This document shows, in pieces, positions 1 to 40,720 of a stretch of DNA of 40,720 bases. Within the stretch, counting starts at the first letter, position 1, and every line of letters starts with the position of its first letter. The notes beneath the pieces were generated by a model. That model saw only the letters and a list, made by a program, of their open reading frames with translations. It made no database searches and was not told where the DNA came from. Made by a program: the position numbers and the translations under genes. The stretch comes from a virus, in the IMG/VR virus record IMGVR_UViG_3300048686_000618, positions 1 to 40,720 of that record; one strand, given 5' to 3'.

Positions 1-3
1 CAC

Positions 4-32
4 TTGAAAATTTTTTATCAATATCGTATAAT
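4..32 (+). promoter_or_regulatory. Sigma-70-type promoter for the lysin gene
   Basis: TTGAAA at 4-9, a 17-bp spacer and TATAAT at 27-32 give a near-consensus promoter about 35 bp ahead of the lysin start. It has the same 17-bp spacing as most other promoters in the window. Confidence 0.8.
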
Positions 33-65
33 AAAATATTCAACTCTATAGGTAAAGGAACGTAA

Positions 66-548
66 ATGTATCTGGCCAAAATAGCTTTAGCTATTTTCCT
101 GGCTTGTAGTTTATTTTTCCCTAATAGATCATTAAGCATACAAAATATTCCACTTAACACAAATTATATAATAAAACACAATGAACGAGATTTAGAATGT
201 TTAGCTAAGAATATATACTTCGAAGCTAAGGGAGAAAGTTTGACAGGAAAAATAGCGGTTGCACAAGTAACGCTAAATCGTGTATTACATAAGGAAGAGT
301 TTAACAAGACTATTTGCGGTGTGGTATACCAAAAAGATCAGTTCAGCTGGACTGCCTATAAAAATATAATGGTTCGTGATCAAAAACAATGGAGGGACTC
401 ATTACATATAGCTAAGGGTATTTTGCAAGGCAAACTATTTTTAGAAGGATTTGAAGCGCTATATTTTCATGCCAATTATGTAAAACCTACTTGGAGAACA
501 ACAAAGCGATACGTAAGAACTATCGGTAGACACATATTCTATATTTAA
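66..548 (+). CDS. SleB/CwlJ-type cell wall hydrolase, probable phage lysin
   Basis: A 160-aa protein with a hydrophobic N-terminus (about residues 4-19) that looks like a signal peptide or signal-anchor. A Hydrolase_2 (SleB-like) domain follows from about residue 40: the segment with LAKNIYFEAKGE carries the family's conserved Glu, followed by AQVTLNRV and DQFSW. These enzymes cleave peptidoglycan, and in a phage the natural role is host lysis from the periplasm. The start has a good ribosome site (AAAGGAA). The gene has its own promoter and a strong terminator, so it is a single-gene unit. No holin or spanin is adjacent; small membrane proteins elsewhere in the window are only weak candidates. 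Confidence 0.82.
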   Translation: MYLAKIALAIFLACSLFFPNRSLSIQNIPLNTNYIIKHNERDLECLAKNIYFEAKGESLTGKIAVAQVTLNRVLHKEEFNKTICGVVYQKDQFSWTAYKNIMVRDQKQWRDSLHIAKGILQGKLFLEGFEALYFHANYVKPTWRTTKRYVRTIGRHIFYI

Positions 549-554
549 TTTACA

Positions 555-589
555 GGGCAGAAGCTAAATTTTTAGCTTGCTGCCCTTTT
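555..589 (+). terminator. Rho-independent terminator after the lysin gene
   Basis: The stem pairs GGGCAG with CTGCCC and, inside it, AAGCTAA with TTAGCTT; TTTT follows. It overlaps the -35 of the next promoter. Confidence 0.85.
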
Positions 590-605
590 GCTTTAGTGGT
601 ATAAT
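577..605 (+). promoter_or_regulatory. Promoter for thyX
   Basis: TTGCTG at 577-582, 17-bp spacer, TATAAT at 600-605. The -35 box lies in the 3' arm of the preceding terminator, an economical terminator-promoter overlap. Confidence 0.65.
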
Positions 606-638
606 ATATAATATTTTAACTGAGAAAATACAACAAAA

Positions 639-1301
639 ATGCATACAGCACACATTTGGTGGTCAACACCAGACATTGATAAAAACATTGCACAAATTGC
701 CAGAGTAAGCAATCCAGAAAATCAAATGAACCAAGATTATGGTGGCTTGCTACGTTATATGATTAGGGAAGGCCATGTTAGTCCATTTGAAATGGTTAAT
801 GTTTGTATGGAAATTAATACAACACGCGATATTGGTCGCCAAATACTACGCCATAGGTCGTTTAGTTTTCAGGAGTTTTCGCAAAGGTATCAAGTGGTTG
901 AAAAACTTGGTCAACTAGACACAACCAGAGAGGCTAGGCTGCAGGATCGTAAGAATCGTCAGAATAGCATATCCTTAGACTACACTCGTGAAACAGATCG
1001 TACACTAGGGGCACAGTGGGAGTATAGACTAAAGAATTTGGCAGAAGATGCTCAACGACAATATGACTGGGCAATTAGTGTAGGTATTGCCAAAGAACAA
1101 GCCAGAGCACTATTACCAGAAGGATTAACTCCTAGTCGCATGTATATGAATGGAACACTACGCAGCTGGATATTTTACTTAAAACAAAGATTGCATGTAA
1201 GCACGCAAAAAGAACATAGAATGATAGCTAAGTGTGCCTACAACGAATTATGCCATGTTGCACCAGTTACTATTAGTGCATTTTTTGAGGAAAATGTCTA
1301 G
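639..1301 (+). CDS. thyX: FAD-dependent thymidylate synthase ThyX
   Basis: A 220-aa protein of the usual ThyX length. It contains the ThyX signature as RHRSFSFQEFSQRY (about residues 72-85), the motif that binds dUMP and flavin, and a downstream region around residues 150-180 (EQARALLPEGLTPSRMYMNGT) typical of the family. ThyX makes dTMP from dUMP using methylene-tetrahydrofolate, FAD and NADPH, so it feeds phage DNA synthesis in the cytoplasm. No strong Shine-Dalgarno sequence precedes the ATG. The stop overlaps the next GTG start by one base, so the pair is probably co-translated. Confidence 0.95.
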   Translation: MHTAHIWWSTPDIDKNIAQIARVSNPENQMNQDYGGLLRYMIREGHVSPFEMVNVCMEINTTRDIGRQILRHRSFSFQEFSQRYQVVEKLGQLDTTREARLQDRKNRQNSISLDYTRETDRTLGAQWEYRLKNLAEDAQRQYDWAISVGIAKEQARALLPEGLTPSRMYMNGTLRSWIFYLKQRLHVSTQKEHRMIAKCAYNELCHVAPVTISAFFEENV

Positions 1302-1918
1302 TGAAAATAATGAACTTATTTCCAACGCCAGTAGCATTTTTTGATCTGGCTAGGCCAATTACTATTGCTGAGAATAAGTATATACAAGAACTAGAAACGC
1401 GCGCAAATCTAGGAAATACTACTAGTGTTAATAACTACGTGTTATCTAACGAACCTCTACAAGAACTTAAACAATTTTTTACTAATTGTTTGGAAGAATA
1501 TATAACTAATATTTATAGTCCAATTAATAAATTAAATATGAAAATTACCCAAAGTTGGGTAAATTATACAGAGCCAGAAGAATATCATCATAAACATAAC
1601 CATCCTAATAGTTTTGTAAGTGGAGTTTTTTATGTAAAAACTAATAACGCCACTGATAAAATTTATTTCTATAAAGATGGATACCAACAATTAAAAATAT
1701 TGGCTAAAGAATACAATGTTTATAATAGCGATAGTTGGTGGTTTGAAGCAACTCAGGGTAGGTTAATATTATTTCCTAGTAGTCTTGTCCACATGGTTTC
1801 GCCGACTAGTCAAAACAGTGATACAAGAATAAGCATAAGTTTTAATACATTTCCTGTTGGACAAATAGGAGAAAATAGCGAATTAACTGAATTATTTTTA
1901 GGCGATAACTATGTATAA
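1301..1918 (+). CDS. 2OG-Fe(II) oxygenase-like protein (TIGR02466-type)
   Basis: A 205-aa protein resembling the putative 2OG-Fe(II) oxygenase family found in marine and freshwater phages. The double-stranded beta-helix core is visible: an HxH/N-rich metal segment (YHHKHNHPNSFVSGVFYVK, about residues 96-114), a distal His in LFPSSLVHMV (about 164-173) and an Arg (TRISISFNTF) that would hold 2-oxoglutarate. The substrate is unknown. The GTG start at 1301 overlaps the thyX stop and has GAGG upstream; an ATG at 1310 is the alternative. The gene is clearly richer in A/T than thyX, like the other oxygenase genes in the window. Confidence 0.8.
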   Translation: MKIMNLFPTPVAFFDLARPITIAENKYIQELETRANLGNTTSVNNYVLSNEPLQELKQFFTNCLEEYITNIYSPINKLNMKITQSWVNYTEPEEYHHKHNHPNSFVSGVFYVKTNNATDKIYFYKDGYQQLKILAKEYNVYNSDSWWFEATQGRLILFPSSLVHMVSPTSQNSDTRISISFNTFPVGQIGENSELTELFLGDNYV

Positions 1919-2060
1919 ATATCAACTTTGGATTAAGGTTAATGACTATCAAACCATACATGCCTATATATGGGCAGACGATGATTATAGTGCTAAATTG
2001 TTGGCCGAAGCACAATATGGAACGGGAAATGTATTAAATTATACAAGGATTAGCGAATGA
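1911..2060 (+). CDS. Small hypothetical protein, 49 aa
   Basis: The ATG overlaps the end of the upstream oxygenase by 8 bases, and the TGA overlaps the next ATG (ATGA). The product begins MYKYQLWIKVNDYQTIHAYI and contains WADDDYSAKLLAEAQYG. This is acidic, soluble and of no recognised family. The tight coupling on both sides supports it as a real gene. Confidence 0.65.
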   Translation: MYKYQLWIKVNDYQTIHAYIWADDDYSAKLLAEAQYGTGNVLNYTRISE

Positions 2061-2440
2061 ACATAGTACTGTATACCCACGATTTTGAGCCTATTACTGT
2101 TATTAATTTACCGTCATGGCTACTAGATACACTAGAGCGCGAAGGCAGTGTTAAGGTTGCTGTAAAACGCCCAATTACTGCCGACTTTGTAGAGCGGGTC
2201 GCGGTTGGCTCAGTTGAGGGTCCAGAAACAGTTACTATTGAAGTTAAGCGCTTACGTTGGTATGATGGGCATATTAAACCAATATATGTTACCAAGGACG
2301 AGGTGTTAGCACTAACATTAAAACCTGAATGGTTACCTGGTCAGGTACTACAAGTACAAAATTTTCAAAGTGCTATTGGTTGGTTAGGCAAGGAATTAAA
2401 GCATCAGATGCGTAAAAATAATCTTGACGGTGAAGCTTAA
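2057..2440 (+). CDS. Hypothetical phage protein, 127 aa
   Basis: The ATG overlaps the stop of the preceding small gene. The product (start MNIVLYTHDFEPITVINLP) is predicted soluble, mixed alpha/beta, and contains RLRWYDGHIKPIYVTKDEVL near the middle. I do not recognise a function. The next promoter (2424-2452) starts inside the 3' end of this gene. Confidence 0.7.
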   Translation: MNIVLYTHDFEPITVINLPSWLLDTLEREGSVKVAVKRPITADFVERVAVGSVEGPETVTIEVKRLRWYDGHIKPIYVTKDEVLALTLKPEWLPGQVLQVQNFQSAIGWLGKELKHQMRKNNLDGEA

Positions 2441-2452
2441 CCGGCGTATAAT
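2424..2452 (+). promoter_or_regulatory. Near-consensus promoter for the 2478 operon
   Basis: TTGACG at 2424-2429, 17-bp spacer, TATAAT at 2447-2452, inside the 3' end of the preceding gene. Transcription would begin near 2459, just ahead of the ATG at 2478. Confidence 0.8.
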
Positions 2453-2477
2453 AGATTTTTATTTGACGGATATACTC

Positions 2478-2705
2478 ATGAAAAAATACCGCACTAATAA
2501 GATTCCTAAATTAGCGCCGCCACCAGGCCGCACTATGAACGATCATATTCCTAGCCGAGACAGCGGCGTAGGTGTAGGTGCTAAGCGTGAGAGTCCCGTT
2601 TACACCGGCGGTAATATCATTGGCATTGGTACACTACACAAGTCTAATGCTGTGCCCATTTTCAGCCAACAAGAGGCCCGCGACATTAGCGCAATGCGGA
2701 GATAA
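2478..2705 (+). CDS. Small phage protein, 75 aa, Pro/Gly-rich
   Basis: The start at 2478 (MKKYRTNKIPKLAPPPG) is chosen because the promoter lies just upstream, so an upstream in-frame start would fall inside promoter DNA. The chain is low in predicted secondary structure and has the pattern ESPVYTGGNIIGIGTLHKSN, then a basic C-terminus. Function is unknown; it might be a small virion-associated or nucleic-acid-binding protein. Confidence 0.7.
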   Translation: MKKYRTNKIPKLAPPPGRTMNDHIPSRDSGVGVGAKRESPVYTGGNIIGIGTLHKSNAVPIFSQQEARDISAMRR

Positions 2706-2706
2706 C

Positions 2707-2916
2707 GTGGAACACTTTGACTATAAGCTAGCTAGACAACAATTTATAGTTCGCGATGAAAAGGACTTAAATGAACTAAAAAATAGTTGGCATCCTATTA
2801 CAGAAAGCACGCGCTTACAGTTTGTAGAAGGCAGACTAAATGATTTAACTATTCTAGTAATGCAATTACTGGAACACTTAGGCAAGCAAGATGAAACTAA
2901 CAAGAAAACAGATTAA
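2707..2916 (+). CDS. Hypothetical protein, 69 aa, helical
   Basis: GTG start at 2707, one base after the previous stop, with GGAG at 2699-2702 as ribosome site. The product (MEHFDYKLARQQFIVRDEKD...) is charged and probably helical, with a Leu-rich C-terminal helix that may be a short coiled coil. It overlaps the next gene by 26 bases. No family recognised. Confidence 0.62.
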   Translation: MEHFDYKLARQQFIVRDEKDLNELKNSWHPITESTRLQFVEGRLNDLTILVMQLLEHLGKQDETNKKTD

Positions 2917-3073
2917 CCAATTGGCTGAGATTGTAGATCACTTTCAAGAAGTTGAGCTTTACGAATTGTACGAAGAACATACCGGCATTGGGCCAGTTGT
3001 AAAAGTAAAATTCTCGCTTTTTGGTAAAACTAGTGATACTAGTGTAGATATAACTGACGTGGAGAGTTGGTAG
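2891..3073 (+). CDS. Hypothetical protein, 60 aa
   Basis: The product begins MKLTRKQINQLAEIVDHFQ and ends in a short beta-rich part (VVKVKFSLFGKTSDTSVDIT). It overlaps both neighbours, which suggests translational coupling in a small-gene operon. Function unknown. Confidence 0.62.
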   Translation: MKLTRKQINQLAEIVDHFQEVELYELYEEHTGIGPVVKVKFSLFGKTSDTSVDITDVESW

Positions 3074-3276
3074 TGAACATACCTGTACAAAAGAAATTTA
3101 TTGAGTGGTTTTATCACAAATCTTTTCCTAGTTATGATAGCAAGCGCAATCGTAATGGATTTTTAGAAGAAATGCTTGAGTGTGGTAATGTTACGCACGA
3201 TAGCCTACAATACTGGGTGCAGGAAGCATTTCATCAAGGTGCACGTGCACAGCGGGAGTTAGACAGTGAAAAATAA
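3073..3276 (+). CDS. Hypothetical protein, 67 aa
   Basis: GTG start at 3073 overlapping the previous TAG, with GGAGAG at 3061-3066 at good spacing. The product (MNIPVQKKFIEWFYHKSFPS...) is rich in aromatic and charged residues and has no membrane segment. No family recognised. The stop overlaps the next gene by 11 bases. Confidence 0.62.
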   Translation: MNIPVQKKFIEWFYHKSFPSYDSKRNRNGFLEEMLECGNVTHDSLQYWVQEAFHQGARAQRELDSEK

Positions 3277-3571
3277 TCTTGGACAAATGTGGGCAGGCAT
3301 GCCACCACCAGAGGTAAAGGCACAACAAGACCTAGAAACCAAACTCTACAAGCTGGAGCAAGAAATTATGGAATTAAGGCAATTAGTATATAAACTAATA
3401 CCACCAGTGCAGCCAGTGCAGCGTGCAATATACCGTGGTTGTCCTGTATGTGGCATGACCACTGAGCGTGCTCAGGGTTATGTATGTCCACACTTTGGCT
3501 GTCCTACTCGTGTAACCACTAGTGGTATACAACCAGCAGTATACTTAGACTTAAACAAAGAACAAGCATAA
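3266..3571 (+). CDS. Zinc-ribbon-like small protein, 101 aa
   Basis: GTG start at 3266. An N-terminal helical, coiled-coil-like part (about residues 18-45) is followed by a CPVCG motif (about 59-63) and a second Cys/His cluster (CPHFGCP, about 73-79), consistent with one bound zinc. Such small ribbons often mediate protein or nucleic-acid contacts; the actual role is unknown. Confidence 0.65.
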   Translation: MKNNLGQMWAGMPPPEVKAQQDLETKLYKLEQEIMELRQLVYKLIPPVQPVQRAIYRGCPVCGMTTERAQGYVCPHFGCPTRVTTSGIQPAVYLDLNKEQA

Positions 3572-3580
3572 GGAACTAAA

Positions 3581-4231
3581 ATGAAGGTAATTATTGGCTC
3601 ATATAACAACTGGTTTGGCCCTTATCAGCTAGCTGAACTGCTTTGCTTTTGGGCTAAGAAAGTACCTGATGAAGATGGTATCCTAGACAAGCCGCGTTGG
3701 GTATACAATTTTGGCGAGTGGCTTGCTGAGCGCAAAGACGGCAGCAATACTCTGCTGCATAAATTCTTGCTGTGGGTAGACAGTAAAAAGACTCAGCGTA
3801 CTTTTGTACGCATTGACAATTGGGATACTTGGTCAATGGATCATACCCTAGCACACATTGTCGTGCCCATGCTCAAACAGCTAAAAGCTACTAAGCACGG
3901 TGCTCCAACAGTAGATGATAGTGATGTACCAGAATATTTGCAGAGTACTAGTGCACCTGCCAAAGAAAATGACTGGGATATTGATGACAATCACTTTAAG
4001 CGTTGGGATTGGGCACTAGACGAAATGATTTGGGCCTTTGAGCAAAAGCTTGATGACACTGGTGATGACAAGTTCTACACTCATCCCTCAGAGGATGAAA
4101 AGCGTGGCAAGAGCTTTCAGGAGCAGCTTGAGTTAATTAAAATTGACCGTGAAGGCTTAGATGCCTGGCAAGCTCGCAAGAGCAATGGCTATAGATTATT
4201 TGGCAAATATTATGAAGCACTGTGGGACTAA
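3581..4231 (+). CDS. Conserved-looking phage hypothetical protein, 216 aa
   Basis: Good ribosome site (AAGGAAC). A soluble, acidic, Trp-rich protein with MKVIIGSYNNWFGPYQLAEL at the N-terminus, DNWDTWSMDHTLAHIVVPML about residues 79-98, and KRWDWALDEMIWAFEQKLDD near residue 140. I recall similar proteins as uncharacterised in many large phages, but no function is known to me. It is the largest gene in this small-gene operon, so it may be the operon's main product. Confidence 0.75.
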   Translation: MKVIIGSYNNWFGPYQLAELLCFWAKKVPDEDGILDKPRWVYNFGEWLAERKDGSNTLLHKFLLWVDSKKTQRTFVRIDNWDTWSMDHTLAHIVVPMLKQLKATKHGAPTVDDSDVPEYLQSTSAPAKENDWDIDDNHFKRWDWALDEMIWAFEQKLDDTGDDKFYTHPSEDEKRGKSFQEQLELIKIDREGLDAWQARKSNGYRLFGKYYEALWD

Positions 4232-4233
4232 AC

Positions 4234-4395
4234 ATGGAAATATTACTTGGCATAGGCATATTTGTATTGATTATGGGATTAGTAATTTGGCGGCTTAGGG
4301 TCGCGCAAGAGCAAAAAGATAACGAGGCGTGGCTGGCAGCAATGAGTCAAAGAAGTGGCGAACCTTGGCCGTGGCCTAAAGGTGATGACAGATGA
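4234..4395 (+). CDS. Small single-span membrane protein, 53 aa
   Basis: ATG two bases after the previous stop. A hydrophobic N-terminal segment (about residues 2-20, ILLGIGIFVLIMGLVIW) is followed by a charged, Trp/Pro-rich tail. The stop overlaps the TerC-like gene by 4 bases. It may be a membrane partner of that protein or a lysis accessory protein; the sequence does not decide. Confidence 0.6.
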   Translation: MEILLGIGIFVLIMGLVIWRLRVAQEQKDNEAWLAAMSQRSGEPWPWPKGDDR

Positions 4396-4967
4396 TTGAA
4401 ATAGTTTCAGCGGTACTAGCTATTGTACTAATAGATGTTGTACTAGGTGGAGAAAATGCACTAGTAATTGCAATGGCTAGTAGGAACTTACCGCCGCACC
4501 TTAGGCGTCGTGCACTTATCTGGGGCACATTTGGAGCTGTTGCAGTTAGATTCTTATGTGTAGCTGCACTAACCTATCTGCTAATGATTCCTGGCTTAAG
4601 ATTAGTTGGCGGATTAGCACTTATTTATATAGCTTGGACACTAGTTCGCAAGCAGCCAGAACAGGAAGAAAATGAAGTAACAGCAGCCAGCACTTTTTGG
4701 GGAGCTATGGCTACCATTGTGTGGGCGGACGCAGTTATGGGCCTAGATAATGCACTAGGTATTGCAGGCGCTGCTGGTGGTAATTGGCTATTAATTATTT
4801 TTGGATTATTAGTTAGTGTGCCTATTATATTATTTGGCAGTACAGTTATTGCCAAAATAATTGAACGCTGGCCACGAACTATTTGGCTAGGTGCACTAGT
4901 TTTAGTAGCAGTTGCGCTTCAAATGATTTATAATGAGCCAATGCTACAACAGTATTTATTTACTTGA
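4392..4967 (+). CDS. TerC/YjbE-family integral membrane protein
   Basis: A 191-aa protein with about six to seven predicted membrane helices. It carries the family's two acidic motifs: DVVLGGENALVIAMASRNLP (about residues 15-34) and WADAVMGLDNALGIAGAAGG (about 111-130). The length fits the short YjbE-type branch. Cellular relatives are linked to manganese or other metal export and to metallation of secreted proteins. In a phage it would be an auxiliary gene changing host metal handling during infection. It follows a one-span protein by overlap and ends where the tRNA promoter begins. Confidence 0.85.
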   Translation: MIEIVSAVLAIVLIDVVLGGENALVIAMASRNLPPHLRRRALIWGTFGAVAVRFLCVAALTYLLMIPGLRLVGGLALIYIAWTLVRKQPEQEENEVTAASTFWGAMATIVWADAVMGLDNALGIAGAAGGNWLLIIFGLLVSVPIILFGSTVIAKIIERWPRTIWLGALVLVAVALQMIYNEPMLQQYLFT

Positions 4968-4992
4968 ATTGTTGTGTTAAACAGCCTATAAT
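4964..4992 (+). promoter_or_regulatory. Promoter of the tRNA array
   Basis: TTGAAT at 4964-4969, 17-bp spacer, TATAAT at 4987-4992 followed by ATTATATATTG. The first tRNA starts at 5020, about 20 bases after the expected transcription start. Confidence 0.85.
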
Positions 4993-5019
4993 ATTATATA
5001 TTGATTGATTAAACACAAC

Positions 5020-5096
5020 GCACCGTTCGTCTAGCGGTCTAGGACAACGCCCTTTCACGGCGTAGATCACGGGTTCAAATCCCGTACGGTGTGCCA
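5020..5096 (+). tRNA. tRNA-Glu (TTC)
   Basis: Acceptor GCACCGT/ACGGTGT, anticodon loop CTTTCAC on an ACGCC/GGCGT stem, T-loop TTCAAAT, encoded CCA. First of eleven tRNAs behind one promoter. Confidence 0.93.
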
Positions 5097-5101
5097 AACT
5101 T

Positions 5102-5186
5102 GGACAACGAGCAGCATTGGCGACTGCAGCAGACTGTAAATCTGTTACCTCTGGTATACGGGGTTCGATTCCCTGGTTGTCCACCA
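5102..5186 (+). tRNA. tRNA-Tyr (GTA)
   Basis: Acceptor GGACAAC/GTTGTCC, loop CTGTAAA, long class II variable arm, T-loop TTCGATT, encoded CCA. Confidence 0.92.
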
Positions 5187-5192
5187 TACAAC

Positions 5193-5266
5193 TCCGGTGT
5201 AGTATAATGGCAGTGCGGCGGTCTCCAAAACCGTTAGTGGGGGTTCGATTCCCTCCACCGGAGCCA
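5193..5266 (+). tRNA. tRNA-Trp (CCA)
   Basis: Acceptor TCCGGTG/CACCGGA, discriminator G, anticodon loop CTCCAAA, T-loop TTCGATT, encoded CCA. Confidence 0.92.
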
Positions 5267-5268
5267 AA

Positions 5269-5308
5269 CTTTTAATATGCTAGTTGCCTACAGCTGGTAT
5301 ATTAAAAA
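5269..5308 (+). other. Hairpin between tRNA-Trp and tRNA-Ser
   Basis: TTTTAATAT pairs with ATATTAAAA around a loop that can pair further. It may be an RNase processing site or a weak terminator within the array; no long T-run follows. Confidence 0.5.
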
Positions 5309-5311
5309 TTT

Positions 5312-5401
5312 GGAAAGCGGGCAGGATGGTAATGCAGCGGATTGCTAATCCGTAGATTCACGAAAGTGGATCACAGGGTTCGACTCCCTGGCTTTCCGCC
5401 A
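5312..5401 (+). tRNA. tRNA-Ser (GCT)
   Basis: Acceptor GGAAAGC/GCTTTCC, loop TTGCTAA on a CGGA/TCCG stem, long variable arm, T-stem CAGGG/CCCTG, encoded CCA. Confidence 0.92.
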
Positions 5402-5408
5402 AATCAAT

Positions 5409-5483
5409 TCTGAGATAGCTCAGCGGTAGAGCAGTTGGCTGTTAACCAATTGGTCGTAGGTTCGATCCCTACTCTCAGAGCCA
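5409..5483 (+). tRNA. tRNA-Asn (GTT)
   Basis: Acceptor TCTGAGA/TCTCAGA, anticodon loop CTGTTAA, T-stem GTAGG/CCTAC, encoded CCA. Confidence 0.93.
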
Positions 5484-5492
5484 AAAAACAAT

Positions 5493-5567
5493 CGCGGGAT
5501 AGAGTAGTGGAATCTCGTTAGCCTCATAAGCTAAAGGTCACAGGTTCGAATCCTGTTCCCGCAACCA
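5493..5567 (+). tRNA. tRNA-Met (CAT), initiator-like
   Basis: Anticodon CAT in loop CTCATAA. The first acceptor position is C opposite A (C1-A72), the bacterial initiator hallmark, and the sequence starts CGCGGGA and ends CCCGCAACCA like tRNA-fMet. The anticodon stem is TTAGC/GCTAA, so the three consecutive G-C pairs of classical initiators are missing. Confidence 0.85.
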
Positions 5568-5568
5568 A

Positions 5569-5644
5569 TCCAGATTAGCTCAGCTGGTAGAGCAAACGAC
5601 CGATAATCGTTAGGTCAGTGGTTCGAGCCCACTATCTGGAACCA
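5569..5644 (+). tRNA. tRNA-Ile (GAT)
   Basis: Acceptor TCCAGAT/ATCTGGA, anticodon loop CCGATAA on AACGA/TCGTT, T-stem AGTGG/CCACT, encoded CCA. Confidence 0.92.
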
Positions 5645-5649
5645 AACAT

Positions 5650-5738
5650 GGAGGGTTATCTAGGCTGGGCCTAGCACTGCCTTGAAAGCAGATGGACTGT
5701 GCAAACGGTTGGAGTTCGATTCTATCAGCCCTCCTCCA
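5650..5738 (+). tRNA. tRNA-Ser (TGA) with irregular T-arm
   Basis: Acceptor GGAGGGT/GCCCTCC, anticodon loop CTTGAAA on CTGC/GCAG, variable arm GACTGT/ACGGTT and encoded CCA support tRNA-Ser. The T-stem does not pair well (TGGAG against CTATC, with one extra base before the acceptor), so it may be structurally odd or decaying. Confidence 0.8.
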
Positions 5739-5739
5739 G

Positions 5740-5813
5740 GCGGGTATAACTTAGTGGTAAAGTAATTGGCTTTTAACCAATAAACCAGAGTTCGATTCTC
5801 TGTGCCCGTACCA
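5740..5813 (+). tRNA. tRNA-Lys (TTT)
   Basis: Acceptor GCGGGTA/TGCCCGT (two wobble pairs), anticodon loop CTTTTAA on TTGG/CCAA, T-stem CAGAG/CTCTG, encoded CCA. Confidence 0.9.
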
Positions 5814-5815
5814 AA

Positions 5816-5935
5816 ATATAGTTGAGTACATTAGCAGTTGGCGTTCGACCACCTGAAAATATTACCTTGCAAGGCAGCACGTTTAGGCAACGAGGTACAC
5901 GTTGCAAAAGTGGATGCTAGTGTACTCAACTATAT
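5816..5935 (+). ncRNA. 120-nt hairpin RNA embedded in the tRNA array
   Basis: The ends form a 21-bp helix: 5816-5836 (ATATAGTTGAGTACA then TTAGCA) pairs with 5915-5935. Inside are GCAACG/CGTTGC closing a 7-nt loop (5887-5905), a CCTTGCAAGG self-complement and CCAC/GTGG. It has no anticodon arm, T-arm or reading frame and sits exactly between tRNA-Lys and tRNA-His in the same transcript. I do not recognise the family. It is followed by TTCGTACCA, like a tRNA 3' end. Confidence 0.7.
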
Positions 5936-5959
5936 TGTTCGTACCAAATATTTTTTGGT

Positions 5960-6033
5960 GTAACTATGGTGTAATGGTAGCACTAGACATTGTGGCTGTC
6001 TCGGCTTGAGTTCAAATCTCAATAGTCACCCCA
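5960..6033 (+). tRNA. tRNA-His (GTG)
   Basis: Anticodon loop TTGTGGC on AGACA/TGTCT; acceptor GTAACTA/TAGTCAC with one A-C mismatch, discriminator C as expected for His, encoded CCA. The base at -1 is T rather than the usual encoded G. Confidence 0.85.
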
Positions 6034-6043
6034 AAACGTATTT

Positions 6044-6119
6044 GCTGCTTTAGCTGATGTGGTCATAGCACCGGTCTGAAGAACCGAGGAACGTGGTTCG
6101 ATCCCACGAGGCAGCACCA
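6044..6119 (+). tRNA. tRNA-Phe (GAA)
   Basis: Acceptor GCTGCTT/AGGCAGC, anticodon loop CTGAAGA on CGGT/ACCG, T-stem CGTGG/CCACG, encoded CCA. Last tRNA of the array. Confidence 0.92.
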
Positions 6120-6143
6120 ACACACAATTTAAGTTAGGACAAT

Positions 6144-6680
6144 ATGTTTTGCAAAGATTTAGCTAATATTAATATTAGTTTAAATAATTTTATTAATATT
6201 AAAAATACTGCTATTAATAGCAAACAAATACAAATAATAAACTATCCTAATATAGATGCAAACTTAGCAACCCTACTAAAAAGATTAAATATCTATGTTA
6301 GTAGGGCAGAAGTCTTTTATATTCCACCTGAAACAATTTTGCCAATTCATATTGATTTAGATAAGTTTAGCAATATAGTTAAATTAAATTGGGTTATAGG
6401 TGGTGGAGAAATGATTTGGTGGACTCCTAATAATGATAACTATCAATCTTGCACTACACCAATAGGAACAAAATATTTATTATTTAACGAAGCCGATTGT
6501 ACTGAAACACATAGGCAACAAATAGGATTCCCAAGTCTAGTTAATGTTGGTATACCACACTCTGTAAATAATAATACTAAACTACCTAGATGGTGTATAA
6601 GTCATAATATACACTCTATTTCAACTAAAAAACAATTAGAGTGGAATGAAGCGTATTCTATGTTAGAACCACTATTTTAA
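6144..6680 (+). CDS. Putative 2OG-Fe(II)-dioxygenase-like protein
   Basis: A 178-aa protein with the pattern of a small cupin-fold dioxygenase: IPPETILPIHIDLDKF (about residues 60-75) supplies an HxD pair, then VKLNWVIGGGEMIWW, then NVGIPHSVNN with a distal His and PRWCISHNI with an Arg about 12 residues later. This HxD...H...R order matches 2OG enzymes, but the overall match is weaker than for the neighbouring oxygenases. It begins a strongly A/T-rich three-gene cassette. Ribosome site AGGACA. The substrate may be the product of the adjacent radical SAM protein; that is inference. Confidence 0.6.
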   Translation: MFCKDLANINISLNNFINIKNTAINSKQIQIINYPNIDANLATLLKRLNIYVSRAEVFYIPPETILPIHIDLDKFSNIVKLNWVIGGGEMIWWTPNNDNYQSCTTPIGTKYLLFNEADCTETHRQQIGFPSLVNVGIPHSVNNNTKLPRWCISHNIHSISTKKQLEWNEAYSMLEPLF

Positions 6681-6696
6681 CTGAAACAACTATAGT

Positions 6697-8271
6697 ATGC
6701 ATGGTATAATATTTACTGGTCTAGGGAACGATAACTTATTTTCTAGACCGGCTGGTGCGTTTAGAATTAGAACATTTTTAGAACAACATAATTACAACAT
6801 TGAAGTAATTGATTTTTTTGACTCATTTACAACTAGTGAACTTAATAGATTGCTACAACGATTTATATCAGATAAAACATTATTTATTGGAGTTAGCGTT
6901 ACTTTCTTTAACAATTTTACTAAAATAAATGAGTTATTTTCAATTGTTAAAAATAAATATCCAAAAATTAAAACAATTATTGGTGGAACTGAAATTAATT
7001 TGCATACAACTGAAAATAATTGTTTAAATATAAAATTAGTAGATAGAATTATTTGGGGATATGCCGAAGCAACAATTTTACATTACTTAGATTTTTTAAC
7101 AAAAAAACGACTAGACGGTATAAATTGGGTTCCATATCACGGAACTTATGCAATTGATGCAGAAGCAAACTATGGCACAGATTCTAGAGATCTAACCATT
7201 GAGTGGAAGAATTCAGATATTATAAATAAACATGTTCTTCCTATAGAAATTAGTCGTGGGTGTATTTTTAAATGCAAATTTTGTCAATTTCCTCTTTTAG
7301 GAAAGAAGAAAAACGACTATATTAGAGATGAAGTTAATATAACTCAGGAACTTGTAAAAAACTATGAAAAGTATGGTGTAACAACATATACTTTTCAAGA
7401 CGATACATTTAACGATAATCTAGTAAAATTAGAAAAAGTTGCCAATGCTATTGCTAAAAGCAACATTAAAATTAAATATGCCGCGTATTTACGCGCAGAC
7501 TTATTAGCAAGATTCCCCGAAACAATTTCAATGTTAGTTGATACTGGACTAATATCGGCTCAATTTGGTATTGAGTCTTTTAAAGAAGAAGCTAGAAAAT
7601 TAATTGGTAAAGGCGGAAATTTAGAAAAACAGTTTGACGCTATTAAAAAATTAAAAAGTCTTGGTAATATATGGACAAGCACTGGTTTAATAGTTGGTCT
7701 TCCGTATGAAACAGAAGATGAAATTTATAAAACACATGAATGGTTTTTGAATCAAAATGAAATTTATTTTAATAGATGGCAATTTTACGGCTTATATATA
7801 AGAACTAATGCTATGACTAGGTTAAGTGGATTTGACAAAGAATATGCTAAGTACGGCTATAAATTATTGCCAGTTCCAGAACTATGTATTAATGCACATT
7901 GGATCAATGACAGCATAAATATGACATCACAATCTGCTGCAAAATTAGCAGATAAGCTAAACAAAGAAATAGTTTTAAAATCTAGAACAAAATATTTATC
8001 AACTGTTGAAAAATGGTTAAGCGGTGATTTTATTGAAACTAACAGCGCCGATCAATTTGAGTTTATGGAAACTATTTCTGCAGGTATAAAAGCAGAAGAT
8101 GTGTTATCTAATAATATTGATTCAACTACTATTGATAATTTCAAAAATGACAGAAAAGAACTATTAAAAATTTATAAAGATTCTAAGTTAGATGTTAAAA
8201 ATTGGAAAGGCCGACAATTACTACAAATGAGCAATTATTCTAATAAAGTTATTGTGAATAATATTCAATGA
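6697..8271 (+). CDS. Radical SAM enzyme with B12-binding-type N-terminus
   Basis: A 524-aa protein. The first 150 residues look like a cobalamin-binding fold (MHGIIFTGLGNDNLFSRPAG start, later IKTIIGGTEINLHT and IIWGYAEATI). The radical SAM core follows, with the CxxxCxxC cluster motif as SRGCIFKCKFCQFP (about residues 187-200), and TYTFQDDTFNDN, ISAQFGIES and TSTGLIVGLPYET as later strand motifs. The C-terminal 130 residues are helical and unassigned. Relatives methylate or rearrange unactivated carbons on peptides, antibiotics, lipids or tetrapyrroles. Here it is flanked by two dioxygenase-like proteins, with a 4-base overlap to the next, so the three may act on one substrate. Confidence 0.85.
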   Translation: MHGIIFTGLGNDNLFSRPAGAFRIRTFLEQHNYNIEVIDFFDSFTTSELNRLLQRFISDKTLFIGVSVTFFNNFTKINELFSIVKNKYPKIKTIIGGTEINLHTTENNCLNIKLVDRIIWGYAEATILHYLDFLTKKRLDGINWVPYHGTYAIDAEANYGTDSRDLTIEWKNSDIINKHVLPIEISRGCIFKCKFCQFPLLGKKKNDYIRDEVNITQELVKNYEKYGVTTYTFQDDTFNDNLVKLEKVANAIAKSNIKIKYAAYLRADLLARFPETISMLVDTGLISAQFGIESFKEEARKLIGKGGNLEKQFDAIKKLKSLGNIWTSTGLIVGLPYETEDEIYKTHEWFLNQNEIYFNRWQFYGLYIRTNAMTRLSGFDKEYAKYGYKLLPVPELCINAHWINDSINMTSQSAAKLADKLNKEIVLKSRTKYLSTVEKWLSGDFIETNSADQFEFMETISAGIKAEDVLSNNIDSTTIDNFKNDRKELLKIYKDSKLDVKNWKGRQLLQMSNYSNKVIVNNIQ

Positions 8272-8987
8272 ATGATACTAACTTATTTCACGAAAATAAA
8301 ATTACTGAACTGAAATTATTTAGTGATTTGACTACCAAATACAAAACCATTAGAACAGAAGTATTAAATTTATATAATAATAATTATAATATATTACATG
8401 ACTACCCTCAATATAAGATACAAGGATATGATTGTTTGTGGGAAAATTATTGGAAATGTGCTCCATATACACAGTTTGAAGGTGAACATGTAGAAATTCA
8501 TGGTAGTGCAAAGGTTAAATATGTCTCGAATGACGATAACAATAGACTAATTGAAGGTAATAATAACGACGAAATATATAAAAAAGTTTTAACGCTTACT
8601 AATTTAACTAAAGCAATATGCCCTACGCTATATAGCGTGGTAGAAGAAGGCGATAAATTAGGCTACTTTAGGAATGGATTTATATCTGTGCTTAAACCTG
8701 GTAGTATTCTTAATCCACACTCTGGATGGACAAAAAGATTTCTTAGAGTACATTTAGGTATTCAATGTGACCCCCAATGTAAAATAACCGTTGGTCAAAA
8801 AACACAAACTTGGCAAGAGGGAAAAATATTAGCCTTTTGTGACGGAGATACCCATTCTGTAAAACATCTAGGTACTATACCTAGAATTATTACTAGTATA
8901 GATGTGAGTATAGACTGGTTAAAAACTCAGAATATAATTATTCCTCTACCAGGAGAAAAATGGTTTCGTGGAGTAAAATTTGCATAG
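8268..8987 (+). CDS. Aspartyl/asparaginyl beta-hydroxylase-like dioxygenase
   Basis: A 239-aa protein. The C-terminal half has the Asp/Asn beta-hydroxylase core: FISVLKPGSILNPHSGWTKR (about residues 141-160, metal His), RVHLGIQCD, then ILAFCDGDTHSVKHLGTIPR (about 187-206, second His and Arg). These Fe(II)/2OG enzymes hydroxylate Asp, Asn or related residues. The ATG overlaps the radical SAM stop by 4 bases, so the two are co-translated. Like the rest of the cassette it is very A/T-rich, which fits acquisition as a unit. Confidence 0.78.
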   Translation: MNDTNLFHENKITELKLFSDLTTKYKTIRTEVLNLYNNNYNILHDYPQYKIQGYDCLWENYWKCAPYTQFEGEHVEIHGSAKVKYVSNDDNNRLIEGNNNDEIYKKVLTLTNLTKAICPTLYSVVEEGDKLGYFRNGFISVLKPGSILNPHSGWTKRFLRVHLGIQCDPQCKITVGQKTQTWQEGKILAFCDGDTHSVKHLGTIPRIITSIDVSIDWLKTQNIIIPLPGEKWFRGVKFA

Positions 8988-9003
8988 GTTTAATAAAATT
9001 GAC

Positions 9004-9032
9004 TTGATTAATGAGTTATATTAGCCTATAAT
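9004..9032 (+). promoter_or_regulatory. Promoter for the amidotransferase-tRNA unit
   Basis: TTGATT at 9004-9009, 17-bp spacer, TATAAT at 9027-9032, 28 bases ahead of the ATG at 9060. It can also serve tRNAs Arg, Gln and Pro and the genes beyond. Confidence 0.8.
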
Positions 9033-9059
9033 ATATTTTTATGAAAACGGAAAAGATCA

Positions 9060-9689
9060 ATGAAAACTGCTAAAATACTAGTACATGATCCTGTTTTAGA
9101 ACTTGACTGTGCACATGCGGTTGCCAGTGCGCTTAAACCTGAGTTTAAGGTGCAGATGATTACACTAGATAACCTGCATGTGAGCCTATACGATTGCGAT
9201 CTCTTAGTAGTAGGCGGCGGCATTGGTGATAGTGATCTATTTGACGATATTATGACCAGAAACCACGTCCGTGTTGTACAAGACTATGTGGAAGCTGGCG
9301 GTAAATACTTAGGCATTTGCATGGGTGCTTACTGGGCAGGTGGACTATATTTTGATCTAGTACCACTAGCCGTAGGACAATATATTGTTACTGAGGATAA
9401 TGGTATTGACCATGAAGAACCTACTGTAGCAAACATTAGCTGGATGGGTGCACCATATACCATGTACTTTTATGACGGCTGTACCTTTCATGCACCAACT
9501 AAGAATACAGAAGTCATAGCTAGATACCAAAATGGTTATCCTATGGCTGTTATTGAAGCCGGTCAAGTTGGTTTAATAGGCTGTCATCCTGAGAGTGAGC
9601 CTTGGTGGTTTGTTGGTATTAGCCATGACTATACACCCAAACACGCCGAACTCTTAAAAGATTTCGCCATTAGATTAGTAACTAGCTGA
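9060..9689 (+). CDS. BPL_N-like glutamine amidotransferase-fold protein
   Basis: A 209-aa protein with the class I amidotransferase-like fold of the biotin-protein-ligase N-terminal family. It has LLVVGGGIGDSDLFDDI (about residues 49-65), a nucleophile elbow GKYLGICMGAYWAGG (about 81-95, Cys nucleophile) and GLIGCHPESEPWW (about 171-183) with the His of the catalytic pair. The reaction is unknown; the members' glutaminase partner is often absent. The stop codon lies inside tRNA-Arg, so this mRNA must be processed to free the tRNA. Confidence 0.75.
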   Translation: MKTAKILVHDPVLELDCAHAVASALKPEFKVQMITLDNLHVSLYDCDLLVVGGGIGDSDLFDDIMTRNHVRVVQDYVEAGGKYLGICMGAYWAGGLYFDLVPLAVGQYIVTEDNGIDHEEPTVANISWMGAPYTMYFYDGCTFHAPTKNTEVIARYQNGYPMAVIEAGQVGLIGCHPESEPWWFVGISHDYTPKHAELLKDFAIRLVTS

Positions 9690-9760
9690 CCGTCGTTCAA
9701 CGGATAGGACAGCACTCTTCTAAAGTGCGAATGGGGGTTCGATTCCCTCCGGTCGGGCCA
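9686..9760 (+). tRNA. tRNA-Arg (TCT)
   Basis: Acceptor CTGACCG/CGGTCGG, anticodon loop CTTCTAA on CACT/AGTG, T-loop TTCGATT, encoded CCA. It overlaps the upstream stop codon by four bases. TCT reads AGA, a codon used often by this phage. Confidence 0.88.
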
Positions 9761-9766
9761 AACAAC

Positions 9767-9840
9767 TGGGGTATAGTGAAATGGTATCACATCGGATTTT
9801 GATTCCGCTATTCTAGGTTCGACTCCTAGTGCCCTTGCCA
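9767..9840 (+). tRNA. tRNA-Gln (TTG)
   Basis: Starts TGGGGTA as in bacterial tRNA-Gln; anticodon loop TTTTGAT on CGGA/TCCG; T-stem CTAGG/CCTAG; encoded CCA. The first acceptor pair is open, as is usual for Gln. Confidence 0.88.
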
Positions 9841-9847
9841 AAACATT

Positions 9848-9926
9848 CTGGGATTATTGTCAGTCAGGTCAGACGGCGAGGTTTGGAACTTCGAGGCCGC
9901 AGGTTCGAATCCTGCATCCCAGACCA
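9848..9926 (+). tRNA. tRNA-Pro (TGG)
   Basis: Acceptor CTGGGAT/ATCCCAG, anticodon loop TTTGGAA on CGAGG/CTTCG, T-stem GCAGG/CCTGC, encoded CCA. It is slightly long (79 nt) because of the D-loop. Confidence 0.88.
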
Positions 9927-9934
9927 AGGAATAC

Positions 9935-10507
9935 ATGTATAAACAATACTTACACAATTATATTAAAGTATATAATAATTTTTTAGCATTAGATTTTTGT
10001 GATAGTGTTATTGACAGTTTAAATAATGTAAATTACATTAAACATCATTATCAAGATTACAATGATTATGTAATGCCAGCACAAAAAGATGATTTACAAG
10101 TTACAAGAACAATTATTCAAGAAGAAGAAGAGTTAAATGTAGCAATAGTAGCTGCTATAGAAACTTATATGCATAAAGACATGGCAGATTTTGCCCATCT
10201 ATGGGATACTTGTAATGGATTTACTAAGGTAAGATATAATAAATACTTTGTAAATACAAAAATGCATCAACATATTGATCATATACATAATATTTTTGAC
10301 GGAAAAATAAAAGGAATACCTACACTAAGTATAGTTGGATTATTGAATGATAATTATACTGGTGGAGAATTTATTATGTGGGATAATACAGTTATAAATT
10401 TAACTAAAGGTTCTATACTAATATTTCCAAGTACATTTATGTTTCCTCATAGAGTTAACGAGATTAAATCTGGTGTAAGACATAGTTTTGTAAGTTGGAC
10501 TTTTTAA
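9935..10507 (+). CDS. Prolyl-4-hydroxylase-type 2OG-Fe(II) oxygenase
   Basis: A 190-aa protein with the P4H-like core: KYFVNTKMHQHIDHIHNIFD (about residues 103-122, HxD metal pair), SIVGLLNDNYTGGEFIMWDN (about 133-152), GSILIFPSTFMFPHRVNEI (about 159-177, distal His) and SGVRHSFVSW with Arg. The ATG at 9935 follows AAGGA just after tRNA-Pro; upstream in-frame codons lie inside the tRNA. This family is common in large phages. Substrates are unknown; nucleic acid, virion protein and host protein are all possible. The gene is A/T-rich relative to its neighbours. Confidence 0.88.
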   Translation: MYKQYLHNYIKVYNNFLALDFCDSVIDSLNNVNYIKHHYQDYNDYVMPAQKDDLQVTRTIIQEEEELNVAIVAAIETYMHKDMADFAHLWDTCNGFTKVRYNKYFVNTKMHQHIDHIHNIFDGKIKGIPTLSIVGLLNDNYTGGEFIMWDNTVINLTKGSILIFPSTFMFPHRVNEIKSGVRHSFVSWTF

Positions 10508-10523
10508 ACAAAATCATATTAAT

Positions 10524-10600
10524 ATGAGGATGGCTGAGTGGTCGAAAGCAACAATCTGCAAAATTGTCAAATCGGGGTTCGAATCCCACTCCTCATTCCA
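10524..10600 (+). tRNA. tRNA-Cys (GCA)
   Basis: Acceptor ATGAGGA/TCCTCAT, anticodon loop CTGCAAA on CAAT/ATTG, T-loop TTCGAAT, encoded CCA. The T-stem has only three good pairs (CGGGG against CCCAC), so it is somewhat degenerate. Confidence 0.8.
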
Positions 10601-10758
10601 CAATCACAAAATATATCATCTTAAAATCACCTAGCGTTGACACCCTAGTTTTAGAGGTCAACGCTCTTTTGCGTTTAGGTTGGCAACCGCAGGGTGGAGT
10701 TGCTAAAAATTCGGAGTTATTTGTACAAGCAATGGTTCAATATAAAGAGGTTAAATGA
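10564..10758 (+). CDS. DUF1737-like small protein with unclear start
   Basis: The recognisable part begins just after the tRNA (KYIILKSPSVDTLVLEVNAL) and continues with LLRLGWQPQGGVAKNSE and VQAMVQYKEVK. This is the DUF1737 pattern of a short beta-alpha-beta protein ending in a QAMV-like strand. The only canonical start is TTG at 10564, inside the anticodon arm of tRNA-Cys. An ATC at 10603 is the first codon after the tRNA that could yield a natural N-terminus. The tRNA may have displaced the original start. The stop overlaps the pstS ATG (ATGA). Confidence 0.6.
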   Translation: MSNRGSNPTPHSTITKYIILKSPSVDTLVLEVNALLRLGWQPQGGVAKNSELFVQAMVQYKEVK

Positions 10759-11765
10759 AACGATTACTATCACTCATCACAGGACTAGGTATCAGCTTAG
10801 CCGCAAGTGCACAAACTATTACAGGAGCAGGAGCTACATTTCCCTATCCAATATATGCAAAGTGGGCAGAAGCCTACAACAAACAAACTGGAGTACAGCT
10901 AAACTATCAAAGTATTGGTAGTAGCGGCGGTATTCGTCAGATCAATAGTAAAACAGTAGCCTTTGGTGCTACAGATGCTCCGGTTAAGGGTGAAGATTTA
11001 GATAAACTGCAGCAGGTTCAATTTCCTGCTATTATTGGCGGCACTGTACCAATTGTAAATCTTGAAGAATTTAAGCCCAATGAATTAAAGATTACAGGCC
11101 CAGTACTTGCTGAAGTGTTTATGGGAACGATAAGTAAGTGGAATGATGATCGACTTGTTAAACTTAATCCTGGAAAGACTCTACCTAACACCAACATTAC
11201 AGTTGTTCATAGGGCTGATGGAAGTGGTACTACTTTTAATTTTACTGACTATCTTGCTAGTGTCAGCCCAGATTGGGCTGCAAAGGTTGGTAGAGGAGCA
11301 GCAGTAAAGTGGCCTGCAGCCAGCAGTGTAGGTGGTAAAGGCAATGAAGGTGTAGCAGCTAATGTTGCCCGAGTAAAGGGTAGTATAGGTTATGTAGAGT
11401 ATGCCTATGTTAAAAAGAATGGTTTAACCAACCTACAACTACAAAATAAAGCAGGTAACTGGATTAGTCCAGATGATGCAAACTTTGCAGCTGCCGCAGT
11501 AGCGGCCGATTGGTTTAGTGTGCCTGGTATGGGTTTGAGCATTGTTAATCAACCACATAAGGATGCTTGGCCAATTACTACCGCAAGTTTTATAGTTATG
11601 TATAAAGATCCACAAGATAAAAAGGCTAGTCAAGAAGTCGTCAAGTTTTTTGACTGGAGCTTTAAGAATGGCAAGAAATTAAGCGAAGAACTCGACTACG
11701 TACACCTACCAGACAAACTGCAAGCTGATATTCGTAGTAAGGTATGGTCACAGATTAAACACTAG
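10755..11765 (+). CDS. pstS: PstS phosphate-binding protein
   Basis: A 336-aa periplasmic binding protein. It has a signal peptide (MKRLLSLITGLGISLAASA, cleaved after about residue 19), then TITGAGATFPYPIYAKWAE, IGSSGGIRQ, FGATDAP (about residues 71-77), VVHRADGSGTTFNFTDYL and GSIGYVEYAYVKK, all standard PstS phosphate-pocket motifs. The full family length is present. In cells PstS delivers phosphate to PstCAB in the inner membrane. No pstC, pstA or pstB is in this window, so the phage protein would work with host permease to raise phosphate supply. It resembles betaproteobacterial PstS. Confidence 0.95.
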   Translation: MKRLLSLITGLGISLAASAQTITGAGATFPYPIYAKWAEAYNKQTGVQLNYQSIGSSGGIRQINSKTVAFGATDAPVKGEDLDKLQQVQFPAIIGGTVPIVNLEEFKPNELKITGPVLAEVFMGTISKWNDDRLVKLNPGKTLPNTNITVVHRADGSGTTFNFTDYLASVSPDWAAKVGRGAAVKWPAASSVGGKGNEGVAANVARVKGSIGYVEYAYVKKNGLTNLQLQNKAGNWISPDDANFAAAAVAADWFSVPGMGLSIVNQPHKDAWPITTASFIVMYKDPQDKKASQEVVKFFDWSFKNGKKLSEELDYVHLPDKLQADIRSKVWSQIKH

Positions 11766-11775
11766 TAGCAATCAC

Positions 11776-11810
11776 ACTGCCTAGCGTGCTGGGCAGTCTA
11801 ATTGTTATTA
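11776..11810 (+). terminator. Possible weak terminator after pstS
   Basis: ACTGCC (11776-11781) pairs with GGCAGT (11792-11797) around a 10-base loop, followed by an A/T-rich but not T-only tract. Confidence 0.4.
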
Positions 11811-11824
11811 CAAGGAGATAAACT

Positions 11825-12013
11825 ATGATGATGTGGGTTGATCCGCCAAGTGGTTGGCGTTATGGATTTCCTAAGGTTTGGAAAAGGGACAGGCCCATTG
11901 AGCAATGGTTAATTGACAATGGTTATCCAGAACAAGACGTAGAGTGGGCTAGTCAACGCATGCGATGGTGGCCCGTAGGAGAGGGTGACGAGGATGAAAC
12001 AATGGATAAGTGA
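11825..12013 (+). CDS. Small Trp-rich hypothetical protein, 62 aa
   Basis: Very good ribosome site (AAGGAGAT) eight bases ahead of the ATG. The product (MMMWVDPPSGWRYGFPKVWK...) is Trp-rich and soluble, with an acidic C-terminus. I do not know its function. The next gene starts inside it, so the two are coupled. Confidence 0.7.
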   Translation: MMMWVDPPSGWRYGFPKVWKRDRPIEQWLIDNGYPEQDVEWASQRMRWWPVGEGDEDETMDK

Positions 12014-12227
12014 TTTTAAGGCTAGTTGGCGCGACAAGAATTTTCTATGTGCCATATTTGGCTTCTTATTTGCCTATGCTGTTATTGCAGCACTAGGTTT
12101 AGTACTACCAGCTAAAGTTTTTGTTTTAATACTTGCAGCTATTGCTGGCTGGCAGCTTGCTAGTTGGAGCTGGGAGTTTGCACCTAAACTGCACAGTTTA
12201 TTTAAACGACTAAAAATATTCAGTTGA
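11994..12227 (+). CDS. Two-span small membrane protein, 77 aa
   Basis: The ATG at 11994 is preceded by AGGAGAGG. Two hydrophobic segments (about residues 19-41 and 44-59) are flanked by basic residues, with a basic C-terminus. The size and topology would suit a class II holin, but the lysin gene is 11 kb away, so this is only a possibility. Its stop codon overlaps the -35 of the next promoter. Confidence 0.65.
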   Translation: MKQWISDFKASWRDKNFLCAIFGFLFAYAVIAALGLVLPAKVFVLILAAIAGWQLASWSWEFAPKLHSLFKRLKIFS

Positions 12228-12252
12228 CGTATCAGTGGTTTGTCTGTATAAT
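12224..12252 (+). promoter_or_regulatory. First of two tandem promoters for the HTH gene
   Basis: TTGACG at 12224-12229, 17-bp spacer, TATAAT at 12247-12252. A 9-bp inverted repeat, GTTTGTCTG and CAGACAAAC, brackets the -10 and start region and is a candidate operator. Confidence 0.8.
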
Positions 12253-12309
12253 TATATTATTGATTGGCAGACAAACACAAAAACCAAATAAACAACTAAA
12301 AATATTCAT

Positions 12310-12338
12310 TTGACGGGTTGATTGATTGTCTGTATAAT
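12310..12338 (+). promoter_or_regulatory. Second tandem promoter for the HTH gene
   Basis: TTGACG at 12310-12315, 17-bp spacer, TATAAT at 12333-12338, about 40 bases before the ATG at 12378. The segment is a diverged copy of the first promoter (both have AAATATTCA upstream and TATTATTGATT downstream), so it arose by duplication. Confidence 0.82.
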
Positions 12339-12377
12339 CATATTATTGATTCGCAAACAACCCACAAAGGAAAACAA

Positions 12378-12683
12378 ATGGAAACTAAAGCACAAAACTA
12401 CACCCCCGAGCAAGTCCAGTTGATTGTTGAGCAGTACAAAAGTGGTACTCCTGTTGAGCAGATTGCCCAAGCCCTGGGCAAGAGCACCCGCAGTATCGTT
12501 GCCAAACTTAGCCGTGAAGGTGTTTATGTGGCTAAGACTAAAGTTGCTCAGCCTCGCGTTCGTAAGAGCGATCTTGTTGAGCGTATTGCAGCTGCAGTTG
12601 GTGTTCCTAGCGAGCTGTTTGAAAGCCTGGAAAAAGCCAATCACGAAGTTCTTGAGCAGCTTGCACAGAAACTTGGTGTGTAG
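12378..12683 (+). CDS. HTH-type DNA-binding protein (paralog 1 of 4)
   Basis: A 101-aa protein. Residues about 8-50 form a helix-turn-helix-like segment (YTPEQVQLIVEQYKSGTPVE, then QIAQALGKSTRSIVAKLSRE and VYVAK). The C-terminal half is helical and ends in a segment with SLEKANHEVLEQL. Three clear paralogs lie at 28936, 30426 (-) and 34004 (-). The function is unproven; the HTH suggests a transcription regulator or DNA organiser. The start is fixed by AAAGGAAAA seven bases upstream. Two strong promoters and a clean terminator make it a highly expressed single-gene unit. Confidence 0.75.
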   Translation: METKAQNYTPEQVQLIVEQYKSGTPVEQIAQALGKSTRSIVAKLSREGVYVAKTKVAQPRVRKSDLVERIAAAVGVPSELFESLEKANHEVLEQLAQKLGV

Positions 12684-12688
12684 TCTCT

Positions 12689-12718
12689 GGGCCAGCACAG
12701 CTGGCCCTTATCTATTCT
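12689..12718 (+). terminator. Rho-independent terminator
   Basis: GGGCCAG (12689-12695), loop CACAG, CTGGCCC (12701-12707), then TTATCTATTCT. Confidence 0.8.
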
Positions 12719-12724
12719 AGGACA

Positions 12725-13027
12725 ATGATGAAAATTATTATTACTACTCAAGTTTATTGCAACTATAATACGGCTAATGAACCTTACTGGAAAGCTAAAG
12801 GTGCTGGTGACTATGTGGTTAACCTACCTTGTGGCTATACAGAACAGGATGTTAAACGTAAGGTTGAGCTGGCTAAAGCTGTTATTGAACTGCACAATAG
12901 TCCAATGTGGCGAGAAGCCTGGCTTGGCTACCATGTAGTTGAAGATAATGTTCTCACAGACTTTGAAAGTCAGCAACTAGAGTGGGATGGTAAGATAGAA
13001 TATCCAGCAGAGGTCTTATATGTTTAG
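12725..13027 (+). CDS. Hypothetical protein, 100 aa
   Basis: The product begins MMKIIITTQVYCNYNTANEP and has a Trp-rich acidic C-terminus. An AGGACA ribosome site precedes it. It heads a run of overlapping genes that continues to 16636 without its own clear promoter, so it depends on read-through past the preceding terminator. No family recognised. Confidence 0.68.
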   Translation: MMKIIITTQVYCNYNTANEPYWKAKGAGDYVVNLPCGYTEQDVKRKVELAKAVIELHNSPMWREAWLGYHVVEDNVLTDFESQQLEWDGKIEYPAEVLYV

Positions 13028-13400
13028 TGAAGAATTAACCAACAGCTTTCAGCGTTGGGAAGTGGAACTTAAAGAAGATCATGATAAATTTTGGAATGGC
13101 CTTAGTAAGGATGATCAGCTAAAAGCATTTTGCAGTGTTATGCGCCGCTTGTTCAAAGCTGAGATTGAACAGAACAGTAGCTATCGGCACACTCTCTACG
13201 ATGTATTCGGTTTTGGGCCGGAAAGTTATGTACAAGCACAGGTTAGCGGTTTCTTAGCTATACACAATGCTATCTGGGACGGTGAACGTCTTGGCCACTT
13301 AATAGATAAGCTAGAGACTCGTGTAGTTGAAAGCATGCCAGATCGCCCAGAACAACTTAAACAAGTATTCAACAAATTTAGGAAAGATCAATGGATGTAA
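13020..13400 (+). CDS. Hypothetical protein, 126 aa, helical
   Basis: Overlaps the previous stop by 8 bases. An acidic helical protein (MFSEELTNSFQRWEVELKED...) with VMRRLFKAEIEQNSSYRHTL about residues 40-59 and DRPEQLKQVFNKFRKDQWM at the end. Soluble. Not recognised. Confidence 0.68.
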   Translation: MFSEELTNSFQRWEVELKEDHDKFWNGLSKDDQLKAFCSVMRRLFKAEIEQNSSYRHTLYDVFGFGPESYVQAQVSGFLAIHNAIWDGERLGHLIDKLETRVVESMPDRPEQLKQVFNKFRKDQWM

Positions 13401-13726
13401 CTAAAGTTGCAATTAACCGTGATTATGGCCGTTTTGAGATTAGCGATGAGGCCTACAGTTTTGTTGCCAAGCATAAGGGCTGGCAGCACGCTTGCGACGA
13501 CTATGATCACAGCTATTGGATTGATGAACACGGTGTTTATAGATACGCCAGCGACTTAGCTCGTAACGATCCAGTACTTATACAGTGCGTTGAAACACTA
13601 GGCGAAAGTGTAAACAGCAACTACAGCGATATTAAAATTGTAGAAGTGCCCAATGACGTAGACTGGTATATTGATGATTATGATGGCAAAGAGTGGGTAG
13701 CTGAGCAGCATAGGACTTGGCGATGA
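13391..13726 (+). CDS. Hypothetical acidic protein, 111 aa
   Basis: Overlaps the preceding gene by 10 bases and the next by 4. Strongly acidic and aromatic (HACDDYDHSYWIDEHGVYRY in the middle, DWYIDDYDGKEW near the end). A DNA-mimic or inhibitor role can be imagined from the charge but is not supported by a known family. Confidence 0.68.
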   Translation: MDVTKVAINRDYGRFEISDEAYSFVAKHKGWQHACDDYDHSYWIDEHGVYRYASDLARNDPVLIQCVETLGESVNSNYSDIKIVEVPNDVDWYIDDYDGKEWVAEQHRTWR

Positions 13727-13947
13727 AAATACCCGCAGTTTATACTACTAAAGCTGTCTTAGAGCTGTACAGCGAGGAAATAGCCAAGGTCTTAGGGCGA
13801 GAGCCCCAGGACGTTTTGGCTATTAGTGTTTTTAACCTTCGAGATTATGAACTTGCCAAGCTGCTACAATTCGTGTATAATAAAGGTATAAATGACGTAT
13901 TAGACAGCGACCGCACAGAAGATGTTGGGCGAAGTCAATATGATTAA
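13723..13947 (+). CDS. Hypothetical protein, 74 aa
   Basis: The start at ATG 13723 overlaps the previous stop (ATGA) and has AGGA upstream. Product MKIPAVYTTKAVLELYSEEI..., helical, with REPQDVLAISVFNLRDYELA. No family recognised. Confidence 0.65.
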   Translation: MKIPAVYTTKAVLELYSEEIAKVLGREPQDVLAISVFNLRDYELAKLLQFVYNKGINDVLDSDRTEDVGRSQYD

Positions 13948-13949
13948 CT

Positions 13950-14048
13950 ATGGATACTATTGAATATATCATTGTGCATGCAGTATTAATTGGTATATTT
14001 GCTACCATAGTAATACTACATCACTATCAAACAAAAAAGAGAAAGTAA
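13950..14048 (+). CDS. Tiny membrane protein, 32 aa
   Basis: The product is a single hydrophobic helix (IIVHAVLIGIFATIVIL) with a basic tail ending KKRK. It is directly followed by another tiny membrane protein. The pair could be lysis or membrane-stress peptides; nothing specific is recognised. Confidence 0.5.
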   Translation: MDTIEYIIVHAVLIGIFATIVILHHYQTKKRK

Positions 14049-14049
14049 G

Positions 14050-14178
14050 ATGTTAACCCTAGACCTAACCCATTCGCTATGGGACGTAATAGAATTTAAA
14101 GTAATAGTATTTCTAATTACCCTAGCCCTGGCAATATGGCTAGGTAATTGGCTACATAATAGGAATAAAGATGAGTAA
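14050..14178 (+). CDS. Tiny membrane protein, 42 aa
   Basis: One hydrophobic span (FKVIVFLITLALAIWLGNWL) after an acidic N-terminus, with a charged tail. The ATG lies one base after the previous stop, and the gene overlaps the metallophosphoesterase start by 8 bases, which supports translation. Confidence 0.55.
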   Translation: MLTLDLTHSLWDVIEFKVIVFLITLALAIWLGNWLHNRNKDE

Positions 14179-14731
14179 TTGTTGGCTAATCAGTGACATG
14201 CACTTTGGTCATGCAAATATCATAAAGTTTACTAGAGACGACGGTACTTGGCTGCGACCATTTAGCTCAGTAGAAGAAATGGACGAGCATATCGTTGGCA
14301 ACTGGAATCGTGTGGTTAACAACAAAGACCGTGTATACATGCTAGGCGATGTGGTTATCAATCGCAAAAATATGCGCACGTTAGACAGGCTTAATGGTCG
14401 TAAGGTACTGATCAAAGGCAATCACGATATTTTTCCTGCTGAAGAATATCTTAGCTATGTAGACGATGTTCGTGGCTATCACGTACTAGACGGTATGCTG
14501 CTTAGCCACATACCAGTACACCCAGACAGCCTAGCTAGATTTGGCTGCAATATACACGGACACCTACACTACCGAGAAGTGCTGGTTAATAATAGAATTG
14601 ACCCTAGGTACTTTAATGTTAGTGTAGAACGCATCAACTACACGCCTATGAGCTTTGAAGAAGTTAAACACATAGTCAAATTTCGTGGCGGGCATGTGGG
14701 ATTTTATGAAAAAGGTGAGGTAGCACTATAA
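14171..14731 (+). CDS. Calcineurin-like metallophosphoesterase
   Basis: A 186-aa protein with all metallophosphoesterase motifs in order: ISDMHFGH (about residues 7-14), YMLGDVV (about 56-62), IKGNHD (about 80-85), LSHIPVH (about 111-117) and NIHGHLHY (about 125-132). These give a two-metal centre. It resembles the compact phage/bacterial phosphoesterase group. The substrate is unknown; cyclic nucleotides, nucleotide ends or signalling molecules are options. It lies in an operon of small unknown genes and overlaps both neighbours. Confidence 0.88.
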   Translation: MSNCWLISDMHFGHANIIKFTRDDGTWLRPFSSVEEMDEHIVGNWNRVVNNKDRVYMLGDVVINRKNMRTLDRLNGRKVLIKGNHDIFPAEEYLSYVDDVRGYHVLDGMLLSHIPVHPDSLARFGCNIHGHLHYREVLVNNRIDPRYFNVSVERINYTPMSFEEVKHIVKFRGGHVGFYEKGEVAL

Positions 14732-14886
14732 TGGAAAATATAGAAGTAGACCTAACTGACCAAGAGTTTTTATATATTGCCAAGTGTGCACATGAACTGG
14801 ACATTACCTTTAATCAAATGGTTAACAAAATCTTGGCAGAAGCACTGGAAAAAGAAAAAAATGATAAAAACAGAATTAGTACGTGA
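14731..14886 (+). CDS. Small protein, 51 aa, ribbon-helix-helix-like
   Basis: The ATG overlaps the previous stop (TAATG). Product: MENIEVDLTDQEFLYIAKCA, then HELDITFNQMVNKILAEALE. A short beta strand followed by two helices with a xxFNQMVNxIL pattern resembles a ribbon-helix-helix (Arc/CopG-like) fold, as in phage Arc-type repressors. This is a pattern judgment only. Confidence 0.6.
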   Translation: MENIEVDLTDQEFLYIAKCAHELDITFNQMVNKILAEALEKEKNDKNRIST

Positions 14887-15052
14887 ATATATGAAACGTG
14901 GCTGGACACGCTGGGGAGCACCACAGCAAGTCGATCCAGCTAAAATGATTGATGAAATGCTTACAGATATACTTAATATCATTGAAGAAACAAAGCCTCC
15001 TACAAAAAATCATATTATCAAAGCTATTCGCAAACATTATTACGGAGATTAA
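14861..15052 (+). CDS. Hypothetical protein, 63 aa
   Basis: The start at ATG 14861 is the first with an A/G-rich ribosome site; it overlaps the previous gene by 26 bases. Product MIKTELVREYMKRGWTRWGA..., basic and helical. Function unknown. Confidence 0.6.
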   Translation: MIKTELVREYMKRGWTRWGAPQQVDPAKMIDEMLTDILNIIEETKPPTKNHIIKAIRKHYYGD

Positions 15053-15319
15053 ATGGCATATATAATCAGAGATGGTGAATTAGTTGCCGTACCTATTCCT
15101 CTCAATCAACGAGTCAAAATTGGCCGTTACTACCAACCACCACAGCTAAACTATATTAGCAATGACCAGTTGTGGATACAGGATGTATATGCCTTTAAAC
15201 AGATTCCTTGGTATGCCATTAAAAACCGATTTGAACGATACTTTCTCTACGGCACACTATGGTTTAGCGTTGTAGTAATCTTAAACCTTATTGGCAGACA
15301 TTATCTAGGAGCGCCATGA
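15053..15319 (+). CDS. Hypothetical protein with C-terminal membrane segment, 88 aa
   Basis: Begins directly after the previous stop with GGAG upstream. The soluble N-terminal 60 residues contain IPLNQRVKIGRYYQPPQLNY. One hydrophobic helix follows (about residues 68-82, YGTLWFSVVVILNLIG). A tail-anchored protein of unknown role. Confidence 0.62.
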   Translation: MAYIIRDGELVAVPIPLNQRVKIGRYYQPPQLNYISNDQLWIQDVYAFKQIPWYAIKNRFERYFLYGTLWFSVVVILNLIGRHYLGAP

Positions 15320-15489
15320 GCACTGAAATAAAAATTTATGAACGAGACGGTAACCTTGTCTACAGCCGAGCATTTGGCAGCGATCCTGTTACACGTAAAC
15401 TAGAGTATGTAATTGATGACTATAGGGTGACTTGTCTAAACTTTACTAGAGTTAATCAAGATGGCGAAGATGAGAGTATTCAAGTATAA
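15316..15489 (+). CDS. Hypothetical protein, 57 aa
   Basis: ATGA overlap with the previous gene. Product MSTEIKIYERDGNLVYSRAF..., predicted beta-rich and acidic. No family recognised; the overlapping arrangement is the main support. Confidence 0.6.
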   Translation: MSTEIKIYERDGNLVYSRAFGSDPVTRKLEYVIDDYRVTCLNFTRVNQDGEDESIQV

Positions 15490-15676
15490 CGAGTTTGAAG
15501 ATACCGAACCACGACTAATTACCGAGCAAGAAATACGTGTAGAATACTGGCCATACTGGTATGAACGTATGTGTAAGAAGTTTGGTAAAACCGAGGTGGA
15601 TGCAAAGTTTACCTTTGAGGACTGCTTAGACGACTGGGTTATCACCAACTGGGCTTGGGAAGTAAAAGATGTTTAG
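15461..15676 (+). CDS. Hypothetical protein, 71 aa
   Basis: Starts at ATG 15461 (or ATG 15470) inside the previous gene. Acidic and Trp/Tyr-rich (EYWPYWYERMCKKFGK, then CLDDWVITNWAWEVKDV). Function unknown. Confidence 0.6.
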   Translation: MAKMRVFKYNEFEDTEPRLITEQEIRVEYWPYWYERMCKKFGKTEVDAKFTFEDCLDDWVITNWAWEVKDV

Positions 15677-15935
15677 CACAGAAACCGTCACTATACTAGC
15701 CCTAGTAACTGTTGCTGTTGTTATAGGCTACCTATGCTATAGACTAATGGAGCTAGAACATAGATTAAATATTGTTCAGCGCGCCTTACAAGACAAGGTT
15801 AGCGAAACCCTATTTAGGCTAGAGCAGGATAATCGCAGGCAGGATACCACTAAACTTGACAGCTTAATAGCACATCTCAACCTAGAAACATACAATCAGC
15901 CACAGCAAATACTTTACAAGAAAAAATATGAGTGA
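15669..15935 (+). CDS. Membrane-anchored coiled-coil protein, 88 aa
   Basis: An N-terminal membrane segment (about residues 7-24, TVTILALVTVAVVIGYL) is followed by a heptad-like helix (about 27-70, LMELEHRLNIVQRALQDKVS). This N-in anchor plus coiled coil is the layout of inner-membrane spanins, so it could be an i-spanin, but no lipoprotein o-spanin is embedded here. Overlaps both neighbours. Confidence 0.62.
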   Translation: MFSTETVTILALVTVAVVIGYLCYRLMELEHRLNIVQRALQDKVSETLFRLEQDNRRQDTTKLDSLIAHLNLETYNQPQQILYKKKYE

Positions 15936-16308
15936 ACTAGCACGGCTAATCAAAGCAGAAAAGACTACTCGCAGGGTTCCACAATTTAGTGCACTACTCT
16001 TAGATCTTGCCAGAGTAGACAGTGACTTTAGTACTGGTGGGCTGCCAGGCCAATATTACACAGAGTATAATATTGGCGTAAAGCTAGGCTATAGGCAACT
16101 AATTAGTGACGCGGTTATACAGCAGCACAAAGACAGTATACTCAAAGAAGTTGAGCAGCGCGGGCAACAAGCTATTATTCAAGCAGTATTTGGTGAATTT
16201 AGGGAGCCACTTTACAGGCTACGCATAGCACTCTATGAAAGTGGCACTAGAGATAGCAGAGTTATGGAACTCTTAGATAAGCTAGAACATCAATTATTAA
16301 AGGCATAA
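15928..16308 (+). CDS. Hypothetical protein, 126 aa
   Basis: Overlaps the membrane protein by 8 bases. Mostly helical, with SALLLDLARVDSDFSTGGLP and IIQAVFGEFREPLYRLRIAL. Soluble, no family recognised. Confidence 0.65.
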   Translation: MSELARLIKAEKTTRRVPQFSALLLDLARVDSDFSTGGLPGQYYTEYNIGVKLGYRQLISDAVIQQHKDSILKEVEQRGQQAIIQAVFGEFREPLYRLRIALYESGTRDSRVMELLDKLEHQLLKA

Positions 16309-16312
16309 TACG

Positions 16313-16636
16313 GTGGACGAACTAATTATTACGGCAATTAATTTAGCAACAAAACCAAACGAGCAACCACAAACACCCACAAAATCAACCACAAAACAAC
16401 TAAGTCCAAGATTTAAAGCACTAGCGCTAGAGTGTGGTTTTCTATTTTGGGATACTGAACCACACGGCCCTGGGCCTGGCTATATCGACTGGAGTTGTGA
16501 CTATACTGAGGAGTTTGAGCAGTACAGTCGTCAATTAGTTGAGTGGACTTGTGAGTTAATGCGTCAAGAAGTTATACGTGACTATGCTTTTGGTGCTAGC
16601 CGACGAACCTACGAGCACTTAGTAGTTCAAGATTAA
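16313..16636 (+). CDS. Hypothetical protein, 107 aa
   Basis: GTG start at 16313. The Thr/Pro/Gln-rich linker (about residues 13-30) is followed by a Trp-rich part with CGFLFWDTEPHGPGPGYIDW. Last gene of the small-gene run; the promoter of the first large RNA begins just after its stop. Confidence 0.62.
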   Translation: MDELIITAINLATKPNEQPQTPTKSTTKQLSPRFKALALECGFLFWDTEPHGPGPGYIDWSCDYTEEFEQYSRQLVEWTCELMRQEVIRDYAFGASRRTYEHLVVQD

Positions 16637-16646
16637 AAATTTTAAC

Positions 16647-16675
16647 TTGAATGAGTTGGTCAAACCCTGTATAAT
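16647..16675 (+). promoter_or_regulatory. Promoter of large RNA A
   Basis: TTGAAT at 16647-16652, 17-bp spacer, TATAAT at 16670-16675 followed by ATTATT, preceded by an A/T-rich tract. Confidence 0.85.
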
Positions 16676-16681
16676 ATTATT

Positions 16682-17558
16682 TATAGTCAGTGAGGAAAGC
16701 AAAGCGATTAGTCGCCAACGGCTTTAAATGACATTTTGCCACACTAAATAAAATTATTTTAACATACAAAATGTGCATTGTAGCGACCACTGACTGTAAC
16801 AACAAAAAACTTTACCATACCCAATGGTAGAGCGCGATAGGACTAGCGTTAGGTGTCCTAGGTTAGTCACACAGACCTCCCAGTAGGCCATACATCTACT
16901 GTGGTAAAACGGTGACGGGGTTAGACATATACCTCGAATGTGTACGGACAGAGTAACTGCTCAGGTTGGGGCTGTTGGGGAACAGTAGCTAACTAAATCC
17001 TCTGATGAGCCACTGCAATGTGGCGAAACTCTAAACACACTAGCAAGTCGCTATGGCCCTTCAACTGCCATACCTGCTTAGGTTTAGGGTAAGGATAATA
17101 AGGCCCGATAAGCTTGCTGTCACATTTCCCTAGTGGCTAGGCGGCCAATGTCGAGGCGGGTGAAAGCCCCGTCAACTAAAATATGCGAGTGATGGTGGAC
17201 TACGCATAAGGTTATCTGAGACCTGCGGACCGTCGTCCAAGAGTAAAAAGACAATATGATCCAGTTTAGGGACTGGCATCATATTCAAGCACACTAGAGA
17301 TAAGCAGGAACAGGTCTAGACACTGGTCGCCTCGTCAAGTGTGTTTGAATATGGTTAGATAAGGGGTAGTATGTACGAGGCGTCTAACCTCCGAGGACTG
17401 GGATTCCCCTGCTAGCAACACTAGCGCCATACAAAAGCTGATTAGGGTTCGATACTGACGATGCGGCCGATGCAGACAGTAGCGCCCCAAAGGTGAGGAA
17501 TAGTAATCAGCTTTTGTATGGTTTTTCTTTGGCAGCCACTTGGCTGCCGTTTTCTTTT
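16682..17558 (+). ncRNA. Large structured non-coding RNA A, about 877 nt
   Basis: No reading frame of note runs through this stretch, yet it has its own promoter and terminator and many exact helices. The 5' domain pairs AGTCAGTG (16685-16692) with CACTGACT (16788-16795), nesting GTCGC/GCGAC and ACATTTTG/CAAAATGT. A 15-bp long-range helix joins 17281-17295 to 17338-17352, and CCAGT/ACTGG sits at 17262-17278. A 17-bp helix joins 17428-17444 to 17504-17520 near the 3' end. The size, the phage context and the nearby tRNAs recall the giant GOLLD and ROOL RNAs, but I cannot confirm membership. It could be a new class. Confidence 0.8.
17531..17558 (+). terminator. Terminator of large RNA A
   Basis: GGCAGCC (17531-17537) pairs with GGCTGCC (17542-17548), followed by GTTTTCTTTT. 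The 17-bp helix just upstream also ends in a T-run (17522-17530). Confidence 0.82.
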
Positions 17559-17567
17559 GGAGACAAC

Positions 17568-17798
17568 ATGTACAGATGTACAATAGTTAACAGTTTAACT
17601 GACGACATTGTTGATCAATTTGAGGTTGACTACCTTTACGAAGCTAGACTAAAATTTGCTGACTGGTACAGCGACGGTTACCTATGCTTTGTCTACGACG
17701 AGTTTGGCGATAGTGTAGACGTTACCAGCGATATTGATAGCAGCGTGTACGAGCCTAGTGAGTACGATGAGTGGAGGAGCTATGACCCCGATTGTTAA
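17568..17798 (+). CDS. Hypothetical acidic protein, 76 aa
   Basis: The start at ATG 17568 follows GGAGA, right after the RNA A terminator; upstream in-frame codons are inside the RNA. Very acidic, with a central FADWYSDGYLCFVYDEFGDS. No promoter of its own is visible, so it needs read-through from RNA A. Function unknown. Confidence 0.62.
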   Translation: MYRCTIVNSLTDDIVDQFEVDYLYEARLKFADWYSDGYLCFVYDEFGDSVDVTSDIDSSVYEPSEYDEWRSYDPDC

Positions 17799-18036
17799 AC
17801 TTGCACACAAACATGGTGCTACACACAAGGCGAATCTAGGTGTTTACCAGTTTTATGAACATGAATTGACCAACTATACTAATGCTGTACTTGAACAAGC
17901 ATACCAGGTATTAGATGATCTACGCGGATATTCAGGCGTTGGCGCTGCGGGCAATCCACTCGATACTGAAAGCTGGAACGCTGCACTAAAAGCAGCCCAG
18001 CAAGTTTTGTTGGAGCGCACCCATGGCACTGTATAA
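17782..18036 (+). CDS. Hypothetical protein, 84 aa
   Basis: The ATG at 17782 has a strong GGAGGAG site. The product (MTPIVKLAHKHGATHKANLG...) is helical, with EQAYQVLDDLRGYSGVG. Overlaps both neighbours. No family recognised. Confidence 0.65.
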   Translation: MTPIVKLAHKHGATHKANLGVYQFYEHELTNYTNAVLEQAYQVLDDLRGYSGVGAAGNPLDTESWNAALKAAQQVLLERTHGTV

Positions 18037-18310
18037 ACATCTATGCCCCGACTGGGACTTTAAACTAATAGACGACGAGTGTGAGGAGTTTGACGCCTGT
18101 ACTTGTAGTATAGATAGTGAGGGTCAAACTGCAAAGTTTACCAGTGGCACTAGGGTACTAGTACTGCCAAATGGTATGGTGGCTACAGTCGTCAAGCAAT
18201 GGTTACACTATGACGGATTGGAGAGCTTTTGGGGCAATGTACTAGTAGAGTATGATGATGGTATACGTGGCACCTGTAATAACTGGCAACTTAAATATTT
18301 AGAAAAATGA
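18023..18310 (+). CDS. Hypothetical protein, 95 aa, SH3/Tudor-like segment
   Basis: The C-terminal half (SGTRVLVLPNGMVATVVKQW, then NVLVEYDDGIRGTCNNWQLK) reads like a small beta-barrel of SH3/KOW type, after a Cys-containing acidic N-terminus (CEEFDACTCS). Overlaps the next gene by 4 bases. The role is unknown. Confidence 0.62.
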   Translation: MALYKHLCPDWDFKLIDDECEEFDACTCSIDSEGQTAKFTSGTRVLVLPNGMVATVVKQWLHYDGLESFWGNVLVEYDDGIRGTCNNWQLKYLEK

Positions 18311-18975
18311 AAGTAACAGTACACAATGTTAATCCAATACCACTACTAAAAGTAGATTTGGAGTCGGAAGAAAAATTATTAGTAGAAGAAGTAGAAGCAA
18401 TTAAATCTGTAACCGATTTGACGTTACGTATTGGCGAAACTCCTGGTTCAACATCTTTACAATTAAGTAGTTCTACAACAATAATTGAAGATTTAAATTT
18501 AACTAGACTGGGCTTGCTTTTTGATAAATATGTAAAAGTTTATACTAAAGATGTAATTGGTATAAAAAATAATTTTTCACGTACCCATAGCTGGATAACA
18601 ATAACAAGAAAAGAAAAGTATCATCCTGGTCATTGGCATCCAAATGCAATGATTTCTGCTGTTTTATATTTTAATGAAAATCTAACACAAGAAGAAATGA
18701 GTTTACTAAAAATAAGGTGTCCAGGAACAGATGCCATATTTAATAAATTTAAATTTCTTCTAGAGTGTGAAAAAGATACTATTTATAATTATAAAAACTA
18801 TGATCTATACCCTGTTTCCAATAGAATGTTTATTTTTCCTGCTGATTTAGACCATGGTACAAGTATAAGTACTAGTTCTATTAATAGATATGCGCTTGCT
18901 TGTAACTATTTTTTAAATGATACTTTGAATCCGGCCTCTTCCTTAGAAAAATTAACTGTATTTAGTGCAGGTTAA
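18307..18975 (+). CDS. 2OG-Fe(II) oxygenase-like protein
   Basis: A 222-aa protein with a dioxygenase core: KYHPGHWHPNAMISAVLYFN (about residues 102-121, HxH metal segment), then FIFPADLDHGTSI (about 178-190, distal His) and INRYALACNYF with Arg. The order matches the TIGR02466-like phage oxygenases seen also at 1301. The gene is A/T-rich relative to its neighbours and overlaps the upstream gene by 4 bases. The next gene is a glycosyltransferase-like ORF, so glycan or virion modification is possible. Confidence 0.78.
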   Translation: MKVTVHNVNPIPLLKVDLESEEKLLVEEVEAIKSVTDLTLRIGETPGSTSLQLSSSTTIIEDLNLTRLGLLFDKYVKVYTKDVIGIKNNFSRTHSWITITRKEKYHPGHWHPNAMISAVLYFNENLTQEEMSLLKIRCPGTDAIFNKFKFLLECEKDTIYNYKNYDLYPVSNRMFIFPADLDHGTSISTSSINRYALACNYFLNDTLNPASSLEKLTVFSAG

Positions 18976-19012
18976 ATGAATAAATTACAAAATTTTCCGC
19001 CAGTTTATTACA

Positions 19013-19810
19013 TTGCAAGATAGTACGGCGAGACAGCAGCAGCTAGAAGCGCAACTGCAAAACCTGGCTGTTAGTTTTACCAAAATAATTGCATTTGATG
19101 GCAGACAACATGATTTTACTAAAGATAAATATGTTATAGGTAAACTAGTTAAACACATAGACAGCGGACACCTAGCAACTGTAATTAGTCACTTAAAAGC
19201 TATTGAACAGTGGTATTATACCAGTAATAGCCCTGTAGCAATATTTTTAGAAGATGATATGAATTTAGAGCTTTGTAAATATTGGCAATTTACATGGTCT
19301 GAGCTATTTGCTAGGCTCGATAAATATCACTGGAATGTAGTTCAATTAAGTTTGTTACGTGGACAAGATGCCGAAGTTAGACTATCAGAAGAAGATATGT
19401 GCTTTAGACGTCGCAGTTTTTATAACTGGTCTGTGGGAGCATATATGCTTACCAGAAATTATGCTAAACGGCTACTAGATACATATGTTTCTGGTAAAGA
19501 GTACGCCTTAACTGTCGAGCGCTGGCATGACTATTTTCCATATGTAGAAAATATCATATACATAGCAGCTAGACCCCATGAGTTTACAATACCACTGTTT
19601 ACGGAAAATATTAATTTTACTAGTACTTTTTATCCACAATTTATTAACACTAAACGTAAATTAGGTCAAATTGAAAGCAGTCAATTTGTTGAACAGTGGT
19701 GGCAAACTAGTGGCAAAGATATTAGCGTAGATGATTTTATGCAACTTAAAGAGGCTAGATATTGGCAAGAAACTGGAACTCCCAGTGGCTGGGAATTTAT
19801 ACTAAAATAG
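19013..19810 (+). CDS. GT25-like glycosyltransferase with probable 5' frameshift
   Basis: The main frame is 265 aa from TTG 19013 and resembles family 25 (LPS-type) glycosyltransferases: QLQNLAVSFTKIIAFDGRQ (about residues 16-34), VISHLKAIEQWYY (about 58-70), VAIFLEDDMNLE with the DxD-like acidic pair (about 75-86) and FYNWSVGAYMLTRNYAKRLL (about 134-153). TTG has no ribosome site. In another frame, ATG 18976 reads MNKLQNFPPVYYIAR then stop; joined to DSTARQQQLEAQL it gives the normal family N-terminus. So two bases may be missing near 19018-19021, or the frames are joined by frameshifting. It is functional only if that is resolved. Confidence 0.7.
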   Translation: MQDSTARQQQLEAQLQNLAVSFTKIIAFDGRQHDFTKDKYVIGKLVKHIDSGHLATVISHLKAIEQWYYTSNSPVAIFLEDDMNLELCKYWQFTWSELFARLDKYHWNVVQLSLLRGQDAEVRLSEEDMCFRRRSFYNWSVGAYMLTRNYAKRLLDTYVSGKEYALTVERWHDYFPYVENIIYIAARPHEFTIPLFTENINFTSTFYPQFINTKRKLGQIESSQFVEQWWQTSGKDISVDDFMQLKEARYWQETGTPSGWEFILK

Positions 19811-19821
19811 GTGGTCAAACG

Positions 19822-20022
19822 GTGAAATTTATAGGACATCAACTAACACAAACAGTTTTTCTAGAAGCTGAGGACGGACGGAGTTATCGTACCGATCCTC
19901 TAGGCAAATACTGGGAGTGTTTATACGGCGAAAGCTGGGAAAGTATATGGGGCTCAGAGGAAACGCGGTGTAAGGCTGCCTACATGGCGTACCTAAGCAC
20001 GCATCAACTACAAGACAGCTAA
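19822..20022 (+). CDS. Hypothetical protein, 66 aa
   Basis: GTG start at 19822 with AGGTGG upstream, 12 bases after the glycosyltransferase stop. The product (MKFIGHQLTQTVFLEAEDGR...) has beta strands then a Trp/Cys-containing helix (YWECLYGESWESIWGSEETR). No family recognised. Confidence 0.62.
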   Translation: MKFIGHQLTQTVFLEAEDGRSYRTDPLGKYWECLYGESWESIWGSEETRCKAAYMAYLSTHQLQDS

Positions 20023-20025
20023 ATC

Positions 20026-20430
20026 ATGTTAGAATGTTTAATCATAGGCGACAGCATTGCACTAGGTGTTGCACAGTTTCGTAGCGGCTGTGAGTTACGT
20101 GCTAATGTAGGCATTAGTACTAGTGGTTGGCTAAAACGCTATGGTCACCTCAACCTAGCAGCTAAAATTGCCATTATTAGCCTAGGTGTTAATGATGGTG
20201 ATGCAGCGAATACCTATGGCAAATTGCGTGAACTTAGAGCCAAGATTACTAGTAAGCAGGTTTACTGGATTGTGCCCAGTGAAGCAATATACAAACACCT
20301 ATACCAAGACGTAAATACTATTGCGGGCATGTTTGGTGATCAAGTAATACAAACTAACAAGTATCAGAGGGATGGTGTACATCCTACTACAACTGGCTAT
20401 AAGGAATTAGCGGAGCAAACACGATGGTAG
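20026..20430 (+). CDS. SGNH/GDSL-type hydrolase, 134 aa
   Basis: It shows the SGNH blocks: IIGDSIALG (about residues 6-14, Ser nucleophile), a Gly in block II, LGVNDGD (about 53-59, Asn) and DGVHPTTTGY (about 116-125, Asp and His). At 134 aa it is a minimal version. Such esterases remove acyl groups from sugars, peptidoglycan or lipids; here, near a glycosyltransferase-like gene, polysaccharide deacetylation is plausible. Confidence 0.82.
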   Translation: MLECLIIGDSIALGVAQFRSGCELRANVGISTSGWLKRYGHLNLAAKIAIISLGVNDGDAANTYGKLRELRAKITSKQVYWIVPSEAIYKHLYQDVNTIAGMFGDQVIQTNKYQRDGVHPTTTGYKELAEQTRW

Positions 20431-20513
20431 ATAACAACAATCACGGCTATAAGCGCACTATAATTTTTGTGCTATTAGTACTTTCACTCATATTAGCCAT
20501 GCTGTTCGGCTAA
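20424..20513 (+). CDS. Tiny membrane protein, 29 aa
   Basis: The start overlaps the SGNH stop by 7 bases. A polar N-terminus is followed by one hydrophobic helix (TIIFVLLVLSLILAMLFG). Plausible small membrane peptide; nothing specific recognised. Confidence 0.5.
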   Translation: MVDNNNHGYKRTIIFVLLVLSLILAMLFG

Positions 20514-20528
20514 ACAGAAAATATTCTC

Positions 20529-20557
20529 TTGAACGGCGTGCCAAACCTGTGTATAAT
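20529..20557 (+). promoter_or_regulatory. Promoter for the 20582 operon
   Basis: TTGAAC at 20529-20534, 17-bp spacer, TATAAT at 20552-20557 with AAATATTC upstream. Transcription would start near 20564, with a GAGGAGC ribosome site just after. Confidence 0.85.
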
Positions 20558-20581
20558 ATTTATATAATGTGAGGAGCGGCA

Positions 20582-20791
20582 ATGAAAGATTACGTTGTGT
20601 TATATAGGTTCGAGGGTCAGAATCCCCTGGACGCGCCACTGCCATTTGTGTGTCAGGCAGAAGATACAATTCATGTAGAAGAGCAGATGATGAGCTATGA
20701 TGAATCTGCTGAGATTGTTTGGGTGTATTGTGGACATAGTGTAGATCTAGCCTTTGACGAGTACTACAGTGTTTATAATTATTATGAATAA
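20582..20791 (+). CDS. Hypothetical acidic protein, 69 aa
   Basis: GAGGAGC ribosome site and a strong promoter directly upstream. The product (MKDYVVLYRFEGQNPLDAPL...) is beta/alpha with an acidic, Tyr-rich end. Likely well expressed. No family recognised. Confidence 0.68.
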   Translation: MKDYVVLYRFEGQNPLDAPLPFVCQAEDTIHVEEQMMSYDESAEIVWVYCGHSVDLAFDEYYSVYNYYE

Positions 20792-20990
20792 AAATGTTGA
20801 ACAGCTGTGGAATAAGGCAGCAGAACTAACAGCAGCATTTCCTAGTGGTAATGGTAATAGCTGGCAAACACAAGTACAATTTATCAACAAGCTGGTACAG
20901 CTTACGGTACTAGAAGTTATTGCGGTAGCGCCGCACATAGAAGGCATTGACCACATCAAACAACACTTTGGAGTCTATAATGACCATTGA
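20784..20990 (+). CDS. Hypothetical protein, 68 aa
   Basis: ATG 20784 overlaps the previous gene by 8 bases. Helical and soluble, with WQTQVQFINKLVQLTVLEVI in the centre. Function unknown. Confidence 0.62.
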   Translation: MNKNVEQLWNKAAELTAAFPSGNGNSWQTQVQFINKLVQLTVLEVIAVAPHIEGIDHIKQHFGVYNDH

Positions 20991-21180
20991 CGTCTATAAT
21001 CGTGTGGCTAAATTTGCAGAACTTAAGGCTTACTGCCACCATGCTAGTGATACGGATTTTATGGAAGTGTGTGAGTGGAGTAACGGTGAGGGGTTTGATG
21101 TTACCATTAACAACCGTATATATCAGTTCACATACGGCCAGTGGGATTGCCTTCAAGTTTTGGTAAACTATAAACCATAG
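20980..21180 (+). CDS. Hypothetical protein, 66 aa
   Basis: ATG 20980 with GGAG ten bases upstream. Product MTIDVYNRVAKFAELKAYCH..., followed by beta segments and a Trp/Cys-containing C-terminus. Last gene before the structured leader at 21227. Function unknown. Confidence 0.62.
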   Translation: MTIDVYNRVAKFAELKAYCHHASDTDFMEVCEWSNGEGFDVTINNRIYQFTYGQWDCLQVLVNYKP

Positions 21181-21191
21181 AAAATATTCAC

Positions 21192-21220
21192 TTGATTTGT
21201 CTGACAGAAGTCTGTATAAT
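21192..21220 (+). promoter_or_regulatory. Promoter of the structured leader RNA
   Basis: TTGATT at 21192-21197, 17-bp spacer, TATAAT at 21215-21220 followed by ATTATT; AAAATATTCA lies upstream, as at several other phage promoters here. Confidence 0.85.
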
Positions 21221-21226
21221 ATTATT

Positions 21227-21470
21227 ATTGTGTTAGAGAACAATCGCCAGAGAGTACAACCAACTAATATTAAGGCTAAGCTATGACTTAGCAGCGGTAC
21301 TCCCTCTAACCCTATTTGTTTAGTGTTATCAAGGTATCGCTATAGGACGCTATAGCTATTCGGGTTCAATCAGCCGGAGACGAATCCTGAAATAACTGCA
21401 TCGGCTATGACTGGTTAGCTACCATATGTCTAAATTTGCACGATAGCACTAAATAAATAGTTAAAGGAGA
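21227..21470 (+). ncRNA. Structured 5' leader RNA, about 245 nt
   Basis: There is no reading frame between the promoter and the ATG at 21477. Visible helices: GTTAGAG with CTCTAAC (enclosing AGAGTAC/GTACTC and GCTAAG/CTTAGC), GCTATAG/CTATAGC closing a GACG loop (about 21339-21356), ATTCG/CGAAT and AGCCG/CGGCT, which interlock as a possible pseudoknot. The layout is like a riboswitch or other cis-regulatory leader for the small gene at 21477, or a stand-alone RNA. Its ligand or class is unknown. Confidence 0.65.
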
Positions 21471-21476
21471 GCATAG

Positions 21477-21653
21477 ATGATTACTTATGGTGAATTGCTT
21501 AAGAGGTTGCAAGGTTTTACCAAGGAACAGCTTGATTGTACAGTAGTAGTCCTAGATCGTGCCTATGATGAGTATAACGACATGACTACCATCTACTTTA
21601 GCGGTGTGGAGAACGATGTACTAGACGAAGACCACCCCATCCTTGTAATCTAA
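21477..21653 (+). CDS. Small acidic protein behind the structured leader, 58 aa
   Basis: Starts after a good AAAGGAGA site. Product MITYGELLKRLQGFTKEQLD, then CTVVVLDRAYDEYNDMTTIY; a small alpha/beta acidic protein. It is the only gene between the leader RNA (21227-21470) and the hairpin element (21654-21753), so its expression is probably RNA-controlled. Function unknown. Confidence 0.68.
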   Translation: MITYGELLKRLQGFTKEQLDCTVVVLDRAYDEYNDMTTIYFSGVENDVLDEDHPILVI

Positions 21654-21753
21654 AAGCTGTTAAGGGTTCGGCACACCAACCTGCTAGCCGTGTGGTGTGA
21701 TGCCCAAAACGCCAACTCAAAAGTTGGCTAAAGTGCGGAATAGTTAACAGCTT
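21654..21753 (+). ncRNA. 100-nt structured element sharing a motif with RNA A
   Basis: AAGCTGTTAA (21654-21663) pairs with TTAACAGCTT (21744-21753). Inside are GGGTTCG, a hairpin CACACCA/TGGTGTG (21672-21699), GCCCAAA, a second hairpin GCCAACT/AGTTGGC (21711-21728) and GTGCGGAATAG. The 3' end of RNA A (17434-17514) has the same order: AAAGCTG, GGGTTCG, hairpin, GCGCCCCAAA, then GTGAGGAATAG and the closing strand. It begins right after the upstream stop codon, so it may be a 3' UTR element or separate RNA. Confidence 0.7.
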
Positions 21754-21766
21754 AAAAAATCTTTAC

Positions 21767-21795
21767 TTGAACTGTAGTGCCCAACAGTGTATAAT
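21767..21795 (+). promoter_or_regulatory. Promoter for the 21822 gene
   Basis: TTGAAC at 21767-21772, 17-bp spacer, TATAAT at 21790-21795 followed by ATTATTATT. A GGGGAG ribosome site is just downstream. Confidence 0.85.
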
Positions 21796-21821
21796 ATTAT
21801 TATTGATTGGGGAGACAACAT

Positions 21822-22016
21822 ATGTCAATGATGACACTAGAAGTTGAGGTTGGCAGAGGTCTAGTAGAACTAACTGGCAGTAACTGTAAATATTGGCAGG
21901 GCTGTGGACTGCCAGACTATGAAGGCCCAATTGCTGGGCTACCACCAGAGGTAATCAAAACACTACTTGAGCTAGGGGCAATCAAAAATATTCACTTGAA
22001 CAAAGAGCTTCCTTAG
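21822..22016 (+). CDS. Small hypothetical protein, 64 aa
   Basis: ATG 21822 is preceded by GGGGAG at good spacing. Product MSMMTLEVEVGRGLVELTGS, then CKYWQGCGLPDYEGPIAGLP; the last 20 codons include the -35 region of the next promoter. Function unknown. Confidence 0.62.
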   Translation: MSMMTLEVEVGRGLVELTGSNCKYWQGCGLPDYEGPIAGLPPEVIKTLLELGAIKNIHLNKELP

Positions 22017-22024
22017 TGTATAAT
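21996..22024 (+). promoter_or_regulatory. Promoter of giant RNA D
   Basis: TTGAAC at 21996-22001, 17-bp spacer, TATAAT at 22019-22024. The -35 lies inside the preceding coding sequence and the -10 just after its stop. Confidence 0.85.
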
Positions 22025-22030
22025 ATTTAT

Positions 22031-23181
22031 ATAAATTGAGAGTTTAGGGCGAACCAGGGCCAACATTAATCTGTTGGATAAGTTCTTAATCTGTGTTGAA
22101 ACTACCCTTAACACAGACCCAACCAACCTATTTGTATAACTACGGAAACACACAGACCCTATGCTGTGCCGTGGTTATACAAATGTGTTGATGCCCAGTT
22201 AGCTAGTAGTAACTCCTAGAGTACAAAGACTAGCTGGCCTATATTACGCATTGTTGGAAAGGGCAACCAATGTAAAAAATGCCACAACGGTGTTGAAATC
22301 TGTGGCTGGCAAGTAGGCCCATAAAGCTGAAAAGACGCGGAACGGATACACATGGTGGAAGCTGCTAACCACCCTAAAGGAACCAGCCCCCTAGTTTGTT
22401 AACAGTTATAGGGGTTAACCAAAAGACCTGTTACCGTAGCATATACGTAGTTATGCGTTATCTAACACGAGAGTTAGAAACCAGTGGAGCCGATTCTGTT
22501 GCAAAACATGGCGGCCAACCACTACACCGTCCCTGAGCTATTCCTCTTGCCAACTAAGATTGGACAATGAACTCAGGGTTATATGCCACAAGCCGTAGTT
22601 AACTGGAGCTGTGGGGTAGATAGTCGTTAACAGTGCCAGTAGCTCAAACGTGCTCAGAGCAAAGGTGTGCTAGAAATAAGCCCTCTAGCCTGGCAAATAG
22701 TTCAAACACAGTGCAGAGTGAACATTAGCCTACAGCTAGCTGCCAGCAACTAAAAACAGTGCGTTGCTAAGGTTTGAAGCCGACCCAATCTAGCGATTTA
22801 GGGTCGGGGTTTAGCAGTAACCGAAAACTGCTTGTGCCCAACTGGGCCAGTGCGCCAACAATAAATGGCAAGGCTATAACCACAGTGCCTGGTTAGTCGC
22901 GTTCTTATAATTGTTAATAGCCAGCAACGTCTGGTAATCTAGGTGCAAATCCTAGACGCGCTAGTTGCCCATATCTTGGCTGGAACCCAAGACCGAACAG
23001 CAACTAAGAATCACAAGATTCGGGACATCAACTGCACCGACTTACGCCAATTCGCAATCGGCTAGAGTGTAGACAAAAGATGCTGGTGGTCGTAGTAGCA
23101 CTACATAAAAGTAATCCACTTCCTAAATCGTCGACGTGCTAAAGCCCGCCTGCTCTGAAGCAGAGCGGGCTTTAGTTTTTT
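22031..23181 (+). ncRNA. Giant structured non-coding RNA D, about 1150 nt
   Basis: The stretch has a consensus promoter, a strong terminator and no protein-like frame. Clear helices: 22131-22145 with 22169-22183 (15 bp), GCCACA/TGTGGC, TCTAAC/GTTAGA, CCGACCC/GGGTCGG (22780-22807), AGCAGT/ACTGCT, and GAATC/GATTC near 23009-23022. A three-way junction at 22894-22963 carries a T-loop-like hairpin TCTAGG-TGCAAAT-CCTAGA. The size and complexity are in the range of GOLLD, ROOL and OLE, and phage location near tRNA genes is typical of the first two. Identity cannot be settled by eye. Confidence 0.8.
23139..23181 (+). terminator. Terminator of giant RNA D
   Basis: CTAAAGCCCGC (23139-23149) pairs perfectly with GCGGGCTTTAG (23165-23175), followed by a run of T. 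Confidence 0.92.
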
Positions 23182-23205
23182 ATATTTTTAGTTTAGAGGA
23201 ACTCT

Positions 23206-24699
23206 ATGACGCTAAAAATTCATGGTACAGATAATGTACAACCAAATACAATATCTGAAGCTAGTATAGTTGCCGGAATTACAGGAGCAGGTGCAACTGT
23301 AATAAGTAGTGTATATGTTACCGATAATTTGTATAATAATACTGGTGCTAATGCAGTTGATACAACCGGTGGATATATTAAGCTATTAGGTATTAATTTT
23401 TATCCTGGTAGTACTTTGGTTATTGGCTCTGTTAGTGCAATAAGTTTAACCTATGTATCTACTACTGAATTACGTGCTCAGCTGCCAGCACAAGCTTCTG
23501 GAGAATATACTCTATATTTAACTAATCCTAATGGTAGTTTATATATAAAACCAAATGGAGTAAGTTATAGCGGAGCAGTACAATGGATTACTGGCACAAT
23601 ATTACCAAATCAGCCACTTGGTACAGTTAATACATCAATTCAACTAGAAGCTACTGGTGATGGAGCTATAACATATACTTTGCAAGCCGGTAGTAGCTTA
23701 CCAGGAACTCTAATATTAAATAGTAGTACTGGGCTATTAACTGGAAATCCTCCTGCGGTGTTAACAGGTACTAATTTTAGTTTTACTGTAATTGCTACAG
23801 ATATAGACCTTCAAAGTGCTGCACGAACATTTACACTGCCTGTAGCAGCCAATGCATTACCTGGAAGACTACTGTTAGTAGGTGGTGGTGGTGGTGGTGG
23901 TAAACAAACAGGTGGTGGCGCTGGCGGATTTATCGATTTAACTAATCAAATAAAAATAGGAATACCTTATTCGATAACTGTTGGTTTAGGTGGAAGTGGT
24001 TCTGGTGTTGAAAGTACAGCAGGCGGAGCAGGCATTAATACTGCTGGTGGTGATACTAGTTTTGGAATTAACTATACTAATGAAGGTATAATTGCTTTAG
24101 GTGGTGGTAGAGGTGGTACTGGAACATATGGACCAAACTTTGATTTATATATAAATGGTGGTAGTGGAGGTCCAGGTAACGCAGGCCAAATAGGCTTAGG
24201 ATTGCAACCTACAAGTGCTAGTGGTGGTTTTGGAAATAATAGTGGACAGGGTGGTGGAGGTGGTGCTGGTGAAGCTGGCGGCACTGATGGTAATAATCAA
24301 GGCGGAGATGGTCTTGTTAGTGATATTACTGGTGTTACAACATATTATGCTGGTGGAGGCGGTAGATACGGTACTACTGGTGGATTAGGTGGTGGAGGTA
24401 GTGGATATACAATAGATTTATATGGCGGAGGAGTTGGCGGCAGTCCTGGTGTAGCAAATACTGGCGGCGGCGGTGGTGGCGGGCAATGGCCTTTATCAAA
24501 AAATGTACCTTTTACAGGACAGCCTGCAGCACCAGTTAATGGTAGAGCTGGAGGTAGCGGTATATTAGTCCTAAAAGTACCAAATACATATACGGCCACA
24601 TTTAGTGCTGGAACAACGTATACAACTAATACAAGTGTAGCTGGATATAACATATATAGTGTTACTGCAGCTATTAATCAAACTGTAACATTTTCATAA
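23206..24699 (+). CDS. Glycine-rich tail-fibre/adhesin protein 1
   Basis: A 497-aa protein. It has a short N-terminal anchor (MTLKIHGTDNVQPNTISEAS), then an IPT/TIG-like Ig domain (about residues 35-120, GGYIKLLGINFYPGSTLVIG), a putative-Ig segment (about 125-215, LPGTLILNSSTGLLTGNP) and a Gly-rich region (about 225-450) of repeated GGG and GGAG blocks. The C-terminus ends in a short beta domain (ILVLKVPNTYTATFSAG). Gly-rich phage fibres of this kind form trimeric or adhesive tips that bind the host surface. It shares the anchor with the next gene, so the two are paralogous fibres. RBS is GAGGAAC. Confidence 0.78.
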   Translation: MTLKIHGTDNVQPNTISEASIVAGITGAGATVISSVYVTDNLYNNTGANAVDTTGGYIKLLGINFYPGSTLVIGSVSAISLTYVSTTELRAQLPAQASGEYTLYLTNPNGSLYIKPNGVSYSGAVQWITGTILPNQPLGTVNTSIQLEATGDGAITYTLQAGSSLPGTLILNSSTGLLTGNPPAVLTGTNFSFTVIATDIDLQSAARTFTLPVAANALPGRLLLVGGGGGGGKQTGGGAGGFIDLTNQIKIGIPYSITVGLGGSGSGVESTAGGAGINTAGGDTSFGINYTNEGIIALGGGRGGTGTYGPNFDLYINGGSGGPGNAGQIGLGLQPTSASGGFGNNSGQGGGGGAGEAGGTDGNNQGGDGLVSDITGVTTYYAGGGGRYGTTGGLGGGGSGYTIDLYGGGVGGSPGVANTGGGGGGGQWPLSKNVPFTGQPAAPVNGRAGGSGILVLKVPNTYTATFSAGTTYTTNTSVAGYNIYSVTAAINQTVTFS

Positions 24700-24701
24700 T
24701 T

Positions 24702-27527
24702 ATGACTATAAAAATACATGGTACAGATAATGTACAGCCAAACACTGTTAGTGAACAAAGTCTTGTTAATACTATTAGACTAAGCCCTAGAGTTTTAACT
24801 GTACAAGTTACTGATAGTAATTATCAAGCTATTAATGCTCCACTAAGTACTACCAGTAATAATAATTATGTTGTAATCACTGGCGAAAATTTTATAAATA
24901 GTACTGTAAGCGTTGGATCTGTTGGTGGCGGTAATTTACAAGTAGCTATTCAAACACAAGCTATTAGTACCAGTGAATTACGTGTACGTTTACCAGCAAT
25001 GCCTAGTGGTTTATATTCGCTGTTTATAACTAATCAAGATGGCAGATATACCATAGCTACAAATATACTAGAATATTATGCTACTAATATTGTTTGGACT
25101 ACACCTAGCAACTTGCCAGCTCAAACACTTCCTGTACAATTAACGGCTACGGGTGGAACTATTACTTATACTAGCAGTAATATTCCTAGCGGGCTAACAC
25201 TTAGTAGTAGCGGATTATTAAGTGGCACACCTACTAGCAATGGTCTTAGTGGACTACAATTTTTTACACTACAATTTACAGTTACTGCCAATAACGGCAC
25301 TAGCACATACCCTAGAATCTTTACCTTTAAATATGTTGATGACAGTGGCGTTATTTATAATACTAGCCATCAATTACTGGTCAATGAATATGTTGAAATT
25401 GATCTAGCCAGCAGCAATGAAATAACTTTTAGTGCTAGCGCACTGCCTAGTGGTTTATCCATAGATAGTACTGGCACAAAATTAATAGGTATGCCAACTG
25501 TGCTGCAAAATAGCGCAAACTATACCCTGCAACCTAAACTTGTTAGAGAGGGTACTACCTATAATTTTCCAGTTAAAACACTGGCAATTACTGTAGCGCC
25601 TATAAAGTTTACTACTAGTAGTAATTTAAATACCTGGGATAACGTTACCACACCTACATATAGCCAGCAAATAAGTTTTAGTCCGGAGGGTGTTAGTGCT
25701 ACATATAGTATTACTAGTACTTCTATGAACACTATTACTGTTAATTCTAGTGCAATAGTTAGTGGAGACGTACTCGATACAATACTTACCAGCAGTTTTA
25801 ATTATACAGTTCAAGCAACTAGTAGTGGTATTAATATTACTAGAACTTTTACACAACCTGTGCGTGGTTATGGTTGTTGGTTAATCGTTGATAGTACTAG
25901 GTATTATACTAGTCTTGATCAAACAGTTGTACAGCTAACTCAGCCTGGATCTTATGTTGTTACTGCGCCTAATAATACTTCTGTTACTTGCAAACTTTGG
26001 GGTGCTAGTGGCGGCAATGGCCAGTGGGGTACTGGTACTTATCACAAGGGCGGCAGTGGTGGTTATGCCAGCGGAGATTATACTCTTGTTAATACTGCTA
26101 CATATTTTGTACGTGTTGGTGGTGGTGGGCGTACTAATAATGCTAATATAGCTGCTAGCGGTGCTGCTGGTGGTCAACCAGGCGGTGGTCAAACAGGTAT
26201 AACTAATAATTCAAGTCTTAGAATAGGTAGTGGCGGCGGATATACTAGTATATCTTTTAGTAATGATGCACCAATAATTATAGCAGGTGCTGGTGGTGGA
26301 GCAGGTGTGGTATCCGATCAGTCAACTGTACAAATTACTGGTGGCCATGGTGGCAGCAGTACAGGTGAAACGGGCCAAAATGGTGGAAATGGAACAGTAG
26401 GCAGCGGTGTAGCAGGTGGTGGAGGTGGCGGTACACAAAGTAGTGGCGGAGCTGCTGGTGTTAGTAGAACTGGAAACGGAACAGGTAATACTGCTGGCGG
26501 CTATTTAACTGGTGGCCGAGGTGCTAGTACTACAAGCAGTACTAACACTGGTGCTGGCGGAGGTGGTGGCTACTATGGCGGCGGAGGCGGCGGACTAAGT
26601 GTTTATTTATCAGGCACTGCTGGCGGTGGTGCTGGCGGTGGTGGAGGTAGTAACTATGTAGATACTAGTTTGGTAACTAATAGCACTAGCACAGGCATAC
26701 ATATAACTAGTACAACTCCTAGAACTACAATAACAGCACCTAATAATACTGACCAACACTATATTAGTGGAGTAGCAGTAGCTACTAATAGTGCTCCAGC
26801 TAATTCACTAACTGGTGGTCCAGGACTATTTGTGTTTGTTAAGCCTACAACAACGACTACACCAGGGCCAGGGCCCACACTGGCAATAGGCGATAGTTAT
26901 CTAGGTGGTTACTATGCGGGATTGATTAGCTATAGTTGCAATGGAGTAGCAACACACAGATTAATAGTAGCACCAAAAGCCACTGGTGAAACTACTAAAC
27001 AGTGGAAAACTGTGCTTAGCAATAGCACAGGAACTAACAGTGTATATGACGGTTGGACTAATACCAACAACATGAATACCACAGAACACCCACTAGCACA
27101 GTGGGCTAGAACTCAAAGTATAGGTGGCTATGGTGACTGGTATATACCCAGCTACTATGAGCTAGAAATACTCTACTACAACCTTAAACCTACAACCACT
27201 CAAAATACCATTATTAGCAGTGCCTACGGCAACGGCGGTGGCTGCGGCACACTAGGCTATGGATTAAACAGCTATGCAGTACCAGCTAGGTTAACACCAC
27301 GTGCTTATACCGCAAATCTGCCAGCACGAACTACCCTAGAAATATTTCAAACTACGCATGCTTTTAGTGCAGAAGTATACTGGTCTAGCACACAAGGCTG
27401 GCCGCAAAGCGGTGACACTACAGTAGCTAACACACAAAATTTCAGCAACGGCGAGCAAACACTACTACTCAACACACAAAAAACCAAGGTGTATATGGCA
27501 AGATTAATTAGACGAGAACCACTATGA
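24702..27527 (+). CDS. Large Gly-rich adhesin with Lcl/DUF1566-like C-terminal domain
   Basis: A 941-aa protein starting three bases after its paralog with nearly the same anchor (MTIKIHGTDNVQPNTVSEQS). Then come an IPT/TIG-like domain (about residues 35-125), He_PIG-like repeats (IPSGLTLSSSGLLSGTPT near 155, LPSGLSIDSTG near 250), a Gly-rich stretch (about 430-665) and a C-terminal domain (about 725-941) with GYGDWYIPSYYELEILYYNL, VYWSSTQGWPQ and KVYMARLIRREPL. The last domain matches the DUF1566/Lcl C-type-lectin-like fold used in bacterial adhesion. This is the best candidate receptor-binding protein. Confidence 0.8.
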   Translation: MTIKIHGTDNVQPNTVSEQSLVNTIRLSPRVLTVQVTDSNYQAINAPLSTTSNNNYVVITGENFINSTVSVGSVGGGNLQVAIQTQAISTSELRVRLPAMPSGLYSLFITNQDGRYTIATNILEYYATNIVWTTPSNLPAQTLPVQLTATGGTITYTSSNIPSGLTLSSSGLLSGTPTSNGLSGLQFFTLQFTVTANNGTSTYPRIFTFKYVDDSGVIYNTSHQLLVNEYVEIDLASSNEITFSASALPSGLSIDSTGTKLIGMPTVLQNSANYTLQPKLVREGTTYNFPVKTLAITVAPIKFTTSSNLNTWDNVTTPTYSQQISFSPEGVSATYSITSTSMNTITVNSSAIVSGDVLDTILTSSFNYTVQATSSGINITRTFTQPVRGYGCWLIVDSTRYYTSLDQTVVQLTQPGSYVVTAPNNTSVTCKLWGASGGNGQWGTGTYHKGGSGGYASGDYTLVNTATYFVRVGGGGRTNNANIAASGAAGGQPGGGQTGITNNSSLRIGSGGGYTSISFSNDAPIIIAGAGGGAGVVSDQSTVQITGGHGGSSTGETGQNGGNGTVGSGVAGGGGGGTQSSGGAAGVSRTGNGTGNTAGGYLTGGRGASTTSSTNTGAGGGGGYYGGGGGGLSVYLSGTAGGGAGGGGGSNYVDTSLVTNSTSTGIHITSTTPRTTITAPNNTDQHYISGVAVATNSAPANSLTGGPGLFVFVKPTTTTTPGPGPTLAIGDSYLGGYYAGLISYSCNGVATHRLIVAPKATGETTKQWKTVLSNSTGTNSVYDGWTNTNNMNTTEHPLAQWARTQSIGGYGDWYIPSYYELEILYYNLKPTTTQNTIISSAYGNGGGCGTLGYGLNSYAVPARLTPRAYTANLPARTTLEIFQTTHAFSAEVYWSSTQGWPQSGDTTVANTQNFSNGEQTLLLNTQKTKVYMARLIRREPL

Positions 27528-27724
27528 TGACAGACCAGCAAATACAAACACTAAACGAAGATGTTGAGGAGTTTATTGAAAAGCTTAAGCTGCAATACTC
27601 AGAGCCACTAGCCATTGCAGCAGCACTAACACAACATGGTCTCAGACACTATAAGCATAACACTGATAGTAACGAGTTTGCACACCTGTTAGTGTACATA
27701 GTAGAATCGCACAAGCTCCTCTAG
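27524..27724 (+). CDS. Small hypothetical protein, 66 aa
   Basis: ATGA overlap with the adhesin. Helical, Leu-rich and acidic at the N-terminus (MMTDQQIQTLNEDVEEFIEK...). It may be a chaperone or assembly factor for the fibres by position only. Confidence 0.6.
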   Translation: MMTDQQIQTLNEDVEEFIEKLKLQYSEPLAIAAALTQHGLRHYKHNTDSNEFAHLLVYIVESHKLL

Positions 27725-27744
27725 TACCCTGAAAAAATTTACAC

Positions 27745-27774
27745 TTGCTAAACCACTTAGCGATATGATATAAT
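27745..27774 (+). promoter_or_regulatory. Promoter of the 28094 leader
   Basis: TTGCTA at 27745-27750, 18-bp spacer, TATAAT at 27769-27774. The 18-bp spacing is like the regulatory-region promoters further right, not like the 17-bp class. Confidence 0.7.
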
Positions 27775-27779
27775 TAGTT

Positions 27780-27950
27780 ATAATTTTAGAAATTATAAAA
27801 CTGAGATTGCGCGACAGCAGGAGCACTAGACAATCTACATGGGAGGATCCGCTTTGGTGGAGGGGCCCACAGTAGAGCAGTCTAGAGTGACGCCACTGTT
27901 GCTGGCAATCGACTAAAACTTAAACAGTTTTTAAAGTACCAAAATTTTGT
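27780..27950 (+). ncRNA. Structured leader or small RNA ahead of the 28094 gene
   Basis: The stretch 27725-28093 has no gene. Within it, GATTGC pairs with GCAATC, enclosing CAGCAG with CTGTTGCTG, CACTAGA with TCTAGAGTG and TGGG with CCCA. AAAACT/AGTTTT then forms a short hairpin followed by TT and A-rich sequence, which could be an attenuator. The rest (27951-28093) is A/T- and C-rich leader with one TTTAGGGTCA box at 28034. Confidence 0.55.
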
Positions 27951-28093
27951 CTATTTGATTAACCTAAATAAATTTTCCCCACCCCCAAATTGCCCACACT
28001 AGCCCTGATCCACTAGTTGTGGGTTTCTAGCAGTTTAGGGTCAAGCGTTGTTACCTGCTAGAGTGGTAACTATCAACTTTAGAAAACTTATAC

Positions 28094-28921
28094 ATGTTTA
28101 CACTTAAAAGCAATAGAATTGAAGACTTTCCCTTTGAATGTTATGCTGATCTTAATCTTAGTGACCTACAAGAACAAGCACAAGATCACCACTTAAATAG
28201 CTATAATAGTTGGATGTTACCCCAAATTGTAGCACACCTAGCCACCTATCAACTATACTATAAAGATAATGGCCGTATATGTCAGCAGCAAACCCTTATC
28301 AAAAACGTTAATCAATCCGACCTTTGGAGTCGAGGATTGTGGCGAGTAATTACAAAACTAAAAAGATCGAGCTTAGTAAAACAACAAAGCCTGCCAGGCT
28401 CAACAAATTACAGTGCTCTAGTTCCACTATACTGGAGTGCACAAAAACGCTATAATGGAGTCAAGTATAGCCAGTGGAGTGTCGAAGAGGATAAGAACTG
28501 GATGCTGGAGGATAGCTTGGCTGAAGTACTCTGCTGGACACCAGACCCGGATAGTGTTTGTAACCTTGACTATAGTTGGGATCAAGATCAACTAGCATTT
28601 GGAATACCACACAGCAGACTCTTAGAGCTTCGCCAAATTGGACTACCTAAAACTGGCACTAAGCGAGACAACCCTACAAGCAACTGGTGTCTTAGAAATA
28701 CTAGATTAACAGAATTAAAAAACATGCCCAAGTTAATGACTACCATGTTGGCCCAGATATGGGTAGCGCACCCTACTCTTAGAACACAGCTAATGATCCT
28801 AGACCCTAATCATTGGGATCTAATGCCTGAACCACTAGTCGACTGGCAGCCGATCAATCACACGAAAACTAAAAAAGAACCAGATATTTTTGCAAACTTG
28901 CCCTGGAATACTACGGTTTAG
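28094..28921 (+). CDS. Uncharacterised phage protein, 275 aa
   Basis: The product starts MFTLKSNRIEDFPFECYADL. The N-terminal 100 residues (PQIVAHLATYQLYYKDNGRI, then LWRVITKLKRSSLVKQQ) could be a winged-helix DNA-binding part; the C-terminal half has TSNWCLRNTRLTELKNMPKL and WVAHPTLRTQLMILDPNHWD. I recall similar uncharacterised proteins in other large phages but know no function. It sits next to an HTH paralog at the edge of the regulatory region, so a regulatory or replication role is possible. The ATG lacks a strong ribosome site. Confidence 0.7.
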   Translation: MFTLKSNRIEDFPFECYADLNLSDLQEQAQDHHLNSYNSWMLPQIVAHLATYQLYYKDNGRICQQQTLIKNVNQSDLWSRGLWRVITKLKRSSLVKQQSLPGSTNYSALVPLYWSAQKRYNGVKYSQWSVEEDKNWMLEDSLAEVLCWTPDPDSVCNLDYSWDQDQLAFGIPHSRLLELRQIGLPKTGTKRDNPTSNWCLRNTRLTELKNMPKLMTTMLAQIWVAHPTLRTQLMILDPNHWDLMPEPLVDWQPINHTKTKKEPDIFANLPWNTTV

Positions 28922-28935
28922 GGTCGGAAAATAAC

Positions 28936-29247
28936 ATGAAATATACTAAAGAACTTACGGACAAAATAGTAAACGACTACCAAGCCAATATTGCTGTTAG
29001 CAAAATTGCCGAGGAGCTTAGGGTGCCAGAGCGCAGCATAGTTGCCAAGCTGAGTAGCATGGGCATCTACCAAAAGCAACGCTACCTCAATAAGCGCGGT
29101 GAGGTGCCGCGTAAAAAGTTTGAGATGATTGAAAGCTTAGCCACACTCTTAGGGGTGCCTAGCGATCAGCTAGAAAGTTTAGAAAAAGTCAACAAAAATG
29201 TACTTAAATTGCTTGAAACCAGGTTGAGTGACCCTAAACCGCAATAA
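28936..29247 (+). CDS. HTH-type DNA-binding protein (paralog 2 of 4)
   Basis: A 103-aa relative of the protein at 12378: KELTDKIVNDYQANIAVSKI, then AEELRVPERSIVAKLSSMGI and VPSDQLESLEKVNKNVLKLL. The recognition helix differs (VPERSI versus GKSTRSI), so its target site probably differs. A TTTAGGGTCG box overlaps the region just upstream (28917-28926) and another lies in its 3' end (29229-29238), which suggests self-regulation. It ends at a strong terminator. Confidence 0.75.
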   Translation: MKYTKELTDKIVNDYQANIAVSKIAEELRVPERSIVAKLSSMGIYQKQRYLNKRGEVPRKKFEMIESLATLLGVPSDQLESLEKVNKNVLKLLETRLSDPKPQ

Positions 29248-29260
29248 TTACACTTAATCA

Positions 29261-29288
29261 GCCCAGCTTTATGCTGGGTTTTTTATTG
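29261..29288 (+). terminator. Rho-independent terminator after HTH paralog 2
   Basis: GCCCAGC pairs with GCTGGG around a short T-rich loop, followed by TTTTTT. Confidence 0.88.
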
Positions 29289-29333
29289 CCCACACTATTG
29301 GGTTTGCTCTGATTTAGGGTCAGAAAAATTCTC

Positions 29334-29363
29334 TTGACAGGGTAGTTGATCAGCCACTATAAT
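29334..29363 (+). promoter_or_regulatory. Promoter with TTTAGGGTCA box, module 1
   Basis: TTGACA at 29334-29339, 18-bp spacer, TATAAT at 29358-29363, then TTGGCGC. A TTTAGGGTCA box begins 21 bp upstream of the -35. No gene follows; the transcript (about 29370 on) would be a short RNA containing GCAAG/CTTGC and CTAAA/TTTAG hairpins. Confidence 0.75.
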
Positions 29364-29517
29364 ATTGGCGCAAGAGCACTAAATTTTTTAGCTTGATTGC
29401 TTGCCCACTGGCGCAACACCACAATTTCTGACCCTAAACTGTACTAGTTTGGGTGCCGGCCAAGAAATTTTGTGCTGTTGGTGTGGTTTGCTGCGGTTTA
29501 GGGTCAAAAAAATTTAC

Positions 29518-29547
29518 TTGACGGTGATGTTGATTTGCCGCTATAAT
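29518..29547 (+). promoter_or_regulatory. Promoter with TTTAGGGTCA box, module 2
   Basis: TTGACG at 29518-29523, 18-bp spacer, TATAAT at 29542-29547, then TTGGCGC. Same design as module 1, with the TTTAGGGTCA box again 21 bp before the -35. Confidence 0.75.
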
Positions 29548-29754
29548 GTTGGCGCAAGACCAATAAATTTTTGCACTTGATAGTGTTTGCACTGGCGCAG
29601 AATAACCACTAAATATTTTGGGGAGTTTTTCCACTGGCGCCGGTGGGTGCACCCACCATCATCATTTATAGAATTTATAGCGACATCGTGCTAGGTTATA
29701 TAATTTAGTGCGGTACGGTTATGGATTATATAATTTGTAGCGGCTTAGGGTCAA

Positions 29755-29828
29755 CCGACCAGCGGTCGATACGGGCCGACCAGCGGCGGCATTTTCGCTT
29801 GACACGCGGGCCAAAATTATAGTATAAT
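29755..29828 (+). promoter_or_regulatory. Composite promoter element, copy 1
   Basis: CCGACCAGCGGT at 29755-29766 and CCGACCAGCGGC at 29776-29787 (21 bp apart), TTGACA at 29799-29804, 18-bp spacer, TATAAT at 29823-29828 inside a palindrome with arms CCAAAATTATA and TATAATTTTGG. Confidence 0.82.
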
Positions 29829-29902
29829 TTTGGCGCAATATCGCTACAAATTTTATAACAGTATAATAACCATAACTTGACCCAATTACACCCAAAACCG
29901 GC

Positions 29903-29976
29903 CTGACCAGCGGCAGCCAGCGGCAGATGAGTGGCAGCAAAAACGCTTGACACGCGTGCAATTTTAATGATAAAAT
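29903..29976 (+). promoter_or_regulatory. Composite promoter element, copy 2
   Basis: CTGACCAGCGGC at 29903-29914, a degenerate second box at 29924-29935, TTGACA at 29947-29952, 18-bp spacer, TAAAAT at 29971-29976, then TTGGCGCC. Arms CAATTTTA and TAAAATTG flank the -10. Confidence 0.72.
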
Positions 29977-30027
29977 TGGCGCCAGGTCGCTATAAATTAT
30001 ATAATTTATAACCGTTATGGCGAAAAT

Positions 30028-30055
30028 AACGGCCCGCTTTGGGCCGTTATGGTTT
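30028..30055. terminator. Bidirectional terminator
   Basis: AACGGCCC pairs with GGGCCGTT around GCTTT. The plus strand is followed by GGTTTTT, the minus strand by ATTTTCG. It ends the leftward 30063 gene and the rightward copy-2 promoter RNA. Confidence 0.8.
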
Positions 30056-30062
30056 TTAGAAC

Positions 30063-30371
30063 CTAGTCAACTAGGTCATACTCAACAAGTGCATCCACAA
30101 TGTGGACGGGCAACTTTACAGTTTCCATATCACCCCAGCGCTTGAGTGCGACAAGCTCACCGACCTTACGGTCAAATTTATCGTGACTGGCACACCAAGC
30201 AAAGCTCACGTTATAAAATTTAGTATTATCACGGCCGATGGTAGGTTCACAAACCATGGTCATGCCAGGAAAAAGAGTATTAGTCGGTTTTTTAGAATGA
30301 ACAAAACCGCCCATGTCACGCAGGACGCCTTTAAGCTCTTTACGCAGGTTTTTTTCTTGAGGGGTAAGCAT
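30063..30371 (-). CDS. Hypothetical protein, 102 aa
   Basis: Leftward gene downstream of HTH paralog 3. The product (MLTPQEKNLRKELKGVLRDM...) has a basic helical start and a beta-rich centre with MTMVCEPTIGRDNTKFYNVS. No family recognised. Separated from the HTH gene by a GGGGC-TTCG-GCCCC hairpin that could attenuate its expression. Confidence 0.65.
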   Translation of the reverse strand: MLTPQEKNLRKELKGVLRDMGGFVHSKKPTNTLFPGMTMVCEPTIGRDNTKFYNVSFAWCASHDKFDRKVGELVALKRWGDMETVKLPVHIVDALVEYDLVD

Positions 30372-30405
30372 GGTATAACTCCTAGAGTGTTAAAGATTTT
30401 ATAGC

Positions 30406-30419
30406 GGGGCCGAAGCCCC
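30406..30419 (-). promoter_or_regulatory. UUCG-type hairpin between HTH paralog 3 and next gene
   Basis: On the minus strand GGGGC and GCCCC close a TTCG tetraloop, followed by an A/T-rich but not T-only tract. A comparable hairpin lies at 33981-34000 after paralog 4, so it looks like a conserved attenuation or stability element. Confidence 0.6.
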
Positions 30420-30425
30420 TAAGAT

Positions 30426-30752
30426 TTATAACGGCTTGCTGTTAGCAAGTGCGTCGAAAATCGCCTTGAGAGCGGATTTGTTCGCCTTGGTAAGCGATTC
30501 AATGTCATTTTCTGACAGGCGAAGAATCGCGCCGATAGCATCGGCCGTTACATCTTTTTTAACAGGCTTTTCGCCAGTTTTCGAGACGTACTGCTTTGCA
30601 ACGTAAACTTTCTCGCGCGAAAGTTTCGCTACAACAGAACGAACGGTTTTACCCATAGCCGAAGCAATTGCTTCGACCGCGACACCTGCCTGATAATCTG
30701 CTATAATTTTAGCAGTCTGCTCGGCGGTGTAATTAACGGCTTTTTCTGCCAT
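30426..30752 (-). CDS. HTH-type DNA-binding protein (paralog 3 of 4)
   Basis: A 108-aa protein closest to paralog 4 at 34004: YTAEQTAKIIADYQAGVAVE, then AIASAMGKTVRSVVAKLSRE and VYVAKQY, and a C-terminal SENDIESLTKANKSALKAIF. First gene of its leftward unit and expressed from the palindrome-type promoter at 30810-30858. Being the first gene it may control its own promoter and others. Confidence 0.78.
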   Translation of the reverse strand: MAEKAVNYTAEQTAKIIADYQAGVAVEAIASAMGKTVRSVVAKLSREKVYVAKQYVSKTGEKPVKKDVTADAIGAILRLSENDIESLTKANKSALKAIFDALANSKPL

Positions 30753-30809
30753 GATTACAACTCCTAGAACTGTCTTGGGCTTGACCCTATGTCTCCCGCA
30801 ACAAAATCA

Positions 30810-30858
30810 ATTATACACGGGTTTCAGTGGCCAATTGTCGTCCAGATGACAATTGGCC
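30810..30858 (-). promoter_or_regulatory. Leftward palindrome-type promoter for HTH paralog 3
   Basis: The minus-strand -10 is TATAAT (30815-30810). At the -35 position, after a 17-bp spacer, is ACAATT, the arm of a palindrome GGCCAATTGTC/GACAATTGGCC (30829-30858). The lack of TTGACA and the palindrome position suggest an activator-dependent promoter. Confidence 0.7.
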
Positions 30859-30892
30859 TACCATCTGTCAGGTGGATCAGCGGCAAAATCAC

Positions 30893-30967
30893 CCGACCAG
30901 CGGCAGACAGCATCCGACGAACGGTAGCCCCTGGGGCTTGACACGCGCAACAAAATTATGATATAAT
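30893..30967 (+). promoter_or_regulatory. Composite promoter element, copy 3
   Basis: CCGACCAGCGGC at 30893-30904, CCGACGAACGGT at 30914-30925 (21 bp apart), TTGACA at 30938-30943, 18-bp spacer, TATAAT at 30962-30967 inside a perfect 30-bp A/T palindrome (30952-30981), then GGCGCC. Confidence 0.82.
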
Positions 30968-31029
30968 TATATCATAATTTTGGCGCCATCGCTATAAATT
31001 CTATAATTGGTAGCGATATAGTAAAAAAT

Positions 31030-31050
31030 ATAGCGGCTTTGCGCCGCTAT
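31030..31050. terminator. Bidirectional terminator
   Basis: ATAGCGGC pairs with GCCGCTAT around TTTGC. The minus strand is followed by ATTTTTTAC, the plus strand by ACGTTTT. It separates the leftward SprT gene from the rightward copy-3 promoter. Confidence 0.82.
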
Positions 31051-31055
31051 ACGTT

Positions 31056-31445
31056 TTATAACGTCCTCACAATTGGATCGCTTTTATTTATATAATATTG
31101 GTGGAAGGCCTCCGGCGGCAAGCCATACTCTACCATGAGTTTACGCCAAGCGGGGCCATGCCACATATCCGTTGGATCCTCGCCAAACATTATATAATCT
31201 GCAACATGAATTAGCTCATGCGGTACAATTACGCAAAGCATCTCAGTTTTATAACGGTTAAAGAATTTGCTAGCAAATTCTACCTCATGCACCTCGCAAT
31301 GGGCTAGGCCCGCAGTGCGATACATGCGATTGCTAATTCTAACCTTTGGTACGTTATGCTTTTCTAGTTGTGGCCACAATTCTTGCATAGCAGTCCAGTG
31401 CAGGGTAACAGCGGCTGTTACAACTTTTATCAACGAATCGGCCAT
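31056..31445 (-). CDS. SprT-like zinc metallopeptidase-domain protein
   Basis: A 129-aa protein. The metal site is plain: VPHELIHVADYI (about residues 74-85, HExxH-like as HELIH) and a third His in MWHGPAWRKLMVEYG (about 94-108). SprT/Spartan-type domains cut DNA-linked proteins in larger relatives; many phage versions are uncharacterised. The C-terminal zinc ribbon of longer family members is absent. Last gene of its leftward unit, overlapping the SemiSWEET gene by 16 bases. Confidence 0.82.
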   Translation of the reverse strand: MADSLIKVVTAAVTLHWTAMQELWPQLEKHNVPKVRISNRMYRTAGLAHCEVHEVEFASKFFNRYKTEMLCVIVPHELIHVADYIMFGEDPTDMWHGPAWRKLMVEYGLPPEAFHQYYINKSDPIVRTL

Positions 31446-31681
31446 AATTTGTACCTCAAAATAACTGTTACAAGAAAAAGATTGGCAACATAGTTTGCTA
31501 TAAGAATCATATCGCCTTTAGGCACAATATAGATTGTCATAAAAACCATACCAGTCCACCACATTGCTATAAAACCTAGAGCTAGCCCGTCTGAGTTTTT
31601 ATAACGATAGGATTCTATGGCTTGGGGCAGGGCCGAAGCCCCAAGCAGTATAGAACCTAGAACGCCGAATGTATCAAACAT
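31430..31681 (-). CDS. SemiSWEET/PQ-loop small membrane transporter
   Basis: An 83-aa protein of the SemiSWEET size with three predicted membrane helices and the PQ motif in LGASALPQAIESYRYKNSDG (about residues 13-32), followed by LALGFIAMWWTGMVFMTIYI and DMILIANYVANLFLVTVIL. SemiSWEETs work as dimers to move sugars or related solutes across the inner membrane. The start at 31681 (MFDTFGVLG) gives the right length and overlaps the exonuclease stop by 8 bases. Its presence in a phage is unusual. Confidence 0.75.
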   Translation of the reverse strand: MFDTFGVLGSILLGASALPQAIESYRYKNSDGLALGFIAMWWTGMVFMTIYIVPKGDMILIANYVANLFLVTVILRYKLWPIR

Positions 31682-32366
31682 TGTAATGATCCTTAACCTG
31701 AAATTTTTTCCAATCATAGGGTTCGATCTTGTCGCGCCAACCTTTAGAACGTACAATTTTTTGTAGGATTGGAATCTCAAAATCGCGGGCATCCTCAAGC
31801 GCGGTATGAGGTTCAGCAATCATGTTACCAGTTACAAAACCTGCAACAGTCTCAGCATCGGTTTTGAATGTCATATTACCTTTATCGGTAGCATTATTGA
31901 AACGATGATTGTCGAGCACAAAACGCTTATACTTTTTAGAACGGCAGATGTTACCGACGGCAGCTTGCCAAAGGCAAAAGCGGCTAGTGAAACTATCTAG
32001 AACGATACCGCTATTAGCACATTTGCTGCTATCGAAAGCGAGATTGTATGCTGTAAGAATTGGATCATAAGTACCGATACATTTATTGATCCAATTATTT
32101 ATAGCAGTTACCGACGCGAGCATACGCGTACCAGAATCTAGCATGTTCTGATAATTAGCACGACGACGCTCAAGGTTAGCATTAGACCAAAAACCGTTAG
32201 CATTTTTGTCATGGAACAGTGTAGCAGGGTCATAGAACTCACGAACTAGAACGCTACAACTATTGTAAATCTTGCCGTGACGGTCACAAACTACAATGGC
32301 AAAATCCATAACGGTATCGTTAAGGGTCGTTTCAGTATCTAGAACAGCGAAATATTGTCGTTTCAT
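31674..32366 (-). CDS. DnaQ-like DEDDh 3'-5' exonuclease
   Basis: A 230-aa protein with Exo I (FAVLDTETTLND, about residues 6-17), Exo II (ILTAYNLAFDSSKC, about 103-116) and Exo III (EPHTALEDARDFEIPIL, about 186-202, HxxxxD). Residue order fits the DEDDh group used for proofreading, RNA trimming and DNA repair. No polymerase is attached. The substrate is open: phage DNA repair, host RNA turnover or nucleotide salvage. First gene of the unit that also carries the SemiSWEET and SprT genes. Confidence 0.85.
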   Translation of the reverse strand: MKRQYFAVLDTETTLNDTVMDFAIVVCDRHGKIYNSCSVLVREFYDPATLFHDKNANGFWSNANLERRRANYQNMLDSGTRMLASVTAINNWINKCIGTYDPILTAYNLAFDSSKCANSGIVLDSFTSRFCLWQAAVGNICRSKKYKRFVLDNHRFNNATDKGNMTFKTDAETVAGFVTGNMIAEPHTALEDARDFEIPILQKIVRSKGWRDKIEPYDWKKFQVKDHYNV

Positions 32367-32400
32367 AATTTATAACCTTTGTAAATGTGAATCAACGGCT

Positions 32401-32430
32401 AGTATAGCACAAAATACCAGGCAGTGCCTG
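32401..32430 (-). promoter_or_regulatory. Leftward promoter of the exonuclease unit
   Basis: The minus -10 is TATACT (32406-32401), spacer 17 bp. The -35 position is AGGCAC within the palindrome CAGGCA-G-TGCCTG (32418-32430), a different palindrome from the other leftward promoters. Confidence 0.6.
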
Positions 32431-32463
32431 CCATTCGTCAGCCCATACCCGCCGCCTATCCGA

Positions 32464-32537
32464 CCGACCAGCGGTTGCTACCAGCCGACGAACGGTCGCT
32501 CCAGGCCTTGACACGGGCAAAAATTATATGATATAAT
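32464..32537 (+). promoter_or_regulatory. Composite promoter element, copy 4
   Basis: CCGACCAGCGGT at 32464-32475, CCGACGAACGGT at 32485-32496 (21 bp apart), TTGACA at 32508-32513, 18-bp spacer, TATAAT at 32532-32537 in a palindrome with arms AAAAATTATAT and ATATAATTTTT, then GGCGCC. Confidence 0.82.
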
Positions 32538-32546
32538 TTTTGGCGC

Positions 32547-32579
32547 CACCGATATAAATTTTATATCGGTGTGGTTTTT
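32547..32579 (+). terminator. Promoter-proximal terminator of copy 4
   Basis: CACCGATATA pairs with TATATCGGTG, followed by TGGTTTTT. It lies only a few bases after the expected transcription start, so the RNA would be about 35 nt. Confidence 0.7.
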
Positions 32580-32593
32580 ATAACGTGGAACAG

Positions 32594-32609
32594 TGTTCCA
32601 CGTGGAACC
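32594..32609. other. parS-like site 2
   Basis: TGTTCCACGTGGAACC matches known bacterial centromere sites bound by ParB. An overlapping 21-bp inverted repeat with arms ACGTGGAACA and TGTTCCACGT (32583-32603) extends it. The 3' edge overlaps the stop codon of the leftward 32609 gene. Confidence 0.72.
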
Positions 32610-32965
32610 TATGCGTGCGTGGTTTCCCAAGCGGCAAGCGCACGCTTTGCCAACATTTGATAGAACGTAGCAGATTTTAGATCGCCGCGCTCTATGTCTG
32701 CGCTAGCCCAACTTGCAAAACGCTCTGCATCGTTCAACAATTGACGACGATTTAACTCGCGCCAAAAAATAGAACGTTCGTCTTCGACAGGGCTAAGGTC
32801 AAACTCAGCAGGCAGGCTATGAAACTCAGTTAGTAAATCGTTATACATTCTAGTAACCCAACCTAGATCGTTCCAATCGCTAACCGTTCCAAAATCTGGA
32901 TCAAAACCGTACATTTCGTTATAAAGTTCAACCAGTTTATCTTGCATAACCATTAAATTTTCCAT
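32609..32965 (-). CDS. Hypothetical protein, 118 aa
   Basis: The start at 32965 has an AAGGAC site on the minus strand and follows the HAD gene. An acidic helical protein (MENLMVMQDKLVELYNEMYG, later FWRELNRRQLLNDAERFASW and MLAKRALAAWE). No family recognised. Its stop overlaps the parS-like site. Confidence 0.68.
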   Translation of the reverse strand: MENLMVMQDKLVELYNEMYGFDPDFGTVSDWNDLGWVTRMYNDLLTEFHSLPAEFDLSPVEDERSIFWRELNRRQLLNDAERFASWASADIERGDLKSATFYQMLAKRALAAWETTHA

Positions 32966-32966
32966 A

Positions 32967-33443
32967 TCAATGTCCTTGTTTGCTTGGAATGTAAACACCA
33001 CGAATGTTAAAGTAATCGCATACCGCTTTAAGATATGCAACATTATCTTCATAAAATACAGCGTCATTAAAATGATAACCTAAATCGCTATACAATTTGA
33101 AAATCCGTTTTAGCCCTTCGATTTTGAGAGTACCGCCAGAACGGTTATCATTTTCATTACGGCTAACGATATGATCGGGAGTTCCTAGTCTGCTATAAAT
33201 AAATGCACGATCAGGGTTCCGCAAAATACGGGCAGTAGCAATAACGACAATACAGTTGGGATCATCGAGATCGTTTTTATATTGTTCTGCCAATGGTAAC
33301 AAATTGTCATCAAGTGCCCGATACTCGTTAGCACGCCAGTAATCGAGATCAATGCGCTCAATACCGTTATCAACAATGGTACGATACCTATGCATTGAGC
33401 AAACAATTGTGCCGTCCATGTCATAGATTGCTATCCTTTTCAT
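32967..33443 (-). CDS. HAD-superfamily phosphatase
   Basis: A 158-aa protein with HAD motif I as IYDMDGTIVCSMHR (about residues 5-18, DxD nucleophile), motif II around VVIATAR (about 66-72), a Lys in IEGLKRIFKLY and motif IV in VFYEDNVAYLKAV (about 129-141). It resembles small nucleotidases and the phosphatase half of polynucleotide-kinase-type repair enzymes. The likely job is hydrolysis of a nucleotide or nucleic-acid-end phosphate. The start MKRIAIYD is chosen for its AAAGGA site. Confidence 0.8.
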   Translation of the reverse strand: MKRIAIYDMDGTIVCSMHRYRTIVDNGIERIDLDYWRANEYRALDDNLLPLAEQYKNDLDDPNCIVVIATARILRNPDRAFIYSRLGTPDHIVSRNENDNRSGGTLKIEGLKRIFKLYSDLGYHFNDAVFYEDNVAYLKAVCDYFNIRGVYIPSKQGH

Positions 33444-33473
33444 AACCATGTCCTTTGCATTAACCATGTGCTA

Positions 33474-33519
33474 AGTATACTCAAAATTCCCTGGTCAATT
33501 GTCGCCTAGGCGACAATTG
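33474..33519 (-). promoter_or_regulatory. Leftward palindrome-type promoter for the HAD unit
   Basis: The minus -10 is TATACT (33479-33474), spacer 17 bp. The -35 position ACAATT is one arm of a perfect 24-bp palindrome (33496-33519, ends CAATTGTCG and CGACAATTG). Confidence 0.75.
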
Positions 33520-33555
33520 CCTACCGCCCATACCCTGCTGCCTGCCATACATCAG

Positions 33556-33629
33556 CCGACCAACGGCAGTCTACGCCCGACAAACGGCGGTGGCAGGGCT
33601 TGACACGGCTGCAAATTATATGCTATAAT
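33556..33629 (+). promoter_or_regulatory. Composite promoter element, copy 5
   Basis: CCGACCAACGGC at 33556-33567, CCGACAAACGGC at 33577-33588 (21 bp apart), TTGACA at 33600-33605, 18-bp spacer, TATAAT at 33624-33629 with arms CAAATTATA and TATAATTTG, then GGCGCC. Confidence 0.82.
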
Positions 33630-33639
33630 TTGGCGCCAT

Positions 33640-33669
33640 CGCTATAAAAGTTATAGCGGTATATTTTTT
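33640..33669 (+). terminator. Promoter-proximal terminator of copy 5
   Basis: CGCTATAA pairs with TTATAGCG around AAG, followed by TTTTTT. The resulting RNA would be only about 35 nt. Confidence 0.72.
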
Positions 33670-33675
33670 GTATGA

Positions 33676-33701
33676 GCTACTGTTTCACGTGAAACAGTAG
33701 C
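33676..33701. other. parS-like site 1, perfect
   Basis: The core TGTTTCACGTGAAACA (33681-33696) is the textbook bacterial parS sequence, and the palindrome continues perfectly to 26 bp. It lies in a non-coding gap just after the copy-5 terminator. There is no T-run on either strand directly adjoining it, so it is not simply a terminator. Confidence 0.82.
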
Positions 33702-33758
33702 GTGCAAGGAATGTTATCATAAACATAACATACAGCCACAAGGCTAAGGTAAGTGTTC

Positions 33759-33971
33759 TCATTCTTGCATCGATCCAGTAAGTGTATTGTAATGCTTATT
33801 ATAGCTAGGCCCAGTGAGCTTGCGCCCAAGGATTCTATTTTTTATAAGCCACATAAAACCCTTGTAGTCGGTAGGCACAATAAAAAACTGTAACGGTTCT
33901 TCAACGGCAATCTCAGCACGACGGCTAAATGCTATAATCTTTGGATCAGTGGCAAGTGCTACATTTTTCAT
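33759..33971 (-). CDS. Small basic hypothetical protein, 70 aa
   Basis: Follows HTH paralog 4. The product (MKNVALATDPKIIAFSRRAE...) contains FFIVPTDYKGFMWLIKNRIL and ends basic. Soluble. No family recognised. Preceded by the 33981-34000 hairpin. Confidence 0.6.
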   Translation of the reverse strand: MKNVALATDPKIIAFSRRAEIAVEEPLQFFIVPTDYKGFMWLIKNRILGRKLTGPSYNKHYNTLTGSMQE

Positions 33972-33980
33972 AGTGTTTAT

Positions 33981-34000
33981 ATAGGGGCTTGCGCCCCTAT
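33981..34000 (-). promoter_or_regulatory. Hairpin between HTH paralog 4 and next gene
   Basis: ATAGGGGC and GCCCCTAT close a four-base loop. It matches the position of the hairpin after paralog 3 and may attenuate read-through into the downstream gene. Confidence 0.6.
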
Positions 34001-34003
34001 ACC

Positions 34004-34330
34004 CTAGTTGGCAGAGTTACGGATAAAAGCCTCAATTGCACGCAGTGCGCTCTTGTTAGCTTTCGTTAACGATTCTATATCGTTCTCTGAGAGCTTGAGA
34101 GCAGCACCGATGAAATCAGCCGTTACATCTTTTTTAACGGGAGTCTCGCCCGTTTTGGTTTTATATTCTTTAGCGATATAAACCTTTTCACGGCTGAGCT
34201 TCGCTACAATTGAGCGAACAGTCCTGCCCATAGTCTGGGCAATCTGCTCGACCGTAACACCGGCTTGGTATTGTTCCACAATCTGAGCGGTCTGCTCAGG
34301 GCTATAATTAGGGGCTTTGGCTGTTGCCAT
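34004..34330 (-). CDS. HTH-type DNA-binding protein (paralog 4 of 4)
   Basis: A 108-aa protein very similar to paralog 3: YSPEQTAQIVEQYQAGVTVE, then QIAQTMGRTVRSIVAKLSRE and VYIAKEY, and the shared C-terminus SENDIESLTKANKSALRAI. The start at 34330 is set by AGGAG eight bases upstream. It has a palindrome-type promoter like paralog 3, so the two genes may have duplicated with their control regions. Confidence 0.78.
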   Translation of the reverse strand: MATAKAPNYSPEQTAQIVEQYQAGVTVEQIAQTMGRTVRSIVAKLSREKVYIAKEYKTKTGETPVKKDVTADFIGAALKLSENDIESLTKANKSALRAIEAFIRNSAN

Positions 34331-34363
34331 TTCAGCTACTCCTGTTGTGTTGAAAGAAACTCT

Positions 34364-34407
34364 AGTATAGGCCAATTTTAGCGAAAGATTGTCGTCCTAG
34401 CGACAAT
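34364..34407 (-). promoter_or_regulatory. Leftward palindrome-type promoter for HTH paralog 4
   Basis: The minus -10 is TATACT (34369-34364), spacer 17 bp. The -35 position ACAATC is an arm of the palindrome ATTGTCG-N6-CGACAAT (34388-34407). Confidence 0.72.
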
Positions 34408-34628
34408 TGCGCTACCATTCGTCGGCTGATAGGCGGTAGATAATTTTATTAGAATTATAATAGAAATTGTAATAGATTATAGAATTTATACCGGACCGCT
34501 ATAAAATTTATAATGTACTGTAAACTAGGGCGGTTATTAGACTGTTATACTACTTATAGCGGTGGGGCCCACCCACACGCGTACTACAACAAAAATTTTC
34601 AAAACAGCTAGGGTGCCAAATCCTGCAC

Positions 34629-34657
34629 TTGAAAAATACTTGCCACTATGTTATACT
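34629..34657 (+). promoter_or_regulatory. Promoter for the LpxH-like gene
   Basis: TTGAAA at 34629-34634, 17-bp spacer, TATACT at 34652-34657. The upstream gap 34408-34628 is A/T-rich with repeated TATAATTTATA-like words and a GGTGGGGCCCACCC palindrome near 34561; no gene is seen in it. Confidence 0.72.
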
Positions 34658-34687
34658 CAAACTAACAAAATTGGAGAGCACACACAC

Positions 34688-35476
34688 ATGGACTACAAAA
34701 CCATTTTTATCTCCGACGTTCATCTTGGCAGTAAGGGCTGCAAAGCTGAACTACTCACCAATTTCCTAAAAAATAATAGTGCCGAAACAATTTATCTACT
34801 AGGAGACATTGTAGACGCATGGAAAGCGCAGCAAAATAAGTGGTATTGGCGTCAAAGCCACACAGATGTAGTCCGTCAAATATTAAAGCATGCCAAGCGT
34901 GGCACAGAAGTTATTTGGATTGCAGGTAATCACGACGAATTTTTACGTCCGCTAATACCCTATGACCTCAGTTTTGGCAAGATAAAAATATCCAATCAGT
35001 GGACGCATTTAGGCATAGACGGTAGGCGCTACCTACTCATACACGGCGACTTATTTGATGGTATTACTAGAATAGCGCCTTGGCTAGCCTGGTTAGGTGA
35101 CAAAGCTTATGACGTACTCCTAGAACTAAACACAAAGTATAACTGGTGGCGACATAAACTGGGATTTGGCTACTGGAGTTTTTCAAAGTTCCTAAAGCAG
35201 CGCGTGAAACGCGCGGTGGACTTTATGTTTAAGTTTGAGCAAACACTAGCCAACTACTGTGAAAAGCGACACTTTGACGGTGTTATTTGTGGGCATATAC
35301 ACAAACCAGAAATTAAACGTATTGGCAATATAATTTATATGAATGATGGCGACTGGGTAGAAAGTTGTACAGCTCTAGTCGAGGACTATACTGGAACGTT
35401 TGCCATAGTAGAGTGGCATACTATTGAAAACCCTAAACCAGAGCAAAATGTACCTATTAATCTTGTTAGTAGTTAA
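34688..35476 (+). CDS. LpxH-like UDP-diacylglucosamine hydrolase-type metallophosphoesterase
   Basis: A 262-aa protein of the calcineurin-like superfamily with LpxH-type features: FISDVHLGSKGC (about residues 7-18), YLLGDIVDAW (about 37-46), WIAGNHDEFLR (about 77-87), LLIHGDLFD (about 118-126) and VICGHIHKPEIK (about 202-213). LpxH removes UMP from UDP-2,3-diacylglucosamine in lipid A synthesis. The length fits the family. A phage copy next to a glycosyltransferase points to host lipopolysaccharide remodelling, though a different phosphodiester substrate cannot be excluded. GGAGA precedes the ATG. Confidence 0.8.
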   Translation: MDYKTIFISDVHLGSKGCKAELLTNFLKNNSAETIYLLGDIVDAWKAQQNKWYWRQSHTDVVRQILKHAKRGTEVIWIAGNHDEFLRPLIPYDLSFGKIKISNQWTHLGIDGRRYLLIHGDLFDGITRIAPWLAWLGDKAYDVLLELNTKYNWWRHKLGFGYWSFSKFLKQRVKRAVDFMFKFEQTLANYCEKRHFDGVICGHIHKPEIKRIGNIIYMNDGDWVESCTALVEDYTGTFAIVEWHTIENPKPEQNVPINLVSS

Positions 35477-35633
35477 CATATACGATCCTGGTGACATACC
35501 TGGTCGCATACAACTACAATTTCAAACACAAGCTAGTTGTGAACTAGCACTACAATCAATGAAAACCTGGGTTAAATTTCCCTGGTTTGTGGTCAGGGGA
35601 AGCTGTGAAAAAGATCTTAATAATAACAGATAA
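35448..35633 (+). CDS. Small hypothetical protein, 61 aa
   Basis: ATG inside the LpxH-like 3' end, stop inside the glycosyltransferase 5' end. A short hydrophobic start (MYLLILLVVNIYDP) and Gln-rich centre (GRIQLQFQTQASCELALQSM). Doubtful but bridges two genes in the usual overlapping style of this phage. Confidence 0.45.
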   Translation: MYLLILLVVNIYDPGDIPGRIQLQFQTQASCELALQSMKTWVKFPWFVVRGSCEKDLNNNR

Positions 35634-36597
35634 CTTACCGGAGCAGATTAATGGCGTGGTTACAACGTACAAAAATCTGGAAGCGTGTGCTCTACTGGAC
35701 AACTATAATGTTGTTTATATTACTCCCAGGGACTTCCGCTATGTTAATTGCCCTGGCTATCCGGAGGTCAAACTTGCCTTGGCCAAAAATATGGCCCAAG
35801 CGATTACGTCGCTGGCTCCGGATTATATACACATCGCCACAGAAGGTCCTATTGGTTTGCGCGCTAGAGTTTATCTTACAAATAGCGGTATCCCTTATAA
35901 TACTAGCTATCACACTCGTTTTCCTGAAGGGTTACATAAATTACTAAAGATTCCACCTTGGTTAACTTGGCAGTATATTCGTTGGTTTCACAAGCACAGT
36001 GGTAGATGTTTAACAACTACAGCTACGGTTAAACGTGAACTTGAATTGCACGGGCTTAATAATGTAGTAGTCTGGACGCGAGGTGTTGATAGATCAATAT
36101 TTAATCCTAAACCCCATCAAAGCAACAAAATAAAAACATTGCTGTGTGTTAGCCGCGTTAGTGCAGAAAAAAGCTTGGCGGATTTTTGCAGACTAGAAAT
36201 ACCCAACACTCGCAAAATTTTGGTAGGAGACGGCCCCCAACTTAATTATCTTAGGCAACACTATCCAGATGTAGAGTTTGCAGGATATAAAATAGGACAC
36301 CAATTAGCCGAATATTTTCAATGTGCAGATGTGTTCGTGTTTCCTAGCACCTGGGATACATTTGGTTTAGTTATGTTGGAGGCAATGGCTTGTGGTACTC
36401 CAGTAGCAGCTTATCCAGTGCCCGGACCACAAGATGTAGTTGATCATGGTATAACAGGTTACTTAGATGTAAATTTAACTACTGCAGTTTTAGGTGCACT
36501 ACAACTTGATCGTAATGCAGTTTATACCGGTAGTTTACGCTGGACTTGGTCTGAGTGCTGGAATATATTTAAACAAAATTTAGTGGGTGTTAAATAG
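35605..36597 (+). CDS. GT4-family glycosyltransferase (GT-B fold)
   Basis: A 330-aa protein starting at GTG 35605 with AGGGGA upstream (MKKILIITDNLPEQING). N-terminal acceptor half: NGVVTTYKNLE and GLRARVYLTNSGIPYNTSYH (about residues 85-104). C-terminal donor half: LLCVSRVSAEKSLADFC (about 178-194), ILVGDGPQL, VFVFPSTWDTFGLVMLEAMA (about 243-262, the E-x7-E type motif) and GTPVAAYPVPGP. These fit retaining GT4 enzymes such as mannosyl- and glucosyltransferases. It follows the LpxH-like gene, so envelope-glycan modification is likely. Confidence 0.88.
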   Translation: MKKILIITDNLPEQINGVVTTYKNLEACALLDNYNVVYITPRDFRYVNCPGYPEVKLALAKNMAQAITSLAPDYIHIATEGPIGLRARVYLTNSGIPYNTSYHTRFPEGLHKLLKIPPWLTWQYIRWFHKHSGRCLTTTATVKRELELHGLNNVVVWTRGVDRSIFNPKPHQSNKIKTLLCVSRVSAEKSLADFCRLEIPNTRKILVGDGPQLNYLRQHYPDVEFAGYKIGHQLAEYFQCADVFVFPSTWDTFGLVMLEAMACGTPVAAYPVPGPQDVVDHGITGYLDVNLTTAVLGALQLDRNAVYTGSLRWTWSECWNIFKQNLVGVK

Positions 36598-36599
36598 CT

Positions 36600-36877
36600 A
36601 TGGAACACCTACCCGCAGAAACCCTACAAATTAAATATACCACAGGACCCTAAACATGAGCAAATTTAACACAGTTTGGTTGTACAGTGGCGGTGGTAGC
36701 CTTGGTGAGGCATGCACAGTTATAAATCCTGTATTAGTTGATAGCCCGCTAAATGGTACCGTATATGAAATACAAGGGCAAACTTATCATAAATATATCA
36801 TGGTAATAAACGGTATAGAACAACAAGTATTAGTGAGACCAGACAATGGAATACCTACCAGCCGAAACCCTACAAAT
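36600..36877 (+). repeat. Direct repeat pair flanking the 36656 gene
   Basis: 36600-36631 and 36846-36877 match at 28 of 32 positions; both start ATGGA and encode ME(H/Y)LPAETLQI. Three of the four changes are at codon third positions; the fourth (H/Y) changes an amino acid. The second copy is the start of the terminase small subunit; the first opens a 17-codon ORF (36600-36653) that then stops. It looks like a duplicated terS start left by insertion of the intervening gene. Confidence 0.7.
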
Positions 36878-36904
36878 CAGCCCAGAAGCACTAGAGGTCG
36901 CTAA
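36656..36904 (+). CDS. Small hypothetical protein, 82 aa
   Basis: Product MSKFNTVWLYSGGGSLGEAC..., with YEIQGQTYHKYIMVINGIEQ, predicted beta-rich. It overlaps the terminase small subunit by 59 bases and lies between the direct repeats, so it may be an inserted or accessory gene. Confidence 0.55.
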   Translation: MSKFNTVWLYSGGGSLGEACTVINPVLVDSPLNGTVYEIQGQTYHKYIMVINGIEQQVLVRPDNGIPTSRNPTNQPRSTRGR

Positions 36905-37307
36905 TAGCTACCTTACTACAAACAGTGCACAGCTTGTTGCAGAGGAACTAGGCGTACCACTTGACAGGGTATGTGAAATTTTAGCTAGACCAGAAGTACG
37001 TGGATATATAGACCGTGTGTTTTTTGATACGGGATATAACAACAGGTTTCTTATGCGACGTGCCATGGACGCCGTTATCAAGCGCAAGTTTGAGGAGTTA
37101 GAGGAAGCAGGGGTTGGTAGTGGAAAAGATATTGCAGACCTCCTACACCTCAGCCATAAAATGAGCATGGACCTTCTAGATCGCGAAATACAGTTGCAAA
37201 AGCTGCGCACTGAGTCGGCACCTAGCAAGCAGGTAAACGTGCAGATAAATGATGACGGCACTAAATATTCGCAGCTAATACACAAATTAATTAGTGGAGA
37301 CGTTTAG
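36846..37307 (+). CDS. terS: Terminase small subunit
   Basis: A 153-aa protein before the large subunit. The N-terminal part contains an HTH-like region (LVAEELGVPLDRVCEILARP, about residues 31-50) for DNA recognition; central helices for oligomerisation include MRRAMDAVIKRKFEELEEAG; the C-terminus is linker-like (APSKQVNVQINDDGTKYSQ). The small subunit marks phage DNA for packaging. The stop overlaps the large subunit's GTG start. Assignment rests on pattern and position. Confidence 0.78.
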   Translation: MEYLPAETLQISPEALEVANSYLTTNSAQLVAEELGVPLDRVCEILARPEVRGYIDRVFFDTGYNNRFLMRRAMDAVIKRKFEELEEAGVGSGKDIADLLHLSHKMSMDLLDREIQLQKLRTESAPSKQVNVQINDDGTKYSQLIHKLISGDV

Positions 37308-38599
37308 TGTTAGTAGTAAGCAGGCCCGATATTGATTGCGAAACAATTACAGATTATCCAGCCACAACAAGATTTATAAAACTGCCTATTGACAATTACT
37401 TAAGGTTAATGGGCATGTACGACACCATCAACAGACCCCAAATCGCACTAATCAATAGTGTTAATAGCCCGCAATATCGTTTTATTTGCGCTGCACTTGC
37501 ACGCAGACTAGGCAAAACCTACATAGCCAACATTATAGGCCAACTGGTTACACTAGTACCACAGTGTAATGTGCTGATTATATCGCCTAACTATAACCTC
37601 AGCAGTATTAGTTTTGAGCTGCAGCGGCGTTTGATCAAGCATTTTGACCTGGAAGTTACCCGTGATAATCTTAAGGATAAAGTTATTGAACTAGGCAATG
37701 GGTCAACTATTAGAATGGGTTCAATTAGCACAGTTGACAGCACAGTAGGTCGTAGCTATGATTTGATAATATTTGACGAAGCTGCACTCAGTGAACACGG
37801 TGAGCGTGCTTTTAATGTGGCACTGCGCCCTACACTAGACAAGCCTAATAGTAAAGCTATTTTTATTAGTACACCGCGTGGGCGTCAAAATTGGTTTAGT
37901 CAGTTTTATAATCGTGGCTTTGATCCACAATTTTCGGAGTGGATTAGCATACAGGCGGATTATACAGAGAATACGCGCATGAGTGCCAGTGATGTAGCCG
38001 AAGCACGTCGGTCAATGCCCAAAAGTGAGTTTGAGCAAGAGTACATGGCCAGCTTTACCAGCTATTTAGGTCAAATCTATGAGGGTTTCTTGCCGGAATA
38101 CGTATTAGACGAACTACCACCTACAGTACGCGGTGAGGCTTTTGCTGGCTGTGATCCAGGTTATCGTGACGCCACAGCATTTGTTGTAGTAGTTTATGAT
38201 CCAGCAACAGAGTACTACTGGGTTGTGGAGGACTACTGTGAAGCAGAGCGTAGTACGGCACAGCACAGTGAACATTTTCACAGGATAATTGATAAACACA
38301 ATCCAGAGGTAATTTTTATAGACAGTGCTGCTGCACAGTTTAGTAGTGATCTTGCTTATACCTACGACATTTCAACTACCAAAGCTAAAAAAGATGTACT
38401 ACCTGGTATTGCCTATCTACAAACAATTATACAGCAAGGTAGATTGCGTGTTCTTAAGCACTGCGAACATGTGCTAGCTATGTTAGATCAGTATCGCTGG
38501 GACGATCGTGAAGGTTTAATGCGTGAGAGGCCTAAGCATGATCGGCATAGTCATATAGCAGATGCATTACGGTATGCTATATACAGCTATGTGGTATAA
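37307..38599 (+). CDS. terL: Terminase large subunit
   Basis: A 430-aa packaging ATPase-nuclease. The ATPase shows a Walker A-like ARRLGKTYIANI (about residues 65-76), Walker B LIIFDEAALSEHGE (about 152-165) and a coupling motif STPRGRQNW (about 187-195). The nuclease half has GCDPGYRDATAF (about 281-292), FIDSAAAQF (about 342-350) and HSHIADALRYAIYSY near the C-terminus (His/Asp metal residues). It drives DNA into the prohead using ATP. GTG start at 37307 overlapping the terS stop. Confidence 0.93.
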   Translation: MLVVSRPDIDCETITDYPATTRFIKLPIDNYLRLMGMYDTINRPQIALINSVNSPQYRFICAALARRLGKTYIANIIGQLVTLVPQCNVLIISPNYNLSSISFELQRRLIKHFDLEVTRDNLKDKVIELGNGSTIRMGSISTVDSTVGRSYDLIIFDEAALSEHGERAFNVALRPTLDKPNSKAIFISTPRGRQNWFSQFYNRGFDPQFSEWISIQADYTENTRMSASDVAEARRSMPKSEFEQEYMASFTSYLGQIYEGFLPEYVLDELPPTVRGEAFAGCDPGYRDATAFVVVVYDPATEYYWVVEDYCEAERSTAQHSEHFHRIIDKHNPEVIFIDSAAAQFSSDLAYTYDISTTKAKKDVLPGIAYLQTIIQQGRLRVLKHCEHVLAMLDQYRWDDREGLMRERPKHDRHSHIADALRYAIYSYVV

Positions 38600-38609
38600 A
38601 AAAGTGGTA

Positions 38610-38637
38610 TTGACTTTTATTGTGCTTTTGGTATACA
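38610..38637 (+). promoter_or_regulatory. Promoter ahead of the HNH-like gene
   Basis: TTGACT at 38610-38615, 16-bp spacer, TATACA at 38632-38637, 30 bases before the ATG. Confidence 0.6.
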
Positions 38638-38667
38638 ATAGCTAAAATATGATAATAGTAAAATTTT

Positions 38668-39132
38668 ATGGCCATAAATACTAATAAAAGAATCGCCGTT
38701 AAGTGGATTAGAGACAAGGCTAAAAGCGCCTACGAAAAACAATCACATTGCTATATATGTAACAGTACTGAGGAGTTAGAATTACATCATCTACACAGTA
38801 TTACCCATCTCTTAGAAATTTGGGCAAAACAGCGTGGCTATGATGTTAGTACTGATAGTGGCATACTTAGTGTTCGTGACGAGTTTATTAGTGATCACCG
38901 TGAACAGATATATGATTTAGTTTATACCCTGTGTAATCGCCATCATGTACAACTGCACGGAATTTATGGTAAGAGTCCTTTACCTAATTCGGTCGCTAAG
39001 CAACAGCACTGGATACAAGTACAGCAGGAAAAACATAAGAGTGGTTTGAGCGGTTATCGTGGTAGCACGCCTCAGTTTGGTTCGTTTAGCGAATTTACAG
39101 GAGGCAGCGGTGGCATTAGAAAGACTTCGTAG
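38668..39132 (+). CDS. HNH-type endonuclease-like protein near terminase
   Basis: A 154-aa protein. It has CYICNSTEELELHHLHSI (about residues 27-44, zinc Cys pair and the HH of the catalytic segment) and LCNRHHVQLHG (about 91-101), the HNH core seen in phage packaging-associated nucleases. In several HK97-type phages an HNH protein next to terminase helps generate packaging ends. The spacer between the two motifs is longer than usual (about 45 residues). The portal ribosome site and start lie inside its 3' end. Confidence 0.75.
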   Translation: MAINTNKRIAVKWIRDKAKSAYEKQSHCYICNSTEELELHHLHSITHLLEIWAKQRGYDVSTDSGILSVRDEFISDHREQIYDLVYTLCNRHHVQLHGIYGKSPLPNSVAKQQHWIQVQQEKHKSGLSGYRGSTPQFGSFSEFTGGSGGIRKTS

Positions 39133-40294
39133 CTGGATTGTTGAAAAATTAAATCCAGCACAGCCAATAATAGCAAGTGATGAAGGCAGCAGTGTTCAAA
39201 GTTCACAGCGCATTACAAGCTATAGAAACGCTTTTCGTAATATCGACAGCGTAAACAGAGCAGTTAATATGGTAGTTAGTGCATGTAGTTCACTAGACTA
39301 CGATATTAAAGATAAAGTACACGATGGTGTGGTTAATGGCATACGTCAAAAGACCTTAAACACACTACTCAACTTTCGTCCAAATCCCTATCAAAGCGCA
39401 CAAGAATTTAGACGTGAGCTGTTTAAGGACTTGCTCCTAGACGGAAATGCATTCGTACACTTTGATGGTACGTTTATGTACCACCTGCCAGCAGAAAATG
39501 TTGAAATACTAACAGACCCTAGAACTTTTATACGCGGCTATAAGTATAATGCTGGCGTAACTTTTCCCGAGCAAGATGTGTTTTACTTTAAGGATATTAA
39601 CAGTAACAGCATCTATCGTGGATCTAGCAGACTTGAGGCGTGCTTAGATAATATTGATATACTCTACAGCATGCAGGAGTTTCAGCAAAAGTTTTTTGAA
39701 AATGGCACAATTTTTGGCCTGGTGCTTACTAGTGAAAATACACTAAGTCCACAGGCTAAAGAGAAAACCCTAGCCTACTGGCAGCAGCGCTATAATGCTA
39801 AAAATGGTGGGCGTAGACCAATTATACTTGATAGCGGCTTAAAGCCCTACAAACTACAAGATCAAAAGTTTAGTGACCTAGACTTTGACGTGGCAATTAA
39901 AACACACACTGAGCGTATAATGACAGCCATAGGCGTTCCGCCTATATTGTTAATGGGAGGTAACAATGCTAACATTGCCCCTAATTTACGCTTATTTTAC
40001 ATGGAAACAGTATTGCCAATCGTTAAGCTCTATGTTTCCAGCTTGGAGCGATATTTTGGATATGACGTGGAAGCAATAACAAGCAGTGTTAGCGCACTAC
40101 AGCCAGAATTAAAAGATATAGCAAGTTATCACGCTAGTTTAGTAAATGGTGGAATTATTACACCAAATGAAGCTAGACAAGAATTACGGTATCCTAAACT
40201 TGATGGTCAGGATACAATAAGAATACCTGCTAATATAGCAGGTTCAGCAGCCAATCCATCCTTGGGTGGTAGGCCTAGTACGACGAGGGAGTAA
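39110..40294 (+). CDS. HK97-family portal protein
   Basis: A 394-aa protein of the HK97 portal type. The start at GTG 39110 has AGGAG upstream; earlier in-frame codons belong to the HNH gene. Features include SQRITSYRNAFRNIDSVNRA near the N-terminus, RPNPYQSAQEFRRELFKDLL with LLDGNAFVH (about residues 85-115), MQEFQQKFFENGTIFGLVLT (about 187-206) and TERIMTAIGVPPILLMGGNN (about 267-286). The portal dodecamer is the DNA channel at the capsid vertex and the terminase docking point. Confidence 0.92.
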   Translation: MALERLRSWIVEKLNPAQPIIASDEGSSVQSSQRITSYRNAFRNIDSVNRAVNMVVSACSSLDYDIKDKVHDGVVNGIRQKTLNTLLNFRPNPYQSAQEFRRELFKDLLLDGNAFVHFDGTFMYHLPAENVEILTDPRTFIRGYKYNAGVTFPEQDVFYFKDINSNSIYRGSSRLEACLDNIDILYSMQEFQQKFFENGTIFGLVLTSENTLSPQAKEKTLAYWQQRYNAKNGGRRPIILDSGLKPYKLQDQKFSDLDFDVAIKTHTERIMTAIGVPPILLMGGNNANIAPNLRLFYMETVLPIVKLYVSSLERYFGYDVEAITSSVSALQPELKDIASYHASLVNGGIITPNEARQELRYPKLDGQDTIRIPANIAGSAANPSLGGRPSTTRE

Positions 40295-40295
40295 T

Positions 40296-40720
40296 ATGAC
40301 TAAGAAAATCGATAAATTACTCTATTTAAGCAGCAAGTTTACCGCTAGTACAGAAACTGACGATAGCATTTATATTGAAGGATATGCTAGCACAGTAGAC
40401 CGTGATAGACAAGGTGATGTTATTCCTATGAAGGCATGGAATGAGGGGTTAAGTAATTACCTTAAAAATCCAATTATACTAGCCTATCACAATCATCAAA
40501 TGCCTATTGGCAAGATGGTAGAGCATAAAGTCACCGACCAAGGATTATGGGTACGTGCCCAGATTCCTCAGGAAGTAGGCGATGTTTACAAGCTGATTAA
40601 AAAGGGTATCTTAAGCGCGTTTAGCGTAGGATTTAGAGTTCGTGATGCTGATTATGACAGCGCCTCAGAATCTTTTCTTATCAAGGAATTGGAGTTACAT
40701 GAAATTAGTGTAGTTTCAGT
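40296..40720 (+). CDS. HK97-type prohead protease (partial, runs off the window)
   Basis: The visible 141 codons show the U35/S78-type fold: YIEGYASTVDRDRQGDVIPM (about residues 26-45), ILAYHNHQMPIGKM with the catalytic His (about 60-73), ILSAFSVGFRV with the Ser (about 104-114) and LELHEISVVS. It trims the scaffold and capsid protein during head maturation. The 3' end and the major capsid gene are expected just past the edge. Confidence 0.9.
   Translation, partial: MTKKIDKLLYLSSKFTASTETDDSIYIEGYASTVDRDRQGDVIPMKAWNEGLSNYLKNPIILAYHNHQMPIGKMVEHKVTDQGLWVRAQIPQEVGDVYKLIKKGILSAFSVGFRVRDADYDSASESFLIKELELHEISVVS

Follow-up and report, generated by a model that had tools for sequence, protein, structure and literature searches.

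The RNA A locus and the unit of the 21477 gene

The stretch of DNA analysed here, referred to as the window, comprises 40,720 nucleotides (a virus record of 40.7 kb) from a freshwater phage with many tRNA genes, whose terminase has relatives in large Vibrio phages (about 110-120 kb) and in others, all at less than 60% identity. The window encodes RNA A, a large structured non-coding RNA that ends in the first copy of the motif studied here:

16647-16675 (+): promoter of RNA A, sigma70-type, TTGAAT-17-TATAAT, recognised by its sequence pattern
16676-17525 (+): RNA A, structured non-coding RNA of ~850 nt, with copy 1 as its last domain
17427-17521 (+): motif copy 1, whole module, between the RNA A body and the terminator
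17427-17444 (+): copy 1, 5' strand of the outer stem P1, pairing with 17504-17521 in 18 perfect base pairs
17445-17451 (+): copy 1, GGGUUCG, identical in all four distinct copies
17453-17457 (+): copy 1, 5' strand of the inner hairpin P2 (UACUG), with its partner strand at 17477-17481
17464-17469 (+): copy 1, loop palindrome CGGCCG, its GGCC wholly within the loop
17493-17503 (+): copy 1, invariant GUGNGGAAUAG strand
17504-17521 (+): copy 1, 3' strand of P1
17530-17549 (+): intrinsic terminator of RNA A, directly 3' of copy 1

RNA A is indeed a structured RNA. It is 83-87% identical in two related viral contigs, L088 and L093, and its RNAalifold consensus contains 245 pairs, 33 of them with compensatory changes on both sides. 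The core at 17152-17273 is also present in Limnohabitans phage DC31, within an unannotated stretch; the DC31 paper mentions RNA once, in another context. No Rfam family matched RNA A in the window at the gathering score or at E <= 10 over 16600-23300, nor did any match the relatives at the gathering score. By its size, covarying structure and pattern-based promoter and terminator, RNA A falls within the loosely defined kind of large ornate phage RNA. A weak type III hammerhead match at 16980-17034 scored 28 bits, short of the 48.5-bit cut-off, and had no convincing stem I, and we do not call it a ribozyme. The match reflects an element of the form CUGAUGA-hairpin-CGAAA, conserved with compensating changes in its hairpin, which lies within RNA A (17002-17028) and also occurs in L021, L028, L047, L064, L088 and L093, in several large RNAs of related phages that otherwise differ from one another. 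Directly upstream of this element in L028 stands a tRNA gene.

The second copy of the motif closes a transcription unit with a protein-coding gene:

21192-21220 (+): promoter of the unit that ends in copy 2
21235-21476 (+): structured leader RNA of the unit, ~97% identical in L088 and L093, with a distant form in L085
21477-21653 (+): gene of 58 amino acids, PHROG 1057, with copy 2 beginning right after its stop codon
21654-21753 (+): motif copy 2, whole module, between the gene's stop and the next promoter
21654-21663 (+): copy 2, 5' strand of P1, forming 10 base pairs with 21744-21753
21672-21677 (+): copy 2, 5' strand of P2 (CACACC), pairing with GGUGUG at 21694-21699
21683-21688 (+): copy 2, loop palindrome GCUAGC
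21711-21728 (+): extra hairpin GCCAAC/GUUGGC (strands 21711-21716 and 21723-21728), absent from copy 1
21733-21743 (+): copy 2, invariant GUGNGGAAUAG strand
21767-21795 (+): promoter of the following unit, 13 nt beyond copy 2

No terminator was found between the 21477 gene and the promoter at 21767-21795. The leader RNA (~240 nt) is better conserved among the relatives than RNA A; it belongs to no Rfam family, and its exact core AACTGCATCGGCTATGACTGG is common to a different phage, L085 (5505-5645). In L088, L093 and a third contig, L092, other genes stand after the same leader and copy 2 is absent. Homologues of the 58-aa gene, tried as a route to relatives of copy 2, were in no case close enough.

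Homology, distribution and pairing of the motif

An earlier note on this DNA had described the motif at both sites with a common order of elements, and we find exactly this: each copy runs from a P1 strand through GGGTTCG, a hairpin, GCCC(C)AAA and GTGNGGAATAG to the closing P1 strand. A sequence-only profile built from the copy-1 sequences of the window, L088 and L093, with copy 2 left out, retrieved copy 2 from the window at E = 4.9e-7; the only other significant matches in the window were copy 1 itself and, on the reverse strand, its stem, which is nearly palindromic. With a structure-aware model of the same three sequences, copy 2 was the next-ranked site (E = 1.3e-3). The two copies are homologous, and their likeness is not a matter of chance.

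A pattern scan of viral contigs returned 17 stretches, three of which (in L088, L092 and L093) had the closing stem; the other 14 were chance matches that lacked the full motif, as was every new match of a relaxed scan. All three contigs hold RNA A, in which copy 1 keeps its position ahead of the terminator. Since L092 equals L093 across copy 1, they contribute two distinct sequences, in which the outer stem and the core are unchanged and the inner hairpin differs yet is still paired. Copy 2 was not found in these three contigs and was seen only in the window. Further copies were absent from genome contigs (pattern scan) and from the relaxed viral-contig scans, and the covariance model retrieved nothing new from 48 related virus records plus phage DC31 or from 82 loci. 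The expectation that the motif would recur in related genomes thus held for copy 1, and no homologue of copy 2 was found. The inner hairpin of copy 2 is closest to that of L093 copy 1 (60% identity) and least like that of window copy 1 (34%). The probable origin of copy 2 is therefore an L093-like allele, from which it was either acquired or split off, rather than a recent duplication of its neighbour.

Both copies were more stable than all 200 of their dinucleotide shuffles (z = -5.0 for copy 1 and -3.7 for copy 2), and 96.8% of cells pair over the four distinct sequences (both window copies, L088 and L093). Five pairs changed on both sides, compared with a shuffle mean of 1.3 and with none in every slid register. 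One of the five falls outside the true stem of copy 2, leaving four solid changes, two each in the outer stem and the inner hairpin. Preservation of pairing between hairpins of different sequence, as the earlier note had claimed, is therefore real, although the events are few. Its broader proposal of a selected, conserved RNA structure common to two transcripts draws support from the both-side changes, the covariance search and the profile match alike.

The core letters GGGUUCG, CCC and GUGNGGAAUAG are invariant in all four copies, despite a change of about half of the hairpin that lies between them. Two mutually exclusive core folds lie within a few kcal/mol of each other: one pairs GUUC with GAAU, and the other pairs GGG-UU-CG with YG-CCC, forming a GGG/CCC helix that CG/YG extends across a UU bulge. 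The former is favoured in copy 1 and GGG/CCC in copy 2; as the core letters do not vary, covariation cannot choose between them. No cleavage signature was found in the module.

Palindromes in the inner hairpin and at other RNA 3' ends

The most telling clue, to our minds, is one that the earlier note did not mention. In all four distinct copies a 6-nt palindrome is centred in the apical region of P2, and it takes three different sequences, CGGCCG, UCCGGA and GCUAGC:

Copy 1: GACGATG-CGGCCG-ATGCAGAC
L088: GGCATT-TCCGGA-CTTGTAC
L093: AGCATA-GCTAGC-CATGTAG
Copy 2: CCAACCT-GCTAGC-CGTGTGG

Copy 2 and L093 share GCUAGC by descent, which leaves three independent alleles. For these, composition shuffles gave p = 4.5e-5 for a centred palindrome and 0.013 for one at any position, values that are optimistic in that the palindromes were noticed after looking. 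Across the 918 columns of the RNA A alignment, this is the sole place at which every sequence has a palindrome of at least 6 nt and the palindromes differ. The predicted monomer hairpins of L088 and copy 2 leave most of the palindrome unpaired; in that of copy 1 the GGCC is mostly unpaired and the first two bases of the palindrome are mostly paired; in the predicted minimum of L093 it is partly hidden.

The loop thus varies in sequence and stays self-complementary, as seen in three independent alleles only. Bases that are both adjacent and complementary cannot pair with each other in a single chain, which makes a symmetric intermolecular kissing loop the natural reading. A loop that switches while staying self-complementary also speaks for RNA-RNA self-pairing rather than for a protein site there, since such a site would be expected to keep its sequence. 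Inspection of RNA A by eye revealed no second site that changes along with the palindrome.

Palindromes also occur at the 3' ends of other large RNAs of this phage group, the nearest of which lies downstream in the window:

about 22036-23180: RNA B, second large structured RNA, with a promoter at 21996-22024 and a terminator
23129-23136 (+): 3'-end palindrome of RNA B, CGUCGACG, with different palindromes in its place in relatives

RNA B has no Rfam match. Its relatives in L088, L093 and L076 have gained and lost domains between them, and hairpins show compensating changes (CTAAC-ACGAGA-GTTAG versus CTTACTACGAGAAGTAAG). In the 3' linker ahead of the terminator stands CGTCGACG, AACAGCTGTT, ACATGT or ACTTGTACAAGT, and large RNAs of more distant phages carry GGCTGTTGCAACAGCC (L028) and GCTGTTGCAACAGC (L047) at the same place. 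Fisher tests, applied post hoc, gave p = 1e-4 for RNA B alone and p = 1.6e-7 for nine sequences together. Three of the nine 3' ends were without a significant palindrome (none in L021 and L064, a non-significant one in L061), and the 3' end of L093 RNA B likewise had no significant palindrome. Part of these 3'-end palindromes could be short hairpins instead. From these sequences, self-complementarity at the 3' end seems to recur in the phage group without being universal.

The same phages contain another family of large structured RNAs, at about 2438-1300 in L028, at about 3120-2000 in L064, and in L047 and L021. After each of these RNAs a small gene on the other strand resembles the 'SIVAKLS' genes of the window. 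A dispersed sequence, CTGACCCTAAA / TTTAGGGTCAG, occurs many times in L021, L028, L047 and L064, both between genes and inside the large RNAs, and is also found at 29247-30070 of the window. In this last region and at 30750-31060 and 33467-33760 the window has several promoter-like intergenic stretches that are 66-78% identical to one another and lie near small SIVAKLS gene copies.

Candidate functions of the module

We give roughly an even chance to the idea that the module is a 3'-terminal RNA self-association module, our hesitation reflecting the three independent alleles and the post hoc recognition of the palindromes. Stem P1 and the invariant core (GGGUUCG ... GCCC(C)AAA ... GUGNGGAAUAG) would position P2, which would present the self-complementary loop; the P2 loops of two molecules of the same transcript would then pair as a symmetric kissing loop. 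RNA A might in this way be held as a dimer or within a larger homo-oligomer, as OLE, GOLLD and ROOL are, with the loop as one bridge. The loop sequence would be free to drift while it remained palindromic, each allele pairing with itself. Because CGGCCG of copy 1 does not match GCUAGC of copy 2, the mRNA of the 21477 gene would self-associate separately from RNA A, and dimerisation at its 3' end could, speculatively, protect or sequester the message. Self-association gives no reason why the module should sit on an mRNA, and we count this against it.

It was not until 2025 that cryo-EM resolved RNA-only homo-oligomers such as those of GOLLD, ROOL and OLE, which have as yet no settled function. 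In loop L9.3 of OLE the palindrome switches between GGCC, GAUC and AGCU at adjacent nucleotides, and the switching palindromes of OLE L9.3 and GOLLD L21a have been read, with cryo-EM, as symmetric intermolecular kissing loops (PMC12286853). The module resembles OLE L9.3 in that a loop palindrome switches and self-complementarity is kept (PMC12286853); however, OLE occurs mainly in extremophilic bacteria, whereas the phage module has a 6-nt palindrome and is 3'-terminal. GOLLD, a non-coding RNA of phages and prophages that exceeds 800 nt in many members and is often found near tRNA genes, forms a homo-oligomer held by kissing loops, some of them self-interacting in the 3' region, and ROOL, a phage-encoded large ornate RNA, forms an RNA-only cage with a symmetric kissing loop, L18 (PMC12286853). 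RNA A is likewise large and resides in a tRNA-rich phage; unlike GOLLD, it is known here from sequence alone and its module also follows a protein-coding gene. Covariance models of GOLLD, ROOL and OLE matched neither the window (at the gathering score, or at E <= 10 over 16600-23300) nor the relatives (at the gathering score). By this Rfam test the module stands outside the three families, yet by analogy it may work like them. A further parallel is the dimer initiation site of retroviruses, a hairpin loop whose 6-nt palindrome varies between isolates, remains self-complementary and drives the formation of RNA dimers. It belongs to an unrelated type of virus and RNA, and we know of no counterpart there to the core that surrounds the palindrome in the module.

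The invariant core could be a site of protein binding or of tertiary contact. A reading in which a phage or host protein recognises GGGUUCG/CCC/GUGNGGAAUAG, and so marks or regulates both transcripts with the hairpin as a scaffold, would account for core letters that resisted change around a diverging hairpin and for the presence of the module on two different transcripts. It offers no candidate protein, meets a loop that is not sequence-specific, and leaves the switching palindromes unexplained; as the whole account we find it doubtful, although a protein site in the core would be compatible with self-association as a second function.

We regard it as unlikely, if still a live rival, that the module serves chiefly as a 3'-end stabiliser blocking 3'-5' exonucleases, or as an aid to termination, for RNA A and the 21477 mRNA. 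Such a role suits the position of both copies as the last element of their units, before the terminator at 17530-17549 and before the promoter at 21767-21795, and the U-run that follows the stem of copy 1. The terminator after copy 1 is nevertheless a separate element, and the stem of copy 2 is followed by neither a U-run nor an intrinsic terminator, so that neither copy qualifies as an intrinsic terminator itself. A simple hairpin would moreover suffice for this purpose, leaving the invariant core and the palindromes unexplained. Stabilisation of the 3' end and self-association are compatible and not mutually exclusive. Finally, it is quite improbable that copy 2 is a functionless recombination relic, which entered an intergenic gap as a copy of the module in a related phage's RNA A: its absence from L088, L092 and L093 and its closeness to L093 copy 1 would fit, but a relic would decay, and copy 2 has kept its pairing and core letters despite strong divergence and has gained a hairpin.

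Three points are new here: a large RNA that has no Rfam family, a compact 3' module whose palindromes switch, and the occurrence of this module after a protein-coding gene. Returning to self-association, we also consider a wider scheme, less likely than not, in which the phage group makes several large non-coding RNAs, unrelated to one another, that each carry at the 3' end a self-complementary element quick to switch and that assemble only with themselves, one such module having moved onto a phage mRNA that also self-associates. This would amount to a modular, orthogonal code of RNA assembly. If self-association is true, a small (~95 nt), transferable module on a new large RNA and on an mRNA would provide a minimal handle for probing it, and would suggest that many large phage RNAs outside Rfam use the same principle.

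Follow-up and report, generated by a model that had tools for sequence, protein, structure and literature searches.

The question raised by this locus is whether a stretch of about 1150 nt in a phage genome, positions 22031 to 23181 of the DNA analysed (the window, 40,720 nucleotides), is the gene of a giant structured non-coding RNA, as an earlier note made from the sequence alone had proposed, and, if so, what kind of RNA it is. The window is a single IMG/VR record from an uncultured phage, with phage terminase and portal genes as well as ThyX, PstS-like protein and 2OG oxygenase-like genes. Its terminase shares ~49% identity with the terminases of Vibrio phages, vB_ValS_X1 among them, members of a group that we take to be the one labelled 'T5-like'. 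The RNA, termed RNA2, is listed with its parts and with the other giant RNA of the window, RNA1, in Table 1.

Table 1. Features of the RNA2 locus and position of RNA1 in the window
Feature	Coordinates	Strand	Description
Giant structured non-coding RNA (RNA2), whole transcript	22031..23181	+	~1150 nt; no ORF of at least 60 aa; folding z -4.82; homologs; covariation
Promoter	21996..22027	+	TTGAAC-17-TATAAT(ATT); boxes span 21996-22024; motif also 5' of the RNA in homologs
5' domain	22047..22190	+	GGGCGAACCAGGGCC at the start, then two hairpins and a long helix (22124-22190) with conserved apical loop ACCCYAUG
Optional module, ~99 nt	22191..22289	+	flanked by GTGTTGA repeats; carried by window and L184, lacking in L084, L085/L086, L087 and L178
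Core domain B	22290..22526	+	two hairpins with invariant loops, UACGUAGU and ACGAGA, the latter with all six stem pairs covarying
Optional module, ~108 nt	22527..22634	+	carried by window and L085/L086 and in part by L184; lacking in L084, L087 and L178
Core hairpin domain C	22635..22694	+	near-invariant, 60 nt, 95-100% identical among all six sequences
Swappable module	22695..22850	+	long form (window, L087, L178), alternative form (L084, L085), short form (L184)
3' domain	22851..23119	+	16 helices; encloses tRNA-like sub-domain
tRNA-like sub-domain without D-arm	22893..22963	+	CGCG/CGCG closing stem, small hairpin, T-arm-like hairpin
Intrinsic terminator	23139..23181	+	arms 23139-23149 / 23165-23175, 11 bp, 100% complementary, then T run
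RNA1, other giant RNA	16682-17535		~850 nt; promoter motif at 16647

The promoter, described as strong in the earlier note, matches the consensus at 10 of 12 positions, and its -35 box lies within the final codons of a 64-aa ORF upstream. The same motif was present before the RNA in all five homologous contigs that have its 5' end. The perfect 11-bp terminator stem was likewise as the note had described it and is retained in all six distinct sequences available, with one compensated pair. The claimed absence of a reading frame also held: each of the six frames contains 19-26 stops, and the longest stop-free run is 60 codons. The GC content is 46%, compared with 40% in the window. A short ORF that crosses a covarying helix varies freely in its amino acids (LTRELET, LLREVRT or YKRDYRN) while the RNA stem stays paired. 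The flanking genes differ between phages, indicating that no gene is interrupted at this locus.

The possibility was considered that the locus is non-functional, being a degraded gene, an intron or intergenic filler. Folding of positions 22038-23028 gave a minimum free energy of -317.7 kcal/mol, compared with -279.8 +/- 7.9 kcal/mol for 20 dinucleotide shuffles. In 200-nt tiles the signal was strong near both ends (tiles 22001, z -6.7; 22101, -4.0; 22801, -3.1; 23101, -4.7) and weak or absent in parts of the middle (22201, +0.9; 22601, +1.8). Given this unevenness, structure along the whole of RNA2 could not be claimed from the z-score by itself, and interior tiles that fold no better than chance are what the non-functional reading has in its favor. 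However, the stops in all six frames run counter to a degraded gene, and the covariation and near-invariance described below, the conserved promoter and terminator, and the lack of an intron, rRNA or other Rfam match leave this explanation with a negligible probability. Conservation and covariation in relatives are stronger evidence for structure than the folding score.

Homologs of RNA2 were found in six other IMG/VR contigs that represent five distinct sequences, six with the window; L085 and L086 do not differ within the RNA and were counted once. Four of them (L084, L085, L086 and L087) were reached via a search with the phage's phosphoesterase and two (L178 and L184) via exact 19- and 21-mers from the RNA. 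The order of RNA2 relative to RNA1 is the same wherever both were found. When 50 related phage records, many of them fragments, were searched by blastn, 4 matched RNA2. The covariance models R1 and R2 each gave a strong match in 4 of the 50 records and either no match or E values of 0.03-0.6 in the rest; the list includes L198, the record of L184, and does not include L086 or L178. The same phages were recovered by protein scans for synteny with the flanking ORFs, together with L197, a contig beginning 54 bases ahead of the downstream gene.

In the INPHARED collection, blastn matched 67 of 50,697 records, and the best 20 of the 67, led by Salmonella phages of ~110 kb, match the promoter stretch only (query 481/487-543). 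The L178 version of the RNA matched one INPHARED record, over 40 bases near the terminator, and PLSDB gave no match. At the sensitivity used, neither an INPHARED phage nor a PLSDB plasmid was found to carry RNA2. Several candidates were rejected. A 19-mer from core B hit nine loci in GTDB contigs, all of them chance matches by profile (best 8.4 bits); L220, hit by a 19-mer of domain C, was also a chance match and was all that two further 19-mers added. The matches of L114 and L117 to the T-arm pattern fall in an ordinary tRNA cluster.

The comparison with related phage genomes proposed in the earlier note allowed the pairing itself to be evaluated. Consensus structures came from separate alignments of the 5' domain, core B and the 3' domain, and the covariation count was confined to these three parts, to the exclusion of domain C and the optional modules. 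L184, which starts inside the RNA and so has no 5' end, was left out of alignments A5 and A6, and its first ~50 nt, misaligned in A2, were dropped from later alignments; L087 is partial in A5. Among the six distinct sequences, 25 of 199 tested pairs changed on both sides and 97.6-98.2% of the consensus-structure cells were paired, figures to be read knowing that these alignments also supplied the structures and that, with only six sequences, many pairs never vary. By domain, both-side changes were seen in 14 of 78 pairs in the 3' domain (97.6% of cells paired), 7 of 70 in core B (97.9%) and 4 of 51 in the 5' domain (98.2%); the independent change events are fewer than the cells, several changes being common to groups of sequences.

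When the partners were slid by 1-3 columns as a control, there were only 0-3 both-side pairs per alignment and 30-50% of cells were paired. The observed both-side count was reached by none of 500 shuffles for the 3' domain, none of 500 for core B and 2 of 500 for the 5' domain. The conserved structure was accepted because of the gap between the observed pairing and the slid controls. Furthermore, model R1, built without L184, recovered L184 with 144.9 bits (E 5.4e-32). Paired bases are thus kept by compensatory change, the opposite of the unconserved pairing that would have told against the earlier note, and the locus is almost certainly a gene for a non-coding structured RNA.

The clearest covarying helix, 22461-22478, has six pairs closed by the invariant ACGAGA loop, and its stem occurs as UCUAAC/GUUAGA, CUUACU/AGUAAG and CUAUAA/UUAUAG. 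The hairpin at 23008-23021 has four different stems among the sequences, and one apical loop of core B varies between GAAA, GCAA and a longer form. Near the 5' end the earlier note had placed a 15-bp helix; the helix is there and is somewhat longer, the arms (22124-22145 / 22169-22190) being 22 nt long and 86% complementary. A loop-loop pairing, AACAA/UUGUU, noticed by eye in core B, was dropped on finding it broken in L084 and L087. Self-complementary loops were also considered as evidence of kissing contacts in a multimer, and the best of them was not accepted as such: UACGUA is the only invariant one of at least 5 nt, and shuffled loops equal it in 15.5% of trials.

The conserved core of RNA2 is near-invariant, while at the periphery modules are gained, lost or exchanged as a mosaic. 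There are four variable sites, namely the 99-nt module, an insert of ~157 nt in L087 whose 3' end is common to L184, the 108-nt module and the swapped module. Identity is 90-98% in the 5' stretch (five sequences) and 82-94% in the 3' stretch (six sequences). The groupings of the sequences conflict from one part to another. The tRNA-like part separates the window, L087 and L184 (93-100% identical) from L084, L085 and L178 (94-97%), with 70-76% identity between the groups; in core B, L084 pairs with L178 (99%); in domain C, L084 and L184 are identical; and in the hairpin at 22961-23008 the window and L085 are identical. These conflicts suggest that recombination has taken place within the RNA gene.

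The T-arm-like hairpin of the tRNA-like sub-domain reads CTAGG-TGCAAAT-CCTAG in the window and GTAGG-TGAAAAC-CCTAC in others, a compensatory change of C-G to G-C in three of the six sequences. The L087 insert carries a second hairpin of this type, GG-TGCAAAT-CC. Neither ARAGORN nor Rfam called a tRNA or tmRNA at 22893-22963 or in the homologs. Mimicry of tRNA was rejected, as the T-arm-like hairpin stands alone and there is no D-arm; the part reads as a T-loop structural module, by comparison with what we take to be the T-loop consensus.

The covariance-model searches proposed in the earlier note were run with the models of known families. Rfam 15, searched with its gathering thresholds and again with E relaxed to 10, gave nothing beyond chance-level matches at RNA2, the best below threshold being SSRC34_2 (24 bits, gathering 48) and SAM-II (21.6 bits, gathering 44). 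There was no match to rRNA or to group I or II introns, which would have refuted the earlier claim, and the relatives gave no credible match at E up to 1. Similarly, cmscan at E up to 10 returned neither GOLLD nor ROOL. It is therefore highly likely that RNA2 represents a new family outside Rfam. No description of this RNA was found in the literature covered, in which subscription papers are thinly represented.

RNA2 is nevertheless of a known general kind, the giant ornate phage RNA: by sequence it has its own promoter and terminator, its structure covaries and it is phage-borne. Nearness to tRNA genes holds loosely, as a cluster of 14 tRNAs (5020-10600) lies 12-17 kb upstream. According to PMC12286853, GOLLD forms a 14-mer RNA cage and ROOL an 8-mer, and both are phage-borne, often near tRNA islands, and of unknown purpose. 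The same text describes many GOLLD RNAs as longer than 800 nt, with a conserved 3' part and a less conserved 5' part, and ROOL as a large phage RNA with no known protein partner (PMC12286853). OLE RNA is found mostly in Bacillota (PMC12054373). RNA2 resembles GOLLD in being very large and phage-borne and in combining a conserved core with variable parts in a genome that has a tRNA cluster; in contrast to the conserved 3' region of GOLLD, its core spans both ends, with four variable sites. It resembles ROOL as a large phage RNA with tRNAs in the same genome, but the ROOL model has 574 positions, half the length. It shares with OLE the character of a large ornate non-coding RNA and differs in that OLE occurs mostly in Bacillota and that Rfam gave no match at RNA2.

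The size, the phage origin, the tRNA cluster and the pattern of core and variable parts could also be accounted for if RNA2 were a divergent GOLLD or ROOL missed by the models. However, the GOLLD model (gathering 150 bits) found nothing in the window at E up to 10 and nothing over its cut-off in 11 records, the 14 control genomes also giving none over the cut-off; weak GOLLD-model matches in G053, G023 and G039 fall away from the RNA2 position. The ROOL model (gathering 99.1 bits) matched none of the 11 records at E up to 10, and the controls were likewise without a match. With no match at the RNA2 position of the relatives either, this explanation is very improbable.

The promoter of RNA2 belongs to a type that recurs in the window. 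The motif TTGAN{17,21}TATAATATT occurs 7 times, compared with 0.04 expected. One copy, at 4964, lies 56 bp before tRNA-Glu (5020), the first tRNA of the cluster, as does one 61 bp before in L084 (5887). Others precede RNA1 (16647), a small conserved stretch (21192), the 64-aa ORF (21767) and RNA2 (21996), and the remaining two are at 20529 and 29334. As a separate observation, the stretch at 21231-21460, behind the copy at 21192, is possibly another structured RNA: ~228 nt are 97-98% identical in L084, L085 and L086, with matches also in L087 (83 nt) and L112 (41 nt), and the ORF that follows differs between phages.

The second giant RNA claimed within 7 kb of RNA2 was located as RNA1, which has no sequence similarity to RNA2 beyond chance. 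The two are alike in promoter type, in genome neighbourhood and in their presence in L084, L085/L086 and L087. Shorter matches to RNA1 occur in L092, L100, L101, L114, L145 and L155, and no RNA2 match was found in the records of these six distant loci; on the sequences compared, RNA1 is more widespread than RNA2. Within RNA1, positions 16980-17034 hold a hammerhead-like core (CUGAUGAG...CGAAAC; Hammerhead_3 28.0 bits, below the gathering score of 48.5). The core is present as well in two relatives, L084 and L085, where stem II has changed by compensation (GCCAC/GUGGC to GCUGG/CCAGC), but was not found in L087; no stems I and III that would support cleavage were identified. The 3' end of RNA1 (17434-17517) and positions 21652-21755, which overlap the end of a small ORF, have a common motif, AAAGCTG(A/T)T(T/A)AGGGTTCG ... 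GGAATAGTWAWCAGCTT, that looks like a reused RNA hairpin module.

The organization of the locus raised the possibility that RNA2 is a long 5' UTR leader of the downstream gene, with a conditional terminator and a fold that controls read-through. The terminator and the start of the next gene are 25 nt apart, with no clear promoter between them, and all five distinct relatives have one and the same ORF of 68-70 aa at this place. Moreover, the invariant loop AAUAAGCCC could, as judged by eye, pair six bases with the 3' arm of the terminator. However, the same RNA is followed in the window by an unrelated gene, for a 497-aa glycine-rich fibre-like protein, the terminator stem is perfect in all six sequences, and the module insertions are interior rather than next to the terminator. 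The length of more than 1 kb also argues against a leader because it is, to our knowledge, far beyond that of known attenuators. The leader explanation is thus distinctly improbable, and RNA2 very probably acts as a stand-alone RNA. Farther downstream in two relatives (L178 ~2090-2290 and L184 ~1195-1400), a promoter-like box and a hairpin-rich non-coding stretch were seen by eye 3' of the 69-aa gene.

RNA2 is probably a stand-alone gene for a ~1.15-kb RNA that acts as RNA rather than as mRNA, represents a new family and, by analogy with GOLLD and ROOL, would work as a particle or scaffold. It would be transcribed with the tRNA cluster and the other structured RNAs under the shared promoter type, its near-invariant core would fold into a large RNA particle or scaffold, and the optional peripheral modules would provide surface or lumen elements. 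That RNA2 forms a homo-multimer can be proposed only tentatively, on the same analogy.

Alternatively, RNA2 could be a protein-binding particle or scaffold, a sponge or an RNP that holds, for example, ribosomal proteins or ribosomes, rather than an RNA-only cage. About 55 nt around TTATAGGGGTTAACCAAAAGACCTG are invariant (first five sequences aligned) and could be ligand contacts, and PMC12286853 reports that GOLLD binds ribosomes in pull-downs and that OLE binds proteins. Tertiary and quaternary contacts would explain the invariance equally well, and the protein-binding reading is considered rather unlikely. The mosaic of optional modules suggests which parts might be removed experimentally with the core left intact.

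A broader proposal, rather doubtful at present, is that infection by this phage group follows a programme based on RNA. One promoter type would serve the tRNA cluster, the smaller conserved RNAs and two or more giant RNAs unrelated to each other, and RNA2 would self-assemble into a new kind of RNA-only particle, with exchangeable modules at its periphery that tune its cargo or binding partners, perhaps tRNAs or ribosomes. Few natural RNAs of the size of RNA2 are known outside rRNA. If RNA2 is a further phage family of ~1 kb, unrelated in sequence and found beside another giant RNA in one genome and under the promoter type of the tRNA cluster, there would be more than two such phage inventions, and RNA2 would offer an independent system for the function of giant RNAs.

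Follow-up and report, generated by a model that had tools for sequence, protein, structure and literature searches.

Host-type parS sites in the promoter-hairpin modules of a T5-like phage clade, possible loading sites for host ParB

Two exact copies of a parS site of the host chromosomal type are found in the phage DNA studied here, a 40,720-base IMG/VR virus record (IMGVR_UViG_3300048686_000618) that was analysed whole and is called the window below. Judged by its letters the feature is parS, and it is real, conserved and unusual. The reading towards which we lean is that the sequence would serve in this phage as a loading site for the chromosomal ParB of the host. If this is true, a conserved host-type parS in lytic phages without parAB of their own would be a means to use, block or mimic the centromere of the host.

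The window encodes TerS, TerL, a portal protein and 14 tRNAs. Its TerL is at most 49% identical to those of Vibrio T5-like phages, and TerS and TerL are followed by a small gene that Vibrio phage VspSw_1 also has and then by portal, which is the T5-type arrangement. By terminase type and neighbouring gene order, the phage is assigned to the T5-like phages (Demerecviridae). Among named phages, no DNA relative was found by BLAST with either the window from 20000 to 40720 or, separately, one module (described below) as the query, and Rfam gave no match. Minus-strand genes fill about 30.0 to 34.4 kb of the window. A gene for a PstS-like phosphate-binding protein is located at 10755-11765.

A preliminary description of this DNA had reported a second parS-like site 1.1 kb from the first, overlapping a second palindrome and representing a natural parS variant, and each of these points holds (Table 1). 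The two exact sites are separated by 1,087 bp, and a third exact site was not found in the window. TGTTCCACGTGGAACC fits the parS class as a 16-bp inverted repeat of the TGTTNCACGTGNAACA-type consensus, and, in the accessible text of two reports, parS1 and parS4 of Pseudomonas aeruginosa have the same letters and are bound by ParB in vivo (PMC5098823, PMC4368675). The last base of the TGTTCCACGTGGAACC site is common to the stop codon of a minus-strand ORF (32609-33067). The second palindrome is composed of the 5' half of TGTTCCACGTGGAACC and an upstream half-site, which shows 3 mismatches if 32577-32592 is taken as a complete site. An extra half-site of this kind is present in 22 of the 77 distinct parS modules that we collected, and, since two complete overlapping parS sites 17 bp apart occur in some relatives (L003, L220 and L229), the palindrome is taken to be a second, worn parS site. 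The clustering of sites had also been taken to argue for a real centromere rather than chance. Chance is indeed ruled out as the origin of the two sites: 14-bp cores are expected in the window at 4.6e-4, the probability of two or more is about 1e-7, and, when up to 3 mismatches are allowed, the window has 8 matches, a number reached by 0 of 100 shuffles.

Table 1. Coordinates of the parS sites, the promoter-hairpin modules and the gene between the sites, in window positions
Feature	Position	Strand	Remark
parS-like site TGTTCCACGTGGAACC	32594-32609	found on +	0 mismatches to TGTTYCACGTGRAACM
Twin parS site TGTTTCACGTGAAACA	33681-33696		within perfect 26-bp palindrome 33676-33701
Second palindrome ACGTGGAAC-AGT-GTTCCACGT	32583-32603		parS half-sites tail to tail
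Two CCGN5CGG repeats, module 1	32464-32474, 32485-32495	+	21 bp apart
Sigma-70 consensus promoter TTGACA-18-TATAAT, module 1	32508-32537	+	-10 within inverted repeat
GGCGC, module 1	32542-32546	+	adjoins expected transcription start
First hairpin, module 1	32547-32571	+	terminator-like, then T-run
Two CCGN5CGG repeats, module 2	33556-33566, 33577-33587	+	21 bp apart
Sigma-70 consensus promoter TTGACA-18-TATAAT, module 2	33600-33629	+	
First hairpin, module 2	33638-33660	+	terminator-like, then T-run
Three further promoter modules without parS site	29799, 29947, 30938; span 29799-31051	+	
dmp-like gene between both sites	32967-33467	-	tblastn and PHROG

Both sites had been said to occupy the same place in their module, after a composite promoter and its short terminator, and this is what the annotation gives: in both modules the CCGN5CGG pair precedes a consensus promoter whose -10 is within an inverted repeat, and GGCGC, a hairpin with a T-run and parS come after it in that order. 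The two first hairpins have the stem-loop and T-run of an intrinsic terminator, and the predicted RNA folds of 32543-32579 and 33634-33669 reach -14.1 kcal/mol (z -4.2) and -9.8 kcal/mol (z -2.8), respectively. The parS palindromes, with no T-run behind them, are absent from the terminator list on both strands. Both module promoters, perfect matches to the consensus and very strong as judged from their letters, are directed along the plus strand and oppose the flanking minus-strand genes. The CCGN5CGG repeats of module 1, placed 44 and 23 bp upstream of the -35 as they also are in relatives from the closest clade, are candidate activator or operator sites; GGCGC is an element of the module definition used for our searches. 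Among the modules without parS, the one at 30938 has its -10 region covered by a 32-bp perfect palindrome (CAAAATTATGATATAATTATATCATAATTTTG, 30951-30982). Two 115-bp direct repeats at 29301-29599, 78% alike, carry consensus-like promoters and GGCGC with no inverted repeat over the -10, and represent a second module type which recurs in relatives. Three small genes (28936-29247, 30426-30752 and 34004-34375) all match PHROG 1725 'DNA binding protein', and two of them also match a D5-like regulator; they are candidate module regulators.

Conservation was followed in relatives fetched without reference to parS. Only the loci fetched by TerL, the mismatch count over 128 modules and the loci fetched by the neighbouring gene are free of selection by the parS pattern, and counts in relatives are inflated throughout by close kinship. 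The TerL-fetched set holds the best 80 of 593 relatives (793,517 bases). Within these best 80 of 593, the module is present in 42 loci and parS in 12 of those 42, and all 23 parS cores stand directly behind a module. Together with the window, the set yields 128 distinct modules, in which the best mismatch to the core GTTYCACGTGRAAC is 0 in 24, 1 in three (all of them GTTTCATGTGAAAC), 2-3 in none and at least 4 in 101; when the letters of the palindrome were shuffled, the mean number of modules was 0.09 at 0 mismatches and likewise 0.09 at 1. The preliminary description had singled out relatives that keep the hairpin and lose the CACGTG core as the pattern that would tell against parS. Among 35 loci retrieved with the gene that separates the two sites, many of which are close relatives and not independent, the exact core is kept in 25 of 26 modules 3' of the gene and in 31 of 35 modules 5' of it. 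The misses are L268, whose 5' module differs from the core at one base, and four modules of L289 (both sides), L290 and L291, distant relatives of about 66% identity in which the promoter and first hairpin are kept and a different repeat replaces parS.

Relatives were also gathered by pattern. A loose collection pattern returned mostly unrelated sequence, with 7 module matches among the new loci, and a tighter one was used instead. In IMG/VR the latter returned 56 stretches, 54 of them with the full module, the others being L219, which is cut at the contig end, and L222, Listeria phage P100, which has no module; the set contains 93 module-site pairs, 74 of them distinct, the window included. 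In bacterial genomes the tight pattern had 6 matches, none with the -35 of the module. Over all loci collected there are 77 distinct parS modules. The promoter spacer is 18 bp in every one, and the linkers from GGCGC to the core come in 61 distinct forms. The four cores seen are the only ones that the search pattern allows, a circular result in a set partly gathered by pattern, and 23 of the 77 modules have an asymmetric core. GGCGC and parS lie 30-60 bp apart without fixed phase, a spread that argues against an activator site of the classical, fixed-phase kind. Single sites gave 35 distinct flank pairs, and in 18 of these the outer T..A which completes the 16-mer is complementary, against a mean of 13.3 after shuffling (p 0.0065); at flank positions 2-5 beyond the core pairing is at chance (36 seen, p 0.61; 35 distinct flank pairs). 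The first hairpin varies freely among modules while the parS core stays fixed.

The bimodal mismatches and the lack of extra flank symmetry indicate, in relatives that are not independent, that the site is conserved as a sequence and not merely as a palindrome; a conservation of the hairpin only is ruled out by the same two results. The conservation pattern is that of a protein-binding site of parS size. These data bear directly on the possibility that the palindromes act as RNA, as a terminator or 3'-end stabiliser of minus-strand mRNAs or as part of a short plus-strand RNA. The minus-strand folds are stable (32580-32611, -12.4, z -3.1; 33676-33701, -15.5, z -7.0) and the first site comes directly after a stop codon, but no T-run follows the palindrome on either strand, 23 of the 77 cores are asymmetric, flank symmetry is at the chance level, and conservation is of sequence rather than pairing, with 0 modules at 2-3 mismatches. 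We regard an RNA role as quite improbable.

In 101 of the 128 modules the slot after the promoter holds another repeat or none, so the module does not depend on parS. Relatives L022-L080 have ATACTTTNGTTT/AAACNAAAGTAT-type repeats there in 40 of the 128 modules; AAGGGTNAACCCTT fills it in 7 of the 128 and a AGTGAGCGCTCAC-type palindrome, which we take to be lac-operator-like, in 4. This occupation by other repeats, those of the ATACTTTNGTTT type included, weakens the case for a function in the module itself that ParB alone could serve. It is possible, although we think it unlikely, that a DNA-binding protein encoded by the phage uses the site as its operator, sharing or having copied the parS sequence, and regulates the module promoters. 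The fixed slot behind promoters, the other palindromes that take the same place elsewhere and the small DNA-binding proteins encoded by the three PHROG 1725 genes would all suit such an operator. However, a ParB-type domain was not found in the window, the distance from GGCGC has no fixed phase, and the tolerance pattern, which is exactly that of parS (Y/R, outer T..A), would have to be a coincidence. The five module copies in the window, with more in relatives, could also be imagined as recombining promoter-hairpin-parS cassettes, similar to the promoter early stem-loops (PeSLs), through which parS spread without a function of its own. The patchiness of parS among the module-bearing terminase loci (12 of 42, within the best 80 of 593 relatives) is in keeping with a hitchhiker of this kind. 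Yet the linkers are diverse, and in the sets independent of parS the core, where present, is exact or one mismatch off, which argues against a passive passenger, since this should decay; such an origin seems to us very doubtful.

The preferred reading, that host ParB loads at the site, draws on what the phage itself encodes. ParB_N (PF02195) had 0 matches in the window and in nine relatives, the tenth record in that search of relatives being Listeria phage P100. HTH_ParB (PF17762) and, at E 0.1, ParA (PF13614) had 0 matches in ten records (the window and nine relatives), all of which are classed as linear and are possibly fragments, and a ParB encoded in missing sequence, or one too divergent for Pfam, would escape this type of search. 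Terminase is present in all ten. The centromere half of the clustering claim is therefore not supported if it means a partition system complete in itself: cognate parA and parB were not found in these records, and the same holds for a ParABS system or plasmid centromere belonging to the phage. The phage might instead pass through a carrier or plasmid state in which a ParABS of its own acts; the 1.1-kb spacing of the two sites and the existence of phage-plasmids with ParABS, such as cyanophage Mic1 in the accessible part of its description (PMC7156551), could be cited for this. Against it stand the lack of ParA and ParB matches in the window and nine relatives, a 102-kb contig included, and the T5-like terminase, and it appears to us highly improbable. 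The related 102-kb contig (G002; loci L334 and L335), of IMG/VR class linear, has module copies near both ends, and its end 1,500 bases have no common 31-mer and one common 21-mer; it may be an almost whole genome broken inside a module cluster. An exact parS with no detectable phage ParB or ParA suggests use of the host's own ParB, and we infer that this protein is the best remaining candidate for the reader of the site.

Under the proposal that we favour, host ParB, a CTP-dependent clamp, would load at the phage parS and spread, and a nucleoprotein patch would be formed between the minus-strand gene cassettes. Most likely, this patch would silence or insulate the neighbouring promoters of small minus-strand cassettes early in infection. 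Such local control is modelled on P. aeruginosa, in which ParB at native level represses genes beside the intergenic parS3 and parS4, according to the accessible text of the report (PMC5521831). On this reading, the site would probably affect local transcription or the handling of phage DNA, in a region where a homologue of a T5 pre-early gene is encoded.

The patch may also form on early-entering DNA, as the neighbourhood (the dmp-like gene, with terminase a few kb away) resembles the T5 pre-early terminal region. By tblastn, the dmp-like gene matches T5 dmp at 29% over 85 aa (E 1e-7) and VspSw_1 dmp at 34% over 88 aa (E 5e-7), and it also matches PHROG 415 polynucleotide kinase (E 1e-10). 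In T5, dmp, which encodes a deoxynucleoside-5'-monophosphatase, lies in the terminal repeat, that is, in the first-step-transfer DNA that enters the cell first (annotation of AY543070), and the dmp of VspSw_1 immediately precedes the terminase genes. In having a dmp-like gene and cassettes of small genes close to terminase, the region is like the T5 terminal repeat with its injection stop signal. In contrast to T5, the dmp-like gene and terL of the window are on opposite strands, a search for homologues of A1 and A2 in the window and the tested loci gave no match, and T5 has neither parS nor the module. With A1 and A2 not found, the dmp-like gene and the terminase neighbourhood are the only pointers to a place in the first-transfer DNA, and the location of both sites on first-entering DNA is a lead only. 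A host-type parS so placed could allow host ParB clamps, with ParA or SMC, to load on incoming phage DNA and assist in drawing it in, holding it or positioning it, or could turn the chromosome segregation machinery to phage use, acting as a centromere without partition genes of its own. We offer this extension tentatively and consider it unlikely.

The distribution of parS in other phages sets limits on these ideas. Neither parS nor the module was found in 11 named T5-like phages (T5, seven Vibrio phages, and Proteus, Klebsiella and Salmonella phages), and the feature thus belongs to this environmental clade and not to T5-like phages generally. Vibrio has ParB, and the absence of parS from all seven Vibrio T5-like phages means that a ParB-bearing host is not by itself enough to bring parS; with the site absent from 4 of 4 enterobacterial and 7 of 7 Vibrio phages, the contrast with ParB-lacking hosts is not decisive. 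Outside the T5-like phages, Pseudomonas phage phiPsa315 (L322, L325, L328) has a parS core in its direct terminal repeat, and hence at both genome ends. In Listeria phage A511 (L323, L326) a core overlaps the gp51 start, after a sequence resembling a ribosome-binding site, and Listeria phage P100 has one core. Lactobacillus phage Lpa804 (142.6 kb, Herelleviridae; L324, L327, L329, L330) has three GTTTCACGTGAAAC sites inside a 7-kb stretch, and promoter-like sequence shortly precedes two of these. phiPsa315, A511 and Lpa804 are unrelated and had no ParB_N match; reached via BLAST or by pattern, they carry no information on frequency, and they hint that the use of host-type parS may be more general.

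To our knowledge, the phage parS sites described so far come from temperate phage-plasmids that themselves encode ParA and ParB, and no prior report of host-type parS in virulent phages without ParB was found in the open-licence literature of PubMed Central. Among the known systems, the PeSLs of T4-like phages are defined by a promoter that drives the adjacent downstream gene; here the promoters at 32508 and 33600 point along the plus strand and the neighbouring genes lie on the minus strand. As far as the accessible description of PeSLs allows the comparison, the modules are like them in joining a composite promoter to a stem-loop, in accompanying small variable genes and in their many copies, and unlike them in that the promoter opposes the flanking genes, parS is added, and the phage is T5-like and not T4-like (PMC4503421). 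With the ParABS systems of the phage-plasmids P1, N15 and Mic1, as the accessible part of the source presents them, our phage has in common a centromere-like palindrome on a phage genome; those phages encode ParA and ParB, whereas a search of ten records gave no match to either protein and the letters of our site are of the host chromosomal type (PMC7156551). Finally, the sites differ from the parS of P. aeruginosa, a comparator species, in that they are carried by a phage without detectable parA or parB and are set inside a promoter-hairpin module; by the accessible text of the two reports, they resemble chromosomal parS1-parS4 of that species in the 16 bp of TGTTCCACGTGGAACC, identical to parS1/parS4, and in their clustering (PMC5098823, PMC4368675).

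Follow-up and report, generated by a model that had tools for sequence, protein, structure and literature searches.

A fragment of a T5-like phage genome carries two copies of the bacterial centromere site parS. The stretch of DNA analyzed, here called the window, is 40,720 nt long (IMG/VR record IMGVR_UViG_3300048686_000618, positions 1 to 40,720). These orphan sites very probably load ParB of the host, a conclusion reached in the absence of binding data and drawn from sequence identity with bacterial parS, identical permitted variation and conservation among related phages. The main role inferred for them, that of a borrowed centromere, is possible rather than probable. The best explanation of the whole, in which the orphan pair loads the chromosomal ParB of the host and serves as a borrowed centromere, is held with a confidence that stops a little short of even.

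The first site, parS1, was the subject of the original prediction, and its match to the parS consensus is exact (TGTTTCACGTGAAACA, residing at 33681–33696, with 0 mismatches; core kept in relatives). The 14-bp core (33682–33695) lies at the centre of a 26-bp perfect palindrome (33676–33701), and the site is non-coding, as predicted, being placed between two minus-strand genes, one from the ORF list (33759–33971) and the other the dmp-like gene (32967–33467). The 26-bp palindrome is present but does not stand as a conserved unit, since its outer arms are replaced in many relatives and only the inner 14 bp stay; the extension was consequently rejected as an essential element. A second site, parS2 (32583–32608), had been missed. 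It consists of a half site, ACGTGGAAC (32583–32591), and a full core, GTTCCACGTGGAAC (32595–32608), lies 1.09 kb from parS1 and directly adjoins the stop codon of a minus-strand ORF (32609–33067) that has no Pfam or PHROG match and whose true start is probably near 32964. The site is found at the same place in relatives, and three of them (L133, L142 and L157) have two full tandem cores there, 17 bp apart. The window has two copies of GTTYCACGTGRAAC, where a first-order Markov model of its sequence predicts about 0.00025; for exact 16-mers the prediction is about 1e-5. Chance occurrence is ruled out by the former expectation together with the counts of control palindromes in relatives and in IMG/VR. 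No DnaA boxes were found in the parS island; the T5 injection-stop region appears, by eye only, to have DnaA-box-like sequences.

Judged by its genes, the window represents part of a T5-like phage genome, with a terminase, a portal and a dmp-like gene of the T5 type all present. A T5-like packaging cluster lies beside the parS island on the plus strand (36846–40294) and comprises the terminase small subunit, TerL (37307–38599), an HNH gene (38668–39132) and the portal. TerL displays 49% identity to T5-like Vibrio phages, and the portal 40% identity to T5-like Salmonella phages. The two parS sites flank the dmp-like gene (minus strand, 32967–33467; PHROG 415, E 1e-10), which belongs to the HAD-type deoxynucleoside monophosphatase/polynucleotide kinase family, and the terminase adjoins. 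The dmp-like protein is 29% identical to T5 dmp over 85 aa, and the tblastn matches of the gene include the dmp genes of Salmonella and Escherichia T5-like phages. T5 dmp is a gene of the first-step-transfer DNA (T5 annotation, AY543070). The minus-strand gene at 34004–34375 encodes a D5-like HTH DNA-binding protein (PHROG 323, 'transcriptional regulator, D5-like', E 3e-11). The window has four small HTH proteins that resemble one another (12318–12683, 28936–29247, 30426–30752 and 34004–34375), and the one tested is D5-like.

The clade apparently comprises uncultured, lytic T5-like freshwater phages, and no cultured member of it was found. As read from its translations, one relative has a DNA polymerase, a primase and a helicase of its own, as well as SbcCD-like genes, and no integrase or repressor was noticed, although no systematic search was made. 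In a different part of the window, about 1.2 kb (21950–23190) lack a convincing ORF, with a strong terminator-like hairpin at the end. This region shows 82–96% identity, in pieces, in five relatives, and its portion from 22050 to 23000 folds better than shuffles (z −4.4). It has no Rfam match at the gathering threshold, and is a candidate for a large structured non-coding RNA.

The loci of relatives were gathered with the dmp-like protein and with TerL, and then scanned for the core. With up to two mismatches to TGTTYCACGTGRAACA, 89 sites were found in 1.06 Mb of relatives, versus 9 for one control palindrome and 0 for each of three others. The exact IUPAC core is found in 19 of the relatives' 50 records, and the reversed control in one record. 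Promoter-associated sites with up to three mismatches allowed yielded 67 distinct 44-mers. Conservation of the core, on which the earlier reading depended in part, is borne out by these sequences: 52 of them have no mismatch to GTTYCACGTGRAAC, and the flanks have diverged. Two more have one mismatch (L125 and L157, loci that also hold intact cores), four are CATGTG variants from sister lineages, and nine are at three mismatches, eight of these being a tandem half site, as in the window. The information content of the core columns is 1.3–2.0 bits, with about 1.0–1.1 for the Y/R pair, and that of the flanking columns is mostly 0.1–0.6. The 67-row set includes near-copies, so that the independence of its rows is overstated. 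By these comparisons, the parS core is kept by selection beyond its surroundings.

A TerL tree of 33 rows places the window in an 11-member clade (support 100/99), and parS is present in 11 of the 11. The sister pair of this clade consists of one phage with parS and one with CATGTG, and L186 has parS separately from the clade. Seventeen rows labelled 'none' have no parS though the homologous region is present. Most parS-bearing relatives hold two to four cores, usually within about 1–2.5 kb. In the sister lineages L181, L182 and L208, GTTTCATGTGAAAC occupies the place of parS behind the promoter-like modules described below, in constant orientation. This sequence is one base off the palindrome, and its affinity for ParB is unknown. 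The possibility that it is a Burkholderiales parS is unsupported there, because only six of 60 genomes have it, mostly as single copies.

The claim that no parA or parB gene is in the window held up, inasmuch as searches there for a ParB HTH and for a ParA (AAA_31) domain were negative. With positive controls that were detected, ParB_N (PF02195) had no match in 50 relatives' records, ParA AAA_31 (PF13614) was without a match in 11 records, the window among them, and HTH_ParB (PF17762) in 10 records at E up to 10. Extending the search for parAB beyond the window likewise gave nothing in relatives that cover about 100 kb of a genome. In a comparison over 11.5 kb, contigs of 82 and 78 kb proved identical; the parS pair is located at 28 kb in one and, reversed, at 74–76 kb in the other. 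Jointly, they span about 104 kb of one phage type, an estimate for which closure was not shown and from which a few kb may be unseen. A phage-borne ParABS of the P1/N15 type was rejected on the lack of PF02195, PF17762 or PF13614 matches in genomes that are fragments, together about 100 kb. The domain searches could miss very divergent proteins. The absence of ParA and ParB genes suggests that the host segregation machinery is borrowed during infection.

The hosts are probably freshwater Comamonadaceae bacteria. This inference is based on the matches of a phage-borne phosphate-binding protein, PstS (10755–11765), which are mostly from Comamonadaceae/Burkholderiales at 68–75% identity; it relies on a single auxiliary gene that is transferable. 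All 17 genomes examined near the PstS matches contain three to four parS each, with the same core and in one contig region each. The phage core agrees with parS at each of the 12 fixed positions, and the two Y/R positions where it varies are also those that vary in the parS of these 17 genomes of the likely host family.

The possession of parS as a general T5 feature was discarded, as GTTYCACGTGRAAC is absent from 16 phage isolates with related TerL, T5 included. Fifteen of these isolates are T5-like (T5 and phages of Escherichia, Salmonella, Klebsiella, Proteus, Enterobacter, Aeromonas and Vibrio), and the sixteenth, Rhizobium phage RHEph10, has a TerL that matches only distantly. The sole site with one mismatch among the 16 is GTTCCACGAGGAAC in AP014889, a Vibrio phage. 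Vibrio hosts have ParABS, yet the Vibrio phages are without parS, and a ParABS-containing host alone does not, therefore, bring parS. The exact 16-mer was found in at least 120 stretches of IMG/VR, versus one for one control palindrome of the same composition with a central CpG. It is held by the viral contigs L002–L121, with up to five copies in L017 and L044. For ten parS-bearing IMG/VR contigs, the longest ORF near the site was compared with PHROG families, and nine match one, four of them being portal or terminase. Some of the parS-bearing contigs may be fragments or host DNA. In 46 of 50 other parS-bearing viral contigs, chosen for length, no ParB_N match was found, and it is on this lack of a ParB domain that the reading of orphan parS as what would be a wider phage strategy rests.

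The phage sites have the same 14-bp core as the parS of bacterial chromosomal ParABS systems, the same variable positions and a similar organization as a small cluster of sites. They differ from chromosomal parS in being found on a lytic phage, without detected ParA or ParB, and behind promoter-like/hairpin modules. The closest precedent is the hijacking of a plasmid ParABS by SGI1, in which two parS-like sites bind the ParB of IncC plasmids, stabilise SGI1 and destabilise the plasmid (PMC10954446). SGI1 resembles the phage in being a mobile element with parS mimics of another replicon, whose ParAB it uses, and the phage, as far as its predicted proteins tell, similarly carries foreign parS without ParAB of its own. 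By contrast, SGI1 is an integrative mobilizable element that exploits the system of a plasmid, as has been tested, whereas here a lytic phage would exploit that of the host chromosome, which is only inferred. Extrachromosomal mycobacteriophage prophages, which are temperate, carry whole parABS systems (PMC7157519). Like the window, P1, N15 and the mycobacteriophage plasmid-prophages have a partition site on the phage genome, but they are temperate and encode their own partition proteins, none of which was found in the T5-like contigs searched. The terminal-repeat/first-step-transfer region of T5, with its injection stop signal (AY543070), resembles the window in its dmp-like gene and in the repeats and palindromes of its non-coding DNA; unlike the window, T5 and the 15 other isolates have no parS. 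A search confined to the open-access literature turned up nothing on chromosomal, host-type parS in lytic phages.

In the proposed mechanism, the 14-bp core would be the nucleation site for host chromosomal ParB with CTP, which would then form a closed clamp and slide to neighbouring phage DNA. The parS cluster is presumed to sit in a pre-early-like genome end, proximal to dmp and the terminase, where ParB, and via it ParA and SMC, may tether the incoming phage DNA to the nucleoid, position it there or condense it. The presence of two to four sites clustered at one place of the genome, like the host's own, fits a borrowed centromere. Against the explanation stand the lack of binding or infection data and the fact that partition serves no obvious purpose in lytic phages. 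Should the genome end fall between dmp and the terminase, by analogy with T5, parS would belong to the DNA that is injected first. A more elaborate version, which we regard as rather improbable, holds that parS in the first-injected end loads host ParB-CTP within minutes of entry, that ParB, ParA and SMC anchor, condense or help pull in the DNA in a manner coupled to the promoter-hairpin modules, and that the lineage parasitises the host segregation machinery, with orphan parS as a wider strategy.

A pure centromere leaves unexplained the promoter-like/hairpin module found just upstream of all but one copy of parS; the copying of one module could explain it. Upstream of parS1, on the plus strand (33600–33637), a promoter-like TTGACA-N18-TATAAT (33600–33629; 12/12 consensus) with an AT-rich dyad over its −10 region is followed by GGCGCC (33632–33637). 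Between these elements and parS1 lies a hairpin, ATCGCTATAAAAGTTATAGCGGT (33638–33660, plus strand), the stem of which varies among relatives with the pairing kept. The same elements precede parS2 on the plus strand (32508–32547), with TTGACA-N18-TATAAT at 32508–32537, GGCGCC at 32542–32547 and the hairpin CACCGATATAAATTTTATATCGGTG at 32547–32571. Direct repeats of the CCGACNAACGG type are located upstream of module 1 (33556–33597, plus strand), with equivalents at 32464–32505 upstream of module 2. Five more plus-strand promoter-like modules, without parS, lie at 29334, 29518, 29799, 29947 and 30938 (29334–31007). The region 29250–29800 contains repeats of the form CACTGGCGCA and TTGAC..TATAATGTTGGCGC, and is in character like the repeat-rich injection-stop region of T5. 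Taking the window and its relatives together, 88 of 89 cores, in a count whose pattern includes GTTTCATGTGAAAC, have a promoter-like TTGAC...TATAAT-like site and then GGCGC within 140 bp on one side, and lie about 30–72 bp downstream of the GGCGC. The sequence of the hairpin between GGCGC and parS differs between lineages; across 65 distinct modules, the mean folding z is −3.5, with 95% below −2 (simple shuffles). Because the T5 major nick occurs at GCGC beside a hairpin, GGCGC is suggested by analogy as a possible T5-type nick motif, which is untested.

This arrangement raises the alternative of a roadblock or insulator, in which host ParB at parS, some 30–70 bp past a strong, promoter-like site bearing a 5' hairpin, would block or limit plus-strand transcription that enters convergent minus-strand genes from their 3' side, or would silence the dmp-like and D5-like genes by spreading. 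The fixed position behind the promoter-like modules and the 12/12 scores of the promoter-like sites speak for it, as does Pseudomonas aeruginosa, where ParB at the intergenic parS3 and parS4 represses the adjoining promoters (PMC5521831). However, the window modules read into minus-strand genes from the 3' side and so drive no sense ORF, and there are no transcription data. In addition, most other modules of the same island and of sister lineages are without parS, which implies that parS is not essential to the module. We consider this alternative rather unlikely.

A decoy function, for which we see a slimmer chance, would have replicated phage copies of parS titrate ParB from the host origin region, stalling segregation and the cell cycle of the host. 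With two to four sites per phage genome, against three to four in the host, tens of phage copies would outnumber the host sites, and the parS-like sites of SGI1 do destabilise the helper plasmid (PMC10954446). Nevertheless, no larger parS arrays are present in this clade, and T5-like phages already destroy host DNA early (T5 A1 and dmp annotation), which makes a benefit from titration doubtful.

It is very unlikely that the core is instead the operator of a phage protein, such as one of the D5-like HTH type, with a likeness to parS that arose by convergence. The window does encode four D5-like HTH paralogues, and modules bear other palindromes over the −10 region, which would allow for it. The agreement with parS at 12 of 12 fixed positions, together with variation confined to the two positions that vary in host parS, speaks against it, and the modules of sister phages do without the parS core. 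The 46 of 50 unrelated parS-bearing viral contigs without ParB_N also fit host ParB as the common ligand. A non-functional palindrome or bidirectional terminator, to which the self-complementarity and intergenic position of the site would be suited, is a negligible prospect given the conservation of the core against diverged flanks, and an intrinsic terminator was rejected since neither strand shows a T-run and the palindrome is absent from the output of the terminator scan.

ParB and parS are familiar as a device for segregating chromosomes and plasmids. If true, the maintenance of parS under selection in a lytic lineage without detectable ParA or ParB would represent a new viral capture of host chromosome organization, and the finding prompts one to ask how widespread orphan parS sites are in phages.
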